Positions 1 to 64,000 of a stretch of 64,000 nt of DNA are shown here, piece after piece; within the stretch, counting starts at the first letter, position 1; every line of letters starts with the position of its first letter. The notes beneath the pieces are model-generated. The model saw only the letters and a list, made by a program, of their open reading frames with translations, made no database searches and was not told the DNA's origin. The position numbers were made by a program, and so were the translations under genes. Source of the DNA: Alphaproteobacteria bacterium (lineage in GTDB: Bacteria; Pseudomonadota; Alphaproteobacteria; Micropepsales; Micropepsaceae); assembly GCA_017308475.1 (NCBI GenBank), contig JAFKEU010000005.1, positions 124,001 through 188,000 of the forward strand. The letters are read 5' to 3'.

Positions 1-363
1 CAGATCCAGCCGCAACAGGGAATAGAAGAGCCTGTGCTTGGCGATCTCGAACTTGGCCCACAGGGCAAGGTTGCCCGCCACCGCCAGGTCCGGGATGACG
101 CGGTTGTGACGGCAGGCGGCGCAATAGCCGGTCTCGTCATCTGCGGGCACCATCCAGTTGCATACCCCGAACTGGTAATTCCGGCAGAAATTGTAGGCCC
201 TGCCGGGGGCCGCCAGCACCCGCCAGCCGCCGCCATCCAACGGGTCTAGTGCGGAAATCTCCGTCAGGTCAGGTAGATAGCCCAAGGCCCGGCCGCAGTT
301 TTCGCAGCGTATATTCTCGAAATAGAGGAGCTGTCCGCACCCCTGACAGCTGAACAATTTCAT
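1..363 (-). CDS. Zinc-ribbon putative metallopeptidase, N-terminal part (runs off window)
   Basis: Partial gene: the first 121 residues are present and the rest lies before the window. The N-terminus has two CxxC pairs (C6/C9 and C20/C23) forming a zinc ribbon, then a second cysteine-rich stretch (FCRNYQ, GVCNW, YCAACR). This layout matches the zinc-ribbon that heads the putative zinc-binding metallopeptidase family; the catalytic HExxH part would be further downstream and cannot be seen. The ATG at 361-363 follows a purine-rich GAGAGGAGCGGGCG. It is divergent from the transglutaminase/ATP-grasp operon starting at 525, and this family is known to co-occur with that operon. Family assignment is moderately sure; the function is inferred. 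Confidence 0.7.
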   Translation of the reverse strand, partial: MKLFSCQGCGQLLYFENIRCENCGRALGYLPDLTEISALDPLDGGGWRVLAAPGRAYNFCRNYQFGVCNWMVPADDETGYCAACRHNRVIPDLAVAGNLALWAKFEIAKHRLFYSLLRLDL

Positions 364-524
364 CGCCCGCTCCTCTCGAAGGGGAACGCCCGCTTTGAGG
401 GCCCGTTCCGCCTGCGTTGCATGGTCGCGCCGAGGGTCTAGGGTGCAATACGTCAGTGTGTGGAACCTATTTCGCACTTGCGGCATACTTTCAGACAATA
501 CGGGCAAGAAACACGGGTTCCCCG

Positions 525-3500
525 ATGTCGATCCAGGCCGCGCTGCGTCATGTCACCCGTTACCGCTATGACCGGCGCATCGCGTTGGGGCCGCAGACGA
601 TACGCCTCAGGCCCGCGCCGCACGCCCGCGCCCATATCGCGTCCTATGCATTGAAGATCGAGCCGGAGCCGCACTTCATCAACTGGCTGCAGGATCCCCA
701 GTCCAACTGGCTGGCGCGCGTCGTCTTTCCCGAAAAGACCGATCATTTCACCGTCTGCGTCGACCTGGCGGTGGAGATGAAGGTGGTCAATCCTTTCGAC
801 TTCTTCCTGGAGCCGGAAGCCGAGCGTTATCCCTTCGCCTATTCCGACGAACTCAAGGCCGAACTGGAGCCCTATCTGCGGACCCGCGACGGGAAAATGG
901 GTGAAAAATTCGAGGCCTGGCTGGCGGCCGTGCCGCGCGGCGAAAAGCCCACCACGACCTTCCTGTTCGACCTGAATGCAAAGCTGGCGCGCGACATTTC
1001 CTATCTGATCCGCATGGAGCCGGGCATCCAGGCACCCGAAGAGACGCTGGTGAAGGGCTCGGGCTCATGCCGCGATTCCGCCTGGCTGATGGTCAATCTG
1101 CTGCGCCGGCTGGGCCTGGCGGCGCGCTTTGCCAGCGGCTACCTGATCCAGCTAAAGCCCGACGTGAAGTCGCTGGATGGACCGTCCGGTCCCGAACAGG
1201 ATTTCACCGACCTGCATGCCTGGTGTGAGGTCTATCTTCCCGGCGCGGGCTGGGTGGGGCTCGACCCCACTTCCGGCCTGTTCGCGGGCGAAGGCCATAT
1301 TCCGCTGGCCTGCACCGCCAATCCCGCCCATGCCGCGCCCATCTCTGGCGCGCTGGAACCGGCCGAGGTCCTGTTCGACTTCGACATGAGTGTGGCGCGG
1401 GTGAAGGAAGCGCCGCGCGTCACCAGGCCCTATAGCGAAGAACAATGGGCGGCTATCGAAAAGCTGGGCGATGACGTCGACAGGATGCTGAACGATCACG
1501 ACGTGCGCCTGACCATGGGGGGCGAGCCGACCTTCGTCTCGATCGACGACCGCAGCGGCGAGGAGTGGCACACCGCCGCCGTCGGCCCCACCAAGCGCAA
1601 GCTGGCCGACACGCTGATCCGCCGCCTGCGCGAACGCTTCGCGCCGGGCGGGCTGCTGCATTACGGCCAGGGCAAATGGTATCCGGGTGAAAGCCTGCCG
1701 CGCTGGGCGTTCGGGCTTTACTGGCGGGCTGACGGCGTGCCCATGTGGAAGAAGGCGGAGAATATCGCCGCCGAGGCCCGCGACCATGCCCCGACGCTGG
1801 ACGACGCGAAGGCGCTGGCCGAAGCAATCGCCACGCGGCTGGGACTGGATGCGTCCTATGCCATCCCCGCCTTCGAGGATTTCTGGCATTACCTGGCGCA
1901 GGAACAACAGCTTGCCGCGGGCATCGATACAACCGATCCCAAGCTGGACGATCCCGAACTGCGCGCGCGGCTGGTGCGGGTGTTCGGGCGCGGCCTGACA
2001 AAGCCCGCGGGCTTCGTGCTGCCGGTGGAAAAAGGCCTTCACCACTGGCAGAGCGAGCATTGGAAGACACGTTCGGGCCAGTTGTTCCTGATCCCCGGCG
2101 ATTCGGCGATCGGATTCCGCCTGCCGCTGAATGCCCTTCCCTTTGTGCCGCCTGAGGCGCGCAGCTTTGTCCCACCGCCCGATCCGTTCGCGCCGCTGCC
2201 GCCGCTGCCTGCGCGCGAGGAAGCGGGCCCGCCCTATGGCGACGCCAGGCCCAATGGCGGTGGCGATTCCGCGCCCTTCCATGCCGTCAATGCCGCCGTC
2301 ACGACGATGGACGGGCCCGAGCCTGCGGTGCGCACCGCCCTGACGGTCGAGCCGCGCGAGGGACGGCTGTGCGTGTTCGTGCCGCCAGTCCCCACCGCCA
2401 ACGATTATTTCGCCCTGCTGTCGGTGGTGGAGGACGGCGCCGAGGCGCTGGGGGTGCCCGTGCATGTCGAAGGCTACCCGCCGCCCTTCGATCCGCGCAT
2501 CCATGTGATCAAGGTCACGCCCGATCCCGGCGTGATCGAGGTGAACATCCATCCGGCCGGGAACTGGCGCGAGCAGATCGACGTCACCCGCGGCCTGTAC
2601 GAGGAAGCGCACGCCGCGCGCCTGTCGACGGAGAAATTCCTGCTGGATGGGCGCCACACCGGCACCGGCGGCGGCAATCATATCGTGGTGGGCGCGGCCG
2701 CGCCTACCGACAGCCCCTTTCTGCGCCGGCCCGACCTGCTCAAGAGCCTGATCGCCTATTGGCAGAACCATCCGTCGCTGTCCTATCTGTTCTCGGGCCT
2801 GTTCATCGGTCCCACAAGCCAAGCGCCGCGGATCGACGAGGCGCGCCATGACGCGCTGTATGAACTGGAAATCGCCTTCGACGAAGTGCCCGGCCGTGCG
2901 GCCGCGAACATCCCGCCCTGGGCGGTGGACCGCATCTTCCGCAACCTGCTGGCCGACCTATCGGGCAACACACACCGCACCGAGATCTGCATCGACAAGC
3001 TCTATTCGCCCGACGGACCCACCGGGCGGCTCGGGCTGGTGGAATTCCGGGGCTTCGAGATGCCGCCTCATGCCGAGATGAGCCTGGCGCAGTCGCTACT
3101 GCTGCGCGGGCTGATCGCACGCTTCTGGCGCGAGCCCTATGGCCGGAAGCTGGTGCGCTGGGGCACCGGGCTGCATGACCGCTTCATGCTGCCCTATTTC
3201 GTGTGGCGCGATTTCGAGGATGTGATCGCCGACATGAACGCCCATGGCCAGGCGTTTGACGCGAACTGGTTCCGCCCGCACTGGGAATTCCGCTTCCCCC
3301 ATATCGGGCGCGTGCAATATGCGGATGTGGAGCTGGAGCTGCGCACCGCGCTGGAACCGTGGAACGTGATGGCCGAGGAAGGCGCCGGCGGGGGCACGGC
3401 GCGATTCGTCGATTCCTCGGTGGAACGGCTGGAAGTGTCGGCCAGCGGCCTGACGCCCGGCCGACACAAGGTACTGGTCAACCGGCGGGCCCTGCCGCTT

Positions 3501-3833
3501 GCATCCACCGGCCAGGGATCGGCGGTGGCGGGCCTGCGCTTCAAGGCCTGGCAGCCCGCGCACGGCCTTCATCCCACCATTCCCGCGCATGGGCCGCTGG
3601 TGATCGAGGTCTGGGATGGCTGGCAGCGCCGGTCGCTGGGCGGCTGCACTTATCACGTCACCCATTCGGGCGGGCGCAATTTCGAGATATTCCCCGTCAA
3701 TGCCAATGAAGCGGAAGGCCGGCGCCTGGCCCGTTTCGAGCCCTTCGGCTTCACCGGCGGTATTTTCGAGGTTGAGAGGGAAGACACAAATCCCGATTTT
3801 CCCTATACGCTGGACCTGCGCCGGGGACCTTGA
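525..3833 (+). CDS. Transglutaminase-like protein with C-terminal DUF2126 domain
   Basis: A 1102-residue cytoplasmic protein with no signal peptide. Residues 1-90 form the usual N-terminal beta domain of bacterial transglutaminase-like proteins (RHVTRYRYDR). A papain-fold domain follows, with an intact triad: C182 (in GSCRDS), H231 (in LHAWCE) and D247 (in LDPTSG). From about residue 300 to the end is the large DUF2126 region typical of these fusions. A reading frame extends up to 417, but the ATG at 525 begins the conserved family N-terminus (MSIQAALRH). Its stop overlaps the next gene, so translation is probably coupled. Bacterial members may act as proteases, amidases or cross-linkers; the substrate is unknown. 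The genome neighbourhood suggests a peptide ligation or processing system. Confidence 0.88.
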   Translation: MSIQAALRHVTRYRYDRRIALGPQTIRLRPAPHARAHIASYALKIEPEPHFINWLQDPQSNWLARVVFPEKTDHFTVCVDLAVEMKVVNPFDFFLEPEAERYPFAYSDELKAELEPYLRTRDGKMGEKFEAWLAAVPRGEKPTTTFLFDLNAKLARDISYLIRMEPGIQAPEETLVKGSGSCRDSAWLMVNLLRRLGLAARFASGYLIQLKPDVKSLDGPSGPEQDFTDLHAWCEVYLPGAGWVGLDPTSGLFAGEGHIPLACTANPAHAAPISGALEPAEVLFDFDMSVARVKEAPRVTRPYSEEQWAAIEKLGDDVDRMLNDHDVRLTMGGEPTFVSIDDRSGEEWHTAAVGPTKRKLADTLIRRLRERFAPGGLLHYGQGKWYPGESLPRWAFGLYWRADGVPMWKKAENIAAEARDHAPTLDDAKALAEAIATRLGLDASYAIPAFEDFWHYLAQEQQLAAGIDTTDPKLDDPELRARLVRVFGRGLTKPAGFVLPVEKGLHHWQSEHWKTRSGQLFLIPGDSAIGFRLPLNALPFVPPEARSFVPPPDPFAPLPPLPAREEAGPPYGDARPNGGGDSAPFHAVNAAVTTMDGPEPAVRTALTVEPREGRLCVFVPPVPTANDYFALLSVVEDGAEALGVPVHVEGYPPPFDPRIHVIKVTPDPGVIEVNIHPAGNWREQIDVTRGLYEEAHAARLSTEKFLLDGRHTGTGGGNHIVVGAAAPTDSPFLRRPDLLKSLIAYWQNHPSLSYLFSGLFIGPTSQAPRIDEARHDALYELEIAFDEVPGRAAANIPPWAVDRIFRNLLADLSGNTHRTEICIDKLYSPDGPTGRLGLVEFRGFEMPPHAEMSLAQSLLLRGLIARFWREPYGRKLVRWGTGLHDRFMLPYFVWRDFEDVIADMNAHGQAFDANWFRPHWEFRFPHIGRVQYADVELELRTALEPWNVMAEEGAGGGTARFVDSSVERLEVSASGLTPGRHKVLVNRRALPLASTGQGSAVAGLRFKAWQPAHGLHPTIPAHGPLVIEVWDGWQRRSLGGCTYHVTHSGGRNFEIFPVNANEAEGRRLARFEPFGFTGGIFEVEREDTNPDFPYTLDLRRGP

Positions 3834-3868
3834 GAATTGGCGCGCAAGGCAGATCAGGAACAGAACCA

Positions 3869-6376
3869 GTGTCGCGTGCGGAACTAGCAGAGCCGTCCAG
3901 TCGCCCGGCGCGCTTTGACGAGTTGCGCGAACCCAATGGGCTGGTGCGTCCGCACTGGCGGGCCTTTGCCCGCACCCTGACCCAGCTGTCGCCCGGGGAA
4001 TATGAGCGCCGCCAGCTGGCGGCCCGCGCAACCGTCCAGGACAACGGCGTCACATATAACGTCTATGACGATCGCGGCGGCCAGGCGCGCCCCTGGCAGC
4101 TGGACATTGTGCCTTTCATCCTGTCGGCGGCCGACTGGAAGCATGTCGAGACGGCGGTGATCCAGCGCGCCATGCTGACCGATCTTCTGTTGCGCGACAT
4201 CTATGGTCCGCAGACCCTGCTGTCGAACAATGTGCTGCCGGCGCACCTTGTCACCGGCCATCCCCAATTCCTGCGCCCGCTGTGCGGCGCCGAGCCGGCC
4301 CATGGCGTGCATGTGCATCTTTACTGCGCCGATCTGGCGCGCGGGCCCGACGGCAGCTGGAGGGTGATGGCAAGCCGCGTCGACGCACCGGGCGGGTTGG
4401 GTTATGCGCTGGAAAACCGGCTTGTCGTGGCGCAGACCTTCCCGGAGAATTTCGCCGACATGCGGGTGGCGCGGCTGGCCGCCTTTTTCAATGCCTATCG
4501 CGAGAACATCCTGGCGCTGGGCCAGTCGCGCCGCGACCGCGCCGTGCTGCTGACGCCCGGTCCTTACAACGAATCCTATTTCGAGCATGTCTATCTGGCA
4601 CATTATCTTGGCCTGACCCTGGTGCAAGGCGACGATCTGGCGGTACGCGGCGGGGAAGTGTTCCTGAAAACGCTGACGGGGCTGGAACGCGTCTCGGCCA
4701 TCTTCCGGCGCGTGGACAGCGATTTCTGCGACCCGCTGGAATTTCGCAGCGACAGCGCGCTGGGCGTGCCGGGGCTGATGGAGGCGGTGCGCGCGGGCGG
4801 CGTGGTGCTGGCCAATGCGCTGGGCGGCGGGGTGGTGGAATCGCCCGCGATGGACGCCTGGCTGCCGGCGGTATGCCGCGCGCTGCTGGGCGAGGAACTG
4901 AAAATCCCCGACATCGCCACCATCTGGTGCGGCACCGAATGGGGCAGGAAGGAAGCGCTGGCGCGGATGAAGCATTCCATCCTGCGCGATGCCTTCGATG
5001 CCCGGCCGATGTTCTCGCGCCGCTCCAGCGCGCGGCTTGGGGCCGACCTGACGGCAGAGGAGCGCGCCCACTTCGAGACGCGCCTGAAGCATCGCGGCGA
5101 GACGCTGGTGGTGCAGGAGATTTCGCCATTGGGGCTCGCGCCGGTGTTCGAGGACGGCCATTTCGCCGCAAAGCCCGTATCCTTGCGTGTCTTCGCCGCC
5201 TGGACACCTTCGGGCTGGACGGTGATGCCGGGCGGGCTGACACGCGTGGCCGCCGACGACAGCGTGCGGGCGCTTTCCATGCAGTCGGGCGCGTCGTCGA
5301 AGGACGCCTGGGTCCTTTCGGCCACGCCGGTCGACAATTTCAGCCTGCTCGGCAACGGCGGCAAGTCGCTGGACGTCCGGCGCCAGGGCGAATCGGCGCC
5401 CAGCCGTGCCATGGACAATCTGTTCTGGCTGGGCCGCTATGCCGAACGCACGGAGAATTTCGTTCGCATCCTGCGCGCGGTTGCCGCGCGCGTCGGAGAC
5501 GAGCCGGCGGCGGCACTGGAAGTGGCGCGCAAACTGCTCGTGCCCTATTCCATGACCAGCGACACACCCATCGAAGCGATTGCCGACGAAGACGATCTGA
5601 CGCGCGAACTGCAGATTCTGGTCTACAGCACCCGCCATGGCCGCAGCCTGCAGAATCTTCTGGCGCGGGTGGAACAGGCGGCCTGGGCGGTGCGCGACCG
5701 CATCTCGCTGGACACCTGGCGCACCATTCACGCCCTGGCCAAGATCGAGGCGCGGCCGGACGAAGAAGACGAATTCGAACCGGCGCAGGCGCGATTCTAC
5801 CTGGATTCGCTGGTGCGGCGCACCGCGGCCCTGTCGGGGCTGGCGGCGGAGAACATGACGCGCGGCCCCAACTGGCTGTTCCTGGAAATGGGCCGGCGCT
5901 GCGAGCGGGCCCAGCACCTTGCCTGGCTGGTGCGCCAAACCGTGGGATACCCGGACGCGCGGGAGACCGATCACATGCGCATCGTGCTTGAGATCGCCGA
6001 CAGCGCCATGACCTATCGCTCGCGCTATCTCAACGTCTTCCAGCTGGTGCCTTTCGTGGACCTGCTGCTTCTGGACGAGAACAATCCGCGCTCCTGCGCC
6101 TATCAGCTGACCGCCATCGGAGCGCACCTGCGGGAGCTGCCGCGCATCACGCCGGCCCAGCGCAGCGACGTGCCGCGCACTCTGGTGCAGGAGATGCGCA
6201 CCGCGCTGGCGGGCGCCAGCCCCGCACGACTGGACTTCTGCGAGCATGGTGCCCGGCCGGGCATGCTGGAACTGACCGGCACGATTTCATCGGGTTGCGC
6301 GCTTTTGTCTGATGGTATCGCTGATGCCTATTTCCAGCATTCCAGCCGCAGCCGCACCGGCGCAGCGGGCCCGTGA
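3869..6376 (+). CDS. Circularly permuted ATP-grasp protein with alpha-E domain
   Basis: About 835 residues. The N-terminal 500 residues are a circularly permuted ATP-grasp type 2 domain, recognisable from the VTYNVYDD start region, the LPAHLVTGHPQFLRP segment and the ALGGGVVESPAMDAWLP block. The C-terminal third, from about MDNLFWLGRYAERTENF onward, is the all-helical alpha-E domain. ATP-grasp enzymes form amide bonds through acyl-phosphates, so this is probably a peptide or amino-acid ligase; no substrate is known. Two starts are possible. A TTG at 3830 overlaps the upstream stop by four bases. The GTG at 3869 has AGGAA eight bases before it and is preferred here. It sits between two transglutaminase genes, overlapping or abutting both. 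Confidence 0.87.
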   Translation: MSRAELAEPSSRPARFDELREPNGLVRPHWRAFARTLTQLSPGEYERRQLAARATVQDNGVTYNVYDDRGGQARPWQLDIVPFILSAADWKHVETAVIQRAMLTDLLLRDIYGPQTLLSNNVLPAHLVTGHPQFLRPLCGAEPAHGVHVHLYCADLARGPDGSWRVMASRVDAPGGLGYALENRLVVAQTFPENFADMRVARLAAFFNAYRENILALGQSRRDRAVLLTPGPYNESYFEHVYLAHYLGLTLVQGDDLAVRGGEVFLKTLTGLERVSAIFRRVDSDFCDPLEFRSDSALGVPGLMEAVRAGGVVLANALGGGVVESPAMDAWLPAVCRALLGEELKIPDIATIWCGTEWGRKEALARMKHSILRDAFDARPMFSRRSSARLGADLTAEERAHFETRLKHRGETLVVQEISPLGLAPVFEDGHFAAKPVSLRVFAAWTPSGWTVMPGGLTRVAADDSVRALSMQSGASSKDAWVLSATPVDNFSLLGNGGKSLDVRRQGESAPSRAMDNLFWLGRYAERTENFVRILRAVAARVGDEPAAALEVARKLLVPYSMTSDTPIEAIADEDDLTRELQILVYSTRHGRSLQNLLARVEQAAWAVRDRISLDTWRTIHALAKIEARPDEEDEFEPAQARFYLDSLVRRTAALSGLAAENMTRGPNWLFLEMGRRCERAQHLAWLVRQTVGYPDARETDHMRIVLEIADSAMTYRSRYLNVFQLVPFVDLLLLDENNPRSCAYQLTAIGAHLRELPRITPAQRSDVPRTLVQEMRTALAGASPARLDFCEHGARPGMLELTGTISSGCALLSDGIADAYFQHSSRSRTGAAGP

Positions 6377-6384
6377 GGGATGTG

Positions 6385-7257
6385 ATGGACTATCTGGTGA
6401 CGCATCGCACCACCTATCGCTATGTGCAGGACGTCTCCCATTCCTGGCATCTGGCGCATCTGCGCCTGCGCGACACGGCGAACCAGAAAGTCGCATCCAG
6501 CGAGATCGCCATCAGCCTGGAGCCGGACAGCATCGCCTCACGCACCGACTATTTCGGCAATCCGGTGGAATGGTTCGCCTTCGACCGGCCGCACACGCTG
6601 CTGGAGATTCTGGCGGAAAGCCGAGTGACGGTGGAACGGCCGCCCGAAAGGCCCAGCCGCGAAAGCCTGACGCATGAGAGGGTGCGCGCGCTACTGGAAA
6701 ATCCGCCCGACGCGGAGGCGCGCGACGCCGTGCAGTACATCTTTGATTCCCCCATGACCGCCTTCAAGAGCGACATCGCCGAATATGCCGGCGAAAGCTT
6801 TCCGCCAGGCCGGCCCATGCTGGCGGGAGCTGAAGAGCTGATGAACCGCATTCATTGCGACTTCCGCTATGACACCAGCGTGACCGACGCGACCACGCCC
6901 GTCGACCGGGTGTTCGAGATCCGCGCCGGGGTCTGCCAGGACCTGGCGCACGTCGCGATCGCGGCGATGCGCAGCCTGGGCCTGCCGGCGCGCTATGTGT
7001 CGGGCTATCTTCTCACCCGGCCGCCACCGGGGATGCCCCGGCTGGTGGGGGCCGATGCCAGTCATGCCTGGTTCAGCGTCTGGGCGCCGCCTTTCGGCTG
7101 GGTGGACCTGGACCCCACCAACGATGTGATCGTGGGCGAGACCCATGTCACCTCATCCTGGGGTCGCGACTATGGCGATGTGGCGCCCGTTGCCGGCATC
7201 ATCCTGGGCGGCCACGACCATATGGTGGATGTTGGAGTGGATGTCATCCCCGCCTGA
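6385..7257 (+). CDS. Transglutaminase family protein
   Basis: About 290 residues, third gene of the coupled trio. It has the bacterial transglutaminase N-terminal beta region (YLVTHRTTYRY) and a papain-like core with triad C184 (GVCQDLAH), H227 (SHAWFSV) and D243 (LDPTND), all intact. The ATG at 6385 has GAGGG just upstream. A GTG at 6373 would overlap the ATP-grasp stop (GTGA) and is a plausible alternative start. There is no signal peptide, so it acts in the cytoplasm. Together with the first gene this gives two different transglutaminase-fold enzymes around one ligase. That arrangement suggests that one makes and another trims or transfers a peptide, which is inference. Confidence 0.88.
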   Translation: MDYLVTHRTTYRYVQDVSHSWHLAHLRLRDTANQKVASSEIAISLEPDSIASRTDYFGNPVEWFAFDRPHTLLEILAESRVTVERPPERPSRESLTHERVRALLENPPDAEARDAVQYIFDSPMTAFKSDIAEYAGESFPPGRPMLAGAEELMNRIHCDFRYDTSVTDATTPVDRVFEIRAGVCQDLAHVAIAAMRSLGLPARYVSGYLLTRPPPGMPRLVGADASHAWFSVWAPPFGWVDLDPTNDVIVGETHVTSSWGRDYGDVAPVAGIILGGHDHMVDVGVDVIPA

Positions 7258-8478
7258 CTATTTTGCGCAATCAAGGCCCATCGCATCCTGCAGCCGCTGG
7301 TAGATCGAGACCATTTCGATCGTGCCCAGATTGCCGGGCGTGACGCCCGGACCCGACAGCAGGAAGATGCTGTGATAGTCGGGCCGGGTCGGCCAGAAGC
7401 CGTGCGTGCCCCGGCTACCGGGCTTGCCATGCGCAGAGCCGGTGGCGGCGTTGCCGAAGACGACATGCGGCGCGGGCTCGAAAGCGGTGGTGGCCGTGGA
7501 AAGCTGCGGGGCATAGTGCACCAGTTCGTCATGCGACACTTCCCGGCCGACATCGCCCTTGCCGCTTTGCGATTTCAGCCAGGCCGCGACGTTGGGATCA
7601 TTGGTGGTGGCAAGCCCGCCCGCAATGGCCATCTCACCAGTGATGCCATCGGCCGCCGCCATCACTTTCAGGTTGGCCGAATGGTCGATGGCTTCGAAGC
7701 CATGGTCGGACACCAGCGCCAGGTCGTAATCGGCAGGCATGGCCTTCAATATGTCGCCAAGAAGTTCGTCGGTGCGCTCGACGACGGCTTTGGCATTGAC
7801 GGTGGAGGGTCCCTGTTCGTGGGATTCCGAATCCAGCTCGGCCAGATGCGTCGCCACCAGGTCGGGTAGTTTGGTCTTCAGCAACCAGATGGTCGCCAGG
7901 GTGCGGCTGCGATCGTCCAGCCATTGCTGGCGGAAGGAAGGATAGGTCCTGTTGATGTCGGCGGCGAGGCCTTGCGGAATCTCCCACTTTTCAACCGTCT
8001 CCATGTCGGAGGAATCGCCGTTGCGTTTGGCATAGACCTCCGGCAGGTCGTAAGCGAGGGGCGCCTTCACCGTCACCGGCCAGTTGATCGCCCCGGCGGT
8101 CTTGCCCGCCGCCTTCAGGCACTGCCAGATGGCGGGCACCTTCACCTTCTCGAAGGACCAGTAGGACAGCGCCGGATCTGGCGCGCCCGCCGCATTGCCG
8201 AGGATGCCGTGGCTATAGGGCGTGACGCCGGTGATCATGGTGGTGTGCGAGGGCCAGGTGATGGTGGGCCACACCCCCACCACGCCATCGGCATATTGGG
8301 AACGCGCCAGGACCTTGCGGATGTTGGGGATCTTCAGGCCCAGCGCATCGCGGTCACGGATATAGCGCCAGTCCAGCCCATCGATGGACAGCAGCACCAG
8401 CTTGTGGGCGGCAAAGGCTGGCGTGACGCCGGTCGATGCCAGCAGTGCCAGTGCGATGGCCTTGAGGATTCGATGCAT
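7258..8478 (-). CDS. Exported alkaline phosphatase superfamily protein (type I phosphodiesterase)
   Basis: 406 residues with a Sec signal peptide (MHRILKAIALALLAS, cleavage near AFAA-HK). The mature part is a nucleotide pyrophosphatase/phosphodiesterase-type hydrolase. A metal-binding LSIDGLDW is near the N-terminus. The nucleophile threonine lies in the WPTITWPSHTTM block, and a second metal-site SDHGF is near the middle. Members hydrolyse phosphodiester or phosphate ester bonds in the periplasm using two metal ions; the substrate cannot be read from sequence. Its stop codon directly abuts the stop of the convergent transglutaminase gene. It is probably transcribed alone. Confidence 0.85.
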   Translation of the reverse strand: MHRILKAIALALLASTGVTPAFAAHKLVLLSIDGLDWRYIRDRDALGLKIPNIRKVLARSQYADGVVGVWPTITWPSHTTMITGVTPYSHGILGNAAGAPDPALSYWSFEKVKVPAIWQCLKAAGKTAGAINWPVTVKAPLAYDLPEVYAKRNGDSSDMETVEKWEIPQGLAADINRTYPSFRQQWLDDRSRTLATIWLLKTKLPDLVATHLAELDSESHEQGPSTVNAKAVVERTDELLGDILKAMPADYDLALVSDHGFEAIDHSANLKVMAAADGITGEMAIAGGLATTNDPNVAAWLKSQSGKGDVGREVSHDELVHYAPQLSTATTAFEPAPHVVFGNAATGSAHGKPGSRGTHGFWPTRPDYHSIFLLSGPGVTPGNLGTIEMVSIYQRLQDAMGLDCAK

Positions 8479-8606
8479 GGCAAACCCCTTTTTGACCGCA
8501 AGGCTAAAAGGCGACGGCCCGCCTGCCTAGTCACGCACATTGCGACAAATGTTGCCCCTTTTGCAGGCACGCGATAAGACGGCCGGACTTTTCCGCGGAA
8601 TTCCCG

Positions 8607-9326
8607 ATGACATCCCTTCTGGTCCTGGGCCTGGCGCTGTGTGCCGCGTGCGCGACCATGACCGGCGGCCTGATGGCCCTCAAACTCGCCGAGCGACTTC
8701 CGCTGGTGCTGGGCTTTTCGGCCGGCGCCGTGATCGGGGTGGCCTTTTTTGACCTGGCGCCAGAAGCCATCGCGGCGGGAAGGGGATTCTATGATGCGCG
8801 GACCCTTCTGGCCATCGCGGCGGGCGGCTTCTTTCTCTATGTGGTGATCGACCGGCTGGTGGCGCGCCATGACTGCGAGGGCGGGCCCAACACGACACGC
8901 GGCCTGATCGGCGCGGCCAGCTTTTCCGCTCACAGCATACTGGACGGATTCGCCATGGGTATCGCGCTGCAGGCCGGCCCCGAGATCGGACTGATCGTGG
9001 CGGCGGCAGTACTGGCACATGACTTCGCGGATGGCTTGAATACCGTCAATGTGGTGGTGAAAAATGGCGGAGAGCGCAGGCACGCGCTGTCCTGGCTGGC
9101 GATGGATGCCTTTGCCCCGCTGCTGGGCGCGGGTCTGAGTCTTCTGGTCACGCCGCGCCCCGAACTTCTGGCACTGCTGCTGGCGTTGTTCTGCGGCTTC
9201 TTCCTGCATATCGGGGCGAGCGGGCTTCTGCCGGAAAGCCACCGGACGCGCCCGCGCCTGTCCACGACCCTGGCCACGCTTGCGGGCGCGGGCTTTCTTT
9301 ATCTGGTCACCTGGGCAGTGCGCTGA
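8607..9326 (+). CDS. ZIP family metal transporter
   Basis: 239 residues, almost entirely hydrophobic with about eight membrane segments. The signature HSILDG (within FSAHSILDGFAMG) is the transmembrane IV metal-binding motif of the ZIP zinc/iron permeases. A second polar block, AHDFADGLNTV, sits in segment V where ZIP proteins carry HE or HD ligands. It probably moves Zn(II), Fe(II) or another divalent cation into the cytoplasm. The length is slightly short for ZupT and closer to GufA-like bacterial ZIPs. It is divergent from the phosphodiesterase gene, with a 128-base shared upstream region; no Zur box was recognised. Confidence 0.82.
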   Translation: MTSLLVLGLALCAACATMTGGLMALKLAERLPLVLGFSAGAVIGVAFFDLAPEAIAAGRGFYDARTLLAIAAGGFFLYVVIDRLVARHDCEGGPNTTRGLIGAASFSAHSILDGFAMGIALQAGPEIGLIVAAAVLAHDFADGLNTVNVVVKNGGERRHALSWLAMDAFAPLLGAGLSLLVTPRPELLALLLALFCGFFLHIGASGLLPESHRTRPRLSTTLATLAGAGFLYLVTWAVR

Positions 9327-9388
9327 GCAGCCTTGCCGTGCGCCCTGTGCTTTGCGATCCTTGCGCGCAGCGTGCGGATGAGGGGATC

Positions 9389-10540
9389 ATGATGGGACCG
9401 GATCGCCGCCTGACCGTACTGGGCGGGCTTGCTTCGCTGAGCGCCTGTGCCGCGCAGCCGCGCATCGGTTCGGGACTCTCGCCCGCCGATCTGCTGCCGC
9501 CGCTTGCCCCCATCCGCGCCCACAGGGACCGGCTATTTGATATCACCGTATGCCTGCGCCCCTTCCGCGCGGCGGGACCGCGGCTGGACACCGAGATGAT
9601 CGGCGATGCGCTGGTGATCCACAATTACGGCCATGGCGGGTCGGGATGGTCGCTGTCGTGGGGTTCCGGCACGCTGGCGCTGGAAAAGGCGATGAGCCGC
9701 GGCCCGAAGGAGATCGCGGTAATCGGCTCCGGCGCGCTGGGGCTGGCGGCGGCGACGCTGGCACTGCGCGCGGGGCTTTCCGTCACCATTTATTGCAAGG
9801 AACTGATCCAGCAGGCGCGCTCGGCGCGCGCCTCGGGCCTGTGGACGCCGGATTCGCGCATCGCCATGGCGAAGGACGCGGCGCCAGGCTTTGGTGATAC
9901 CTGGGAACGCATGGCGCGCATCTCGTGGAAGACCTATCGCGACTATCTGGGACTGCCAGGCAATCCGGTGGAGTTCCGGGATCGTTATTCGCTGTCGGAC
10001 GGTGCAACCGCGCAGGAAGACGACCAGGGCTTTGCCGCCTATGCCGGCCGCATTGACGATTTGACCCCGCGCAGCGTGGCGTTGCCGGCGGAAGTCACGC
10101 CGTTTCCGGTGACCGGCGTGCGGCGCACATCCACCTTGCAGTTCAACGTGCACGATTATGCGCACCAGTTACTGGGCGACATCCGTGCCATGGGCGGCAA
10201 GGTGGTGGTGCGGGAATTCCATGATCCCGGCGAGTTCGGGCAACTGAAGGAGAAGGTTGTCATCAACTGTACCGGCTATGGCGCGCGCGCCCTGATGGGC
10301 GACCAGACCATCGTGCCGGTACGCGGCCAGATCGGCTGGCTGATCCCGCAGCCGGAAGTGACTTACGGGCTCTACTATCGCGATGTCTCCGTCATCTCAC
10401 GCAGCGATGGCATCGTGGTGCAGTCGCTGGAAGGCGGTGACCTGAAGGGCTTCAACAACGACCACGAAGTGCCTGACCGCGCCGAATCCGAAGCGGCGGT
10501 GGACGTGATCGAGAATCTTTACGCGCGGTTCCGGGCCTGA
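9389..10540 (+). CDS. FAD-dependent oxidoreductase, D-amino-acid oxidase family, probable lipoprotein
   Basis: About 383 residues. A Rossmann FAD-binding motif (AVIGSGALGLAAATLA) lies around residues 110-125, and the family's VINCTGYGARAL block and the VPVRGQIGW loop follow. This is the DAO fold that oxidises D-amino acids to keto acids. The start is unusual: MMGPDRRLTVLGG followed by LSAC at residues 17-20 is a good lipobox, with twin arginines before it, so a Tat-exported lipoprotein is likely. The ATG at 9389 has GAGGGG upstream; the frame itself opens at 9338. The last codons lie inside a 32-base tandem duplication that also carries the stop codon. Confidence 0.8.
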   Translation: MMGPDRRLTVLGGLASLSACAAQPRIGSGLSPADLLPPLAPIRAHRDRLFDITVCLRPFRAAGPRLDTEMIGDALVIHNYGHGGSGWSLSWGSGTLALEKAMSRGPKEIAVIGSGALGLAAATLALRAGLSVTIYCKELIQQARSARASGLWTPDSRIAMAKDAAPGFGDTWERMARISWKTYRDYLGLPGNPVEFRDRYSLSDGATAQEDDQGFAAYAGRIDDLTPRSVALPAEVTPFPVTGVRRTSTLQFNVHDYAHQLLGDIRAMGGKVVVREFHDPGEFGQLKEKVVINCTGYGARALMGDQTIVPVRGQIGWLIPQPEVTYGLYYRDVSVISRSDGIVVQSLEGGDLKGFNNDHEVPDRAESEAAVDVIENLYARFRA

Positions 10541-10589
10541 CTCTAACAGTCATGGCCCGGTTCCGGGCCTGACTCTAACAGTCATGGCC
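10526..10589. repeat. Perfect 32-base tandem duplication across a stop codon
   Basis: Two identical 32-base units (10526-10557 and 10558-10589) cover the last codons and stop of the FAD oxidase and the start of a REP-like unit. The junction makes a hairpin, GTCATGGCCCGG-TT-CCGGGCCTGAC, at 10549-10573. The protein is unaffected because the first copy already ends it. Confidence 0.9.
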
Positions 10590-10678
10590 CACTCCAGGTG
10601 GCCGTCCAGAGTCACAAGAGCCATTCTTCGGGAATGAGCCTGTTGCTCCGGGGTGGCCCGGGCAAGCCGGGCCATGAC
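10581..10678. repeat. REPIN-like paired inverted repeat
   Basis: The left arm begins GTCATGGCCC at 10581 and the right arm ends GGGCCATGAC at 10678, each arm being a short hairpin in opposite orientation around about 45 bases. The same design recurs at 36397-36521 and 51742-51820. It lies between the converging FAD oxidase and 2-hydroxyacid dehydrogenase genes. Confidence 0.75.
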
Positions 10679-10699
10679 AGTTGAGCGCGTTGCGGAATC

Positions 10700-11620
10700 T
10701 TATTTTATTTCGGTAAGCAATGGCCGCCCGGCGAAATGCGCGTCCAGATTGTCCAGCACAAGCTGGCTCATGGCGCGGCGGGTTTCATGCGTGGCGCTGC
10801 CCACATGCGGCTGAAGCACCACATTGTCCATACCGAACAGCACTTCGGGCACCTGGGGTTCATTGGCGAACACGTCCAGTCCCGCCCCGCCCAGTCTGCC
10901 GCTGACCAGCGCGTCCACCAGTGCATCCTCGTCCACCACCGCGCCGCGCGCGACATTGACCAGGATACCGCTGGGGCCCAGCGCCTCGATCACCTCTTTG
11001 CTGACGATCTTCTGGGTCTCAGGCGTCGACGGTATGATCACGATCAGGAAGTCGCTGTCGTTCGCCAGCGCCACCAGGTCGGGATAGTGGTCATAGGACA
11101 CGCCAGCGACCGGGCGGCGGCTGTGATAGGCGACGCGATTGTTCATCGCTTCAGCGCGCCTGCCGATCTCCCTGCCGATGCGGCCCATGCCCAGAATGCC
11201 CACCGTCTTGCCGCTGGCGCGGCTGGCCAAAGGGTATTCGCCCTTCACCGGCCACTGGCCCGAACGCACATAGCGGTCGGACGCCACCAGCCGGCGGGCG
11301 GTCATGATCATCAGCGCGATGGCCAGGTCCGCGACATCGTCGTTCAGCACCTCGGGCGTGTTGGTGACGGGAATGCCCTTCGATCGCGCATATTCGACCG
11401 GGATGCCGTCATAACCGACCGATGCCGAGCAGATCACTTCCAGCTTCGCCAGCCGGTCGATGATGTGTGGCGGCGGGCCGGAATGGCCGTTTGTCACCAC
11501 GCCGCGCACGATGGACGCCACTTCGTCCAGCCTGTCTTTCCCATGCACGCGATAGCGCGCTTCCAGTTCGCGCTGCACCTCGGGGCGCAGCGGCACGAAT
11601 TGCAGAATATCGATTGTCAT
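10700..11620 (-). CDS. D-isomer-specific 2-hydroxyacid dehydrogenase
   Basis: 306 residues, the usual length. The N-terminal catalytic domain carries the substrate loop (SVGYDGI). The NAD(P)-binding fold has VGILGMGRIGREIG near residues 142-155. The catalytic R (NVARGAVVDEDAL), E (FANEPQVP) and H (LQPHVGSAT) are all visible. It reduces a 2-keto acid to a D-2-hydroxy acid or the reverse; glyoxylate, hydroxypyruvate or 2-keto-sugar acids are candidates. It starts three bases after the stop of the upstream SRPBCC gene, so the two form an operon. Proximity to dgoD suggests sugar-acid metabolism. Confidence 0.88.
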   Translation of the reverse strand: MTIDILQFVPLRPEVQRELEARYRVHGKDRLDEVASIVRGVVTNGHSGPPPHIIDRLAKLEVICSASVGYDGIPVEYARSKGIPVTNTPEVLNDDVADLAIALMIMTARRLVASDRYVRSGQWPVKGEYPLASRASGKTVGILGMGRIGREIGRRAEAMNNRVAYHSRRPVAGVSYDHYPDLVALANDSDFLIVIIPSTPETQKIVSKEVIEALGPSGILVNVARGAVVDEDALVDALVSGRLGGAGLDVFANEPQVPEVLFGMDNVVLQPHVGSATHETRRAMSQLVLDNLDAHFAGRPLLTEIK

Positions 11621-11623
11621 GAC

Positions 11624-12124
11624 TTACGGCGCTTCCGCCATCTCCTTCATCTTGTCCAGGGCGGCACTGAAGCGGTCGGTGCGCTGCTTGCGGTCGGCCT
11701 GGCGCGCCTCGACCGTGGTCAGCGGCGCCACATCGTAGAAAAGCGTATAGACGATCTTGGACTGGCGCCCCCGGTCCAGTGGCTCCACCGCAAGGGTGCC
11801 GTGATAGAAGATCGGCGAGGTCGGCTGGGCGTAGGTGTAGGAGTGCGAAGTCACTGCCACCATCATTTCGTCGATGGTGCCGCGCAGCCGCCGGTTGGTG
11901 CCCACGCCCGCGCCGTTGCCTGCCGTGATCTGGCAGGGCACGTCCAGCCACTGCTGGATGGCGCAATAGGGCCCGATCTTCGCCCAGACCTGGCCGGGCG
12001 TGCGGTCGACCACCTTTTCCAGAAGGATGGTGGTGAATTCCGGCGTCTTGTCGGCCGCCCCCGCCGGCGTTGCCAATGCCAGCATGGCAATTGCTGCGGC
12101 TGCGAAAACTGTTCCTGCCTTCAC
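11624..12124 (-). CDS. Exported SRPBCC (START-like) family protein
   Basis: 166 residues starting at a GTG preceded by AGGGGAG at good distance. The N-terminus is a Sec signal peptide (AAAAIAMLALATPAGA-AD). The mature part has the polyketide-cyclase/START helix-grip pattern: EKVVDRTPGQVWAKIG, a WLDVPC segment, GTNRRLRG, and a long C-terminal helix. Such proteins bind hydrophobic ligands; the ligand here is unknown. A much longer reading frame continues upstream to 13705, but it runs antisense to the TIM-barrel gene and is a high-GC artefact. It forms an operon with the 2-hydroxyacid dehydrogenase downstream. Confidence 0.75.
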   Translation of the reverse strand: MKAGTVFAAAAIAMLALATPAGAADKTPEFTTILLEKVVDRTPGQVWAKIGPYCAIQQWLDVPCQITAGNGAGVGTNRRLRGTIDEMMVAVTSHSYTYAQPTSPIFYHGTLAVEPLDRGRQSKIVYTLFYDVAPLTTVEARQADRKQRTDRFSAALDKMKEMAEAP

Positions 12125-12337
12125 TTTGTCTCCCCTTCCTGTCCGGTTTGCCCGGCGCTTCTGATAAAACCCCACCGGTCCGGGCGCAACAAGACAAGAC
12201 GCCGTTTCCCCCGTCGCCCGGAGAGGATTTATGCGGTTTGGGTCGCAAACCATGCCGAAAATAAACTGGACGCGAGCGCCCTGCTGGACGACTTTCGGGT
12301 CCATTAAGGCTGTCGAGAACATAAAGGGAGACGTTCC

Positions 12338-13489
12338 ATGGATCGCCGTAAATTCTTCTCCGTCACCGGTGCGGGGGCCGCGGCCGCCGCGGCCGGGACC
12401 ATCGCCGCGAACGCGCCCGCGGCCGACGCGCAGCCAAGCATGCCGGGCGGTGCCTGCGCCAGCGCCAAGCTGCCGTCGCTGAAGGCGCGGCTGGGGCACC
12501 AGTTCGGCAGCCTGACCGACGACACCGCCGCCTGGGTGGCGCGCTATGGCGTCGATGCCGTCTGCACCAGCCCGCGTGTGACCGATCCCGCCCGCCTCTA
12601 TCCCACCGTGGAAGAGATGAACAAGATGCTGGACCTGGCCAACAAGTGGAAGGTCAAGGTCGAGTTGGTCGATAGCGTGCTGCTCACCTCGTCCCTCATC
12701 GACCGCGAGAAGCATCCGGCGATCATGCTGGCCGACAGCCCCGAACGCGACCGCGATATCGAGGCGTTCCAGAACCACATCCGCACCTGCGCGCAGACCG
12801 GCATCCGTGCATTGAAGTATAACATGTCCCTCCTGGGCGTCCTGCGCACCAACGAGGTGCCCGGCCGCGGCGACACCATGTACAATCGCTGGAACGCCGC
12901 GGAATCGGCAGCCAAGAACCCGCCACTGACCAAGGCGGGCGTCGTCAATGCCGAAGCTTTCTGGGAGCGCATCGATTATTTCCTGTCTCACGTCGTGCCG
13001 GTGGCCAACGAATACAAGGTGCAGATCGCCTGCCATCCCCAGGACCCCGGCACGCCGGCCGGCGGCTATCGCGGCATAGACAATGTGCTGGGCACTTATG
13101 AGGGTCTGCAGAAATTCGTCCAGATGCACGACAGCCCCTATCACGGCCTGAACCTGTGCCAGGGCACGCTGTCGGAGAATCTGGAAAATCCGCGCGAGCA
13201 GCTGCCCGATTGCATCCGCTGGTTCGGCACCCGCAAGAAGCTGTTCAACATCCATTTCCGCAACATCCGCGGTCATCGCGGCGATTTCGTCGCCGAGATG
13301 TTCCCGGACGAGGGCGACATCGATTTCGTCAAGATGCTGAAGGTTTATCGCGAGGTTCAATATCCCTATCTCTTGATGCCCGACCATGCGCCGCGCGTGC
13401 CCGGCCAGCCCAATGCCTGGCGCGAGAATTTCCCCTTCGAGTTCGGCTATATCCGCGGCCTGATCCAGGCCGAACAGCATCTGGTCTGA
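12338..13489 (+). CDS. Tat-exported mannonate dehydratase-like TIM-barrel protein
   Basis: 383 residues. It opens with a twin-arginine signal (MDRRKFFSVTGAG, then an alanine-rich stretch ending near ADAQP). The remainder resembles UxuA-type mannonate dehydratase: the FNIHFRNIRGHRGDF block, the FPDEGDIDF block and a CHPQDP segment carry the conserved metal and substrate residues of that family. UxuA is normally cytoplasmic and removes water from D-mannonate in hexuronate breakdown, so a Tat signal is odd; the protein may be periplasmic with a different sugar-acid substrate. It is divergent from the SRPBCC gene, and a strong terminator follows it at 13511. Confidence 0.75.
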   Translation: MDRRKFFSVTGAGAAAAAAGTIAANAPAADAQPSMPGGACASAKLPSLKARLGHQFGSLTDDTAAWVARYGVDAVCTSPRVTDPARLYPTVEEMNKMLDLANKWKVKVELVDSVLLTSSLIDREKHPAIMLADSPERDRDIEAFQNHIRTCAQTGIRALKYNMSLLGVLRTNEVPGRGDTMYNRWNAAESAAKNPPLTKAGVVNAEAFWERIDYFLSHVVPVANEYKVQIACHPQDPGTPAGGYRGIDNVLGTYEGLQKFVQMHDSPYHGLNLCQGTLSENLENPREQLPDCIRWFGTRKKLFNIHFRNIRGHRGDFVAEMFPDEGDIDFVKMLKVYREVQYPYLLMPDHAPRVPGQPNAWRENFPFEFGYIRGLIQAEQHLV

Positions 13490-13510
13490 CCGCCGCACGG
13501 ACGCAGGGAT

Positions 13511-13539
13511 GGGGAGGGATGGCCACATCCCTCCCCTTT
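13511..13539 (+). terminator. Rho-independent terminator
   Basis: An 11-base perfect stem (13511-13521 with 13526-13536), loop GCCA, then TTTC. It lies 21 bases after the mannonate-dehydratase-like gene and just before the stop of the convergent PLP dehydratase. Confidence 0.8.
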
Positions 13540-13545
13540 CTGCGT

Positions 13546-14514
13546 TCAGGCAAAGCGGCTCACCGCCCCGGCCAGGACAGCGAAATCCGCATTGCCGCCC
13601 GACAGCACCAGCACCGTGGTGCGGTCCCTTGCTTCCAGCTTGCCCGCCAGCAGCGCGGCCAGCGCGGCGGCCCCGCCCGGCTCCACCACCAGCTTCAGGC
13701 GGCAAAGCGCGAAACTGACCGCCGCAAGCAGGTCTTCGTCAGTCACGGTCAATCCGCCGGCGAGAAGCGGGCCCGCCACGGCGAAGGGGATGGCGCCCGG
13801 CTGCGGCGACATCAGCGAATCGGCCACGCTGACGGGCGTGGCTGGCGCCTTGACGGGCGCACCCGCGTCCAGGCTGCGGCGCATGCCGTTGAAATTCTGT
13901 GGCTCGACGCTGTAGACCTTTGCCGCATCGCCGACCGCCAACGCGATGCCCGCCGTCAGCCCGCCGCCGCCACAGGGCACCAGAAGCTGATCTACCCGCA
14001 CGCCCCGTGCGCCCGCGTCCTCCAGAATCTCCAGCCCCACCGTGCCCTGACCCGCGATCAGTTGGGCGTCGTCGAACGGCTTGATCAAGGTGCCGCCGCG
14101 CTCGGCCAGCACGCGCGCGGCGATCGCTTCGCGGTCTTCGGTCTGGCGGTCATAGGTGACGATCTCGGCCCCGAGAGAGCGCGTGCCTTCCAGCTTGGCG
14201 CGTGGCGCGTCCGCCGGCATCACGATCACCGCTTTCATGCCGAAGACCCCGGCCGCCGCCGCCACGCCCTGGGCATGGTTGCCGGAGGAAAAGGCCACCA
14301 CTCCCTTGCCGCGCTCGGCTTGCGGGATCAGGGCGATGCGGTTGACGGCGCCGCGAAACTTGAAGGAGCCGGTGCGCTGCAGCGTCTCGGGCTTGAGCAG
14401 GACCCGTCCTCCCGTATGCGCATCCAGCACCGGGCTGGCCAGCAGCGGCGTGCGCACGGCATGGCCCCTGATGCGCGCCGCGGCGGCCCGGATGTCGTCG
14501 ATGGTGGGAAGCAT
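13546..14514 (-). CDS. Threonine/serine dehydratase (PLP fold type II)
   Basis: 322 residues. The PLP lysine K52 lies in TGSFKFRGA, followed by SSGNHAQGVA and the phosphate-binding loop PCGGGGLTAG; these are typical of threonine dehydratase, serine racemase and hydroxyaspartate dehydratase. No ACT regulatory domain is present, so this is the short catabolic form. Its ATG shares one base with the stop of the MFS gene (TAATG), so it is the third gene of the dgoD-MFS-dehydratase operon. In that context it may act on a hydroxyamino acid that feeds 2-keto acids, but the exact substrate is open. Confidence 0.85.
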   Translation of the reverse strand: MLPTIDDIRAAAARIRGHAVRTPLLASPVLDAHTGGRVLLKPETLQRTGSFKFRGAVNRIALIPQAERGKGVVAFSSGNHAQGVAAAAGVFGMKAVIVMPADAPRAKLEGTRSLGAEIVTYDRQTEDREAIAARVLAERGGTLIKPFDDAQLIAGQGTVGLEILEDAGARGVRVDQLLVPCGGGGLTAGIALAVGDAAKVYSVEPQNFNGMRRSLDAGAPVKAPATPVSVADSLMSPQPGAIPFAVAGPLLAGGLTVTDEDLLAAVSFALCRLKLVVEPGGAAALAALLAGKLEARDRTTVLVLSGGNADFAVLAGAVSRFA

Positions 14515-15779
14515 TATCTCTCGACCCGTTCCAGCTTGCCGATCATCAGGATATAGGCCAGCGCACCAATCACCGCGACCACGGCGATATAGGTGAGGCC
14601 CGGGGCGAAATTGCCGCCTTGCGCCAGATAGCCGATCACCAGCGGCGTGGTAATGCCCGACAGGTTGGAGATGAAATTGAAGGTGCCCCCGGTCAGGCCG
14701 ATCAGCCGGCTGGGCGCCAGCGAGGAGACCAGCGACCAGCCGATGGAAGCCAGGCCGTTGCCGAAAAAGGCCAGCGCCATGAAGCCGATCACCAACGACG
14801 GCGCATCGACGAAATTGGCGCCCATGATCACGCTGGACAGAAGCAATCCACCGATGATGGGGGTCTTGCGCGCCACGCCAAGGCTTAAGCCCGCGCGCAG
14901 CATCCGGTCCGACAGGAAGCCCGAACACAGGACGCCCAGAAAGGCGGCCAGGAACGGTACCGATGCATAAAGCCCCGATTTCACGAAGCTCAGGTGCCGG
15001 AACTCGATCAGATAGGTGGGGAACCAGGTCAGGAAGAACCACTGGCAGGAAGTGACCGCGAACTGGCCGATATAGACGCCCCACAGCTTGCGGTACCGAA
15101 ACACGGTCAGGAAGTCGGTGAAGCTGGCATGCGACTTTTGTTTGCGCACACCCAGTTCGGTCAGCGCGCCTCCGGCTTCGATATACGCCAGTTCGGCGGC
15201 GTTGGCGCTGGAGTTGCGGGGATTGCGATAGGCCAGGAGCCAGAACAGGCCCCACACCAGGCCGCCCACGCCGGTGGTGTAGAAGACGCTTCGCCAGCCA
15301 TGGCTTTCCTCCAGGATCAGCAGGACCGGCGTCAGGAAGGCCAGCCCCACGAACTGGCCGGAAGTGTAAAAACCGATGGCGCCCGCGCGCTCGCGGTCGG
15401 GAAACCAGCTTGTCACTACCTGGTTGTTGATACTGTAGGATGGGGCTTCCAGAAGCCCGATGCACAAGCGTATGGCAATCAGCGCCGCCACGCTGCCCGC
15501 AAGACCCATGGTGACAGTGGCGACAGACCACAGGATCAGGATGGCGGGATAGAAGAAGCGCGGCGCCACCCTGTCGACCAGCCAGCCGCCAGGAATCTGG
15601 CAGAAGGCATAGGTCCAGCCGAAGGCCGACAGGATCCAGCCCATATGCACCGTATCGATGCCAAGCTCGGCGCGCATGGCGGGCGCGGCGATCGACAGGT
15701 TGGAGCGGTCCAGATAGGTGATGACGACGCTGACGAACAGCATCAGCATCACGCCATAGCGGATATAGGTCGGCTTCAT
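14514..15779 (-). CDS. MFS sugar-acid:H+ symporter (anion:cation symporter family)
   Basis: 421 residues with twelve hydrophobic segments. The N-terminus has the anion:cation symporter signature around SVVITYLDRSNLSIAAP and the FGWTYAFCQIPGGWLVDR loop seen in hexuronate, glucarate and galactonate permeases (ExuT, GudP, DgoT). It lies one base after dgoD and overlaps the dehydratase start by one base. D-galactonate or a related sugar acid is therefore the most likely cargo. The specificity rests on context rather than sequence. Confidence 0.85.
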   Translation of the reverse strand: MKPTYIRYGVMLMLFVSVVITYLDRSNLSIAAPAMRAELGIDTVHMGWILSAFGWTYAFCQIPGGWLVDRVAPRFFYPAILILWSVATVTMGLAGSVAALIAIRLCIGLLEAPSYSINNQVVTSWFPDRERAGAIGFYTSGQFVGLAFLTPVLLILEESHGWRSVFYTTGVGGLVWGLFWLLAYRNPRNSSANAAELAYIEAGGALTELGVRKQKSHASFTDFLTVFRYRKLWGVYIGQFAVTSCQWFFLTWFPTYLIEFRHLSFVKSGLYASVPFLAAFLGVLCSGFLSDRMLRAGLSLGVARKTPIIGGLLLSSVIMGANFVDAPSLVIGFMALAFFGNGLASIGWSLVSSLAPSRLIGLTGGTFNFISNLSGITTPLVIGYLAQGGNFAPGLTYIAVVAVIGALAYILMIGKLERVER

Positions 15780-15780
15780 C

Positions 15781-16929
15781 TCACCACTCCGCGAACGAGC
15801 CGTCCTGGTGGTGCCACAAGGGCGGGCGCCAGCGATGGCCGATTTCCGCCCCGCGTTTCACGGCCTCTTCGTCGATGGCGATGCCAAGTCCCGGCGCTGT
15901 GGGGATCGCCATGTGGCCACCAGTGGCGGCGAAGACCGATGCATCGGCCAGATAGGCCGGCACATCATGGTCCTTGTTGTAGTGCATGCCGATGCTCTGT
16001 TCCTGGATCGCGGCGTTGTAGCAGACCCCATCCAGCTGCAGGCAGCTTGCCAGCGCTATCGGCCCCAGCGGGCAGTGCAGCGCCAGCGCCACGTCATAGC
16101 TTTCCGCCATGGCGGCGATCTTGCGCGTCTCGGTGATGCCACCGGCGTGTGACGGATCGGGCTGGATGATGTCGGCCAGTCCGTCATGCAGGATGGCCTT
16201 GAAGTCCCAGCGGGAATAGAGCCGCTCGCCCAGCGCAATGGGGGTCGATGTCTGCGCCTTGATCTCCTTCAGGGCCTCCACATGCTCGCTCAGCACCGGT
16301 TCCTCGATGAACATCAGGCGGTACTGTTCGATCTCCTTCGCCAGCACCTTGGCCATGGGCCGATGCAGCCGGCCATGAAAGTCCAGCGCGATGCCAAAGT
16401 CCGGGCCCATCGCCGCGCGCACCGCGGCCACCCGCGCCAGCACGGCATCCAGTTTGGCGTGGCTGTCCAGGAAGGCCATTTCCTCGGTCGCCAGCATCTT
16501 GATGGCCGTGAATCCCTTGGCCGCCGCGGCCTTGGCCCCGGCCACGATGTCGGCGGGACGGTCGCCGCCCACCCAGTGATAGACGCGCATGGTCTGGCGC
16601 AGCGGCCCACCCAGCAGCGCATGGACCGGCTGACCCAGCGCCCTGCCCTTGATGTCCCACAGCGCCTGGTCGATGCCGGCCAGCGCGCTCATATGGATGC
16701 CGCCGCCGCGATAGAAGCCGCCGCGATAGAGTACCGTCCAGTGATCCTCGATTGGCGCGGGGTCTTTGCCGACAAGATAGTCAGCCATTTCCGCAACACA
16801 GGCGGCCACGGTATCGGCGCGGCCTTCCAGCACGGGTTCACCCCAGCCGGTAATGCCCTGGTCGGTCTCGATCTTCAGGAACAGCCAGCGCGGCGGAACC
16901 CGGTAGGTGGTGAGCTTGGTGATTTTCAT
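15781..16929 (-). CDS. dgoD: D-galactonate dehydratase
   Basis: 382 residues, the same length as E. coli DgoD, and similar along the whole chain: the MKITKLTTYRVPPRW start, YRGGFYRGGGIHMSA, YHWVGGDRPAD, LDFHGR, FIEEPVL, DPSHAGGITE, HCPLGPIAL, EQSIGMHYNK and the C-terminal AEW. It belongs to the mandelate racemase branch of the enolase superfamily and dehydrates D-galactonate to 2-keto-3-deoxy-D-galactonate using Mg2+. The metal-ligand acids and the HCPLGP histidine are present. The frame opens at 17010 but family similarity begins at the ATG at 16927-16929. It heads the operon with the MFS transporter and PLP dehydratase. The dgoK and dgoA steps are not in the window. Confidence 0.93.
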   Translation of the reverse strand: MKITKLTTYRVPPRWLFLKIETDQGITGWGEPVLEGRADTVAACVAEMADYLVGKDPAPIEDHWTVLYRGGFYRGGGIHMSALAGIDQALWDIKGRALGQPVHALLGGPLRQTMRVYHWVGGDRPADIVAGAKAAAAKGFTAIKMLATEEMAFLDSHAKLDAVLARVAAVRAAMGPDFGIALDFHGRLHRPMAKVLAKEIEQYRLMFIEEPVLSEHVEALKEIKAQTSTPIALGERLYSRWDFKAILHDGLADIIQPDPSHAGGITETRKIAAMAESYDVALALHCPLGPIALASCLQLDGVCYNAAIQEQSIGMHYNKDHDVPAYLADASVFAATGGHMAIPTAPGLGIAIDEEAVKRGAEIGHRWRPPLWHHQDGSFAEW

Positions 16930-17070
16930 CCGGCGCGAAGGCTGCCTTTTCCTGGCCGGCACTTCCCCTCCGGCCGGGCCGAGAGTGGCGCCCAAACGGC
17001 AGATGCGCAAGTTGCCGCAGGGCCATTATGCGCAAGGTGACGTTTGCCTTTTCAGGCCTATATACGAGGC

Positions 17071-17430
17071 ATGCATGATGTGACCTTGCGCCAGGCTGCC
17101 AAACGGGCCCTCCTGGGATACTGCCCCTGCTGCGGCAAGGGAAAGCTGTTCCGCTCCTATCTCAAGCAGGTGGATCAGTGTTCGGCCTGCGGCGAGCGTT
17201 TTGGCGCCATCCGCGCCGACGATGCCGCGCCGTGGCTGACCATTATCCTTGTCGGCCATATCTTCCTGCCGCTGGCCTTCTTGATCGACTTGGGCTTCCT
17301 GCCGACCTGGGCGGCGGCGCTGGGCATGGCGGCCGCTTTCAGCGCCCTGTCGCTGGCGATCCTGCCCAAGGCCAAGGCCCTGTTCATCGCCATCCTCTGG
17401 CACACCCGCGCCCCCGGTTACGCCGCCTAG
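17071..17430 (+). CDS. DUF983 membrane protein with zinc ribbon
   Basis: 119 residues. Two CxxC pairs (C18/C21 in CPCCGKG and C37/C40 in CSACGE) form an N-terminal zinc ribbon, followed by two hydrophobic segments (TIILVGHIFLPLAFLI and AALGMAAAFSALSLAIL). This is the DUF983 pattern, common in alphaproteobacteria and of unknown function. The ATG at 17071 has GAGG very close; a TTG at 17044 would add nine residues. Its TAG overlaps the stop of the convergent ParA-partner gene in the palindrome CTAG. Confidence 0.82.
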   Translation: MHDVTLRQAAKRALLGYCPCCGKGKLFRSYLKQVDQCSACGERFGAIRADDAAPWLTIILVGHIFLPLAFLIDLGFLPTWAAALGMAAAFSALSLAILPKAKALFIAILWHTRAPGYAA

Positions 17431-17849
17431 AACGTCTCGCACGCCCCGCAGGGTGCCGCCGCCATGCACTGGCAGGCGGCGCGGTATTGCTTTTCCTTGG
17501 CGGCCAGGAAATCGGCCAAAGCCTGCTGCAGCAGGTGCTGGCGGCTGGTGTCGTCCTTCACCGCGATGATGCCGAGCCGCTCGAAATCATGCCCCGACAT
17601 CCGGATAGTGCACTTGCGCACTCCCGGCACCAGGGGTGGGGCGCCGCCGGCCATGCCCGGTCGTGGCGGCTGCGCGGATTTGACGGCGGTCGCCACGGGG
17701 GGCGGGCCCGCCGTTTCGGGACGCACCAGCGGCCGGGAAGACGCCTGGCTCGCAGGCTCGGCAGTCGGCGGGGCGATCGTCCAGGGCCGTGCCTCGCCCT
17801 TGCGCGCGAGAATGTCAGGGGTGATGGCGGCGAAGCGTCCATAGCTCAT
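17427..17849 (-). CDS. Small unknown protein encoded with ParA
   Basis: 140 residues, not a named family to me. The N-terminus (MSYGRFAAITPDILARKG) is followed by a proline/alanine-rich linker to about residue 90. The C-terminal 50 residues contain CTIRMSGHDFERLGIIAV and a helix-rich end (TSRQHLLQQALADFLA), which resembles a ribbon-helix-helix or other small DNA-binding module. It lies seven bases after the ParA gene and is co-transcribed. Partners of ParA ATPases are often small DNA-binding or cargo-adaptor proteins, so an accessory role to this ParA is likely. The C-terminal CGACETF tail is cysteine-rich. Confidence 0.7.
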   Translation of the reverse strand: MSYGRFAAITPDILARKGEARPWTIAPPTAEPASQASSRPLVRPETAGPPPVATAVKSAQPPRPGMAGGAPPLVPGVRKCTIRMSGHDFERLGIIAVKDDTSRQHLLQQALADFLAAKEKQYRAACQCMAAAPCGACETF

Positions 17850-17856
17850 GGCGACC

Positions 17857-18726
17857 TCACTTGCCCCAGGTTGCGCCATTGGGAGCCAGGTCGGTCTGGC
17901 GGCGGCCGAAGCTGCGCCGCTCAGGCCCGCGATAAGGCGGATCGGGCAGAAGAATGCGCCTGTCCGCGCTGCCGCGCCGTTCCGGCCCCTCATAAAATGG
18001 CACCACGATCGGCGGAATGGCATCGCTTTCCTGCTCGACCTCCAGCAGTGAGCCTATCGCCAGATGGTCGGGCCTGAACTCGGGCAGCAGTGCCGGATCG
18101 CGGACGATGCGCGAAAGCTTGTCCTGCACATAGACCCAAAGATCGCTGATTTCGCGCGCGGAGGGCGAGCCTGGCACCACTTCGCCCACCGTGCGCCCGT
18201 CGATCATCGAGGCGGCGAAGTCCACGCGATGATGGATGGTCACCGGCGCCACGGTGCCATGCTGCGACAGGGCCACGGCGCTTTCGCCGGTTATGCGGGC
18301 GCGCGCCGTCGCCGCGTTGATGACGAAGATCACCGGCTTGCCGTGCCGCTCGGCGATGTCCACAGTGGCGCCCACCGCCCGCAGGTCGTGCGGGCTGGGC
18401 CGCGTGGGCACCAGCACCAGGTCGGCATGGGCGACGACGCGGCTGATGGACTGGGTGATTGCCGGCGGAGTGTCGATCACCGCAATCTTGACTCCCGCCT
18501 GTTCCAGGCCCGCCAACGCCTCTTCCAGGTCCATCAGCCCTGCCTTGACGAAATGCGGCTCGGGCGCCTGACGGGCGTTCCACCAATGCGCCAGGCTGCC
18601 CTGGGGGTCGGTGTCGATCAGCGCGATGGCGCCGGCGCCGGAGCGCTGCGCCTCCACAGCCAGATGCCCCGACAGCGTGGTCTTGCCCGAGCCGCCCTTC
18701 TGCGATGCAGCCACGATGGTGTACAT
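17857..18726 (-). CDS. Orphan ParA-family ATPase
   Basis: 289 residues. The deviant Walker A motif KGGSGKTT (residues 10-17) has the signature lysine; IDTDPQGS is the Walker A' region and VIDTPP the switch/Walker B. This is the ParA/MinD class that moves cargo by ATP-dependent gradients. No parB or parS is adjacent, so it is not the chromosome partition locus. The C-terminus has an unusual tail: the motif GPERR followed by a second RR occurs twice in the last 45 residues, a basic repeat that could bind DNA or membrane. It forms an operon with the small protein downstream. Confidence 0.85.
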   Translation of the reverse strand: MYTIVAASQKGGSGKTTLSGHLAVEAQRSGAGAIALIDTDPQGSLAHWWNARQAPEPHFVKAGLMDLEEALAGLEQAGVKIAVIDTPPAITQSISRVVAHADLVLVPTRPSPHDLRAVGATVDIAERHGKPVIFVINAATARARITGESAVALSQHGTVAPVTIHHRVDFAASMIDGRTVGEVVPGSPSAREISDLWVYVQDKLSRIVRDPALLPEFRPDHLAIGSLLEVEQESDAIPPIVVPFYEGPERRGSADRRILLPDPPYRGPERRSFGRRQTDLAPNGATWGK

Positions 18727-18832
18727 GCCGCAAACCCCAATCCTCGCGGCGATTTATGCGCCCCGGCGCATTGCGACAGGCTGAAGCGGAACGGCGCAAT
18801 TTGCGTCGAATTAGGCTGCAATTGTCGCCAGT

Positions 18833-19483
18833 TCAGACCCCGCGGAGCGCGATGCGCGCCTTGCGCCGCCACTGGCTGGCAAGGCCCGGCATATCGGCCA
18901 TGCGTTCCAGCTCCGCGCGCGTGGGCCGGCCGAAACTGACAATCTCGACCAGGCGGGCAAAGGGAAAATCCGGGTTGGGCCGTTCGGCCAGCGTGACCGT
19001 GTCGCCAGCGCCCAGGCTGCCGGGCCGGAGCACGCGGTAGTACCAGCCGGAAAATCCGCTTTGCACCATCCATTTGACCACGCGCGGCTCGCCCAGATGC
19101 AGCGCGAATTTGAAACAGGGCTGGCGCGGCTGACACACCTGAAGCAGCGCGCTGCCGACGGCATGGACATCGCCGGGGCAGATATCCGCCTCGGTCAGTC
19201 CCGCGATGGTGAGATTTTCGCCCATCGCGCCGTTCGCAAACCGTTCCCTGAGGGCGGGAAAGGCGTTGGCCCAGTCCGAGAAATGGACGGCCGCATAACC
19301 ATAGATCGCCTTTTCCGCCCCGCCATGCACCGTCAGATCGGCCTGCTGGTCGCCGTCAAGGCCCAGCGGGCCGGCCGCGATCGGTCCGGCGCGCGCCTGC
19401 TTGGCGATGGCACTGGGCACATCCTCGGGACCCAAGGGGCGGATGCGGCCAGTCTGGACGGAAAGAACAGTGACTTCGCTCAT
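18833..19483 (-). CDS. MOSC domain protein (YiiM-like)
   Basis: 216 residues. The MOSC core is present: LGLDGDQQADLTVHGG, the GENLTIAGLTEADICPGD block, and the key cysteine in CQPRQPCFK. MOSC proteins bind or transfer sulfur from the molybdenum cofactor or reduce N-hydroxylated compounds; YiiM-type members act on N-hydroxylated purines. It probably needs molybdenum cofactor. It stands alone between the ParA operon and the GFA gene, all on the same strand, with gaps too long for tight coupling. Confidence 0.87.
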   Translation of the reverse strand: MSEVTVLSVQTGRIRPLGPEDVPSAIAKQARAGPIAAGPLGLDGDQQADLTVHGGAEKAIYGYAAVHFSDWANAFPALRERFANGAMGENLTIAGLTEADICPGDVHAVGSALLQVCQPRQPCFKFALHLGEPRVVKWMVQSGFSGWYYRVLRPGSLGAGDTVTLAERPNPDFPFARLVEIVSFGRPTRAELERMADMPGLASQWRRKARIALRGV

Positions 19484-19539
19484 GCCGCCAGACTAGCGGT
19501 GCGGCGGCGGCGCGCAAGGATCGGCGCCGCCGTCTGCAC

Positions 19540-19968
19540 CTATTCGGTCATCGTCTCGCCGGAGCCGCCGAATTCGGAAGGAAAGTCCTTCAGCTTGGGC
19601 AGCCCGTCGCGCATTGGCAGCACCGTCTCGGCATAATTCACATGCACGCCAGGCGCGAAGGCGAGACCCTTGAGGATCGCTGGATACACGTCGGTCAGGC
19701 CAAGGCCCGGGTGGCGGGTCATCAGATGTCCGCCGCAGCGCGTGCAATAAAGGCGCTCGCTGGACGGGTTTTTGGTGAAGGCGCCCACGTTCCCGGCGCC
19801 GGAAACGATACGCACATCGGCGGGATTCCACAGACTGAAGGCGGTGACCGGCGCCGCCGACCAGGCGCGGCAGGAACTACAATGGCAATAACCCATCGCC
19901 GCCGGCGCGCCGGACACTTCGACCTCCACACTGCCGCAGAAACAGGCACCCTGATATGTCGTCATCAT
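19540..19968 (-). CDS. GFA-family zinc protein (Mss4-like fold)
   Basis: 142 residues. Seven cysteines are in the expected GFA arrangement: C9/C11, C28/C30/C33 (CHCSSC) and C75/C78 (CTRCGG). The family is named after glutathione-dependent formaldehyde-activating enzyme and binds two zinc ions, one structural; most members have no proven substrate. A second ATG follows immediately, so the true start may be one codon later. It is followed by the MOSC gene on the same strand. Confidence 0.87.
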   Translation of the reverse strand: MMTTYQGACFCGSVEVEVSGAPAAMGYCHCSSCRAWSAAPVTAFSLWNPADVRIVSGAGNVGAFTKNPSSERLYCTRCGGHLMTRHPGLGLTDVYPAILKGLAFAPGVHVNYAETVLPMRDGLPKLKDFPSEFGGSGETMTE

Positions 19969-19992
19969 GTCACTCCTTCCAAACCGGAATCA

Positions 19993-20289
19993 TCATTGGC
20001 CGGCGTCCGCCAGCAGGGGCCGGCTGACCGAAGCCATCGCCCGCTGCACCGCGCCGGAGACGCAGGCCTGATAGGGACGGAAGCGGGGCGAACGCAGGTC
20101 GGGCTCCGGCCCACAGACGGTGTGGGCGGCCAGTTTGAGGCGCCACCGCAGCACCTGCCTGCCCTGGGCGCTGGTCAGGTTGAGGTCGCCATAACGCACC
20201 GCGACATGGCTGGTGAGGACAGGGGAGGCATGAATCTGTGGGGTTGCAAGAACGATGATGGCAAAGGAAGCAAATGCGATGTTTCTCAT
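19993..20289 (-). CDS. UrcA family exported protein
   Basis: 98 residues with a signal peptide (MRNIAFASFAIIVLATPQIHA-S). The mature part has the UrcA pattern: VRYGDLNLTSAQGRQVLRWRL followed by two cysteines (VCGPE and ACVSGAV) that can form a disulfide. This short periplasmic family is common in Caulobacterales, Sphingomonadales and relatives and has no known function. It ends 24 bases before the GFA start. Confidence 0.83.
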   Translation of the reverse strand: MRNIAFASFAIIVLATPQIHASPVLTSHVAVRYGDLNLTSAQGRQVLRWRLKLAAHTVCGPEPDLRSPRFRPYQACVSGAVQRAMASVSRPLLADAGQ

Positions 20290-20343
20290 CTTGGTGTCCC
20301 GTCTGTCTGGGTTGAATTTGGCGGAGCGGCGTTTTTCGCTCTC

Positions 20344-21207
20344 TCATGAATTCTTGATGATCACCGCTTCGAGATAGGCGGAAGGAACGACTATCGTTGC
20401 GTCATCGGAGCGGTTGAAGCGCCCGATCAGAAGCGCGATCTCTTCCGCCAGCGCCTTCTGCGCCGGCGGTTCGAGCGCCGCGAAGGCCTTGAGCATCGGC
20501 CCATAATAGGTACGGAAAATCTCGATCCAGTGCGCCGCGGACCGGTAGCGGAAGACGAAATCCTTCTGCCGCACCGTGATGGCCGAGGCCGCGGTACCGA
20601 ACAGCTCTTTCAGGTGTTTGCCCGTGCCCCACAGGGCAGGCGACTTCAGCGCGGGCGGCGGCGGCACATGGCGGCCGATCAGCCTGAACAGCTCGCCGAT
20701 GAAGCTGTCGGGCGTCCAGTTGGCCAGGCCGATCCGACCGCCGGCGCGGCAGACCCGCAGCATCTCCTGGGCCGGCTTTTCATGATCGGGCGTGAACATC
20801 GCGCCGAAGGTGGACGTCACCACGTCGAAGCTGGCATCGGCGAACGGCAGCGCCTCGGCATCGGCGACGCGGAAATCCATCTCCAGACCCTCCGCACGGG
20901 CGCGTTCGGCAGCGCGCGCCAGAAGCGCGGGAACATAGTCGCTGGCGGTGACGCGGCAGAAGCGGCGCGCCGCCGCCAGGGCGGCATTGCCGGTGCCGGC
21001 CGCCACGTCCAGCACGTCCTCGCCGGCGCGAACATCCAGCGATTCGCACAGTTCCTCGCCCACGATCTGCACGGTGGTGCCGATGACGGCATAGTCGCCC
21101 GACGCCCAGGTGGCCTGCTGGCGCGTCTTGACCGGGCTGAGCGGCAGTTCTTCCATTCCGGCATTGACGGCGGCGCCGGTGGCCGGGCAGCTGATCTTGT
21201 TCAACAT
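20344..21207 (-). CDS. Class I SAM-dependent methyltransferase
   Basis: 287 residues. Motif I is DVLDVAAGTGNAALAAA (around residues 64-80), followed by the acidic loop (ASDYVPALLARA) and DAEALPFADASFDVV, the UbiE/COQ5-like pattern. The substrate is unknown; small metabolites or lipids are typical. Divergent from it is an AraC regulator at 21378, with 170 bases between the starts, so the regulator probably controls this gene. Confidence 0.83.
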   Translation of the reverse strand: MLNKISCPATGAAVNAGMEELPLSPVKTRQQATWASGDYAVIGTTVQIVGEELCESLDVRAGEDVLDVAAGTGNAALAAARRFCRVTASDYVPALLARAAERARAEGLEMDFRVADAEALPFADASFDVVTSTFGAMFTPDHEKPAQEMLRVCRAGGRIGLANWTPDSFIGELFRLIGRHVPPPPALKSPALWGTGKHLKELFGTAASAITVRQKDFVFRYRSAAHWIEIFRTYYGPMLKAFAALEPPAQKALAEEIALLIGRFNRSDDATIVVPSAYLEAVIIKNS

Positions 21208-21377
21208 CTCTGGTGTCCTTCCCGTTTCTGTGATTTATCTGCCCGCGGTTATGTCTTGCCGCGGCGTGGTGCGGTATGGCTCCGCTGCTGCCAGTCATGA
21301 CCGAAAGTCCGGATCGCACCCCCGTCTTTGCAGATCCGCCGCAGTATTTGACCGCAATTCCGTGAAGCAGATTTGTC

Positions 21378-22379
21378 GTGAGCGCCGATACCCTGTCCGA
21401 CGTGCTTGAAGCGGTGCGCCTGAAGTCCGCCGTGTTCTTCGACGTCGACACCAGCGCGCCGTGGGCCGCCGAAACGCCGAACGCCGCCGTCATTGGCCCG
21501 GCGGTGATGCCTGGCGCCGGACACGTCATCGAATATCATGTGCTGGCCAGCGGCACCTGCTGGGCAGCGCCCGTCGATTTCGAGGCGCCACCCGTCTTGC
21601 TGCGGGCGGGCGATGTGGTCGCCTTTCCCCACGGCGACGCCCATGTGATGTCGAGCGCGCCGGGCCTGCGCGGCGAAGAGGATCTGGAGCGCTTCCGCCA
21701 GCCTGACGATGCTGAACAACTGCCCTTCCTGGTCAACCTGAATGGCGGCGGCGCGGAGCGGGCTCATCTGGTGTGCGGCTTCCTGGGCTGCGATGCCCGC
21801 CCCTTCAATCCCCTGCTGGATGCGCTTCCGCGCATCCTGCATCTGCGCAGCGCCGATGATGCTGCCTCGCGCGCGGTCGCCGAACTTGCGCGCCTGGCGG
21901 TCAAGGAAGCGAAAGACAGACGCGCCGGCTCGGGTACCATGTTGTCGCGGCTGGGCGAACTGATGTTCGTGGAGCTGGTGCGCCGCTATGTCGAAACCCT
22001 GCCTGCGGACAGCAGCGGATGGCTGGCGGGCCTGCGCGATCGCCATGTCGGGCGGGCGCTGAACCTGCTGCATGGGGAGCCGCGCCGGGCCTGGACGCTG
22101 GACATGCTGGCGCGCGAGACCGGACTTTCGCGCTCCTCGCTGGTGGAGCGATTCTCCGCCTTCGCCGGCGCGCCACCCATGCAATATCTGCAAAAGTGGC
22201 GACTGCAGCTGGCGGCGCGCCAGCTTGCCGACAGCAGCGATAGCATCGCCACCGTGGCAGAGCGCGCCGGCTATGATTCGGAAGCCGCTTTCAGCCGCGC
22301 CTTCCGCAAGATGGCGGGCATGCCGCCGGCAGCCTGGCGCAACGCCGCGACCGGAAAGGTCGGGGTCAGGGCGCGCTGA
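21378..22379 (+). CDS. AraC-family transcriptional regulator with N-terminal cupin
   Basis: 333 residues starting at GTG. The N-terminal 180 residues are a cupin sensor domain (GHVIEYHVLASG, AGDVVAFPHGDAHV). The C-terminal 100 residues hold two AraC-type helix-turn-helix motifs (TLDMLARETGLSRSSLVERF and DSIATVAERAGYDSEAAFSRAF), ending with the expected GMPPAAWR. It probably senses a small molecule and activates the divergent methyltransferase gene. Its last 14 bases overlap the 3' end of the convergent oxidoreductase ORF. Confidence 0.87.
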   Translation: MSADTLSDVLEAVRLKSAVFFDVDTSAPWAAETPNAAVIGPAVMPGAGHVIEYHVLASGTCWAAPVDFEAPPVLLRAGDVVAFPHGDAHVMSSAPGLRGEEDLERFRQPDDAEQLPFLVNLNGGGAERAHLVCGFLGCDARPFNPLLDALPRILHLRSADDAASRAVAELARLAVKEAKDRRAGSGTMLSRLGELMFVELVRRYVETLPADSSGWLAGLRDRHVGRALNLLHGEPRRAWTLDMLARETGLSRSSLVERFSAFAGAPPMQYLQKWRLQLAARQLADSSDSIATVAERAGYDSEAAFSRAFRKMAGMPPAAWRNAATGKVGVRAR

Positions 22380-24258
22380 CCGCAAAGCTGCGCGGCGCGC
22401 AGTTTCGGCCCGACTGGCTTGCCTCGGCGACGGCGAGGGTGGCCGCCAGCGTGCGCGCCCCGTCCAGCACGCTGACCATGGGCGGTTCATCCAGCCGCAC
22501 CAGGCGCTGGAAATGCCCCAGTTGCGCCACGAAGGGATCGTGATACGGCACTGCGATGTCTTCCCCGGCGATGGGCCTGTCCCAACCGATCTCGCCAGGG
22601 ATGGCGGGCCCCCAGCGGCGCAGCACGGGAAGCTCAAGACTGCCGTTGGTACCGATCAGCCGGTAGCTGCTCTGGCCGCTATAGGGAAAGCTAGGATTTT
22701 CGCCGCTGCCCTGTTCAATGGTCCAGGGCGACAACCCTGCGTCGGTACAGGTCAGTGTGGCCAGACATCCGCTATCGAATTGGAAAAGCGCGGCCGCCGT
22801 GTCCTCCACCGCAAAGCCGCGCAGCGCATTGCCGCTGATGCCGCCGACCAGCCGCACCTCGCCGCACAGATGGCGCAGGAGGTCTATTTCGTGAATGGCA
22901 TTGATCAGAAGCGGCCCGCCGCCCGGCTGGGTGCGCCAGGGGGTGTTGAAATAGGGATCGGGCTTGCGCGTGGCCCATACCACCGAAGCGGCAACCATCC
23001 GGCCCAGCGCGCCCTCCGCGATCAGCGCGCGCGCCTTCCGCACCGCTGCCAGATAGCGCCGGTGGTGACCGACCAGCGTGCGCGCGCCGCTTGCATGCAC
23101 CGCATCCACCAGCGCGGCGGCCTCCTCCAGCGTGGCGGTCACCGGTTTTTCGACCAGGAAATGGATGCCGCGCCCGGCGCACAAGCGGCCGTGACGAAGG
23201 TGCAGGCCGTTGGGCGTGGCGATGATGACGGCTTCCGGTTTCGCCGCATCCAGCATGCGGCGCTCGTCGGTGAACCACTCGGCAGCGCCCAACGCCAGCG
23301 CGGAGGGATCGGCGGCCGGATCGGCCACCGCCACAAGTTCCGCCGTCTGCGGCATGGAAAGGATGGTGGCGATATGCCGGCGGCCGACGAGCCCAGCGCC
23401 CATCACCGCCATTCGCAATGGCCTCATGCGTGGGTTCCCTGATATTGCTGTGTTATCCTGCGCGCCGCTTGCAGAAGACGGCGGGCGTGCGCCAGCGGCT
23501 CGGTCCCCCGGAGGCCTGGGCACTTCGATGCTGGCCACGCACAAAGGCGGCATCGCCTCCAGCAGCGGACCCAGCGGGAATTCGCCCTCACCCGGCGCCA
23601 GGCGGTTGGTGCGCGCTTCAACGATCAGCGCCTCGCGCCCGACGGGACCCCGAAGCGGCCCGTCGCACAATTGCACATAGCCCAGAAAGTCCGGTGGTGC
23701 GGCCGCCAGCGCGGTCACATCGTCGCCGGCGCGCATCCAGTGCAGCGCATCGACCAGGACATTCACGTTCGGTTGGCCCGCCGCCTGAACAATGGCGACG
23801 GCGGCCGCCAGCGAGCGGACGCCTGAGAACACCATATATTCCAGGTCCAGCATCAGCGTCAGTGGCGCCGCCAGTTCGGCAAGCCGCGCCAGCCTGGCGG
23901 CGCAAAGGCCGGGATCGTCGCTGTCTGAAATCACCTTCACGCGCCGTGCGCCCAGAAAGGCTGCCGCTTCCAGCAGCGGCACATGATCTTCGGGACGGGT
24001 TTGCGCGTCGATGCGGATAATCTCCACGTCCCATATCTGAAGTCCGCAGGCCCTCAGGATGGGCAGAAGCTGGCGGCACAGCGCCATCCGTTCGGATCGC
24101 GAATAGGTGGGATCGCTGGGCGTGGCGGGCGACAGCCTGAGGTCGGCCAGGTCGAATCCCGCGGCGGCGGCGATCTGCACCAGTTCGCCCGGCGCGCAGC
24201 CGATCAGGCTGAGATGGGCCAGCGACAAAGGCCTTTGGGATTGCGCGGCAACCGGCAT
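22366..24258 (-). CDS. TIM-barrel sugar isomerase/epimerase joined to Gfo/Idh/MocA oxidoreductase (probable frameshift fusion)
   Basis: As given this is one 630-residue frame. Residues 1-250 are a sugar-phosphate isomerase/epimerase-type TIM barrel (LIGCAPGELVQIAAAAGFD, MLDLEYMVFSG). From residue 278, MRPLRMAVMGAGLVGRRH starts a complete Gfo/Idh/MocA NAD(P)-dependent sugar oxidoreductase with the FLVEKPVTAT motif and NAIHEIDLL block. Residues 251-277 fit neither family. Removing one G from the G5 tract at 23505-23509 gives a normal isomerase C-terminus (TEPLAHARRLLQAARRI) ending in a TGA that overlaps the oxidoreductase ATG at 23425-23427. So the pair is probably two coupled genes, 23424-24258 and 22366-23427, joined by an indel or sequencing error. 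Both act on sugars or inositols. Confidence 0.75.
   Translation of the reverse strand: MPVAAQSQRPLSLAHLSLIGCAPGELVQIAAAAGFDLADLRLSPATPSDPTYSRSERMALCRQLLPILRACGLQIWDVEIIRIDAQTRPEDHVPLLEAAAFLGARRVKVISDSDDPGLCAARLARLAELAAPLTLMLDLEYMVFSGVRSLAAAVAIVQAAGQPNVNVLVDALHWMRAGDDVTALAAAPPDFLGYVQLCDGPLRGPVGREALIVEARTNRLAPGEGEFPLGPLLEAMPPLCVASIEVPRPPGDRAAGARPPSSASGAQDNTAISGNPRMRPLRMAVMGAGLVGRRHIATILSMPQTAELVAVADPAADPSALALGAAEWFTDERRMLDAAKPEAVIIATPNGLHLRHGRLCAGRGIHFLVEKPVTATLEEAAALVDAVHASGARTLVGHHRRYLAAVRKARALIAEGALGRMVAASVVWATRKPDPYFNTPWRTQPGGGPLLINAIHEIDLLRHLCGEVRLVGGISGNALRGFAVEDTAAALFQFDSGCLATLTCTDAGLSPWTIEQGSGENPSFPYSGQSSYRLIGTNGSLELPVLRRWGPAIPGEIGWDRPIAGEDIAVPYHDPFVAQLGHFQRLVRLDEPPMVSVLDGARTLAATLAVAEASQSGRNCAPRSFAVSAP
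23505..23509 (-). other. Suspected one-base frameshift in a homopolymer
   Basis: Five C on the plus strand (GGGGG in the coding sense). With four, the upstream TIM-barrel gene would end normally in an ATGA overlap with the oxidoreductase start. Confidence 0.65.
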
Positions 24259-24329
24259 GACGGCGTTGGACGCCTCTTATTGTTATGGCACGACCCTATC
24301 GCGGCTTTGTGCGAACCGGAAGCCCTGGA

Positions 24330-24968
24330 TCAGGAGGCACTGATTTCCGCCAGCGCGGCATATCCCCCCAGAATCTGGCGGAAGCGGCACGATTGGCCGT
24401 GGGCGGCGGCGACAGCGCGGGCGCAGACTTCCAGCTCCAGGCGCGGCGTCACCGAGAAATGCGCCAGCCAGGCAAACAAGGTCTTGCGGAAGATGGCGGG
24501 AAGGCCCGCCTGGTTGCCGAAATCGGCGATGTGCAGCGATCCGCCCGGAGCCACCAGTGCGGCGGCATGATCCAGTGCCGCCTGCCATCCCGGAATCATC
24601 GACAGGGCATAGGAGATCACCACCCGGTCGAACCGGGACACGCCAAAGAGTGCCTGCGGATCGAAGTTTGTTGCATCGCCCTCGGCCACAAGCACGGCTG
24701 CATCTTCGCGCGCGATCGAGGCACGTGCCGTTTCAAGCATGGCAGCGGAGATATCGACGCCATAACATTGCGCACCCCGATAGCGCCGCGCGATGCACAG
24801 AAGGTTGCGCGCGGTGCCGCAGCCGATTTCCAGCACCCGCCCGCCAGCGGGCACATGCAGGGCGCGGATCAACGGATCGCGGCCCAGAAGATAGGGCTTT
24901 CGGGTGACATCATAGATGTGGCGCTGGAAGCGGTAGACCGCATCCATGTGCGCCGCATGGCCGCTCAT
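24330..24968 (-). CDS. btaB: Betaine lipid synthase N-methyltransferase BtaB
   Basis: 212 residues, close to the usual size. The N-terminus (MDAVYRFQRHIYDVTRKPYLLGRD) is characteristic of BtaB, and SAM motif I is VLEIGCGTARNLL. It adds three methyl groups to diacylglyceryl-homoserine, giving the betaine lipid DGTS. Its ATG overlaps the btaA stop by four bases (ATGA), and the pairing with a DUF3419 protein makes the assignment firm. It acts at the inner membrane. Expression probably follows btaA, under the Pho-box region at 26255-26293. Confidence 0.9.
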   Translation of the reverse strand: MSGHAAHMDAVYRFQRHIYDVTRKPYLLGRDPLIRALHVPAGGRVLEIGCGTARNLLCIARRYRGAQCYGVDISAAMLETARASIAREDAAVLVAEGDATNFDPQALFGVSRFDRVVISYALSMIPGWQAALDHAAALVAPGGSLHIADFGNQAGLPAIFRKTLFAWLAHFSVTPRLELEVCARAVAAAHGQSCRFRQILGGYAALAEISAS

Positions 24969-26197
24969 GCGCCGTTGCGCGTATAGAGATGGAAGCCGCC
25001 ATAGATGGAAGAGCGGTCGCGGGCATTCAGTTCGCAGCTTTTCGCATCGTGATAGGTCCAGCGTGACAGGATGACTTCGGGCACGCGTCCCGGCAGCAGC
25101 CGCTCGTCGGCGGCGGTGCGGAAGATCACGCGCGCGCCCGGCACGGCGGTACGGTCGATCTGGCGCCACAATTCGGTCAGCTGGTGGCTATTCATCCAGT
25201 CCTGCGCGTCCAGAAGCACGAAACCGTCGACCGTGGCGCGCGGCTGGCCGGCCAGGTATTCCGTCATGGAGGCATGGCGTACATCGACGCACGAGGCGCG
25301 GGCACGGATCGCCTCGAAATTCGCCGCTTCCAGATAGGGCGGCAGCGCGCCGTCATCTGCGCCATAGCCGCGGCCAAAGGCCTGGCGGGCGAAGTAGTTG
25401 TCCTTCAGCGCGAAGCCGCAGGCCAGCTTTTCCACCCGCTGGCGCAGCACCTCATGCATGTCGCTGCCGCCGGCAAGCGCCTCATATTGCGCCGGGGGAA
25501 TGCCCAGGCCGTAAAGCGAGGCCGGATTTTTGAGGATCCAGCGCAGCAGCGGCTTGTCGAAGGCCGGCGCGATCACCTGGTCGAACAGGCGGCGCTGCTC
25601 CTCCAGGCTCTGGGCGCGGGCGAGGACCCCGGCGTCCACCCCCAGCACCTTGCCCAGCATATGGGCGGCGCCAATGAACTGGCCCAGAAGACCGGTGCGA
25701 TAAAAACCGCGGGCAAAGGCGCCGATGCGGCGGCGGCCGAATATGTCGCGCGCTTGCCAGTAGCGGCGGGAAGCCGGGTCCAGATGTGGCGCAACGAAGC
25801 GGTCGTAATTGCGGATATTGGCAGGGCGGTCGGCCAGGATGAAGAAGTCGGCGAATTCGCGATAGCCGGGCAGGTGCCGGGCAGCGGCGAGCTTCAGCCG
25901 GTTCAGCGCCACATGGGCATGGTTGAGATCGACGGCGGTGACGCGGCCGGGCGACTGGGTGAGATAGGACAGGATGTTGCAGCCGCCCGAGGCGATCGCC
26001 ACCAGATGATCGCCGGGCCGGATGGCCAGCGCTTCCATGTCGATCAGGGGGTCTTCCCAGATCTGCGGATAGACCAGACCCCGGAAAGCGGCCGTGAACA
26101 TGCGCTCCCGCAGGGAGGGCACGGTGAGAAGACCATTGCCATAGACTGCCCGCTCCAGCCGGACTTGCGTGGCCTGTCTGGTACCTGCTGCGGACAT
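24965..26197 (-). CDS. btaA: S-adenosylmethionine:diacylglycerol 3-amino-3-carboxypropyl transferase BtaA
   Basis: 410 residues, a DUF3419 protein. Recognisable blocks are RGLVYPQIWEDPLIDMEAL near the N-terminus, the SAM-binding VAIASGGCNILSYLT, TAVDLNHAHVALNRLKL, and DAQDWM toward the C-terminus. It transfers the aminocarboxypropyl group of SAM to diacylglycerol, making diacylglyceryl-homoserine, the substrate of BtaB. The frame opens at 26473, but the ATG at 26195-26197 has GGAGG five bases before it. Phosphorus-free betaine lipids replace phospholipids when phosphate is scarce, which fits the Pho-like repeats just upstream. Confidence 0.93.
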   Translation of the reverse strand: MSAAGTRQATQVRLERAVYGNGLLTVPSLRERMFTAAFRGLVYPQIWEDPLIDMEALAIRPGDHLVAIASGGCNILSYLTQSPGRVTAVDLNHAHVALNRLKLAAARHLPGYREFADFFILADRPANIRNYDRFVAPHLDPASRRYWQARDIFGRRRIGAFARGFYRTGLLGQFIGAAHMLGKVLGVDAGVLARAQSLEEQRRLFDQVIAPAFDKPLLRWILKNPASLYGLGIPPAQYEALAGGSDMHEVLRQRVEKLACGFALKDNYFARQAFGRGYGADDGALPPYLEAANFEAIRARASCVDVRHASMTEYLAGQPRATVDGFVLLDAQDWMNSHQLTELWRQIDRTAVPGARVIFRTAADERLLPGRVPEVILSRWTYHDAKSCELNARDRSSIYGGFHLYTRNGA

Positions 26198-26254
26198 GAT
26201 GCCTCCGGAAATTGCCGACGCGCCGGCCAATTCTTCGGCACCTAGCCGCTTCGC

Positions 26255-26293
26255 GTGACGATCACGTGACGCAAGCGGTGACAGGTGCGTGAC
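26255..26293 (-). promoter_or_regulatory. Two tandem Pho boxes upstream of btaA
   Basis: On the minus strand GTCAC occurs four times with spacings of 11, 12 and 11 bases (plus-strand GTGAC at 26255, 26266, 26278 and 26289). The PhoB site is a direct repeat of CTGTCAY with 11-base period; the right-hand pair reads TTGTCAC-N4-CTGTCAC, a close match. It lies about 58-98 bases before the btaA ATG, and could also serve the divergent gene at 26464. Confidence 0.75.
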
Positions 26294-26463
26294 AAGCGGG
26301 CTCTCCCATTGGGAAACGGTCTCGCCACCCCGGCTTTGCAGCCAAGCCGGCCACAGACGTCCTGGGCCCGCGATCCATCCGGTGCGGCGGGCGCCGTTTC
26401 GGAAAGGGGGAAAAGCGTGATAGAGTTTAAACTTGCGCGGTCCCAAGCTGAAAGGCGGCGGCG

Positions 26464-28623
26464 ATGCGAGCAATCATTCTGGTTGGTCTGGGACTTGCGG
26501 TGGCTGCGGTGCTGTTGCTGGCGGCACCGGGACAGGGCGCGCCGGAAAACCCCGCCATAGACGACAATGACATCGGCGGGACCGTAACCGGCGCCAAAGG
26601 ACCGGAAGCCGGCGTCTGGGTGATCGCGGAAACCACCGACCTGCCTACCAAATTCGCCCGCGTCGTGGTCACCGACGGCCAGGGCCGCTTTGTGATTCCC
26701 GATCTGCCCAAGGCCCGCTACAGCGTCTGGGTCCGTGGCTATGGCCTGGTGGACTCGCCCAGACTGGCGGCGGCACCGGGAAAACGGTTGGCGCTCAAGG
26801 CAGTGGCGGCGCCCAGCGAAAAGGAGGCGGCACGCTATTATCCAGCGCTCTACTGGTTCGCCATGCTGCACATCCCGCCCAAAAGCCAGTTCCCCGGTAC
26901 CGGCACGCCGGGCAATGGCATGGATCCCCGATTGAAAAACCAGGGCCAGTGGCTGGACGTCGTCAAGACCGACGGTTGCTATACCTGCCACCAGCTGGGT
27001 GACGCGGCGACACGCACCATCCCCGCCGCGCTGGGCAAGTTCGACAGCTCTGCCGCCGGCTGGGAGCGGCGCATCCAGTCGGGCCAGGCCGGACGCGGCA
27101 TGGTGAACGCCATAGGCCGGCTGGACACCCAGCTGGCGCTTCAGCTGTTCGGCGACTGGACCGACCGGATCAACAAGGGCGAGCTTCCCTTTGCACGCCC
27201 GCCGCGCCCGCAGGGCATCGAACGGAACATCGTCGTCACCTTGTGGGACTGGAACTCGCCCAAGGCCTATCTGCATGACGAGATATCCACCGACAAGCGC
27301 AATCCGCACGTCAATGCAAACGGGCTTCTCTATGGTTCACCGGAAGAAAGTACCGACCGGGTGCCCACACTGGATCCGGTGCGCAATGCCAGCGGTCATA
27401 TCACGGCGGTGGCGCGCGATGCCGATACGCCCACCACAAAGGACAATACGGTCCTGGCGCCCTCACCCTATTGGGGCGAGGAGCGCATCTGGGACAGCCG
27501 CACGAACATCCATAATCCGATGTTCGACGCCAAGGGCCTTGTGTGGCTGACGGCGCGCATTCGTGGCCGCGACAATCCCGCCTTTTGCAAGGCGGGATCG
27601 CAACTGGCATCGGCAAGGCTGTTTCCTGTCGAAACCTCTGGGCGCCACCTGGCGGTTTACGATCCGGCGACCCGCAAATACACGCCCATAGATACCTGCT
27701 TCAGTACCCATCACCTGAACTTCGCCTCGGACGCGGACGACACGCTGTGGACCAGCGGCGGCGGCGACGTGGTGGGCTGGCTCAACACCAGGAAATTTCT
27801 GGCGACCGGCGACGCGACATCGTCGCAGGGCTGGACGGCTCTGGTCGTCGACACAAGCGGTGACGGGCAGCGCGGGTCCTATACAGAACCGGGCCAGCCG
27901 CAGCAGCCGGGCAAGGACATGCGGGTGGACGCCGGCTTCTATGGCGTGTCGGTCAACCCGGTAGACGGCGCGGTGTGGGGCTCCTTTGTCGGCTATCCGG
28001 GCGGCGTGGTGCGCCTCGCGCCGGGCAACAACCCTCCCCAGACCGCTGTCGCCGAAATCTTCTATGTCCCCGTGGATGATCCGCGCGCGAAGGTCCACGG
28101 CTTCTCTCCGCGCGGCATGGACATCGACCGCAACGGCGTGGTGTGGATGCCGCTGGCCAGTGGCCAGTTCGCCAGCTTCGACCGTCGCAAATGCAAGGGA
28201 CCGCTCAACGGTCCCAAGGCCACCGGCAATCACTGTCCGGAAGGCTGGACACTTTATCCATTCCCCGGGCCGCAATTCCGCAACGTCGCCATGCCAGGCA
28301 GCGCCGAGTCCAGCTATTACGCATGGGTCGACCAGTTCGACACATTCGGACTGGGCGCCAACACGCCGATCGCGACCGGCAATGCCTCCGATGCGCTGCT
28401 GGCGCTGGTGAAGGGAAAGTTCGTCACCCTGCGCGTGCCCTATCCCATGGGCTTTTATGCCAAGGGGCTGGACGGTCGCATCGACAACCCGTCCACGGGA
28501 TGGAAAGGCAGGGGCCTGTGGTCGACCTATGCGACCCGCACGCCTCAACACATCGAGGGCGGCAAGGGGACCAGCAGCAAGATCGTGCACTTCCAGCTGC
28601 GTCCCGATCCGCTGGCGCATTGA
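26464..28623 (+). CDS. Exported protein: regulatory-like beta domain, CxxCH haem motif and propeller-like region
   Basis: 719 residues. A signal or anchor segment (IILVGLGLAVAAVLLLAAPGQG) is followed by a carboxypeptidase-regulatory-like beta domain, about residues 38-115 (GGTVTGAKGPEAGVWVIAET, FVIPDLPKARYSVWVRGYG). A CYTCH motif at residues 172-176 could bind c-type haem, followed by about 450 residues with repeating blocks such as NPMFDAKGLVWLTARIRG, VNPVDGAVWGS and MDIDRNGVVWMPLASG. These resemble NHL or SMP-30/lactonase-type propeller strands. It is probably a periplasmic oxidoreductase-like or binding protein, function unknown. It is divergent from btaA. Confidence 0.7.
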   Translation: MRAIILVGLGLAVAAVLLLAAPGQGAPENPAIDDNDIGGTVTGAKGPEAGVWVIAETTDLPTKFARVVVTDGQGRFVIPDLPKARYSVWVRGYGLVDSPRLAAAPGKRLALKAVAAPSEKEAARYYPALYWFAMLHIPPKSQFPGTGTPGNGMDPRLKNQGQWLDVVKTDGCYTCHQLGDAATRTIPAALGKFDSSAAGWERRIQSGQAGRGMVNAIGRLDTQLALQLFGDWTDRINKGELPFARPPRPQGIERNIVVTLWDWNSPKAYLHDEISTDKRNPHVNANGLLYGSPEESTDRVPTLDPVRNASGHITAVARDADTPTTKDNTVLAPSPYWGEERIWDSRTNIHNPMFDAKGLVWLTARIRGRDNPAFCKAGSQLASARLFPVETSGRHLAVYDPATRKYTPIDTCFSTHHLNFASDADDTLWTSGGGDVVGWLNTRKFLATGDATSSQGWTALVVDTSGDGQRGSYTEPGQPQQPGKDMRVDAGFYGVSVNPVDGAVWGSFVGYPGGVVRLAPGNNPPQTAVAEIFYVPVDDPRAKVHGFSPRGMDIDRNGVVWMPLASGQFASFDRRKCKGPLNGPKATGNHCPEGWTLYPFPGPQFRNVAMPGSAESSYYAWVDQFDTFGLGANTPIATGNASDALLALVKGKFVTLRVPYPMGFYAKGLDGRIDNPSTGWKGRGLWSTYATRTPQHIEGGKGTSSKIVHFQLRPDPLAH

Positions 28624-28849
28624 GGCGAAATATCAGCGGCAATGGTCTCGTCCGCCCGTGCGCCGTTACCTGTTGTCGCGCGGGCGGCGTGACTTTCGAG
28701 GTTCCGATTTGACCGCTTTCGACCCTTGGGGGCCAAGCCAGGTCAAGCATCTCCGCACGGCGTGCCCGTCCAAATCTTAGGCGCTCGGTGTCTTTGATGA
28801 TACAATCACTTTGTTGGGCCTAGAACACACAAAATATTGGGAGGGCATT

Positions 28850-29173
28850 ATGGAAAAAATCTCTGCGGCGGGAAGACTGCTCGCCGTTATTTTGGCAATC
28901 GCATCTGCCTTTGTCTCCAGTCCATTGATAGTCCCATTGCTTCTCATTTTTGGCGGCATTGCAGCGATCGGCAATACGCCAGAGAGAAATGCAAAAAACT
29001 ACCTTATGGCAATCGTTCTGATACTTGGCGCCAGAACGCTTGAGGCCATGCCAATCACGGGATCATACCTGGCGACGATCTTTGCGTCATTGGGGGCCGC
29101 ATTTGTCGGTGCTTCCATTGTTGCCATCACCATCACGCTTGAAGAGCGCATCCGGCGGGACTGGCTGAAATAG
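28850..29173 (+). CDS. Small membrane protein of unknown function, lower GC than its neighbours
   Basis: 107 residues with three or four hydrophobic segments (LLAVILAIASAFV, LIVPLLLIFGGIAAI, LMAIVLILGA, FASLGAAFVGASIVAI) and a charged end (EERIRRDWLK). The ATG has GGGAGGG seven bases upstream. The coding sequence and its upstream 70 bases are visibly richer in A and T than surrounding genes. I do not recognise the family. It sits beside the 3' end of tRNA-Thr, a common landing place for acquired DNA, so recent transfer is possible. Confidence 0.6.
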   Translation: MEKISAAGRLLAVILAIASAFVSSPLIVPLLLIFGGIAAIGNTPERNAKNYLMAIVLILGARTLEAMPITGSYLATIFASLGAAFVGASIVAITITLEERIRRDWLK

Positions 29174-29182
29174 GCACGGACG

Positions 29183-29228
29183 AAAAGGACGTTCAAATCG
29201 GCCCCGTCACGGGGCCGATGAGAACGTC
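29183..29228 (-). terminator. Rho-independent terminator of tRNA-Thr
   Basis: A two-part stem (GACGTTC/GAACGTC around a 10-base GC-rich stem) is followed on the minus strand by CTTTTCG. It lies 24 bases after the tRNA. Confidence 0.8.
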
Positions 29229-29251
29229 TGAGAAACAGGGAGATGGGAAAG

Positions 29252-29327
29252 TGGTGCCGCCTGCGTGACTCGAACACGCGACCCCATCATTACGAATGAT
29301 GTGCTCTACCGGCTGAGCTAAGGCGGC
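29252..29327 (-). tRNA. tRNA-Thr (anticodon CGT)
   Basis: On the minus strand a complete cloverleaf can be drawn: acceptor GCCGCCT/AGGCGGC, D-arm with GCTC/GAGC, anticodon stem CATCA/TGATG with loop TTCGTAA, T-arm GCGTG-TTCGAGT-CACGC, discriminator A and an encoded CCA (29252-29254). The 73-base body is normal. It reads ACG threonine codons. Confidence 0.95.
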
Positions 29328-29433
29328 AACTATGTCCGGAGCGACCTCCGGAAAAGAGGCGGGAAACTACTGGCCCCGCCCCTTTCCTGCAACAGCCAAA
29401 AGGCGGAGGCGGCCCAAACTGCCCCCGACCGGC

Positions 29434-30690
29434 TTAATGCGCCGTTTCGCCGTAGGAAATCCGCCAGATTCGGCCCTTGTTGGAATCCGCGACATAAAGA
29501 TCGCCGTCCGGGCCCACCGCCACGCCAACCGGCCGATGGGCGGCTGTCTTGACGTTCCTGTCGCCCGGCCCTGGCCCGGCGAAGCCCGAAATGAAGTCCA
29601 CCGGCTTACCTGCCTTGCCACCCCGGAAAGGCACAAAGACCACCGAATAGCCGTTATGGCCGCCCGGCAGGACCGTGCCGTCCGAGCCGCCGCCATGCAT
29701 CGCCAGGAAGGCACCGTGTCGGTACTTCAGCGGAAAGCGGTTGCCTTCATAGAAGACCAGGTCCAGCACCGCCGGCCGCATCGGCTGGAATGCCGCCACC
29801 GGGGTCGCATACTTGCCCCTGGGCGCCTGCTTCTTGCCGTCGCCGCCATAGTCCGGCGCCATCAGCCGCTGACCGCGCGCGCCATCCCAATAGGTATAGG
29901 GCCAGCCCATGTCGGTGCCCTGGACGACACGGTGCATTTCGTCGGCGATGTGATCGTCATCGGCCTGGGTGAGAAGCTCGGGCCAGGTCTTGTGTGTGGC
30001 ATCGCGCCCATGCCAGGCGCCATAGAGCGTGTCGCCCGTCTTCCAGTCCATTGCGCTCATGTTGCGATAGCCTGTGGCAAAGCGCGTGCCGTCAGCCAGC
30101 GTCTGGCCGGTCTTGCTGGCGTCGAAGCGCCATACCCCGCCCCGCGTTTCCAGCAGCGGACACGGATCGAGCCCCTTGGGTTTTTCGCCCTTGGGCGTCG
30201 CGGGATCGGGGCAGTTGCTGGCGCCACCGCCGCCGTCGATGCCGACATAAAGGTTGCCTTTGCCGTCGAAGGCGATGGGGTGGTTGGTAGCGGTCAGCCC
30301 TGTCACGATCTCGTCCGGCATGGCCGTCGGTACCAGCATGTCGTCCAGCGTGAAGCGCCAGACGCCCGTTCCCGACGCGGCATAGAGTGCGCCATTGTAG
30401 ATTCGGATTCCGGTGCCCTGGTCCACCTTGCTGAATTGGGTGGTTTGCAGCGGCATGTGGTCGGGACCCAGGCGCAGCGCGACGATGCCGACGGAGGGCT
30501 GGTCGCGGCCATGACGGGTGGAGACATAGATATCGTTTCCGCGCAGCGCCATGTGGCGGATGGAGCCCAGGCCGTCGGCCACCACCTCGGCATGGAAGCC
30601 GGGCGGCAGCACCAGGCCGTCCGGTTCAGCCGCACCAACCGGTGTCACCGCGATGGCCGCAGCGGCAGCCAGCAACGCAATCCTGATCAT
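29434..30690 (-). CDS. Exported PQQ-dependent sugar dehydrogenase (glucose/sorbosone dehydrogenase fold)
   Basis: 418 residues with a Sec signal (MIRIALLAAAAAIAVTPVGA). The mature protein is a six-bladed soluble glucose dehydrogenase/sorbosone dehydrogenase-like propeller: LPPGFHAEVVADGLGSIRHMAL at the start, TATNHPIAFDGKGNLYVGI in the middle, GWPYTYWDG, and HRPVGVAVGPDGDLYVADSNKG at the end. It probably oxidises an aldose in the periplasm using PQQ; the substrate is uncertain. The ATG at 30690 has GGGGA upstream; the longer frame to 30750 adds a poor N-terminus. It lies 71 bases downstream of xerC on the same strand. Confidence 0.83.
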   Translation of the reverse strand: MIRIALLAAAAAIAVTPVGAAEPDGLVLPPGFHAEVVADGLGSIRHMALRGNDIYVSTRHGRDQPSVGIVALRLGPDHMPLQTTQFSKVDQGTGIRIYNGALYAASGTGVWRFTLDDMLVPTAMPDEIVTGLTATNHPIAFDGKGNLYVGIDGGGGASNCPDPATPKGEKPKGLDPCPLLETRGGVWRFDASKTGQTLADGTRFATGYRNMSAMDWKTGDTLYGAWHGRDATHKTWPELLTQADDDHIADEMHRVVQGTDMGWPYTYWDGARGQRLMAPDYGGDGKKQAPRGKYATPVAAFQPMRPAVLDLVFYEGNRFPLKYRHGAFLAMHGGGSDGTVLPGGHNGYSVVFVPFRGGKAGKPVDFISGFAGPGPGDRNVKTAAHRPVGVAVGPDGDLYVADSNKGRIWRISYGETAH

Positions 30691-30761
30691 TATTTCCCCG
30701 CTCAAGACTTGTTTTGCGCCAACGCTATTATGGTGCCTCAGCCTTGGCAACCGGCCCTGGC

Positions 30762-31670
30762 TCAGACCCGCCCGCGTGGATGGGCCTTGCTGTAGGTCTC
30801 CAGCAACTGCCGCGTGTCGATTGCGGTGTAGATCTGGGTGGTCGAGAGCGAGGAATGGCCCAAAAGCTCCTGCACGCTGCGCAGGTCGGCGCCACCCTGC
30901 AACACATGGGTGGCGAAGGAATGGCGCAGCGCATGCGGCGTGGCCCGCTCGGGAAGGCCAAGCCGCCCGCGCAGTTTCTGCATCAGGCCCTGGGCCTCGC
31001 GCGAACTCATCGGCCGGCCGCGCCTTGAGAGAAAGAGCGGCGATGACGGTGCGCCGGCGAAGGGGGTATTTGCGGCATAGGCGGCCAGCGCCTCTGCCAC
31101 CACGGGCAGCACCGGCACGACGCGTTCCTTGCGGCCCTTGCCGATCACGCTGAGCGTGGCGCCCAACGGCACATCGCCGCGCTTGAGTGCCAGGGCTTCG
31201 GAAATGCGAAGCCCCGCGCCATAGAGCAGGGTCAGAAGCGCGACGTCGCGTGACCCCAGCCAGTCCACATCATGTTCGCCCGCTTCTTCGATGGCCCGCG
31301 CCGCATCGTCGACGGACAGGGGCCGGGGCAGCGGACGGCGGATGCGCGGCGTCTTCACCGCCTTGGGCGCGGCATTTTCCAGCACCCCCTCGCGTGCCAG
31401 GTATTTGTAGAAGCTGCGGATGGCGGCGAGCGCCCGCTGCACACCGCCCGCCCCCAGGCCTTCAGCGCGACGATGGGTGATGAAGGCGCGAATGTCGGCG
31501 GGGGTCAGCTTCGCCAGCGTTTTTTCGCTGACTGTCCCGCCTACATGGCTGACCGTGAACCCCAGGAAGCGCGCCACATCATCGCCATAGGCGCGCAGCG
31601 TATGCGGCGACGCGCGGCGCTCATGCGCCAGGGCGTCCAGCCAGCGCTTGCGATGGCCGGCAGCGTCCAT
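30762..31670 (-). CDS. xerC: Tyrosine recombinase XerC
   Basis: 302 residues, standard size. The N-terminal SAM-like core-binding domain (ERRASPHTLRAYGDD) is followed by the catalytic domain with all six residues: R155, K178, H246, R249, H272 and nucleophile Y281 (TTQIYT). With XerD it resolves chromosome dimers at dif. Absence of mobile-element genes nearby and the housekeeping neighbours (fsa, priA) argue for XerC rather than a phage integrase. Its ATG overlaps the fsa stop by one base (TGATG). Confidence 0.9.
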   Translation of the reverse strand: MDAAGHRKRWLDALAHERRASPHTLRAYGDDVARFLGFTVSHVGGTVSEKTLAKLTPADIRAFITHRRAEGLGAGGVQRALAAIRSFYKYLAREGVLENAAPKAVKTPRIRRPLPRPLSVDDAARAIEEAGEHDVDWLGSRDVALLTLLYGAGLRISEALALKRGDVPLGATLSVIGKGRKERVVPVLPVVAEALAAYAANTPFAGAPSSPLFLSRRGRPMSSREAQGLMQKLRGRLGLPERATPHALRHSFATHVLQGGADLRSVQELLGHSSLSTTQIYTAIDTRQLLETYSKAHPRGRV

Positions 31671-32326
31671 CAGCCCTTGATCACGATGCCCGCCTTCTTG
31701 GCGTCAGCCTCGAATGCGGCCAGGCCTTTGTCGGTCAGCGGGTGGTTGAGCAGCGCCTTGAAGACTGAAGTCGGGATCGTCGCCACATCGGCGCCGGCCA
31801 GCGCGGCTTCGCGCACATGCATCACATGGCGCACAGAGGCGGCCAGGATTTCGGTCTTGAAGCCGTAATTGTCATAGATGGTGCGAATGTCGCGGATCAG
31901 GCCCATCCCGTCCTCGCCGATATCGTCCACCCGCCCGATGAAGGGCGAAATAAAACTGGCGCCCGCCTTGGCTGCCATCATCGCCTGGACCGGCGAGAAG
32001 CAGAGGGTCACGTTGACCATGGTGCCCTGTTTCGCCAGGGCCGCGCAGGCCTTCAGTCCGTCCCAGGTCAGCGGCACCTTGACCGCGATATTCTTGGCCA
32101 GCTTAGTAAAGACGGCGGCCTCTTTCATCATGCCGTCGAAATCGGTGGCCAGTACCTCGGCGCTGACTGCGCCCGGCACGATGGCGCAGATCTCTTTCAG
32201 CGATTCGACATAGTCCTTGCCGGTCTTGGCGGCCAGGGACGGATTGGTGGTGACGCCGTCCACCAGACCGCTGGCGGCATATTCGCGGATTTCCGGCACA
32301 TCGGCGGTATCGAGGAAGATTTTCAT
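31670..32326 (-). CDS. fsa: Fructose-6-phosphate aldolase / small transaldolase
   Basis: 218 residues. The short transaldolase family pattern is complete: [24 protein letters not shown], the Schiff-base lysine K83 in [34 protein letters not shown] and [10 protein letters not shown]. It either cleaves fructose 6-phosphate to dihydroxyacetone and glyceraldehyde 3-phosphate or works as a transaldolase in the pentose phosphate pathway; short alphaproteobacterial members are often annotated as transaldolase. It heads the fsa-xerC operon and is divergent from priA with 75 bases between the starts. Confidence 0.9.
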
Positions 32327-32401
32327 GGCGGTTCCATTGCGCTTTGGATTGACGTTTCCGGGGGAGCAGACGCAAGTCTACTCCATGAGGCCCCATAGAC
32401 A

Positions 32402-34630
32402 ATGACACGGCTGAGACCCCGCCAGGCCAGCTTTTTGTCCCCCCCCGCCCTGCCGGAAAAGCAGGTAATGGGCGTGCTCCTGCCGCTGCCGCTGGCGGGG
32501 GCCTATGACTACAAGCTCCCCGCTGATTGCAACGCTGCCCGGGGCCTGGTGGTTGCCGCGCCGCTGGGCACCCGGGAGGTTCTGGGCGTGGTCTGGGGCC
32601 CGGCGGAAGGGGCGGTGGGCGACAACCGCCTGAAAATCGCCGAGCCTTTGGAGGGTGCGCCGGTCCTGCCGGAAAAACTGTGCGATTTCATCGACTGGGT
32701 GGCCGATTACACTCTCAATCCGACGGGCGCGATCCTGGCCATGGCATTGCGCAGCCGTGGCGCCTTCGAGCCCGAGGCCCGGCGCATCGCCTATGTGAAG
32801 GGTGAGACAGTGCCGGCCCGGCTGTCGGATGCGCGCAGGCGGGTATTGGACGTGGCCGCCGACGGCCTGGCTCGCAGCGTGCCCGGCCTGGCCGAGGATG
32901 CCAATGTCTCGAGCGCGGTGGTGAGGGGGCTGATTCGGGCCGGCGCGCTACAGCCGACCGAGCTGCCGGAATTTGCGCCCTTTCCGCTTCCCGATCCTGA
33001 TTACGCCGCGCCGACGCTGAACCCCGACCAGGAGCAGGCGGCGGGCGTCCTTCGAGAAGCCGCGGTAGGGGGATTTTCGGCGCACCTGCTGGATGGCGTG
33101 ACCGGATCGGGCAAGACGGAAGTCTATTTCGAGGCGGTAGCTGCCGCGCTGAAAGCCGGAAAGCAGGTGCTGATCCTGTTGCCCGAGATCGCGCTGACCG
33201 TGCAGTTCCTGGAACGCTTTGCCCGCCGCTTCGGGATGCGGCCCACCGAATGGCACAGCGACCTTTCACAGAAGGAGCGGCGGCGCGCATACCGCGCGGT
33301 GATGCGGGGCGAGGCGCGGGTGGTGGTGGGCGCGCGCTCGTCCTTGTTCCTGCCCTTTCCCGAACTGGGACTTATCGTGGTGGACGAAGAGCACGAACAG
33401 GCCTTCAAGCAGCAGGACGGCGCCATCTATCACGCCCGCGACATGGCGGTGGTACGCGCCCGCATCGAGGGCTGTCCGGTGGTGCTGGCATCGGCTACGC
33501 CGTCGCTGGAAAGCTTCGTCAATGCCACGGGCGGACGCTATCGCCATCTCATCCTGCGCGGGCGCCACGGGATCGCCGAATTGCCGGAGGTGCGCCTGAT
33601 CGACATGCGCAATGAAAGGGACGCGCCCGATGAAGCGGCGCGGGGCCAATGGTTGTCGCCGCCGTTGCGGACGGCACTGGAAAAGACTTTGACCGCAGGC
33701 GAACAGGCTATGCTGTTCCTGAACCGGCGCGGTTATGCCCCGCTGACCCTGTGCGAGGCGTGCGGCCACAAATTCACCTGCCCGCACTGTTCGGCCTGGC
33801 TGGTGGAACACAAATACCGACGACGGCTGGCCTGTCATCAGTGTGGCTATGAAATCCCCGCGCCATCGGAATGTCCCGAATGCCATGAAAGCGGCACGCT
33901 GATTCCCTGCGGGCCGGGCGTGGAGCGGGTGGCCGAGGAGTTTGCGCGGTTCTTCCCCAATGCGCGCTATGCAATTGCGTCGTCCGATACCATGCATGGC
34001 CCGGCGGAAACCCAGGCGGCAATCCGGGCCATGATGAAGCGCGAAATCGATGTTTTGATCGGCACCCAGATCGTGGCCAAGGGCCATCATTTCCCGCAAC
34101 TGACGCTGGTGGGCGTGGTGGACGCCGATCTGGGCGGCAGCGATGGCGACGTGCGCGCGCGAGAACGGACGTTTCAATTGCTGCATCAGGTTGCCGGCCG
34201 CGCGGGGCGGGCGGAAAAGCCCGGGCAGGTGATGCTGCAGACCCGCAATCCCGGGGATGCGGTGATGCAGGCGCTGGCATGCGGCGACCGCGACGGCTTC
34301 TATGAGCAGGAGCGCGTGTTCCGCGAGGCGGCTGCCGCGCCGCCGTTCGGGCGGCTGGTGGCGATCGTGGTGTCGGGCGCTAACGGCGAGCAGGTGCGCG
34401 AGATCGCCCGCGCGCTGCGCAAGGCCGCGCCCAGCGCGATGGATGTGAAAGTGTGGGGGCCGACGCCCGCCTTCTATGCCCTGCTGCGCGGTCAGACACG
34501 CGAGCGGCTGCTGGTGCAGGCAGCGAAGACGGTGGATGTGCAGGCTTACCTGAAAGCCTGGCTGGCGCCGGTGAAAGTGCCGTCCGCCGTGCGCGTCGCC
34601 GTCGATGTCGATCCGGTCAGTTTTTTCTAA
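32402..34630 (+). CDS. priA: Primosomal replication restart helicase PriA
   Basis: 742 residues. An N-terminal DNA-binding part (VLLPLPLAGAYDYKLP) is followed by the helicase: Walker A GVTGSGKTEVYF (K238), DEEH box in VVDEEHEQAFKQ, and ASATPSLES. A zinc-binding insert with eight cysteines in four pairs (CEACGHKFTCPHC, CHQCGYE, CPECHES) and VGTQIVAKGHHFP-like helicase motifs follow. It reloads the replisome at collapsed forks. Translation may instead begin at the ATG at 32468, which starts the conserved region; 32402 is kept as the longer option. Its stop is one base from the convergent leuC stop. Confidence 0.92.
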   Translation: MTRLRPRQASFLSPPALPEKQVMGVLLPLPLAGAYDYKLPADCNAARGLVVAAPLGTREVLGVVWGPAEGAVGDNRLKIAEPLEGAPVLPEKLCDFIDWVADYTLNPTGAILAMALRSRGAFEPEARRIAYVKGETVPARLSDARRRVLDVAADGLARSVPGLAEDANVSSAVVRGLIRAGALQPTELPEFAPFPLPDPDYAAPTLNPDQEQAAGVLREAAVGGFSAHLLDGVTGSGKTEVYFEAVAAALKAGKQVLILLPEIALTVQFLERFARRFGMRPTEWHSDLSQKERRRAYRAVMRGEARVVVGARSSLFLPFPELGLIVVDEEHEQAFKQQDGAIYHARDMAVVRARIEGCPVVLASATPSLESFVNATGGRYRHLILRGRHGIAELPEVRLIDMRNERDAPDEAARGQWLSPPLRTALEKTLTAGEQAMLFLNRRGYAPLTLCEACGHKFTCPHCSAWLVEHKYRRRLACHQCGYEIPAPSECPECHESGTLIPCGPGVERVAEEFARFFPNARYAIASSDTMHGPAETQAAIRAMMKREIDVLIGTQIVAKGHHFPQLTLVGVVDADLGGSDGDVRARERTFQLLHQVAGRAGRAEKPGQVMLQTRNPGDAVMQALACGDRDGFYEQERVFREAAAAPPFGRLVAIVVSGANGEQVREIARALRKAAPSAMDVKVWGPTPAFYALLRGQTRERLLVQAAKTVDVQAYLKAWLAPVKVPSAVRVAVDVDPVSFF

Positions 34631-34631
34631 C

Positions 34632-36029
34632 TCAGAGCGTCCGCACGTCCGTCAGGTGGCCGGTGACCGCAGCGGCGACCGCCATCGCGGGGCTGACAAG
34701 ATGCGTGCGCCCGCCGCGGCCCTGGCGGCCCTCGAAATTGCGGTTGGAGGTGGAGGCGCAGCGCTCGCCCTCCTTCAGCTTGTCGGCATTCATCGCCAGG
34801 CACATGGAACAGCCCGGATCGCGCCATTCAAACCCGGCATCCAGGAACACCTTGTCCAGCCCCTCTTCCTCGGCCTGGTGCTTCACCAGGCCCGAGCCCG
34901 GCACCACGATGGCGTTGACGCCCGCGGCCACCTTGCGGCCGCGCGCGATATCGGCGGCGGCGCGCAGGTCTTCGATACGGCCATTGGTGCATGAGCCGAT
35001 GAAGACGTGATCGACCTTGATCTCGGTCAGGGGCTGGCCTGCGCTGATGCCCATATAGTCCAGAGCGCGCTGGGCGGCCTGGCGCTTGTGCTCGTCCGCC
35101 ATCTTGGCCGGATCGGGCACCGATGCGGTGATGGGCAGCGCCTGTTCGGGCGAGGTGCCCCAGGTCACCATCGGCACGATGTCGCGCGCATCCAGCGTCA
35201 CTTCGGCGTCGAACACCGCGTCGGCATCGGAATGCAGCGTGCGCCAGTAAGTCTCGGCAGCTTCCCACGCCCCGGCCTTGGGCGCGCGCGGGCGGCCCTT
35301 CACGTAATTGATGGTAGTATCGTCGACCGCGATCAGGCCGGCGCGCGCGCCGCCTTCGATCGTCAGGTTGCACAGGGTCATGCGCCCTTCCATCGACAGG
35401 CCGCGCACCGCTTCGCCGGCATATTCGATGACATAGCCGGTGCCGCCGGCGGTGCCGATCCTGGCGATCACCGCCAGGGCGATGTCTTTCGCCGTCACGC
35501 CTTCGGGCAGCGTGCCGTTGACGGTGACGCGCATGTTCTTGGACGGCTGGGCGCGCAGGGTCTGGGTGGCCAGCACATGTTCGACCTCGGAGGTACCGAT
35601 GCCGAAGGCCAGCGCGCCGAAGGCGCCGTGGGTGGAGGTGTGGCTGTCGCCGCAGACGATGGTCGTGCCCGGCAGGGTCCAGCCCTGTTCCGGGCCGATG
35701 ATGTGCACGATGCCCTGGCGCACATCGTTCATGGGCAGATATTCCACGCCGAATTCGCGGGCGTTCTTTTCCAGGGTTTCGACCTGCAGCCTGGATTCCG
35801 GCTCGGTGATGCCCTTGTCGCGGTCCTTGGTCGGCACGTTATGGTCGGCCACCGCCAGCGTCAGTTCGGGGCGGCGGACTTTCCGGGCCGTATTGCGCAG
35901 GCCCTCGAAGGCCTGGGGGCTGGTCACTTCATGGACCAGATGCCGGTCGATATAGAGAATGGGGGTTTCGCCGGGCGGCACGGCCACCAGATGGGCATCC
36001 CAGATCTTGTCATATAGCGTCCTGGCCAT
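34632..36029 (-). CDS. leuC: 3-isopropylmalate dehydratase large subunit
   Basis: 465 residues. Aconitase-family [4Fe-4S] protein with cluster cysteines C347 (GSCTNGR), C407 and C410 (CSMC) at the same numbers as in E. coli Leu[32 protein letters not shown] is intact. With LeuD it isomerises 2-isopropylmalate to 3-isopropylmalate in leucine synthesis. leuD is not beside it in this window. Upstream is a 154-base leader with a dyad (36049-36067) and GC-rich hairpins; no run of leucine codons was found in it. Confidence 0.95.
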
Positions 36030-36048
36030 GATCTAACTCTTTGTATTT

Positions 36049-36067
36049 ATTGGGACATATGCCCAAT
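36049..36067. promoter_or_regulatory. Dyad upstream of leuC (candidate operator)
   Basis: ATTGGG and CCCAAT flank CATATG plus one extra A, so it is an 18-base palindrome with a one-base interruption, about 20 bases before the leuC ATG. Its position suits an operator; no regulator is assigned. Confidence 0.4.
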
Positions 36068-36183
36068 TGAACCTCCGGCGGGGGCCACCCCCCTCCCCCC
36101 ATGCCGCCCTGTCGGGGCGGATCGGGCCGCTTACATAAAGGGCGGGGGGCAAATCTCCAAATGGGGATGGACAGGTCCAAAGT

Positions 36184-36375
36184 TCAGTGGCTCTGGCTGA
36201 ACCAGAGGACCGCCATGATGATGATGATGGCGATGAACTGGGCCAGGACGCGGATCCGCATCAGCTTGTTGGACCAGGTTGCCGAGGTCGCGCCCCCCTT
36301 CCACAGGGTATAGAGGCCCAGACACAGGACCACGAAGACAATCCCGACGGCGACAGCGACAAGGGCTTTTCCCAT
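36184..36375 (-). CDS. HIG1-domain twin transmembrane protein
   Basis: 63 residues with two membrane segments (ALVAVAVGIVFVVLCLGLYTL and VLAQFIAIIIIMAVLWF) joined by the loop WKGGATSATWSNKLMRIR. The SNKLMR(I/W)R sequence is the hallmark of HIG1 (hypoxia-induced) domain proteins, which in mitochondria associate with cytochrome oxidase and supercomplexes. The bacterial role is not established. In other alphaproteobacteria it often sits beside a cobalamin adenosyltransferase gene; here that gene is 23 kb away. Confidence 0.85.
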   Translation of the reverse strand: MGKALVAVAVGIVFVVLCLGLYTLWKGGATSATWSNKLMRIRVLAQFIAIIIIMAVLWFSQSH

Positions 36376-36396
36376 ACGGGGTTTTTAGCCTCGCTT

Positions 36397-36521
36397 GTCA
36401 CGGCCCGCAAATGCGGGCCGCCCAGTTGACGAAAGGGAGAGCCAGAAGACCGTCGATATTCGATTCTGGACCAATGCGCCCTTTGGCCAACTGGGTGGCC
36501 CACACTCCGGTGGGCCATGAC
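36397..36521. repeat. REPIN-like paired inverted repeat
   Basis: Arms of about 33 bases, left GTCACGGCCC... and right ...GGGCCATGAC, face each other. They share the inner block CCCAGTTG (36421-36428) with CAACTGGG (36488-36495). The spacer is about 60 bases. It lies between the HIG1 and Usp genes. Confidence 0.78.
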
Positions 36522-36536
36522 GATGGTGCGGCACGC

Positions 36537-37013
36537 TCAGGCCAGCGCGTCGATCTGTTCGTCGCTGAAATTGCCCGGCACGATCGTCACGGGGATGCCC
36601 TGGACGGTGCTGGAGAACAGGGTGACCAGCGGGCCGGGGCCTTCCTTGGCCGTGCCTGCCCCCAGAACCAGGATGGAGATGTCCTTGTCATCCTTCAGAA
36701 GCTGGATCAGGCAATCGGTGACAATCCCGAAAGGAATGACCAGTTCGGGAATGATGCCGGCCAGGTCGTTGGCCAGCTTGGCGGCCTCGAACAGCAGGCC
36801 CTCCGCCTCGGCATGGGCCTCGTCGCGCATGATCTCTTCCACCCCGCGCCATTGCTGGAAGTCGGGCGGTTCGGCCACGCACATCAGGGTGACGCGGCCG
36901 CCGGTATGCTGGGCGCGGCGGACCGCAAAGCGCAGCGCCACCCGGCATTCCGGAGACTTGTCGATGACGACCAGGAATTTGCGGGGGGTGCGGGAGGTGC
37001 CGGAACTGCTCAT
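36537..37013 (-). CDS. Universal stress protein (UspA family)
   Basis: 158 residues, single Usp domain. FLVVIDKSPECRVALRFAVRRA starts the fold, and the C-terminal nucleotide-binding pattern GAGTAKEGPGPLVTLFSS corresponds to the G-2x-G-9x-G-S motif of ATP-binding Usps. Function is usually in stress survival; partners are unknown. It ends beside a REPIN-like element and starts 49 bases downstream of the mutS stop on the same strand. Confidence 0.87.
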   Translation of the reverse strand: MSSSGTSRTPRKFLVVIDKSPECRVALRFAVRRAQHTGGRVTLMCVAEPPDFQQWRGVEEIMRDEAHAEAEGLLFEAAKLANDLAGIIPELVIPFGIVTDCLIQLLKDDKDISILVLGAGTAKEGPGPLVTLFSSTVQGIPVTIVPGNFSDEQIDALA

Positions 37014-37062
37014 CGGGCGGCACGCTAGCCGATTGGGCGGGGCTTTTCACCTCCCCCCGCCA

Positions 37063-39750
37063 TCAACCATTTGGGGGAGGCAGCTTCTGCTTGAGGCTGT
37101 AGAGAATCTCCAGCGCCTCTTTCGGCGACAGCGCGTCAGGGTCGACGGCGCGCAAGGCGTCCTCGACCGCGCTGGTCTTGGGCACCGACGGCGATGCGCC
37201 GAACAGCGGCAGGTCGTCGATCCGCGCCAGCGGTTTGTGGCCTTCGCGTCCCTCTTCCAGCGCGCGCAGCACTTCTTCCGCCCGCGTCACCACCGCTTGC
37301 GGAAGGCCCGCCAGCTTGGCGACATGGATGCCATAGGAACGGTCGGCCGTGCCCGGCACCACTTCGTGGAGAAAGACGATGCTGTCGTTCCATTCGCGCA
37401 CCTTCATCGTATAGGCGGCCATGGATTTCAGCCGCTGCGCCAGTGCCACCATCTCGTGATAATGGGTGGCAAACAGCGCGCGACTTTTGTTCGCTTCGTG
37501 CAGGTGTTCGGCGGCGGCCCAGGCGATGGCCAGGCCGTCGTAAGTTGCGGTGCCGCGCCCGATCTCGTCCAGGATCACCAGCGAGCGCGGCGTGGCCTGG
37601 TTCAGGATCGCCGCCGTCTCCACCATCTCGACCATGAAGGTGCTGCGCCCCGCCGCCAGGTCGTCGCCCGCGCCGACGCGGGAAAACAGCCGGTCGACGA
37701 TGCCGATATGCGCGGATTCGGCCGGCACGAAACTTCCCGTCTGCGCCAGGATGGCGATCAGCGCATTCTGGCGCAGGAAGGTCGATTTACCTGCCATGTT
37801 GGGGCCGGTGACCAGCCACAGCCGTCCTTTTGCACTGGGAGAAAGATCGCAGTCGTTGGGCACGAAGGCGCCGGCATTGGCAGCGGCAAGCGCCGCTTCG
37901 ACCACCGGATGGCGGCCGCGTTCGATGCGGAAGGCAAGGCCGGTATCCATCTTCGGCCGCACATAGCGCGCCGCCACTGCCAGTTCGCCCAAAGCGGCGG
38001 CGACATCCAGCACGCCCAGTGCCTCGGCAATCGCGCTCAAGGGTTCGCCATGCTCGATGGCCAGCATCGCCATCTCGTCGAACAGCGCGGCTTCCAGCGC
38101 CAGCGCCTGTTCGCCCGCCTCGGCGATGCGGCTGGCCAGGCTCGCCAGTTCGTCAGTCGAAAAACGCACCGCGCCGGCCATGGTCTGGCGGTGGCGGAAC
38201 AGATCCTTGTCGCCCATGAGTTTGTCGGCGTGGGCCTGGGGCACTTCGATGAAATAGCCCAGGACGCCATTGTGCTTGATCCTGAGCTGCGCCACGCCGC
38301 CGGCGCTGCGATAGCGGCTTTCCAGTCCGGCGATCACCCGGCGCGATTCATCGCGCAGGGCGCGCAGTTCATCCAGCGGCGCATGCGCGCCCGGCTTGAT
38401 GAAGCCGCCGTCGCGCGCCAGATAGGGTGGCTCCTCTACCAGAAGGAATTCCAGCCGGTCCGACAGGCGCGAGACCGCGGCGATGTTCGCCGTCAGTGTA
38501 TCGACCGCCATGCGCGCTTCGCCCGCCAGCGCTTCGCCGTTCAGGCGATCGCGCAGCGCCCGCGCCGCCTTCACCCCGTCCCGCAGGCTGGCCAGGTCGC
38601 GCGGGCCGCCGCGCGCCACCGACAGGCGCCCCAGCGCGCGGGCGATGTCGGGCGCGGCACGCAAGGCTTCGCGCGCGCGGCGGCGCAGTTCCGAATCGGC
38701 GGCAAAACATTCCACCGCGTCATGGCGCGCGCCTATCGCCTTCACATCGGTCAGCGGCGCGGCCAGCCGCCCGGCCAGCATGCGTGCGCCCACCGCCGTC
38801 ACCGTGCGATCGATCCCGGCCAGCAGCGACCCGCTGCGCTGGCCCGACAGCGTGCTTGTCAGTTCGAGGTTTCGCCGCGTGGCCGCGTCGATGCCCATGA
38901 AATGGGCAGGAGCCTCACGGCGCACACGCTGAAGCGCAACCTTGCGGCCCTTCTGGGTCAGGTCGAGATAGGCGACCAGCGCGCCGGCCGCCGACAGTTC
39001 GGCGCGGCCAAAGGCGCCCAGCCCGTCCAGCGAGAGCATGTTGTAATGGGTCTTCAGCGCGCGTTCGCCACTGGCGGAGTCGAAGCGTGACGCGGGAAGC
39101 GGCGACAAGACCATGTTCAGCATCTTGAACAGGGCGCTCAGATCGTCCTGTGCGAGCAGCGAGTCCGGCAACAGCAGTTCGCGTGGGCTAAGGCGCGCCA
39201 ACTCGGTACCGATCTCGTCGCGCGACAGCTGGGCGACGGAAAACTCGCCGGTCGACATGTCGGCGGAGGCGACGGCGAAGTCGGCGCCGCTGCGCCCCAG
39301 GGCGGAGAGAAGATTGGCGCTGCGCGGCTCCAGCAGCGCGTCCTCGGTCAGGGTGCCGGGGGTGACCAGGCGCACCACCTCGCGCTTGACCACCGCCTTG
39401 GCACCGCGCTTTTTTGCCTCCGCCGGGTCTTCGATCTGTTCGCAGACCGCGACGCGATAGCCCTTGCGGATCAGCTTTTCCAGATAGGACTCGGCGGCAT
39501 GGACCGGCACGCCGCACATCGGGATGTCCTCTCCCAGATGCCTGCCGCGTTTGGTCAGCGCGATGTCCAGCGCCTCTGCCGCCTTTGCTGCGTCCGCGAA
39601 GAACAATTCGTAGAAGTCGCCCATGCGGTAGAACAGAAGGTAGTCCGCATGTTCGGCCTTGATCGACAGATACTGCGCCATCATGGGCGTGGCTTCGCCC
39701 AACCCTGGGACGTCAGTGTCTGCAGACTGTATACCGGCGGGTTCGCTCAT
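37063..39750 (-). CDS. mutS: DNA mismatch repair protein MutS
   Basis: 895 residues. The mismatch-binding N-terminal domain has [15 protein letters not shown] with the intercalating Phe-x-Glu pattern. The C-terminal ATPase has Walker [14 protein letters not shown] (K655), the [11 protein letters not shown] signature, [18 protein letters not shown] (Walker B) and ATHYHE. It recognises mismatches after replication and recruits MutL. The first of its codons lies 131 bases from the divergent maeB start. Intact, with no truncation. Confidence 0.95.
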
Positions 39751-39881
39751 GCGGCAAACATAGCAGACCTGCGGCGTCCTGCTTCACCGAAGCGGTGTGC
39801 ATTGGCCGCGCGCGCGGTTATTCTGTGGAAAATTCCCGACGCCAAAAGCCGACCCAAGAAATCACCTACAGGCAGAAACGC

Positions 39882-42137
39882 ATGTCCCGTCCGTCCTTCA
39901 CCGAAGAAGAAGCCCTGGCATTCCATGCCGGTGCCAAGCCCGGCAAGCTGGAGATCATTCCCACCAAGCCCATGGCGACCCAGCGCGACCTCTCGCTGGC
40001 CTATTCGCCGGGCGTAGCGGTGCCGGTGCTCAGGATCGCGGAAAACCCGGAACTGGCCTTCGACTATACGACCCGCGGCAACCTGGTGGCCGTCATCTCC
40101 AACGGCACGGCGATCCTGGGGCTAGGCGATCTGGGACCCCTGGCGTCCAAGCCGGTGATGGAGGGCAAGGCGGTGCTGTTCAAGCGCTTCGCCGACGTCA
40201 ACTCCATCGACCTGGAGGTGGACACCAAGGACGTCGATGCCTTCATCAACGCGGTGCGCTATCTGGGCCCAAGCTTCGGCGGCATCAACCTGGAGGACAT
40301 CAAGGCGCCCGACTGTTTCATCATCGAGCAGAAGCTGCGCGAGCTGATGGACATTCCCGTCTTCCATGACGACCAGCACGGCACCGCGATCATCAGCGCC
40401 GCCGGCGTGATCAATGCCGCGCACCTGACCGGGCGCAGGCTGGAAGACCTGAACGTGGTGTGCAACGGGGCGGGCGCCGCCGGCATCGCCTGTATCGAGC
40501 TTCTGAAGTCGATGGGCGTGAAATCCGACAATGTGATCCTGTGCGACACCAAGGGCGTGGTCTATCGCGGCCGTGCCGAAGGCATGAACCAGTGGAAAAG
40601 CGCCCATGCGGTCGAGACGAAGGCCCGAAGCCTGGCCGATGCCATGGTGGGCTGCGACGTGTTCCTGGGGCTTTCCGCCAAGGGCGCGCTGACCGCCGAC
40701 ATGGTGCGTTCCATGGCCAAGGCGCCGATCATCTTTGCCATGGCCAATCCCGACCCGGAGATCACGCCCGAAGAGGCCAAGGCGGTGCGGGCCGACTGTA
40801 TCGTGGCGACGGGGCGCAGCGACTATCCCAACCAGGTCAACAATGTGCTGGGCTTTCCCTATATCTTCCGCGGCGCCCTGGACGTGCGTGCCACGCAGAT
40901 CAACGAGGCGATGAAAATCGCCGCCGCCGAGGCGATCGCGGCCCTGGCGCGCGAGGACGTACCCGACGAAGTGGCCGCCGCCTATCGCGGCGCGCGACCC
41001 GTCTATGGCCCCGATTACATCATCCCCTCGCCCTTCGATCCGCGCCTGATTTCCAAAGTATCGGCGGCGGTTGCCAGGGCGGCGATGCAGAGCGGTGTCG
41101 CGCGCAAGCAGATCACCGACATGGAAGCCTATGAATATCAGCTGTCGGCGCGGCTCGATCCGTCGGCGGGCCTGTTCCAGATGGTGACCGGCGCGGTGCG
41201 GGCAAAGCCCCGGCGCGTGGTGTTCGCGGAAGGCGAGGAAGATTGCGTGATCCGCGCCGCCGCCGCCTTCCAGAATGGCGGGCTCGGGCAGGCGCTGCTG
41301 GTGGGCCGGCCCGATGTGGTCAAGGCCGGGCTGCGCAAGGCCGGGCTGGCCGAAAATCTTTTGCAGATCTGCGTGCCCTTCTCTGCCGAGGAGGCCAAGC
41401 CCTATATCGACGCGCTTTACGCCCGCATCCAGCGGCGCGGCGGGCTTTACCGCGACGCGGTGCGCATGGTGACCAACGACCGCAACATCTATGCCGCCTC
41501 GATGCTCAAGGCCGGCGATGCGGATGCGATGGTGACGGGCGTGACGCGCAATTACGCGCAGGCCCTGGCGGATGTTCGCATGGTGCTGGATGCGCCGGCC
41601 GGCCAGCGCCCGGTGGGGATGCAGGTGATCTTCGCCAAGGGCCGGGTGGTGCTGATCGCCGACACCTCGGTGACGGAAATGCCCACTGCCGAGCAGCTTG
41701 CAGACATCGCCATGCAGGCCGCCGCCACCGCGCGGCGCTTCGGCATCACCCCGCGCGTGGCGCTGCTGGCGTCATCCACCTTCGGCTTTCCCCGCAGCGA
41801 ACGCAGCGAGCGCATCATCGAGGCGGTGCAGATATTGGAGAACCGGGGCGTGGACTTCGAATATGACGGCGAGATGGCGGTGGACGTCGCCTTGGACAGG
41901 GACAAGCTGGCGCTTTATCCCTTTGCCCGCATCACCGACACCGCCAATGTGCTGATCATGCCGGCGGTGCATTCGGCGTCGATCTCCACCAAGCTGCTGC
42001 AGCAGATGAGCAATGCCAGCGTGATGGGACCGATGCTGGTGGGGCTGGAGAAATCGGTTCAGATCGCGCCGCTGGGCGCGCGCATGAGCGAAATCTACAA
42101 TGCCGCGGTGATCGCGGCGTATGACATTAACAGGTAA
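39882..42137 (+). CDS. maeB: NADP-dependent malic enzyme with phosphotransacetylase-like domain
   Basis: 751 residues. Residues 1-430 are a malic enzyme ([42 protein letters not shown], Rossmann [17 protein letters not shown]). Residues 430-751 are a phosphotransacetylase-like domain ([49 protein letters not shown]). The C-terminal domain in MaeB regulates activity through acetyl-CoA rather than acting as an acetyltransferase. It converts malate to pyruvate and CO2 with NADPH. The ATG at 39882 starts the conserved sequence; the frame runs back to 39795. With pckA it links the TCA cycle to gluconeogenesis. Confidence 0.93.
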
Positions 42138-42139
42138 CG

Positions 42140-43552
42140 ATGGACTTTTCGAACGTCGCCTCCTTCATGGACGGCATCTGGGATGGCGAGATCGTCTCCA
42201 TCCTGTCCGATTACATCCGCATCCCCAACAAGAGCCCGGCTTTCGATCCCGACTGGGAGAGCCACGGCTATATGGACCAGGTGGTGGAGATGTTCTCCGC
42301 CTGGGCGAAAGACAAGCTGGCACAGCTTCCCGGCGCGACGCTGGAGGTGGTGCGGTTAAAAGGCCGCACGCCGCTGATCTTCATCGAAATTCCCGGCACG
42401 GCGCCCGGTACCGTTTTAATGTACGGCCACCTCGACAAGCAGCCGGAGATGACAGGCTGGGCCGACGGCATGGGTCCGTGGGAGCCGGTGCTGAAGGATG
42501 GCAAACTCTATGGCCGCGGCGGCGCCGACGACGGCTATGCCATGTTCGCGGCGATCTCGGCGCTGCTGGCGCTGAAAGAACAGAACATCCCCCATGCCCG
42601 CGCGGTGATCGTGATCGAGGCATGCGAGGAATCCGGCTCGCCCGACCTTCCCTTCTATATCGACCATCTGTCGGCCCGCATCGGCACCGTCGACCTGGTG
42701 GTGTGCCTGGATTCCGGTTGCGGCAATTACGACCAGCTGTGGCTGACCACGTCCCTGCGCGGCATGGTCATCGGCAACCTGACCGTGCGCGTGTTGACCG
42801 AGGGCGTGCATTCGGGCGCGGCCAGCGGAATCGTGCCGTCAAGCTTTCGCATCGCCCGCGCGCTGCTGGACCGGATCGAAAACAAAGCCACCGGACGATT
42901 GACGCTGCCCGAACTGTTCGTGGCCGTGCCGGATGACCGCGTGCAGCAGGCAAAGGCGACCGCCGAAATCCTGGGCGACACCGTCTTCACCGAGCTGCCC
43001 TTTGCCGGGTCGACGAAGCCGATGGGTGCCGACAATGCCGCGCGCGTCCTGGAAAAGACCTGGATGTCGCAACTGGCGGTCACGGCGGTCGCCGGTTATC
43101 CGTTGCCGGAGAATGGCGGCAATGTGCTTCTGCCCTATTCCACGCTGAAGCTGTCGCTGCGCCTGCCGCCGACCTGCGCCGCAGAGCCGGCGCGCGCGGC
43201 GGTGAAGAAAACGCTGGAAAGCGACCCGCCTTACAATGCCGAAGTGCGCTTCGATGCGCCGCGCGGCGAGAATGGCTGGAACGCGCCCACGCTGGCGCCA
43301 TGGCTGGAGGCGTCGCTGAACAAGGCCAGCAACGCCGCCTTCGGCAGGCCGGTGGCGTATCAGGGCGAGGGCGGATCGATCCCCTTCATGGCCATGCTGG
43401 GCGAGAAATTCCCCGGCACGCAGTTCGTGGTGACGGGCGTCCTGGGTCCGCATTCGAATGCACACGGCCCCAACGAATTCCTGCACATCGCCACGGCCAA
43501 AAAGGTGTCAGCCTGCATCGCGCAGGTTCTGGCCGATCACGCGGGGCGGTAA
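42140..43552 (+). CDS. M20/M25/M40 family metallo-dipeptidase
   Basis: 470 residues. The metal ligands of the M20 family are visible: YGHLDKQP, GRGGADDGYAMFAAI, EACEESGSPD, CLDSGCGNYD and the late HSNAHGPNEF histidine. It is a cocatalytic dizinc aminoacylase/dipeptidase with a lid domain between residues about 210 and 330. Cytoplasmic, no signal peptide. It starts two bases after the maeB stop, so they are co-transcribed, although no metabolic link is obvious. It is convergent with the MoaD-like gene, stops four bases apart. Confidence 0.9.
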   Translation: MDFSNVASFMDGIWDGEIVSILSDYIRIPNKSPAFDPDWESHGYMDQVVEMFSAWAKDKLAQLPGATLEVVRLKGRTPLIFIEIPGTAPGTVLMYGHLDKQPEMTGWADGMGPWEPVLKDGKLYGRGGADDGYAMFAAISALLALKEQNIPHARAVIVIEACEESGSPDLPFYIDHLSARIGTVDLVVCLDSGCGNYDQLWLTTSLRGMVIGNLTVRVLTEGVHSGAASGIVPSSFRIARALLDRIENKATGRLTLPELFVAVPDDRVQQAKATAEILGDTVFTELPFAGSTKPMGADNAARVLEKTWMSQLAVTAVAGYPLPENGGNVLLPYSTLKLSLRLPPTCAAEPARAAVKKTLESDPPYNAEVRFDAPRGENGWNAPTLAPWLEASLNKASNAAFGRPVAYQGEGGSIPFMAMLGEKFPGTQFVVTGVLGPHSNAHGPNEFLHIATAKKVSACIAQVLADHAGR

Positions 43553-43556
43553 CGTC

Positions 43557-43814
43557 TCACCCGCCACTCAGCGCCTGGACGATGCAGATCTCGTCGGCAG
43601 GCGACAGCGGCGCGGAAAGATCGAAGGTCGGCGCCCCGTTGACAAACAGGCGCACGTGGCGGCGGATGCGGTCCTGCTCGTCCACCATGCGAAAGCGGAT
43701 GCCGGGGTAGCGCCGGTCCAGATCGGCCAACACCGCGCCCACCGTCGCGCCGTCCGCCGCCACCATCGAGGCGCCGGTATAGGACCGCAAGGGGCTGGCG
43801 ATCAGAACGTTCAT
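43557..43814 (-). CDS. MoaD/ThiS-like beta-grasp protein with C-terminal Gly-Gly
   Basis: 85 residues. A ubiquitin-like beta-grasp pattern (MNVLIASPLRSYTG, ATVGAVLADLDRRYPGI, RRHVRLFVNGAPT, PLSPADEICIVQALSGG) ends in the diglycine needed for thiocarboxylation or conjugation. MoaD carries sulfur for molybdopterin and ThiS for thiazole, but neither moaE nor thi genes are near. The ATG at 43812-43814 is chosen over a longer frame. It lies eight bases downstream of the BNR-repeat gene in the same operon. Its activating enzyme may be the MoeB-like protein at 53645. Confidence 0.8.
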   Translation of the reverse strand: MNVLIASPLRSYTGASMVAADGATVGAVLADLDRRYPGIRFRMVDEQDRIRRHVRLFVNGAPTFDLSAPLSPADEICIVQALSGG

Positions 43815-43822
43815 CGCGTCGT

Positions 43823-45043
43823 TCAGCCGATCTCGGCCGTCTCCACCGCATAGATTTCCGGCAGATGGCGGGCGATCGCGCGCCAGGCACGGCCTTCGTT
43901 GCGGCTGGCCCACAACTCGCCGCTGGTGGTACCGAAATAAAGCCCGACCGGATCGTGCGCATCGGCGCTCATCGCCTGGCGCTTCACCGTCCACCACGCA
44001 TCGCGCCGGGGCATGCCCCTATCCTGCCGCGACCAGCTTTTGCCGCCGTCGGCGGTGGCGTAGACCGCGGGCTTTCCGTCCACCGCGGTGCGCGGCCACA
44101 CCGTCTGTCCGTCCATCGGCAGCACCCATGCCCTGTCGTCGTCGCGCGGATGCACCACCATGGGAAAACCGATATCGCCCACCGCGCGCGGCATCGCCCT
44201 GCCGATGCGCTTCCAGCGGATGCCCGGCCGATCCAGGCGATAGATGCCGCAATGGTTCTGCTGGTACAGCCGGTCGGGATTGGACGGACACAGCCGCACG
44301 CAATGCGGATCGTGGAACGTCACATTCGCGGCATCGAAGCCCTCGACCACCTCCAGCCCTTCCACCAGCGGGAAAAAACTGGCGCCGCCGTCGCGGCTTT
44401 CATGCACGCCGCCGCCAGACATCGCGAAATAGAGATGCTTGGGATCGCGTGGATCGATAGTCACCGAATGCAGCTTGGGCCCGTCGGGCGTTCCGTCCTG
44501 CTCGCTGCCCATCCAGCCGCGATAAACCGGATCGTCATTGACGATCGAAAATGGCGTCCAGTTCACGCCGTCATCCTCGCTGCGGAACAGACCCTGCGGC
44601 GAGGTGCCCGCGTACCAGACCCCCGGTTCGTTCTCATGCGCCGGCGTCAACCAGAAAGTGTGGTTGACACTGCGGCCCTTAAGGCCCTCCGCGACTTTGG
44701 CAAAGGCGGGCGGACGTGCCGCTTCCTCCCAGCTTTTGCCCAGATCGGTGGAGCGGAAGATGGTGGGGCCCAGATGGCCGGTTTTGGCCGCCGCCAGCAA
44801 GGTACCGCTGCGCCGGTCCATGACCAGGTGATGGATGATCTGGCCCAGGAAATGCGGGCCATCGGCGCGCCAGGTTTCGCGCGCGCGGTCGGAGCGATAG
44901 ATCCATGCCCCCTTGCGCGTCGCCACCAGGATCAGCGTAAGGCGCGATGGCGCCGACGGTTTGGCACGGGACTTCGGCTTCGATTTCGATTTCGATTTCG
45001 ATTTCGATTTCGAGAGAGATTTCGTCTTGCGTTTGCCAACCAT
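43823..45043 (-). CDS. BNR-repeat beta-propeller protein (sialidase-like fold) with Lys-Ser repeat tail
   Basis: 406 residues. The N-terminus has a Lys-Ser dipeptide run (SKSKSKSKSKPKSR) encoded by a CGATTT hexamer array. The rest carries BNR/Asp-box repeats (IFRSTDLGKSWEE, LFRSEDDGVNWTP, VHESRDGGASF, VYATADGGKSWSRQD, LWASRNEGRAWRAI), the sialidase-type propeller often labelled exo-alpha-sialidase or VPS10-like. No catalytic tyrosine/glutamate pair of true sialidases could be identified, so enzyme activity is doubtful. No signal peptide is seen. It lies in an operon with the MoaD-like gene. The ATG at 45043 has GAGG five bases upstream. Confidence 0.78.
   Translation of the reverse strand: MVGKRKTKSLSKSKSKSKSKSKPKSRAKPSAPSRLTLILVATRKGAWIYRSDRARETWRADGPHFLGQIIHHLVMDRRSGTLLAAAKTGHLGPTIFRSTDLGKSWEEAARPPAFAKVAEGLKGRSVNHTFWLTPAHENEPGVWYAGTSPQGLFRSEDDGVNWTPFSIVNDDPVYRGWMGSEQDGTPDGPKLHSVTIDPRDPKHLYFAMSGGGVHESRDGGASFFPLVEGLEVVEGFDAANVTFHDPHCVRLCPSNPDRLYQQNHCGIYRLDRPGIRWKRIGRAMPRAVGDIGFPMVVHPRDDDRAWVLPMDGQTVWPRTAVDGKPAVYATADGGKSWSRQDRGMPRRDAWWTVKRQAMSADAHDPVGLYFGTTSGELWASRNEGRAWRAIARHLPEIYAVETAEIG
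44981..45012. repeat. CGATTT hexamer tandem repeat
   Basis: Five perfect copies of CGATTT plus a partial unit inside the BNR-protein gene, encoding alternating Ser and Lys on the minus strand. Copy number changes would keep the frame. Confidence 0.9.
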
Positions 45044-45133
45044 CTCGTCCTCATGCCGCAAGCATCTTCAATATCATTTCAAAATGGCGGCGTGTGCGCA
45101 AGCCGGCGCATCGCGCGGCCGGTTTCGGATAAA

Positions 45134-46885
45134 TCAGGTTATCGGATCGCCGAACATCAGCGCCTCGGCGAAGCGCGCGGGCGGCGAGCCGAAGGACAGC
45201 ATCGTGTCATGATAGTGCTTCGGATTGAAGCCGCCCTTTTCCTGCGCGCGCTTGCGGATGGCGTCATGCTCCGACCGCCCCACGAAATAGGTGGAAAGCT
45301 GGGCCGATGACAGCCGCGCGCGGGTCCATTTGCCGGCGGCCTCGCTTTCCTCCTGGAACGCCGCCTCGGTCATCAGTTTCATCGCGTCCTTTTCGCTCAT
45401 GCCGTCGCAATGGATGGCCTGGTCGAGGATCGCGTTGGTGATGGAGCGCAGCCACACTTTCAGCTGCGCGAGCCGGTAGAGCGGATCGGCCTGATAGAAG
45501 CCTTCCTCGGCCATCATGTTCTCGGCATAGGCCGCCCAGCCCTCGACGAAACTGCCCGACCACAGCACGGCGCGGATCATCGACGGGTATTTGTTGGCAT
45601 GCCAGAGCTGGACATAGTGGCCGGGCATCGCCTCATGCACGGCGATGTCGGCGATGGCGCGCCTGTTGTATTCGCGCAGGAAGCTGTCGGTCTGTTTCCT
45701 GCTCCAGCCTTCGGGAATGGGCGAGACGGCGTAGAAAGTCGCCAGTTTCTTGTCCAGCGGACCCGGCGGATCGCAATAGGCCACCGCCACGCCCTGCTGG
45801 AACCTGGGCATGGTGATGATCCGGACCGGCGCGTCGGGCAGGGTGATGATGTTCTTGTCGCGTACGAACTTCGTCGCCATCGCCACGGCGCCCCGCGAGG
45901 TTTCCACCAGCCTGTCCGGCGCGGGACGGTCGGCATAGCACAGGTCAAGCGCAGCCTGGATCGTGGCCTGCTCGTCCATCGCATCGACATTGGGCGTCTT
46001 GCGCGCCACCAGCACCCGCTTTGCCAGGTCGTGCATTTGTGCGCGGGTCTGTTTCAGGGCGCCATGCGCGCGTGCACGGATTTCCTTGCGGGACAGGTCG
46101 GATTCGAGGGTGAAGGCCAGCTTCTCGTCGAACAGCGCCGCACCGAGGCGGAAATCGCCTTTGGCGTTCGGCACCAGCGTTTCGTCCAGCCATTTCTGAT
46201 GCAGCTTCACCGCGCCGCGCAGCAGATCGGCCGCCGTTTTCAGCTCCGCCTGATCCGCCAGCGCCAGCACGTGCGCGTGCGGCAGGATCATGGAGTCGAC
46301 AATGTCGATCACGCCGCCATTCTGCTTTGCCGCGGTGGCGGCGTGGATAGGCGGCACCCGCGCCGGCACCAGGCTGCCGCGCATCTGCTCCAGCAGCAGC
46401 GGCAGGCGCTTCATCCGTGCCGCCGCCGATTTCAGGCGCGTGGCCATCGGCGCGAAGTCCCGCGCCATCAGGAAATAAAGCGCATTGCCCGCCGTCTGCG
46501 ACCAGCCATAGGCGTCCCAGGCCCAGCTTTGCAGGCGTTCATCGTCCCAAATCATGTATTCGAGCTGGTTTTTGAGGATCGCCGCGTCCACCTGGTTGTT
46601 GCGCGACAATTGCGTGCGCTCGATCCTGCCGAGCGCCTGCAGCAGCATGCGCCAGCGTGCGGTGCGGGCCGCGCGGCCGGCCGCGCTCATGTCGTCGATC
46701 TGGCCGTCGAAGCGGTGGTCGCCGACATAGGTTGCGGTGATGGGTTGAAGGGCCAGGAAGCTTTCCAGCCAGCGCTTGCTCAATGCATCAAAGTCGGCAT
46801 CCGCGCCGCCGGCGGCAAAGGCGGAGGGAATGAACGCCGCCGATCCCATCAGGGCGATGCCGGTGCGGCGGGTGAAACTGGGCAT
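45134..46885 (-). CDS. DUF885 family metallopeptidase-like exported protein
   Basis: 583 residues. Signal peptide (SFTRRTGIALMGSAAFIPSAFA-AG) with twin arginines. The catalytic pattern is HEAMPGH with H417, E418 and H423, and downstream EGWAAYAENMMAEEG supplies the third ligand region; this is the DUF885 HExxxGH gluzincin-like arrangement. It is probably a periplasmic peptidase; substrates are unknown. The ATG at 46885 has GGGAG upstream and removes a ten-residue extension. It stands alone, divergent from tspO. Confidence 0.85.
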   Translation of the reverse strand: MPSFTRRTGIALMGSAAFIPSAFAAGGADADFDALSKRWLESFLALQPITATYVGDHRFDGQIDDMSAAGRAARTARWRMLLQALGRIERTQLSRNNQVDAAILKNQLEYMIWDDERLQSWAWDAYGWSQTAGNALYFLMARDFAPMATRLKSAAARMKRLPLLLEQMRGSLVPARVPPIHAATAAKQNGGVIDIVDSMILPHAHVLALADQAELKTAADLLRGAVKLHQKWLDETLVPNAKGDFRLGAALFDEKLAFTLESDLSRKEIRARAHGALKQTRAQMHDLAKRVLVARKTPNVDAMDEQATIQAALDLCYADRPAPDRLVETSRGAVAMATKFVRDKNIITLPDAPVRIITMPRFQQGVAVAYCDPPGPLDKKLATFYAVSPIPEGWSRKQTDSFLREYNRRAIADIAVHEAMPGHYVQLWHANKYPSMIRAVLWSGSFVEGWAAYAENMMAEEGFYQADPLYRLAQLKVWLRSITNAILDQAIHCDGMSEKDAMKLMTEAAFQEESEAAGKWTRARLSSAQLSTYFVGRSEHDAIRKRAQEKGGFNPKHYHDTMLSFGSPPARFAEALMFGDPIT

Positions 46886-46958
46886 GACGGCTCCCGGTGA
46901 CAGCGAAGGATGCAAAAGCCTATCCTTGGGGGAAACCCCGGCAAAAGAGGAATTCGGG

Positions 46959-47444
46959 ATGGAATGGACCGATGCGAAGCGCGCCCGTTATCGCCCGCTG
47001 GGCATGTTCCTGCTGGCGACGCTGGGCGTGGGCGCCGCCGCCAGCCTGTTCACCGAGCCAAACGTCGCCACCTGGTACGCCGGGCTGGTCAAGCCATCCT
47101 TCAATCCGCCCAACTGGGTGTTCGCCCCGGTCTGGACCACGCTTTATGTGCTGATGGCAGTGGCGGCCTGGCGGGTATGGCACAAGACCGGCCTGAGGGA
47201 TCCGGCACTGTATGCATTCGGGGCGCAGCTGCTTCTGAACTTCTGCTGGAGCGGCATTTTCTTCGGCCTGCACCAGCCCGGCTTCGCACTTGCGGAATTG
47301 CTGCTGCTGAACCTGGCAATCCTGGCGACCCTGGTTCTGTTCTGGCGCCGCGACCCCATCGCAGGCATGATGCTGGTGCCTTATTTGGGCTGGACCTGTT
47401 TCGCCGGCCTGCTCAATTACGAGATCTGGCGTCTGAATACCTGA
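46959..47444 (+). CDS. tspO: TspO/MBR family tryptophan-rich sensory protein
   Basis: 161 residues with five membrane helices. The family pattern is clear: WYAGLVKPSFNPPNWVFAPVWTTLYVLMAVAAWRVW, LLLNFCWSGIFFGLHQP and a tryptophan-rich end (LVPYLGWTCFAGLLNYEIWRLN). It binds tetrapyrroles and related hydrophobic ligands in the membrane, and in alphaproteobacteria modulates porphyrin export and oxygen-dependent gene control. The frame is open from 46776, but the ATG at 46959 with AGAGGA upstream is the family start. Confidence 0.9.
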   Translation: MEWTDAKRARYRPLGMFLLATLGVGAAASLFTEPNVATWYAGLVKPSFNPPNWVFAPVWTTLYVLMAVAAWRVWHKTGLRDPALYAFGAQLLLNFCWSGIFFGLHQPGFALAELLLLNLAILATLVLFWRRDPIAGMMLVPYLGWTCFAGLLNYEIWRLNT

Positions 47445-47473
47445 GGCGTGAGGGACCTGATTCGGGCCAAAGA

Positions 47474-47503
47474 CTTGGCAAGGACCGGGCCCCTGCCTAT
47501 ATA
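47474..47503 (+). promoter_or_regulatory. RpoH (sigma-32) heat-shock promoter of dnaK
   Basis: CTTG at 47474-47477, an 18-base spacer, then CCTATATA at 47496-47503. This fits the alphaproteobacterial sigma-32 form CTTG-N17/18-CYTAT. It lies about 117 bases before the dnaK ATG. No CIRCE element is present. Confidence 0.75.
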
Positions 47504-47513
47504 CCCCCTGTGG

Positions 47514-47540
47514 TACGCAAGGGCTTTGGGGTCTTGCGTA
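47514..47540 (+). promoter_or_regulatory. Dyad in the dnaK 5' leader
   Basis: TACGCAAG and CTTGCGTA are separated by 11 bases, starting near the expected transcription start. It could be an operator or a leader hairpin; function unknown. Confidence 0.45.
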
Positions 47541-47620
47541 TTCTGTCAAAGAATTCAATGGGATGGACCGGAGGACGCCCTAGGGGTCAGGACTCCATGC
47601 CCGTTTGAGAGGAATTAAGC

Positions 47621-49543
<1,923 letters not shown>

Positions 49544-49556
49544 ATAACTCCGGCTT

Positions 49557-49676
49557 CCTCCCCCTTCGGCGCGCAAGCGCCAGGAAGGGGGAGGTGGCGG
49601 AAGCGACTTAGGAGCGCCAGGCATCATATGCCGAACGCGACGACAGGAAGCGAAGGCCGGAGGGGGTTGGGCTTTT
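49557..49676. repeat. GC-rich palindromic intergenic element (dnaK-dnaJ spacer)
   Basis: It starts with the nested hairpin CCTCCCCCTTC/GAAGGGGGAGG (49557-49594) and ends in GCCGGAGGGGGTT. An inner small hairpin, GGCAT-CAT-ATGCC, is at 49620-49632. The start and end match the element at 56239-56355. Confidence 0.72.
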
Positions 49677-49680
49677 TATA

Positions 49681-50829
49681 ATGAGCACGAAGCGCTGTTA
49701 TTACGAAACCCTTGAATGCCCCAAGAGCGCCAGCGCGGATATTCTGAAGGCCGCCTATCGCAAGCTGGCGATGAAGTTCCATCCTGACCGCAATCCCGAC
49801 GACCACACCGCCGAGGTCCGCTTCAAGGAAATCAACGAAGCCTATGACATCCTGAAGGACGACCAGAAGCGCGCCGCCTATGACCGCTTCGGCCATGCCG
49901 CCTTCGAAAACGGCCAGGCCGGCATGTGGGGCGCGGCGGGCGCGCGGGCGGGCAATCCGTTTGGCGATTTCGCCGGCTCCTTCAGCGAAGTGTTCGAGGA
50001 TTTCTTCGGCGACATCATGGGCCAGCGCGCCCGCGGCAATCGCCGCAACCGTGGCGCCGACCTGCGCTACAATCTGGAAATCACGCTGGAGGAAGCCTTC
50101 GCCGGCCGCTCTGCCGAGATCAAGGTGCCCACCCAGGTCGCCTGCGAGGCGTGCAGCGGATCAGGCGCCGAGGCCGGGCATGCCGCCGAGACCTGTCCCA
50201 CCTGTGCCGGGCACGGCAAGGTGCGCGCCACCCAGGGCTTCTTCACCATCGAGCGCACCTGTCACGGCTGCCGCGGCACCGGCAAAGTCATCCGCCATCC
50301 CTGCAAGGCGTGCCGCGGATCGGGGCTGGAGCAGAAAGAGCGCACGCTGAATGTCGATGTGCCGCCCGGCGTCGAGGAAGGCACGCGCATCCGCCTGTCG
50401 GGCGAAGGCCAGGCGGGTCTCAATGGCGGGCCGCCGGGCGATCTTTATATCTTCCTGTCGGTGGCCGAGCATCCCATCTTCCAGCGCGACGGCCATGACC
50501 TGCATTGCCGTGTGCCGGTGAGCTTCGTCACCGCGTCGCTGGGCGGGGCGATGGAAGTGCCCACCCTGGACGGCGGGCGCGCCAATGTGAAAATCCCCGA
50601 AGGCACCCAGCCCGGGCGGCAGTTCCGCCTGAAGGGCAAGGGCATGCCGGTGCTGCGCAGCGCCCAGCGGGGTGACCTGTATGTCGAGTTGGCGGTGGAG
50701 ACCCCCGTCAAGCTGACCAGGCGACAGAAGGAATTGCTGCGCGAATTCGAAACCGAGAGCCAGGCCGGCTGCCAGCCGGAGGCCGAGGGCTTCATGGCCC
50801 GGCTGAAGGAATTCTGGAGCGGCCAGTAG
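49681..50829 (+). CDS. dnaJ: Chaperone DnaJ (Hsp40)
   Basis: 382 residues. The J domain has the HPD motif at 34-36 and the [12 protein letters not shown] helix. A G/F-rich linker ([20 protein letters not shown]) follows, then four zinc-binding CxxCxGxG repeats ([32 protein letters not shown]) and the C-terminal peptide-binding domains. It is full-length type I DnaJ that delivers clients to DnaK and stimulates its ATPase. The ATG follows GGGTTGGGCTTTTTATA, so the ribosome site is weak. Confidence 0.95.
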
Positions 50830-50939
50830 AGGGCCAGTGGGCAGACTGGCGACGCGTCCCCAGGCATGCAACTAACCGCTTCGCCCGATTGTTCTTTTGG
50901 CCTATGGTCCATCCCGACCTTGGTGCGAAAGGACCCTGC

Positions 50940-51542
50940 TTGACCGCCAGAACCGTGACCAATGCCAGGCCCGCGCCGGGAACCAGCCTGGCCGACAATC
51001 TGCGCTTCCTGCGTGCGCTGATCGCGCGGCCCAAGAATATCGGCGCGGTCCTTCCATCCGGCCCGGCACTGGCACGGGCCATTGCCCGTCAGATCGGCGA
51101 TCCCCATCAGGGGCCGGTGCTGGAGTTGGGGCCCGGCACCGGCTCCATCACCCAGGCCATCCTGGAGCATGGCGTACCGGCCGAGCGCCTGACGGCGGTG
51201 GAATTCGATCCCGACATGGCGGCCGAACTGGCCGGCCGCTATCCGGCGGTGGAGGTGATCCGGGGCGACGCCTTCGACCTTGTCCACGCCCTGGGCCCCG
51301 GATCGCGCGCGCCCTTCGCCGCCATTGTTTCGGGTCTGCCGCTGCTGAATTTTCCGCCGGCAAGCCGCCGCGCCTATATGGAGGGGCTGGCGCGGCATCT
51401 GGCGCCGGGCGCGCCCATCATCCAGTTCTCCTATGGCACCAATGCGCCGGTGGCCGCGCCCGAAGGCTTTGCGGTTCACCGCGCCGCGCTGGTCTGGGCC
51501 AATGTCCCGCCTGCGCGCGTGTGGGTGTACCGGCGGGTCTGA
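50940..51542 (+). CDS. pmtA: Phospholipid N-methyltransferase (PmtA-like)
   Basis: About 200 residues. The N-terminus (NLRFLRALIARPKNIGAVLPSG) and SAM motif (VLELGPGTGSITQAI) followed by VEFDPDMAAELAGRYP and VSGLPLLNFPPASR are characteristic of the soluble Pmt class that methylates phosphatidylethanolamine to phosphatidylcholine. A TTG at 50940 with AAAGGA six bases upstream is the preferred start; an ATG at 50904 and a TTG at 50889 are also in frame but have no ribosome site. It lies 110 bases after dnaJ. A distant homologue of rRNA dimethylases is the alternative, less likely. Confidence 0.82.
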   Translation: MTARTVTNARPAPGTSLADNLRFLRALIARPKNIGAVLPSGPALARAIARQIGDPHQGPVLELGPGTGSITQAILEHGVPAERLTAVEFDPDMAAELAGRYPAVEVIRGDAFDLVHALGPGSRAPFAAIVSGLPLLNFPPASRRAYMEGLARHLAPGAPIIQFSYGTNAPVAAPEGFAVHRAALVWANVPPARVWVYRRV

Positions 51543-51675
51543 TGCAGGCGGCGTTGGAGCGCGACGGCTTCACGCTTGCGCCCGCTGGGAGCGCCCTGAA
51601 TCAGGCGACGCTGTACTGCTTGCCCGCGGATTGGAACGGGCGTTCGACTGAAAATGCTGCGCTCTATATTGCAGC

Positions 51676-51710
51676 AAAAAGGTGCAGCATAGCGATCTAT
51701 GCTGCACCTT
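51676..51710 (-). terminator. Rho-independent terminator of pckA
   Basis: A perfect 14-base stem (51679-51692 with 51697-51710), loop of four, then TTTTT on the minus strand. Short direct repeats TATATTGC flank it on both sides. It lies 124 bases after the pckA stop. Confidence 0.85.
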
Positions 51711-51741
51711 ATATTGCGCGGTAAGTATTTGATTTCATTAC

Positions 51742-51820
51742 GTCATGGCCCGGCTTGACTGGGCCATCCAGAACGGCAGGCATCGGCGGTTGCGGCTGGC
51801 CCACGTGAAGTGGGCCATGG
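51742..51820. repeat. REPIN-like paired inverted repeat
   Basis: GTCATGGCCCGGCTTGACTG and its hairpin partner GGGCCATCC are followed after about 30 bases by the inverted unit TGGCCCACGTGAAGTGGGCC ending ATGGC. Same design as 10581-10678 and 36397-36521. Confidence 0.78.
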
Positions 51821-51833
51821 CAAGAGTGGGGGC

Positions 51834-53429
51834 TTACTCCGCAGCTTCTGCCAGAACCGGGGCCGCCGCCAGCACGTCGTCGCCGACATGGGCCTCGAAC
51901 TTCCTGAAATTCTCGCGGAACATGCGGGCCAGCTTCTGGGCCTGGGCATCATACGCCGCCTTGTCGGCCCAGGTGTCGCGCGGATTGAGGATGGCGCTAT
52001 CGACCCCCGGCGCCGCCACCGGGACGCGGAAGCGGAAATTGGGGTCGATGCGCATCTCCACATTGGCCAGCGACCCGTCGAGCGCCGCGTTCAGCAGGGC
52101 GCGGGTGGCCTTGATCGGCATGCGGCTGCCGGTCCCGAACGCCCCACCGGTCCAGCCGGTATTCACCAGCCAGCAGTCGGCCTGGTGCCGGCCGATCAGT
52201 TCGCGCAGCAGGTTGCCGTATTCCGACGGATGGCGCGGCATGAAGGGCGCGCCAAAGCAGGTGGAGAAGGTCGGCTGCGGCTCCTTGCCCAGGCCCTTTT
52301 CGGTGCCGGCCACCTTGGCGGTGAAGCCCGACAGGAAGTGGTACATGGCTTGGCTGGGGGTCAGCCGCGCGATCGGCGGAAGCACGCCAAAGGCATCGGC
52401 CGTCAGCATGATCACGTTGCTGGGATGGCCGGTGCGGCCGGTCAGGCTGGCATTGGGAATGAAATCGATCGGATAGGCGGCGCGGGTGTTTTCCGCAAAG
52501 CGCGCATCGTCCAGGTCCAATTCGCGGGTCGCCGGATCCATCACCACATTCTCCAGCACGGTGCCGAAGCGTTCGGTGGTGGAGAAGATTTCGGGCTCGG
52601 CTTCGCGCGACAGGCGGATCACCTTGGCATAGCAGCCGCCCTCGATGTTGAAGATGCCGTTCTCGCTCCAGCCATGCTCGTCATCGCCGATCAGGGTGCG
52701 GCTGGCATCGGCCGACAGGGTGGTCTTGCCGGTGCCGGAAAGCCCGAAAAATATGGCCGATCTGTCGTCGCCGCCCACGTTGGCCGAGCAATGCATGCTC
52801 ATCACGCCCTTGGCGGGAAGCAGGTAGTTCATGATGGTGAAGACCGACTTCTTCATCTCCCCCGCATAGGAGGTGCCGCCGATCAGGACGATCTTTTTGG
52901 CGAAGTTCACCGCGATCACCGTGCCGCCCACGGTGCCGTGGCGGGCCGGGTCGGCGGTGAAGCTGGGCAGATCGATAATGGTGAATTCCGGGTCGAAGCT
53001 TTTCAACTCTTCCGCCGTGGGGCGGATCAAAAGGTGATGGACGAACAGCGAATGCCAGGCATATTCGGTGATGATGCGCACGCTGATGCGATGGGTCAGG
53101 TCGGCGCCGCCGAACAGGTCCTTGGCGAACAGCTCCCTGCCTTCGGCGAATTTCATCATGTCGGCATGAAGCGCGTCGAACTGCGCCGGGCTCATCGCCT
53201 TGTTGTTGTCCCACCAGACGGTCTTTTCCGTCGTCTCGTCGCGCACCACGAACTTGTCGCCGGCCGAGCGGCCGGTGTGCTGGCCCGTGCGCACCACCAA
53301 AGGACCGTTCTTGGCGACTTGGCCTTCGCCGCGGCGGCCCGCTTCCTCATAAAGAGCGGGCGCGCTGAGGTTGAAATTCACCCGGGACAGGTTGCGAAGC
53401 CCATGGCGGGAAAGGCTGTTGTCGGACAT
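51834..53429 (-). CDS. pckA: Phosphoenolpyruvate carboxykinase (ATP)
   Basis: 531 residues. Substrate-binding [14 protein letters not shown], the kinase-1a loop GLSGTGKTT (K235) and kinase-2 [23 protein letters not shown], and [15 protein letters not shown] are all present. It converts oxaloacetate and ATP to phosphoenolpyruvate, the entry to gluconeogenesis. The divergent MoeB-like gene starts 215 bases upstream; a TGTATACA palindrome at 53511-53518 in between could be an operator. A strong terminator lies at 51676. Confidence 0.95.
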
Positions 53430-53644
53430 GAAAGCTCCAGAAATAGGCAGAAAGGTCGCGCAGGGGATCGAAGGCTGTGCAACCTACCTTCCTGCAAGGC
53501 CGGTCACAAATGTATACAGTCGGAACGAAATGAAGTTACTCATCAAAGGCTTATGGTTTTTGTCGGGGGCTTCCCGGGCAGCGCCTTGTCACGGCAATGT
53601 CACCGCCTGGGGTGCGCTTTGGAAGCCCATATCTGGGTAAGGCG

Positions 53645-54436
53645 ATGGCAGGGTTGAGCGACGACGAACTGGACCGCTATGCGCGCCATCTGGTGCTGCG
53701 CGAGCTTGGCGGCGCGGGTCAGGCAAAGCTGCGTGCCGCCAGGGTGCTGGTGGTGGGTGCGGGCGGGCTGGGCAGCCCGGTGGCGCTCTATCTGGCGGCG
53801 GCGGGGGTGGGCACGCTGGGCCTGGCCGATGACGACCGGGTGAGCCTGTCCAACCTGCAGCGCCAGGTCCTGTTCCGCACCGCCGACGTCGGGCGGCCCA
53901 AGGTGGAGGCGGCAGCCGGGGCGGTGGCCGCCCTCAATCCCGGGGTCCGGGTGGTGACCCACCCGTTCCGAGTGGCGGCGGACAATGTAATGGGCCTGAT
54001 CGCCGGATATGACCTGGTTGCCGACGGCAGCGACAATTTCCCCACCCGGTTTCTTCTGGGCGACGCCTGTTTTTTTGCCGCAAAGCCGCTGGTCAGCGCC
54101 GCCGTCACCGAGTTCGAGGGCCAGCTTTCCACCTGGAAGGCCTATGCGGCGCACGGCACGCTGCCCTGTCACCGCTGCCTGTTCCCGGAACCGCCGCCGC
54201 CCGGCACCGTGCCAAATTGTTCCGAGGCCGGGGTGCTGGGGGCCGCCGCCGGAGTGATGGGATCGCTTCAGGCCCTGGAAGCGATCAAGGAAATCACGGG
54301 AATCGGTACGTCGCTGGCCGGGAAACTCTTGGTCTATGAGGCGCTGGCAGCACGCTTTCGTACCATAGCCGTTCCGGCCGATCCGGCCTGTGCCCTGTGC
54401 GGCACAAATCCCAGCCTGATGGCACCGCAGGCTTAA
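53645..54436 (+). CDS. HesA/MoeB/ThiF-type E1-like adenylyltransferase
   Basis: 263 residues. ATP-binding GAGGLGSPVALYLAAAGVG (around residue 35), DDDRVSLSNLQRQVLF, the catalytic-cysteine region NCSEAGVLGAAAGVMGSLQALEAIK and two zinc CxxC pairs (CHRC and CALC) match MoeB/ThiF. There is no C-terminal rhodanese domain. It activates the C-terminal glycine of a MoaD- or ThiS-like protein. No moaD, moaE or thiS lies beside it; the orphan MoaD-like protein at 43557 is one possible partner. The ATG at 53645 is preferred to the one at 53597, which would add a 16-residue unconserved extension. Confidence 0.88.
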   Translation: MAGLSDDELDRYARHLVLRELGGAGQAKLRAARVLVVGAGGLGSPVALYLAAAGVGTLGLADDDRVSLSNLQRQVLFRTADVGRPKVEAAAGAVAALNPGVRVVTHPFRVAADNVMGLIAGYDLVADGSDNFPTRFLLGDACFFAAKPLVSAAVTEFEGQLSTWKAYAAHGTLPCHRCLFPEPPPPGTVPNCSEAGVLGAAAGVMGSLQALEAIKEITGIGTSLAGKLLVYEALAARFRTIAVPADPACALCGTNPSLMAPQA

Positions 54437-54471
54437 CCCGCGCTTAAAAAACTTTGCGGCACATTCCACAA

Positions 54472-56214
54472 ATGGGTCAGGAAATACATTTCGAGATATT
54501 CCGGCGTGCCGGCGCCAGGGGCGGCTGGACCCTTCATGAGGTCCGCTCCAACCGCGAAGACGCCTTGCGTATCGCCGAGGAACTGATGAGCGGCGACAAC
54601 GCCACCGGCGTGAAGGTCGTCAAGGAAACCTACAACGAAGAGACCGGCGACTACCTGACCTTGAAGATTTTCGAGGACGGCCACAACCAGGTGAAGGTTC
54701 CGCCCGCCGAGGAAGACGTTCCCCACGCCATCCCCTGTTTCAAGCCGGACGATCTTTATTCCTATCACGCGCGCCAGACGATGACGCGGCTCCTGGGCGA
54801 CTTCCTGGCCCGCAACAAGATCACCATCACCGAGCTGATCCACCGCGCCGACATGCTGGAGAAGTTCGAGGCCACCGGCACGGCCTATCAGCACGCCATC
54901 CAGAAGGTGGCCGTGGCGCAGGCCTCGTCCACCAAGACGCCGGTGCAGCAGATCATCAAGGGCCTGAACGAACTGACCACAAATGCCATCCATCGTGTCT
55001 ATCGCGACCAGCGGGCGGGCCTGTTTGCCGATCCTGAGCCCGGCCAGCTCGCCGAGCTGGCCTGCGAACTGTGCGCGCGGCCCACGGGAAATGCCGCCTA
55101 TGTCTTCAACGGCGCGCTGGCCCAGCACCTGAAGGAGGCCAAGGGCTGGGACGAGAAGGTGGGGATGCTGATCGCCGTCATGGAGCAGGCCCCCGCGGAC
55201 GAGGCGGCGCGCAGGCTGGTGATGGCATCGATCGATGCGGTGATGGCCGAGGTGCTGAGCGGATCGGCCGCCCTGCACGAACTGATCGGCGCCGCCGAAA
55301 ACCTGGGCCAGGCGCTGCAGCGGCTGGTGGCGCTGTTCCTGGGCAAGCCGGTTCCGGGCGCCAGGAGCGGGCTTCTGGCGCTGAGCGGGCATTTCGCCGC
55401 CGACACCCTGCCCAATTCGCGCACCGCCGTGGCCAACCGGCTGGTGGCCGAATTCAAGAGCAACAAGCGGCTTTGCCCCGATTCCATGGTGGACGAGCTG
55501 AAGACCCTGCGCGTGATCGCCAATTCCATCGTGCTGGGCGTAGGCAAATATCTGAGTCACGAAGACCTGGTCGCCGCCTTCACCCTAAGGTCCAAGCGCC
55601 TGGTGACGCCGGAGGGCCTGGGCCGCCAGCTTGGCGATGCCCCGCCCGACGAGAAGCTGGAACAGCTTCTGTTCGTGGAAGAGAATATCATCGGCGCGGA
55701 GAACAAGCGCCTGTTGGCCAAATTCGTGATGCCCATCCTGACATCGGCGCCCTTCGATGCGCTTTTCTCCGATCCCAAGGTGCCGGTGCTGGGCCGGCTG
55801 CAACGCCTGGCCCAGTTGCAGGCACGGGTCAAGCGCAGCGGCTTCATCGACGTGACCAGGAACGAGATCGCCGACAAGCTGGACAGCATCGCCGCCCGCA
55901 TCGAAGCGCGCGGGCGCGTGTTCGAAGCCATCGAGGCCCGCAATACCAGCCATGTCGAAAAGGCGCAGACCCTGCTGCGGCTGGCGACGGGCGGCGTATT
56001 GACCGAAGGCAGCGTGTCGGCGCGGGCGCGCGAGCTGATCCTGGGACACCTGTCGCGGCCGGGCTTCCTGACCGGCTATCTGGCGGCGCAGACGGCGAGC
56101 CTTAAGCCAGGCGACGAAAAGCCCGACAACCAGACCCTGATGGCCGAACTGATGGAAACGCTGGGCAAGGCGGGCATCACCGCCGAGACGGGTCTGAAGT
56201 CGATCGCGGCTTAA
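54472..56214 (+). CDS. Large helical protein of unknown function
   Basis: 580 residues, no recognised domain. The first 80 residues form a mixed alpha/beta segment (IHFEIFRRAGARGGWTLHEV, VKVVKETYNEETGDYLTLKIF); the rest looks mostly helical with no membrane segment or signal peptide. A basic helix, RLQRLAQLQARVKRSGF, and an ARIEARGRVFEAIEAR stretch are notable. It starts at the ATG at 54472, 36 bases after the MoeB-like gene, so they may be co-transcribed. Similar proteins occur in other alphaproteobacteria as far as I can judge, but I cannot name a function. Confidence 0.75.
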   Translation: MGQEIHFEIFRRAGARGGWTLHEVRSNREDALRIAEELMSGDNATGVKVVKETYNEETGDYLTLKIFEDGHNQVKVPPAEEDVPHAIPCFKPDDLYSYHARQTMTRLLGDFLARNKITITELIHRADMLEKFEATGTAYQHAIQKVAVAQASSTKTPVQQIIKGLNELTTNAIHRVYRDQRAGLFADPEPGQLAELACELCARPTGNAAYVFNGALAQHLKEAKGWDEKVGMLIAVMEQAPADEAARRLVMASIDAVMAEVLSGSAALHELIGAAENLGQALQRLVALFLGKPVPGARSGLLALSGHFAADTLPNSRTAVANRLVAEFKSNKRLCPDSMVDELKTLRVIANSIVLGVGKYLSHEDLVAAFTLRSKRLVTPEGLGRQLGDAPPDEKLEQLLFVEENIIGAENKRLLAKFVMPILTSAPFDALFSDPKVPVLGRLQRLAQLQARVKRSGFIDVTRNEIADKLDSIAARIEARGRVFEAIEARNTSHVEKAQTLLRLATGGVLTEGSVSARARELILGHLSRPGFLTGYLAAQTASLKPGDEKPDNQTLMAELMETLGKAGITAETGLKSIAA

Positions 56215-56238
56215 TTCGTATCAGCGCACACAGGCCCG

Positions 56239-56355
56239 CCTCCCCTGCGCGCGCGCAGCGCGCCGGCGGGGGAGGTGGCTTCAGCGAGCGAAGGCGACCG
56301 TCCGTAGCGACAGCGTACGGACGAGCCGAGCGGAAGCTGAAGCCGGAGGGGGTCA
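56239..56355. repeat. GC-rich palindromic intergenic element before polA 3' end
   Basis: It starts CCTCCCC...GGGGAGGTGGC and ends GAAGCCGGAGGGGGTC, as at 49557-49676. It contains the hairpin CGTCCGTA/TACGGACG at 56299-56323. It fills the space between two converging genes. Confidence 0.72.
56299..56323. repeat. Hairpin family copy 1
   Basis: Stem CGTCCGTA/TACGGACG, loop GCGACAGCG. The second copy at 60133-60157 has different stem bases and loop ACGGCAGCG. Confidence 0.6.
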
Positions 56356-56359
56356 AAAT

Positions 56360-59227
56360 TCAATGCGCGGCGTCCCAGTTGTCGGCGGCGCGGGCTTCCA
56401 CCACCAGCGGTACGGAAATCTCCACTGCCGGCAGCGCGGCTTTTTCCATCGCGCCCACAATGATCTTCGACGCCATCGCCACATCTTTTTCCGGCGCCTC
56501 GAAGATCAGTTCGTCATGCACCTGCAGCAGCATCTTCACCGATTTGGGCAGAAGCGGCGGCAGCCTGACCATGGCGCGGCGGATGATGTCGGCGGCCGCG
56601 CCCTGGATCGGCGCGTTGATTGCCGCCCGCTCGGCCCCGCCGCGGAAACCCGGCACCTTGGAGTTTATCTCGCGGATATGGATGCGCCGGCCGAACAGCG
56701 TTTCGACAAAGCCGTGGGTGCGCGCGAACTGCTTGGTTTCTTCCATATAGTCGCGGATGCCCGGAAAGCGGGCGAAGTATTTCTTGATATAGTCCGACGC
56801 CTCGCCCTGGGGGATGCCAAGCTGGTTGGCGAGGCCGAAGGCGGAAATGCCATAGACGATGCCGAAATTGATCGCCTTGGCCCGGCGGCGCACTTCGGCG
56901 GGCATGTCCTTGACCGGCACGCCGAAGATTTCCGACGCGGTCATGGCGTGAATGTCCAGCCCTTCGGCGAACGCCTTTTTCAGCTGCGGAATGTCGGCGA
57001 TATGCGCCAGAAGACGCAGCTCGATCTGGCTGTAGTCGGCGCTGATCAGCTTTGCCCCCCTGGGCGCGACAAAGGCCTGGCGGATGCGCCGTCCTTCCTC
57101 GGTGCGCACCGGAATGTTCTGCAGGTTGGGATCGCTGGAGGCCAGCCGCCCGGTGGAGGTAGAGGCCATCGCATATGAGGTGTGCACACGGCCGGTCTTC
57201 GGATTGATGAAGCCGGGCAGCGCGTCGGTATAGGTGCCGCGCAGCTTGGCCAGCGCGCGCCAGTCCAGCACCAGGCGCGCGATTTCATGGCCCTGGGCGG
57301 CCACATCCTCCAGCACGTCGCTGTCGGTCGACCAGGCGCCGGTCTTGGTCTTCCTGCCGCCTTCCACGCCCATCTTGCCGAACAGGATATCGCCAAGCTG
57401 CTTGGGCGAGCCGATGTTGAACGGACCGCCGGCCAGCTTGTGAATCCTTGTCTCCAGCCCGGCCTGCTGTTTGGCGAAATCGTTGGACAGCTTGCGCAAC
57501 AGGTCGGGGTCGATGGAAACGCCCGCCCGCTCCATATCGGCCAGCACCATGACCAGCGGCCGTTCCAGCGTCTCATAGACGGCGCGCTTGCCCGCCTCGG
57601 CCAGCTTGGGCCCCAGCAGCATGTAAAGGCGCAAGGTGACGTCGGCGTCCTCGGCGGAATAACGTGTCGCCTCCTTCACCGGCACGCAGTCGAAGCCGAT
57701 CTTCTCCCTGCCCTTGCCGGTGACTTCGCTGAAGGCGATGGGCGTGTGGGACAGATGCAGCTCGCTGAGCTCGTCCATGCCGTGGCCGTGCAGGCCGCCT
57801 TCCAGCACATAGGAGATAAGCATCGTGTCGTCGATGGGGTCCAGGCGTATGCCGCGCTCCAGAAAGATGGCCGCGTCATACTTCAGGTTCTGGCCGACCT
57901 TGAGGACAGCATCATCTTCGAGCAGGGGCTTCAGGCGCGCGATCACATCGGCCTCGGCCATCTGCTCGATCTCGCCGCCCCCATCAAGCGACAGGCCGTC
58001 GCCCCGGCGATGACCGCAGGGGACATAACAGGCCTCGCCCGGCGCAACCGCCAGCGACACGCCGCACAGGCCCGCCTGCATCGGATCGAGCGAAGTGGTT
58101 TCGGTATCGACGCAGACGATGCCTGTCGCGTGCGCCCTGGCGATCCACTTGTCCAGGTCGGCCGGCATTGTGACGGTTGCATAGGCGTCGTGGTCGATGG
58201 GCTTGCGGATCGCATCTTCCAGCGGCGAGATTGCGGGCACCAGGGGTTCCGGCAATTCGATCTTAAGGTGCGGCGGGACGGCCAGGCCGGGGTCGGAAGC
58301 GATGGCATCCAGATCCTCGATCTGGAAATGCGCCGCCGCACGTTTGGTGATGGTGGTAAATTCCATCGCCTTGAGGAAGGCGATCAGCTCTTTCGGTTCA
58401 GGCTCGCGCACCGCGAAGCCGCCGGGCTGTTCGCTTAGCGGCACATTTGCGTCCAGCGTCACCAGCCTGAGCGAGACGCGCGCATTTTCCGCATTCTCGA
58501 TCAGCGTCTCGCGCCGCTTGTTCTGCTTGATCTCGCCGGCGCGGGCCAGCAGCGTTTCCACGTCGCCATAGATATTGATGAGTTCGGCGGCGGTCTTCAC
58601 GCCGATGCCGCGCACGCCGGGCACATTGTCGGTGGAATCACCGGCCAGCGCCTGGACCTGCACCACCTTGTCCGGCGTGACGCCGAAACGCTCCATCACC
58701 TCGGCGGAAGCAATGCGCTTGTTCTTCATCGTGTCCAGCAGCTCGACCCTGCCGTCCACCACCAGCTGCATCAGGTCCTTGTCGGAGGAGATGATGGTGG
58801 TGCGCGCGCCCGCCTCGCGCGCCAGCCGCGCATAGGTTGCGATCAGATCGTCGGCCTCATAGCCCGCCATCTCGATGCAGGCGACGCCGAAGGCGCGGGT
58901 GGCGTCGCGCACCAGCGGAAATTGCGGGATCAGGTCTTCGGGCGGCGGCGGGCGATGAGCCTTGTATTGCGGATAGAAATCATTGCGGAAGGTCTTTTCG
59001 CCGGCATCGAAAATCACGGCCAGATGTGTGGGCGCCTCGCCGCCCTTCATGTCTTCCAGCAGCTTCCAGAGCATGTTGCAGTAGCCCGACACAGCCCCGG
59101 TCGGCAGGCCATCGGACTTGCGCGTCAGGGGTGGCAGGGCGTGATAGGCGCGGAACAGATAGCCCGATCCGTCGACCAGATAGAGATGGTCGCCCTTCTT
59201 CAGGCTCTTCTTGTTCAAATCGGTCAA
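56360..59227 (-). CDS. polA: DNA polymerase I
   Basis: 955 residues. Three domains: 5'-3' exonuclease (HLYLVDGSGYLFRAYHALPPL, SSDKDLMQLV, GIGVKTAAELI), an intact proofreading exonuclease (CVDTETTSLDP, YSAEDADVTLRLY), and the polymerase (SADYSQIELRLLAH, RRRAKAINFGIVYGISAFGL, QVHDELIFEAP). It removes RNA primers and fills gaps. The start is a TTG at 59225-59227 overlapping the stop of the CHCC finger gene by four bases (TTGA); longer frames reach 59281 but would overlap that gene much further. The polymerase is complete and appears functional. Confidence 0.93.
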   Translation of the reverse strand: MTDLNKKSLKKGDHLYLVDGSGYLFRAYHALPPLTRKSDGLPTGAVSGYCNMLWKLLEDMKGGEAPTHLAVIFDAGEKTFRNDFYPQYKAHRPPPPEDLIPQFPLVRDATRAFGVACIEMAGYEADDLIATYARLAREAGARTTIISSDKDLMQLVVDGRVELLDTMKNKRIASAEVMERFGVTPDKVVQVQALAGDSTDNVPGVRGIGVKTAAELINIYGDVETLLARAGEIKQNKRRETLIENAENARVSLRLVTLDANVPLSEQPGGFAVREPEPKELIAFLKAMEFTTITKRAAAHFQIEDLDAIASDPGLAVPPHLKIELPEPLVPAISPLEDAIRKPIDHDAYATVTMPADLDKWIARAHATGIVCVDTETTSLDPMQAGLCGVSLAVAPGEACYVPCGHRRGDGLSLDGGGEIEQMAEADVIARLKPLLEDDAVLKVGQNLKYDAAIFLERGIRLDPIDDTMLISYVLEGGLHGHGMDELSELHLSHTPIAFSEVTGKGREKIGFDCVPVKEATRYSAEDADVTLRLYMLLGPKLAEAGKRAVYETLERPLVMVLADMERAGVSIDPDLLRKLSNDFAKQQAGLETRIHKLAGGPFNIGSPKQLGDILFGKMGVEGGRKTKTGAWSTDSDVLEDVAAQGHEIARLVLDWRALAKLRGTYTDALPGFINPKTGRVHTSYAMASTSTGRLASSDPNLQNIPVRTEEGRRIRQAFVAPRGAKLISADYSQIELRLLAHIADIPQLKKAFAEGLDIHAMTASEIFGVPVKDMPAEVRRRAKAINFGIVYGISAFGLANQLGIPQGEASDYIKKYFARFPGIRDYMEETKQFARTHGFVETLFGRRIHIREINSKVPGFRGGAERAAINAPIQGAAADIIRRAMVRLPPLLPKSVKMLLQVHDELIFEAPEKDVAMASKIIVGAMEKAALPAVEISVPLVVEARAADNWDAAH

Positions 59228-59403
59228 TGGTGACCCGCGGCGCCGTCCTTCAGGACGAAGCGCCTGTCGCAATAGGGACATTCGACGAAATTCTCGTCGC
59301 CCATTTCCAGGAACACCTTGGGATGGCCCAGGGCGCCGCCTCCGCCATCGCAGGCGACGCGGGTGGTGGTGACTTCGATGATTTCGGGGGCCTCTACCGG
59401 CAT
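59224..59403 (-). CDS. CHCC zinc-finger domain protein
   Basis: 59 residues. C18, H27, C42 and C45 form the CHCC zinc site (RVACDGGGGALGHPKVFLEM, ECPYCDRRFVL), homologous to the mitochondrial complex I subunit NDUFS6. In alphaproteobacteria it may be a complex I accessory subunit. The ATG at 59401-59403 gives the usual length; a TTG at 59457 would add 18 residues. Its stop overlaps the polA start. Confidence 0.85.
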   Translation of the reverse strand: MPVEAPEIIEVTTTRVACDGGGGALGHPKVFLEMGDENFVECPYCDRRFVLKDGAAGHH

Positions 59404-59492
59404 GGGATTCTCGACAAATTCGCGGGCCAAAAATGCTAGGATGGCCGGATCATACAAGCTGGGATTTTGGGGGCAAGAGACAGGTTTGGCAC

Positions 59493-60071
59493 ATGGTACG
59501 GCTCGATAAAATCTATACGCGCGGCGGAGATCAGGGCGAAACCGGGCTGGGCGACGGCAGCCGGGTTTCCAAGGCCGGCCTGCGCGTCGCCGCCATCGGC
59601 GCGGTGGACGAGGCCAATGCCGCCATCGGCATCGCCAGAGTTGCCGCCAAAAGCCTGGACGCGGAGGGCGGCATGGACGCCATGCTGGGGCGCATCCAGA
59701 ACGACCTGTTCGACCTGGGCGCCGACCTGTGCGTGCCTGAAGACGGCAGGAAGGCGCAAGATGCGTTGCGGATCACCCCCGCCCAGGTGGAACGGCTGGA
59801 GCGCGAGATCGACGCAATGAATGAGAGGCTTTCGCCACTGACCAGTTTTGTGCTGCCGGGCGGCACGGCGCCGGCAGCGCATCTGCACATGGCCCGCACC
59901 ATCACGCGGCGGGCCGAAACGCATATGGTGGCGCTGGCGCAGGAAGAGGCGATCAATCCCGCCGCGCTTCGGTATATCAACCGGCTGTCCGATCACCTGT
60001 TCGTGGTGGCACGTGCCGCCAATGCCGACGGCGATGTTTTGTGGGTGCCGGGGGGCAGCCGCAACCGTTAG
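59493..60071 (+). CDS. Cob(I)alamin adenosyltransferase (PduO/MMAB type)
   Basis: 192 residues. RLDKIYTRGGDQGETGLGDGSRVSK is the ATP-binding N-terminus, and the C-terminal helix has NRLSDHLFVVARAAN with the conserved RxSD..F..AR pattern. It attaches adenosyl from ATP to cobalt(I) to make coenzyme B12. Cobalamin-dependent enzymes are not in the window. The ATG at 59493 follows a weak purine run. It is divergent from the CHCC finger and polA, with about 90 bases between. Confidence 0.9.
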   Translation: MVRLDKIYTRGGDQGETGLGDGSRVSKAGLRVAAIGAVDEANAAIGIARVAAKSLDAEGGMDAMLGRIQNDLFDLGADLCVPEDGRKAQDALRITPAQVERLEREIDAMNERLSPLTSFVLPGGTAPAAHLHMARTITRRAETHMVALAQEEAINPAALRYINRLSDHLFVVARAANADGDVLWVPGGSRNR

Positions 60072-60132
60072 GCGCGTCGATTTTGTGACGTGGGCAGGAG
60101 CAAGGAGCGATGTGGGCGAATAGCCCATGAGC

Positions 60133-60157
60133 GGTTCGTAACGGCAGCGTGCGAACC
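60133..60157. repeat. Hairpin family copy 2
   Basis: Stem GGTTCGTA/TGCGAACC (one G-U pair), loop ACGGCAGCG. A second hairpin, TGGGC-GAATA-GCCCA, precedes it. It lies between the converging adenosyltransferase and small membrane protein genes. Confidence 0.6.
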
Positions 60158-60185
60158 GACGAACCCACGGCGCAAGAGAACGCGC

Positions 60186-60485
60186 CTATTCAGGGCCCAG
60201 GCGCTTGCCGAAGATGAAGGCCAGGATCACGCCGATCACGCCGGTCACGCCCCAGCCCGGCGTCGCCAGGAAGGAATAGACCGGCTGGGCGGCGAAGCGC
60301 GCATTGTCGTGCAGCCAGATCTTGAAGTCGTTCAGGCTACCTGCGTCCAGGATCGACCATACGGTGCCCAGGCTGCGCACCGTCAGTTCGCCGCCGCGCT
60401 CCAGGCTGGTGATCGCATCCGCGCCCAGAAGAATCAGGGCGCAGACGATCAGGATCAGGCTGACAAGGCGCATAAGGACGGCCAT
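60186..60485 (-). CDS. Small membrane protein of unknown function
   Basis: 99 residues. An N-terminal membrane helix (VSLILIVCALILLGADAI) and a C-terminal one (TGVIGVILAFIFG) flank a soluble segment with aromatic residues (IWLHDNARFAAQPVYSFLATPGW). The ATG at 60485 is chosen; the frame extends to 60518. Nothing in it names a function. It lies 52 bases downstream of the cupin gene on the same strand. Confidence 0.65.
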   Translation of the reverse strand: MAVLMRLVSLILIVCALILLGADAITSLERGGELTVRSLGTVWSILDAGSLNDFKIWLHDNARFAAQPVYSFLATPGWGVTGVIGVILAFIFGKRLGPE

Positions 60486-60536
60486 GGCTTTCCATAGCGC
60501 GCGGCGCGCCCCGCGCACAAGAACGGCGAACGCGCG

Positions 60537-60998
60537 TTAACCACCCTGATAAGGCGTTCCGTCGCGGCGGACGAACCCGCCCCTGGCGGGGTCCAGCACC
60601 AGATCGATGTCGGGATACCAGCAGGTGTCGCCGCCCGAGCGGGTTCCCACTTCCAGGAGCACCGCGTCCTGATCCGAACGGTTGACCAGATGATGGCCGT
60701 CGCCGTCATTCTTCGGAAAGGCGGCACAGTCGCCGGCCCGCAGCAGTTCTTCGCCTTTATTCGTCACCAGCACCACTTCGCCCGAAACGATGTAGACGAA
60801 CTCATCTTCCAGAAGATGCCAGTGGCGCTGGCTGGACCAGACGCCGGGCTTGAGAGTCAGCAGGTTGACGCCGAAATCGGTCAACCCGCCGGCATCGCCC
60901 AGCCGCATGCGAGAGCGCGCGCGGCAGGGTTCGTCATGGGGCGGCGGATAGCCGCTGCCGGTGCGTACCGGCGCAGCGGAGATGTCGATCCTGGGCAT
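60537..60998 (-). CDS. Cupin domain protein
   Basis: 153 residues, a single cupin barrel. The metal-binding histidines are in QRHWHLLEDEFVYIVSGE and the second motif around FPKNDGDGHHLVN. Members include enzymes, sugar-binding proteins and regulators; nothing here singles one out. It lies downstream of pnp but is separated by a terminator at 61010-61044, so it is probably transcribed separately. Confidence 0.85.
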   Translation of the reverse strand: MPRIDISAAPVRTGSGYPPPHDEPCRARSRMRLGDAGGLTDFGVNLLTLKPGVWSSQRHWHLLEDEFVYIVSGEVVLVTNKGEELLRAGDCAAFPKNDGDGHHLVNRSDQDAVLLEVGTRSGGDTCWYPDIDLVLDPARGGFVRRDGTPYQGG

Positions 60999-61009
60999 GG
61001 GGGCTCCAC

Positions 61010-61044
61010 AAAGAAACGCCCGCGAAGCCTAAGCCTCGCGGGCG
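61010..61044 (-). terminator. Rho-independent terminator of pnp
   Basis: Nine-base stem CGCCCGCGA/TCGCGGGCG (61017-61025 with 61036-61044), followed on the minus strand by TTTCTTT. It lies 28 bases after the pnp stop. Confidence 0.85.
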
Positions 61045-61071
61045 CTATTTCGCAAATGCGCGGCAGCCGGA

Positions 61072-63210
61072 TCAGGACTGCGGCGCGTCGGCTTCGGCCT
61101 TCTTCTTGCCGATGTCCTCGCCGGTCACCTGATCGACCTGCTTCATCGACAGGCGGACCTTGCCGCGATCATCGAAGCCCAGCAGCTTGACCTTCACTTC
61201 CTGGCCTTCCTTGACCACGTCCTTCGGGCTGGCGACGCGCTGCTGCGCCAATTCGGAGACGTGAACCAGCCCGTCCTTGGGGCCGAAGAAGTTCACGAAG
61301 GCGCCGAAGTCCATCACCTTGACGATCTTGCCGTCATAGATCTGGCCGACTTCCGGCTCGGCGGTCAGACTGCGAATCCACTTCAGCGCGGCCTTGATCG
61401 ATTCGCCGTCGGCCGAGGCGACCTTGACGGTGCCGTCGTCCTCGACATTGATCTTGGCGCCGGTCTTTTCCACGATCTCGCGGATCACCTTGCCGCCGGT
61501 GCCGATCACGTCGCGAATCTTGTCGACCGGGATCTTGATCTGCTCGATGCGCGGGGCATGCTCGCCCAGTTCGGCACGGGCGCCCGTGAGGGCCTTGTTC
61601 ATCTCGCCCAGGATGTGCATGCGGCCGCCCTTGGCCTGTTCCAGCGCGACCTTCATGATCTCCTTGGTGATGCCGGCGATCTTGATGTCCATCTGAAGGC
61701 TGGTCACGCCGTCTTCGGTGCCCGCCACCTTGAAGTCCATGTCGCCCAGGTGGTCTTCGTCACCCAGGATGTCGGACAGGACCGCATAGCGATCACCTTC
61801 CAGGATAAGCCCCATGGCGATGCCGGCGATGGGCTTGGACAGGGGCACGCCCGCATCCATCAGTGCCAGCGAGGTGCCGCATACGGTCGCCATCGAGGAC
61901 GAACCGTTGGACTCGGTGATCTCCGACACCACGCGGATGGTGTAGGGGAAATCCTCCTTCTTGGGCAGCATCGGATGCACCGCGCGCCAGGCCAGCTTGC
62001 CATGGCCGACTTCGCGGCGGCCCGGTCCGCCCATGCGGCCCACCTCGCCGACCGAATAGGGCGGGAAGTTGTAGTGCAGCATGAAGGTTTCCTTGCCCGT
62101 GCCGGTCAACCGGTCGACGAACTGCTCGTCCTCGGCGGTGCCCAGCGTGGCGACGACCAGCGCCTGGGTTTCGCCGCGGGTGAACAGGGCCGAACCATGG
62201 GTGCGCGGCAGCACGCCCACTTCGGCCACGATCGGGCGGACCGTGACCAGGTCGCGGCCATCGACGCGCTTCTTGGTGTCCAGCACCGCATTGCGCATCA
62301 CATGGGCTTCCACGTCATGCATCAGGCCGGAATAGACAATGGCGGATACCTGGCCTTCACCGTCGCCGACAAAACTTTCGGCAAAGGTCTTACGCACGGC
62401 GGAGATGGCGTCGCGGCGCTGGTGCTTGTCGGCGATCTGAAAGGCATTGGTCAGCGCATCATGCGTGGCCACCTTCAGCTTCTCGCGAACCGGGGCATGC
62501 ACATCCTCGGGCACCGGGCGCGGTTCCTTGGCGGACTTTTCGGCCAGGCGGATGATCGCGTCGATGGCGGCCTGCATCTGGCTATGGGCGAACATCACCG
62601 AGCCCAGCATCACGTCTTCCGAAAGTTCCTGGGCTTCGGATTCCACCATCATCACCGCATCGCGGGTGCCGGCGACCACCAAGTCGAGTTGGGATTTTTC
62701 CATGTCGTCGACCAGCGGGTTGAGAACATATTCGCCGTCGATATAGCCGACGCGCGCCGCCGCGATCGGGCCCATGAAGGGGATGCCCGAAATCGTCAGC
62801 GCCGCGCTGGCGGCGACCATGGCGACGATGTCGGGATCATTTTCCAGGTCGTGGCTCAGCACCTGGGCCACCACCAGCGTTTCGTTGCGATAGCCTTCCG
62901 CAAACAGGGGGCGGATCGGCCGGTCGATCAGGCGCGACGTCAGGGTTTCGCGCTCGGTCGGGGCGCGCTCGCGCTTGAAATAGCCGCCCGGAATCTTGCC
63001 GGCGGCATAATAGCGTTCCTGGTAATTCACGGTGAGGGGGAAGAAATCGACCCCTTCCTTGGGCGCGGGCGCGCCGACCACGGTGGCCAGCACGACGGTT
63101 TCGCCATAGGTCGCCAGCACCGCGCCATCGGCCTGGCGCGCGATGCGGCCGGTCTCAAGTGTGAGCGTGCGCCCACCCCATTCAAAGCTTTCCTTTACGA
63201 TATTGAACAT
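61072..63210 (-). CDS. pnp: Polyribonucleotide nucleotidyltransferase (PNPase)
   Basis: 712 residues. Two RNase PH domains ([30 protein letters not shown] and the active-site [56 protein letters not shown]) are followed by the KH domain ([22 protein letters not shown]) and an S1 domain ([20 protein letters not shown]). It degrades mRNA phosphorolytically and forms the degradosome core. Its 187-base leader holds inverted repeats (GGTCCC/GGGACC at 63260-63276 and GCGCGG/CCGCGC at 63285-63301) that could serve the usual RNase III/PNPase autoregulation. It is in the truB-rpsO-pnp operon. Confidence 0.95.
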
Positions 63211-63397
63211 CTTTCGTCTTTCGTCCTACCCGGAGCCATATTGCGTCCGGGGCGTGATTGGTCCCCCTATGGGACCGGCCCCCGGCGCGGCTCATCCGCG
63301 CCTGAAGCAAACCCGGCGCGAAGCTCATCTTCACGCAAGGCAAAACCACGGCGTACGCGCATCGCGCACACCGTGGGCAGTTCTGTCTGTTGCGCTT

Positions 63398-63664
63398 TCA
63401 GCGGCGCAGGCCCAGGCGGCCGATCAGCGACTCATAGCGCTTCACGTCGCGGGACTTCACATAGTCCAGCAGGCTGCGGCGCTGCGACACCATCTTGATC
63501 ATGCCCCGGCGGGAATGATTGTCCTTGGCGTGAGTCTTGAAGTGTTCGGTCAGGTTGGAGATGCGCTCCGACAGGATCGCGATCTGCACTTCCGGCGAAC
63601 CGGAATCATTTTCGCCGGTCGCATATTCGGCGATCAGCTCTTTCTTGCGTTCAGGCGTAATCAT
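63398..63664 (-). CDS. rpsO: 30S ribosomal protein S15
   Basis: 88 residues, complete. [41 protein letters not shown] and [24 protein letters not shown] are the S15 signature. It binds 16S rRNA helices 20-22 early in 30S assembly. It sits between truB and pnp, the classic arrangement. In many bacteria S15 represses its own mRNA; no recognisable operator was identified here. Confidence 0.96.
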
Positions 63665-63679
63665 CGGTCATCGGCCCTT

Positions 63680-64000
63680 TCAGGGACTGGAGAAATTGAA
63701 GACGCGAAACGGACGGAGTTCTCCCCCGGCGATTTCGGCCAATGCCACGGGCGAACCGTCTTCTTCCCTGAGATAGACGGTCTGCCCGGTAAGATCGCCC
63801 TCTCCGAATCCGTCCTTCATCCGGGCAAAAAGGCTGCTGCGGATGAGGATGGGATTGCCGGATCGGATGCGAACCGTATCGCCGCCCGTGACAGCCAGCG
63901 CCGGGATGCCGTCCAGCGCGGTTGCAAGGGGCTTCAGATACCCAAAGGCGGCGGGACTATGCATAAAAGGGGTCAGGGTTTCCAGCGTCACCGCGTCTTT
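63680..64000 (-). CDS. truB: tRNA pseudouridine synthase B, C-terminal part (runs off window)
   Basis: The last 106 residues are in the window; the catalytic N-terminus lies beyond 64000. KDAVTLETL followed by YLKPLATALDGIPAL is the typical TruB linker and start of the C-terminal RNA-binding domain, which ends with RPFRVFNF. It makes pseudouridine 55 in the tRNA T-loop. Position before rpsO supports the call. Operon truB-rpsO-pnp; the intergenic gap to rpsO is 15 bases. Confidence 0.88.
   Translation of the reverse strand, partial: KDAVTLETLTPFMHSPAAFGYLKPLATALDGIPALAVTGGDTVRIRSGNPILIRSSLFARMKDGFGEGDLTGQTVYLREEDGSPVALAEIAGGELRPFRVFNFSSP

Follow-up and report, generated by a model that had tools for sequence, protein, structure and literature searches.

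Genes and conserved sequence features

The question raised by this locus is what a bacterial cluster of transglutaminase (TG), DUF2126, ATP-grasp and peptidase genes joins or cleaves. Such clusters are widespread in bacteria and so far uncharacterised. The copy studied here lies at the start of the window (the whole 64,000-nucleotide alphaproteobacterial stretch that was analysed), where the vague label "peptide ligase" can be turned into testable questions: which one among three proteins is the ATP user, whether CPAE, a fusion of circularly permuted (CP) ATP-grasp and Alpha-E, is a pseudoenzyme, and whether the substrate shows up when nitrogen is short.

As shown in Table 1, Pfam confirms the gene content described in an earlier note on this DNA, in which a metallopeptidase with a zinc ribbon, a DUF2126-transglutaminase, a permuted ATP-grasp/Alpha-E protein and a second transglutaminase sit together. 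The metallopeptidase, whose translation contains HExxH, is encoded on the minus strand and diverges from the remaining cluster, and its 5′ end alone (to 363) lies in the window. The TG-DUF2126, CP ATP-grasp, Alpha-E and TG genes form one operon, an order seen across the compared loci. The last three genes of the cluster are coupled as had been claimed, since their stop and start positions overlap or nearly do so: TG-DUF2126 stops at 3833 with CPAE start options at TTG 3830 or GTG 3869, and CPAE stops at 6376 with start options for the second TG at GTG 6373 or ATG 6385. Both TG triads are intact at the residues given earlier; C182-H231-D247, in the TG domain of TG-DUF2126, is invariant in 86 aligned proteins, and C184-H227-D243, in the second TG, is kept in 66, 66 and 65 of 66 rows, respectively, two of these rows being the window's own protein.

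Table 1. Features of the cluster and its upstream region, in window coordinates.
Feature	Position	Strand	Basis or remark
Zinc ribbon + Peptidase_Mx metallopeptidase gene	whole -716..363 (= L003:284-1363); 5′ end 1..363 in window	-	PF15887 364 bits, PF10005 112 bits
Divergent intergenic region, 161 nt	364..524	.	
Sigma54-like match, 9/12	461..476	+	judged chance
Box TTCGCACTTGCGGCAT	471..486	+	little altered ahead of TG-DUF2126 in closely related genomes
TG-DUF2126 protein, 1102 aa	525..3833	+	Bact_transglu_N + Transglut_core + DUF2126 (Pfam, DUF2126 1263 bits)
DUF2126 part of TG-DUF2126, residues 279-1099	1359-3821	+	Pfam
CPAE, fused CP ATP-grasp + Alpha-E, 835 aa	3869..6376 (GTG 3869)	+	CP_ATPgrasp_2 433 bits, Alpha-E 215 bits
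A168-S169-R170, replacing invariant E-D-N of unfused CP ATP-grasps	4370..4378	+	alignment
R373 + following loop, replacing invariant K...GGYG of unfused CP ATP-grasps	4985..5029	+	alignment
Alpha-E domain of CPAE, residues 511-822	5399..6334	+	Pfam
Second TG protein, 290 aa	6385..7257	+	Bact_transglu_N + Transglut_core (Pfam)

DUF2126 was found in 15 of the 61 genomes searched as relatives and in about one third (129/397) of a genome sample from the phylum, taken as Pseudomonadota, and CPAE was also present in 51 of 60 DUF2126-bearing stretches no longer than 20 kb, picked one each from 60 of the 129 DUF2126 genomes and mostly one per genus; the gene grouping is therefore not due to chance. 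In control searches, the genome of Synechococcus elongatus likewise contained DUF2126 together with PF14403. ORFs were predicted with our own codon-model caller, by which some TG genes were missed, and the compared loci are related, L050/L139 and L055/L127 being near-identical pairs. Within the window's own genus the distribution of DUF2126 is patchy (14 of 37 genomes).

The degenerate ATP-grasp site of CPAE

The earlier note regarded the ATP-grasp protein of the operon as the ligase and held that missing ATP-binding residues would speak against its proposal, and residues of the putative ATP site are missing. The E-x-N pair, a lysine and a glycine loop, which show no variation among 26 unfused CP ATP-grasps used for comparison, are lost in CPAE; the E-x-N pair is absent from 72 of 72 CPAE rows (the window's CPAE counted twice, with CP proteins below 420 aa and CPAE below 700 aa dropped from the alignment), and the glycine loop has no conserved substitute across the compared family. 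E182-N183-R184 and D283 are retained, and the C-terminal lysine is kept in 42 of the 72 rows. CPAE is thus predicted from its residues to be a non-catalytic partner, which may serve in substrate docking or as a scaffold or regulator. P0071, a natural TG-DUF2126-ATP-grasp fusion with a likewise degenerate motif, was not counted as fusion evidence because its joint reads like a frameshift between overlapping genes.

Some divergent ligases and kinases stay active without textbook motifs. CPAE might not be a pseudoenzyme but a working ligase whose ATP site has been remodelled. This appears unlikely in view of the replaced motif and a loop without conserved substitute, of the long CPAE branches in the tree (from which one duplicate row, the window's own, had been removed), and of the 6 of 129 DUF2126 genomes with a single PF14403 match that scores as the unfused type, a class assigned across these genomes mostly by score rather than motif among places listed to about 548 bits, with contig ends possibly hiding CPAE in some.

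The ATP/metal motif that the operon's ATP-grasp has not kept is present in an unfused copy elsewhere in the genome. A second locus about 246 kb away (L022:7840-11654) encodes an unfused CP ATP-grasp, an Alpha-E protein and a TG, in that order, and this ATP-grasp, which has the motif of the unfused type, probably serves the whole system as its ATP-grasp ligase.

DUF2126 as candidate ligase and the proposed mechanism

The joining step is predicted to be carried out by DUF2126 because CPAE has lost residues kept by its unfused relatives, and DUF2126, together with the unfused ATP-grasp elsewhere in the genome, is likely a better candidate for the ligase than CPAE, as suggested by structure prediction. 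DUF2126 is predicted to adopt a glutamine-synthetase fold, with GmaS among the structural matches; the Foldseek E-values of the glutamine-synthetase-type matches are 0.019 or worse, the model has a moderate mean pLDDT of 77.5 with weak stretches near conserved residues (711-715, 758-775 and 810-834), and hhalign of DUF2126 with one sequence, that of the GlnA encoded in this genome, gave no signal. The invariant residues E334, E672, N674, H719, E840 and R842 are only candidate metal or ATP ligands. No chemistry for DUF2126 was found in the literature searched, in which a single paper names DUF2126, COG4196 or PF09899.

The reading we prefer, with a probability of roughly one half, is that the operon and the divergent zinc-peptidase gene both form amide bonds on a cytosolic substrate and open them again, probably in response to nitrogen shortage, with DUF2126 as the likely ligase. 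DUF2126 would use ATP to activate a carboxylate before joining it to an amine. The amide so formed would be cleaved or transferred by the cysteine TG domain fused to DUF2126, by the second TG and by the zinc peptidase, so that synthetase and amidase would be paired as in glutathionylspermidine synthetase/amidase; CPAE would assist as the non-catalytic partner, and the distant ATP-grasp, with its own Alpha-E and TG, would act as the ATP-grasp ligase. An amide-ligation or peptide-modification system, as the earlier note proposed, thus stands as the best general reading, one already published, while the operon's ATP-grasp is an unlikely ligase (motif lost) and the nearby precursor is not supported (none recurrent). 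Should CPAE prove inactive, an assay of this protein would overlook the activity; the DUF2126 half and the unfused ATP-grasp would be the proteins to assay, together.

Upstream region and probable nitrogen control

It has been reported in PMC5491218 that the cluster belongs to one regulon with genes for the uptake of urea, amino acids and polyamines, and in PMC3597751 that its occurrence in marine metagenomes is correlated with that of urea-metabolism domains. An Anbu operon has also been described as being under nitrogen control (P. putida PP_2685-2688), where, in the first column of the P. putida values, PP_2685 (Anbu) itself is up only 1.1 fold. Outside Alphaproteobacteria, a sigma54-type promoter was found for 18 of 77 cluster units, among which the zinc peptidase (accounting for 2 of those 18) and Anbu were counted, compared with 4 of 129 controls, one of the 4 being ntrBC itself. 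NtrC sites at 11/12 were not significantly enriched (5/77 vs. 2/129, p 0.07), and the promoter p-values are only nominal because the loci are related and one locus can yield several units. In the mainly alphaproteobacterial set, which was defined by locus number and also holds L041 (Eremiobacterota) as well as L033 and L039 (labelled Proteobacteria/Pseudomonadota only), sigma54 sites at 10/12 occurred in 0 of 68 cluster units and 4 of 213 controls.

Both rpoN and ntrC are present in the window's genome. The sigma54-like match before TG-DUF2126 was rejected as a promoter because such matches are not rare in the window (38 sites scoring at least 9 on both strands of the 64 kb) and this one is not kept in relatives. 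The conserved box TTCGCANTTGCGGCAT was also rejected as a regulon signal, with 18 matches (at most 2 mismatches) in the own genome, where the reversed pattern gave 6; a match with 1 mismatch in the window (47283) lies inside a coding ORF. The cluster is probably linked to nitrogen limitation, a point absent from the earlier note, and the link is extrapolated to the window's class, since no sigma54 site at 10/12 was found in the 68 units of the mainly alphaproteobacterial set and the 9/12 match is not conserved.

PuuA, an enzyme of the glutamine-synthetase fold, glutamylates an amine or polyamine. DUF2126 might do the same, as PuuA and GmaS do, while the TG-type cysteine hydrolases would free usable nitrogen. 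Such nitrogen scavenging would agree with the GmaS match, the shared uptake regulon and the metagenome correlation, but it leaves the ATP-grasp/Alpha-E partners, the zinc peptidase and Anbu unexplained and is held to be doubtful; an ABC-permease group that recurs in 10 of 83 compared loci is neutral on this point.

Anbu and the search for a tag or precursor

PF00227 gave a weak match in one of two tested Anbu-like proteins and missed the Anbu of L114 entirely; being too insensitive, it was replaced by a profile built from seven Anbu-like proteins, which we take to be Anbu from their N-terminal pattern and this weak match. With this profile, no Anbu was found in the window's own genome, and 6 of 41 genomes searched were positive. 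Of the 83 loci compared, 8 have Anbu-like genes near DUF2126, as do 7 of the 31 non-alphaproteobacterial loci of the picked set.

Short ORFs (20–110 aa, within 2.5 kb, genes by our own caller) were also collected beside the cluster, and among 939 candidates in 81 loci there was no convincing recurrent precursor and no Pup-like tag. The largest related group covers 5 loci, its L050 member being antisense inside a TG gene, and the other groups of at least 3 loci are three groups of 3 loci each, two of which span the divergent promoter of near relatives, with no separate counterpart ORF in the window. The small peptide precursor that the earlier note had suspected was thus not recovered beside the cluster.

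These results bear on a tagging and recycling role like pupylation, in which the glutamine-synthetase-fold ligase would conjugate a protein or peptide tag, TG and metal peptidases would remove it, and Anbu, if present, would degrade or trim the products, each step taking place under nitrogen starvation. The predicted fold of DUF2126, the neighbouring Anbu-like genes and the published nitrogen control of an Anbu operon are consistent with it, but no recurrent tag gene lies beside the cluster (a tag could be encoded elsewhere), the own genome lacks Anbu by the profile, and tests of Anbu revealed, according to PMC6376114, neither peptidase activity nor specific interaction with operon partners, so that such a role seems improbable. 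That the operon's own ATP-grasp modifies a small ribosomal peptide encoded nearby is very unlikely, despite the gene combination, the operon coupling and the phosphate released from ATP by the Y. bercovieri Anbu-operon ATP-grasp (PMC6376114), given the missing E-x-N pair, the short-ORF result, a second TG whose stop lies directly next to that of a convergent phosphodiesterase gene (7258-8478, minus strand) and a gap of 161 nt before TG-DUF2126.

Comparison with known systems

The predicted amidoligase system of Iyer et al. (2009), comprising CP ATP-grasp, Alpha-E, transglutaminase and associated domains, resembles the window operon in domains, operon logic and proposed peptide synthesis or modification, as cited in PMC5666114, PMC6376114 and PMC3597751; in the window operon the ATP-grasp is degenerate and an unfused one is encoded at a second locus. 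The present analysis contributes statistics on co-occurrence and promoters. In the Anbu operon (ATP-grasp, Alpha-E, transglutaminase and Anbu; P. putida PP_2685-2688, Y. bercovieri), the order of the first three genes equals that of the second locus, and several non-alphaproteobacterial loci carry Anbu with unfused CP ATP-grasp, Alpha-E and TG beside DUF2126, whereas the own genome is without Anbu and the genes of the window include those for DUF2126, for the fused CPAE and for a zinc peptidase. Unlike glutathionylspermidine and trypanothione synthetase/amidase, the putative amidase of the window has a TG fold fused to a predicted glutamine-synthetase-fold domain, and the ATP-grasp is degenerate; no CHAP domain, a trait of glutathionylspermidine synthetase/amidase, was detected by Pfam, the cysteine domains of the window being Transglut_core.

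In pupylation, PafA and Dop are a ligase and a deamidase of the glutamine-synthetase fold that act with the proteasome. The present system differs in that no Pup-like gene was seen next to the cluster, the own genome lacks the proteasome relative and the TG proteases have no counterpart, but it shares a predicted glutamine-synthetase-fold amidoligase, a neighbourhood link to a proteasome relative and a literature link to nitrogen shortage. As a tentative and rather improbable extension, the cluster might be a nitrogen-starvation system for conjugating proteins or peptides that parallels pupylation outside Actinobacteria. In it, a glutamine-synthetase-fold ligase with its own cysteine amidase, steered by the pseudo-ligase CPAE, would work alongside a genuine ATP-grasp/Alpha-E pair, and in certain genomes also alongside Anbu, to mark and recycle cell protein once nitrogen is exhausted.

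Operon Organisation and Conserved Residues

The window occupies C5:124001–188000 within a 3.45 Mb alphaproteobacterial assembly; the closest named proteins belong to Rhizomicrobium and to unclassified Alphaproteobacteria. The genes listed in the earlier note, namely those for a metallopeptidase, a large protein with a transglutaminase (TG) domain and DUF2126 (TG-DUF2126), a circularly permuted (CP) ATP-grasp fused to Alpha-E (CPAE) and a second TG, are all present. Both TG triads (C182-H231-D247 and C184-H227-D243) were located where it had placed them and are conserved in aligned relatives: the first, in TG-DUF2126, is kept in 86/86 aligned proteins, and the second, residue by residue, in 66/66, 66/66 and 65/66 rows, two of which are the window's protein. 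A simple hydropathy scan detected no membrane segment or signal peptide in seven proteins (the operon's four and the second locus's three), and the whole system is therefore likely cytosolic. In eight loci (the window's own and those of seven relatives), a gene for a ZIP-type zinc transporter is found close to the cluster, and each of the eight has the zinc peptidase too.

Features of the operon and of the second locus (window numbering unless a locus, L003 or L022, is named)
Feature	Position	Strand	Remark
Zinc-ribbon + Peptidase_Mx gene	L003:284–1363	minus	mostly left of window
Intergenic gap, zinc peptidase to TG-DUF2126			161 nt
Upstream box	471–487		upstream of TG-DUF2126
TG-DUF2126	525–3833	plus	
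CPAE	3869–6376	plus	alternative start TTG 3830
Second TG	6385–7257	plus	alternative start GTG 6373
ZIP-type zinc transporter gene	8607–9326		
Unfused CP ATP-grasp, then separate Alpha-E and TG	L022:7840–11654		second locus
Unfused CP ATP-grasp alone	L022:7840–9561		

Unfused ATP-Grasp at a Second Locus

The same genome carries a second, unfused CP ATP-grasp (C5:377362; 557 bits vs 435 for CPAE) at a locus some 246 kb away from the operon in the window. This protein retains the E-D-N, lysine and GGYG motif, while CPAE, which has lost residues kept by the unfused type, is a probable pseudo-ligase. Position 208 of the unfused protein is alanine, compared with glutamate in 25/26 unfused CP rows, and adjoins the invariant N209-R210.

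Among 397 genomes of the phylum (129 with DUF2126, 268 without), a PF14403 match above the cut-off was found in 129/129 DUF2126 genomes (best E ≤1.2e-157) compared with 103/268 of the others, and at least two matches in 123/129 compared with 12 of the 103 matching genomes without DUF2126. The single match in the remaining six DUF2126 genomes is of the high-scoring, unfused type, as assigned by score in most genomes; thus, DUF2126 was never seen in this sample without an unfused-type ATP-grasp. In at least one of the six, G108, the DUF2126 match sits at the edge of a contig, which could conceal a CPAE. These counts are compatible with a scheme in which the system requires the unfused ATP-grasp as its ligase partner and CPAE is accessory.

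Neighbourhood, Anbu and Possible Mobility

In 60 picked stretches of at most 20 kb, from 60 of the 129 DUF2126 genomes, CPAE is present in 24/29 alphaproteobacterial and 27/31 other stretches, TG in 21/29 and 28/31 (some TG genes were missed by the gene caller), the zinc peptidase in 4/29 and 4/31, the unfused CP ATP-grasp in 1/29 and 22/31, and an Anbu-like gene in 0/29 and 7/31. Anbu-like genes, which we take to be Anbu from an N-terminal pattern, lie near DUF2126 in 8/83 loci, an Acidithiobacillus caldus plasmid included; of two tested against the Pfam proteasome family, one gave a weak match. Since Anbu, a proteasome relative, is found near DUF2126 in several non-alpha lineages, the two known cluster types are joined. 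A profile built from these genes found no Anbu in the window's own genome and found it in 3/25 genomes of the genus.

The precursor peptide suspected nearby is unsupported: across the compared loci, the cluster is not accompanied by any convincing family of short ORFs. A gene of about 155 aa, RidA-like by eye, recurs near the cluster in L118, L120, L121 and L122.

On an Enterobacter roggenkampii IncFII plasmid (L054:6603–15794), CP ATP-grasp, Alpha-E, TG-DUF2126, CPAE and TG stand together with IS transposase genes on either side, and the whole system may therefore be mobile. The A. caldus plasmid (L057:1–14435) holds ntrC-glnL, two Anbu-like genes, TG-DUF2126 in two pieces, an unfused CP ATP-grasp and Alpha-E in a single run. 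In Halomonas sp. PA16-9 (L055:7001–10349), TG-DUF2126 and likewise the unfused CP gene run through several frames and were kept as pieces. P0071 (1567 aa, TG-DUF2126-ATP-grasp) was rejected as a true fusion; its joint resembles a frameshift between overlapping genes.

Possible Nitrogen Control

In non-alpha loci, sigma54-type sites (≥10/12) precede 18/77 units holding cluster genes, zinc peptidase and Anbu included, compared with 4/129 other units (nominal p 9e-6), the matches being spread over 13/37 loci with two near-identical locus pairs among them; the mainly alphaproteobacterial set gave 0/68 and 4/213. NtrC sites overall showed no significant enrichment before cluster units, and Burkholderia cenocepacia has an 11/12 NtrC-type site. 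The window's 9/12 sigma54 site was rejected as chance-level and unconserved in relatives. Nitrogen control thus has support in certain Beta- and Gammaproteobacteria, and for the window's lineage it is no more than an extrapolation. Both rpoN and ntrC occur in its own genome, and the upstream box TTCGCACTTGCGGCATA (TTCGCANTTGCGGCATA), with an internal CGCA-N2-TGCG palindrome, is common to close relatives with variable flanks.

The B. cenocepacia H111 cluster I35_5080-5083 (DUF404/407, DUF403, TG and 'large protein containing transglutaminase-like domain') stands at -8.2, -9.4, -9.4 and -6.0 among the genes tabulated as altered by an ntrC mutation (PMC5491218). Another B. cenocepacia strain (L050) has the same gene order, and its large TG is TG-DUF2126 (57% identity to the window's); DUF2126 proteins (P0303) also bear the product name of the I35 large TG. 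In the first strain column of PMC7801951, Pseudomonas putida PP_2686-2688 are 12.6, 11.0 and 14.7 fold up in nitrogen limitation and PP_2685 only 1.1 fold; PP_2685 and PP_2688 are listed as up on nitrate vs ammonium (PMC8050072). PMC12316311, a survey of sigma54 regulons, counts the proteasome-type protease COG3484 among the targets in the alpha, beta and gamma classes, and PMC3597751 ties urea metabolism to the cluster's domains in marine metagenomes.

Proposed Mechanism and Comparison with Known Systems

We infer a ligase/amidase cycle as the most economical mechanism, together with its predicted activity, its substrate and the role of CPAE. It would bring together an amidoligase of predicted glutamine-synthetase fold with its fused cysteine amidase, the second cysteine amidase, the zinc peptidase, CPAE as a pseudo-ATP-grasp partner and, as a set apart, the unfused ATP-grasp/Alpha-E/TG proteins; the whole may serve amide or peptide turnover under nitrogen shortage. 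The earlier reading as amide ligation or peptide modification was right in kind, and it probably named the wrong protein as the ligating one. In PMC6376114, the Yersinia bercovieri ATP-grasp protein is reported to release phosphate, and its Anbu to have no peptidase activity and no specific interaction. For the probable pseudo-ligase and its constant unfused partner, no earlier report was found in the literature searched, outside which Iyer et al. 2009 lies. The locus typifies a system that is known but still uncharacterised, and the published hypothesis of peptide synthesis or tagging, as cited in PMC5666114 and PMC6376114, may yet hold for it.
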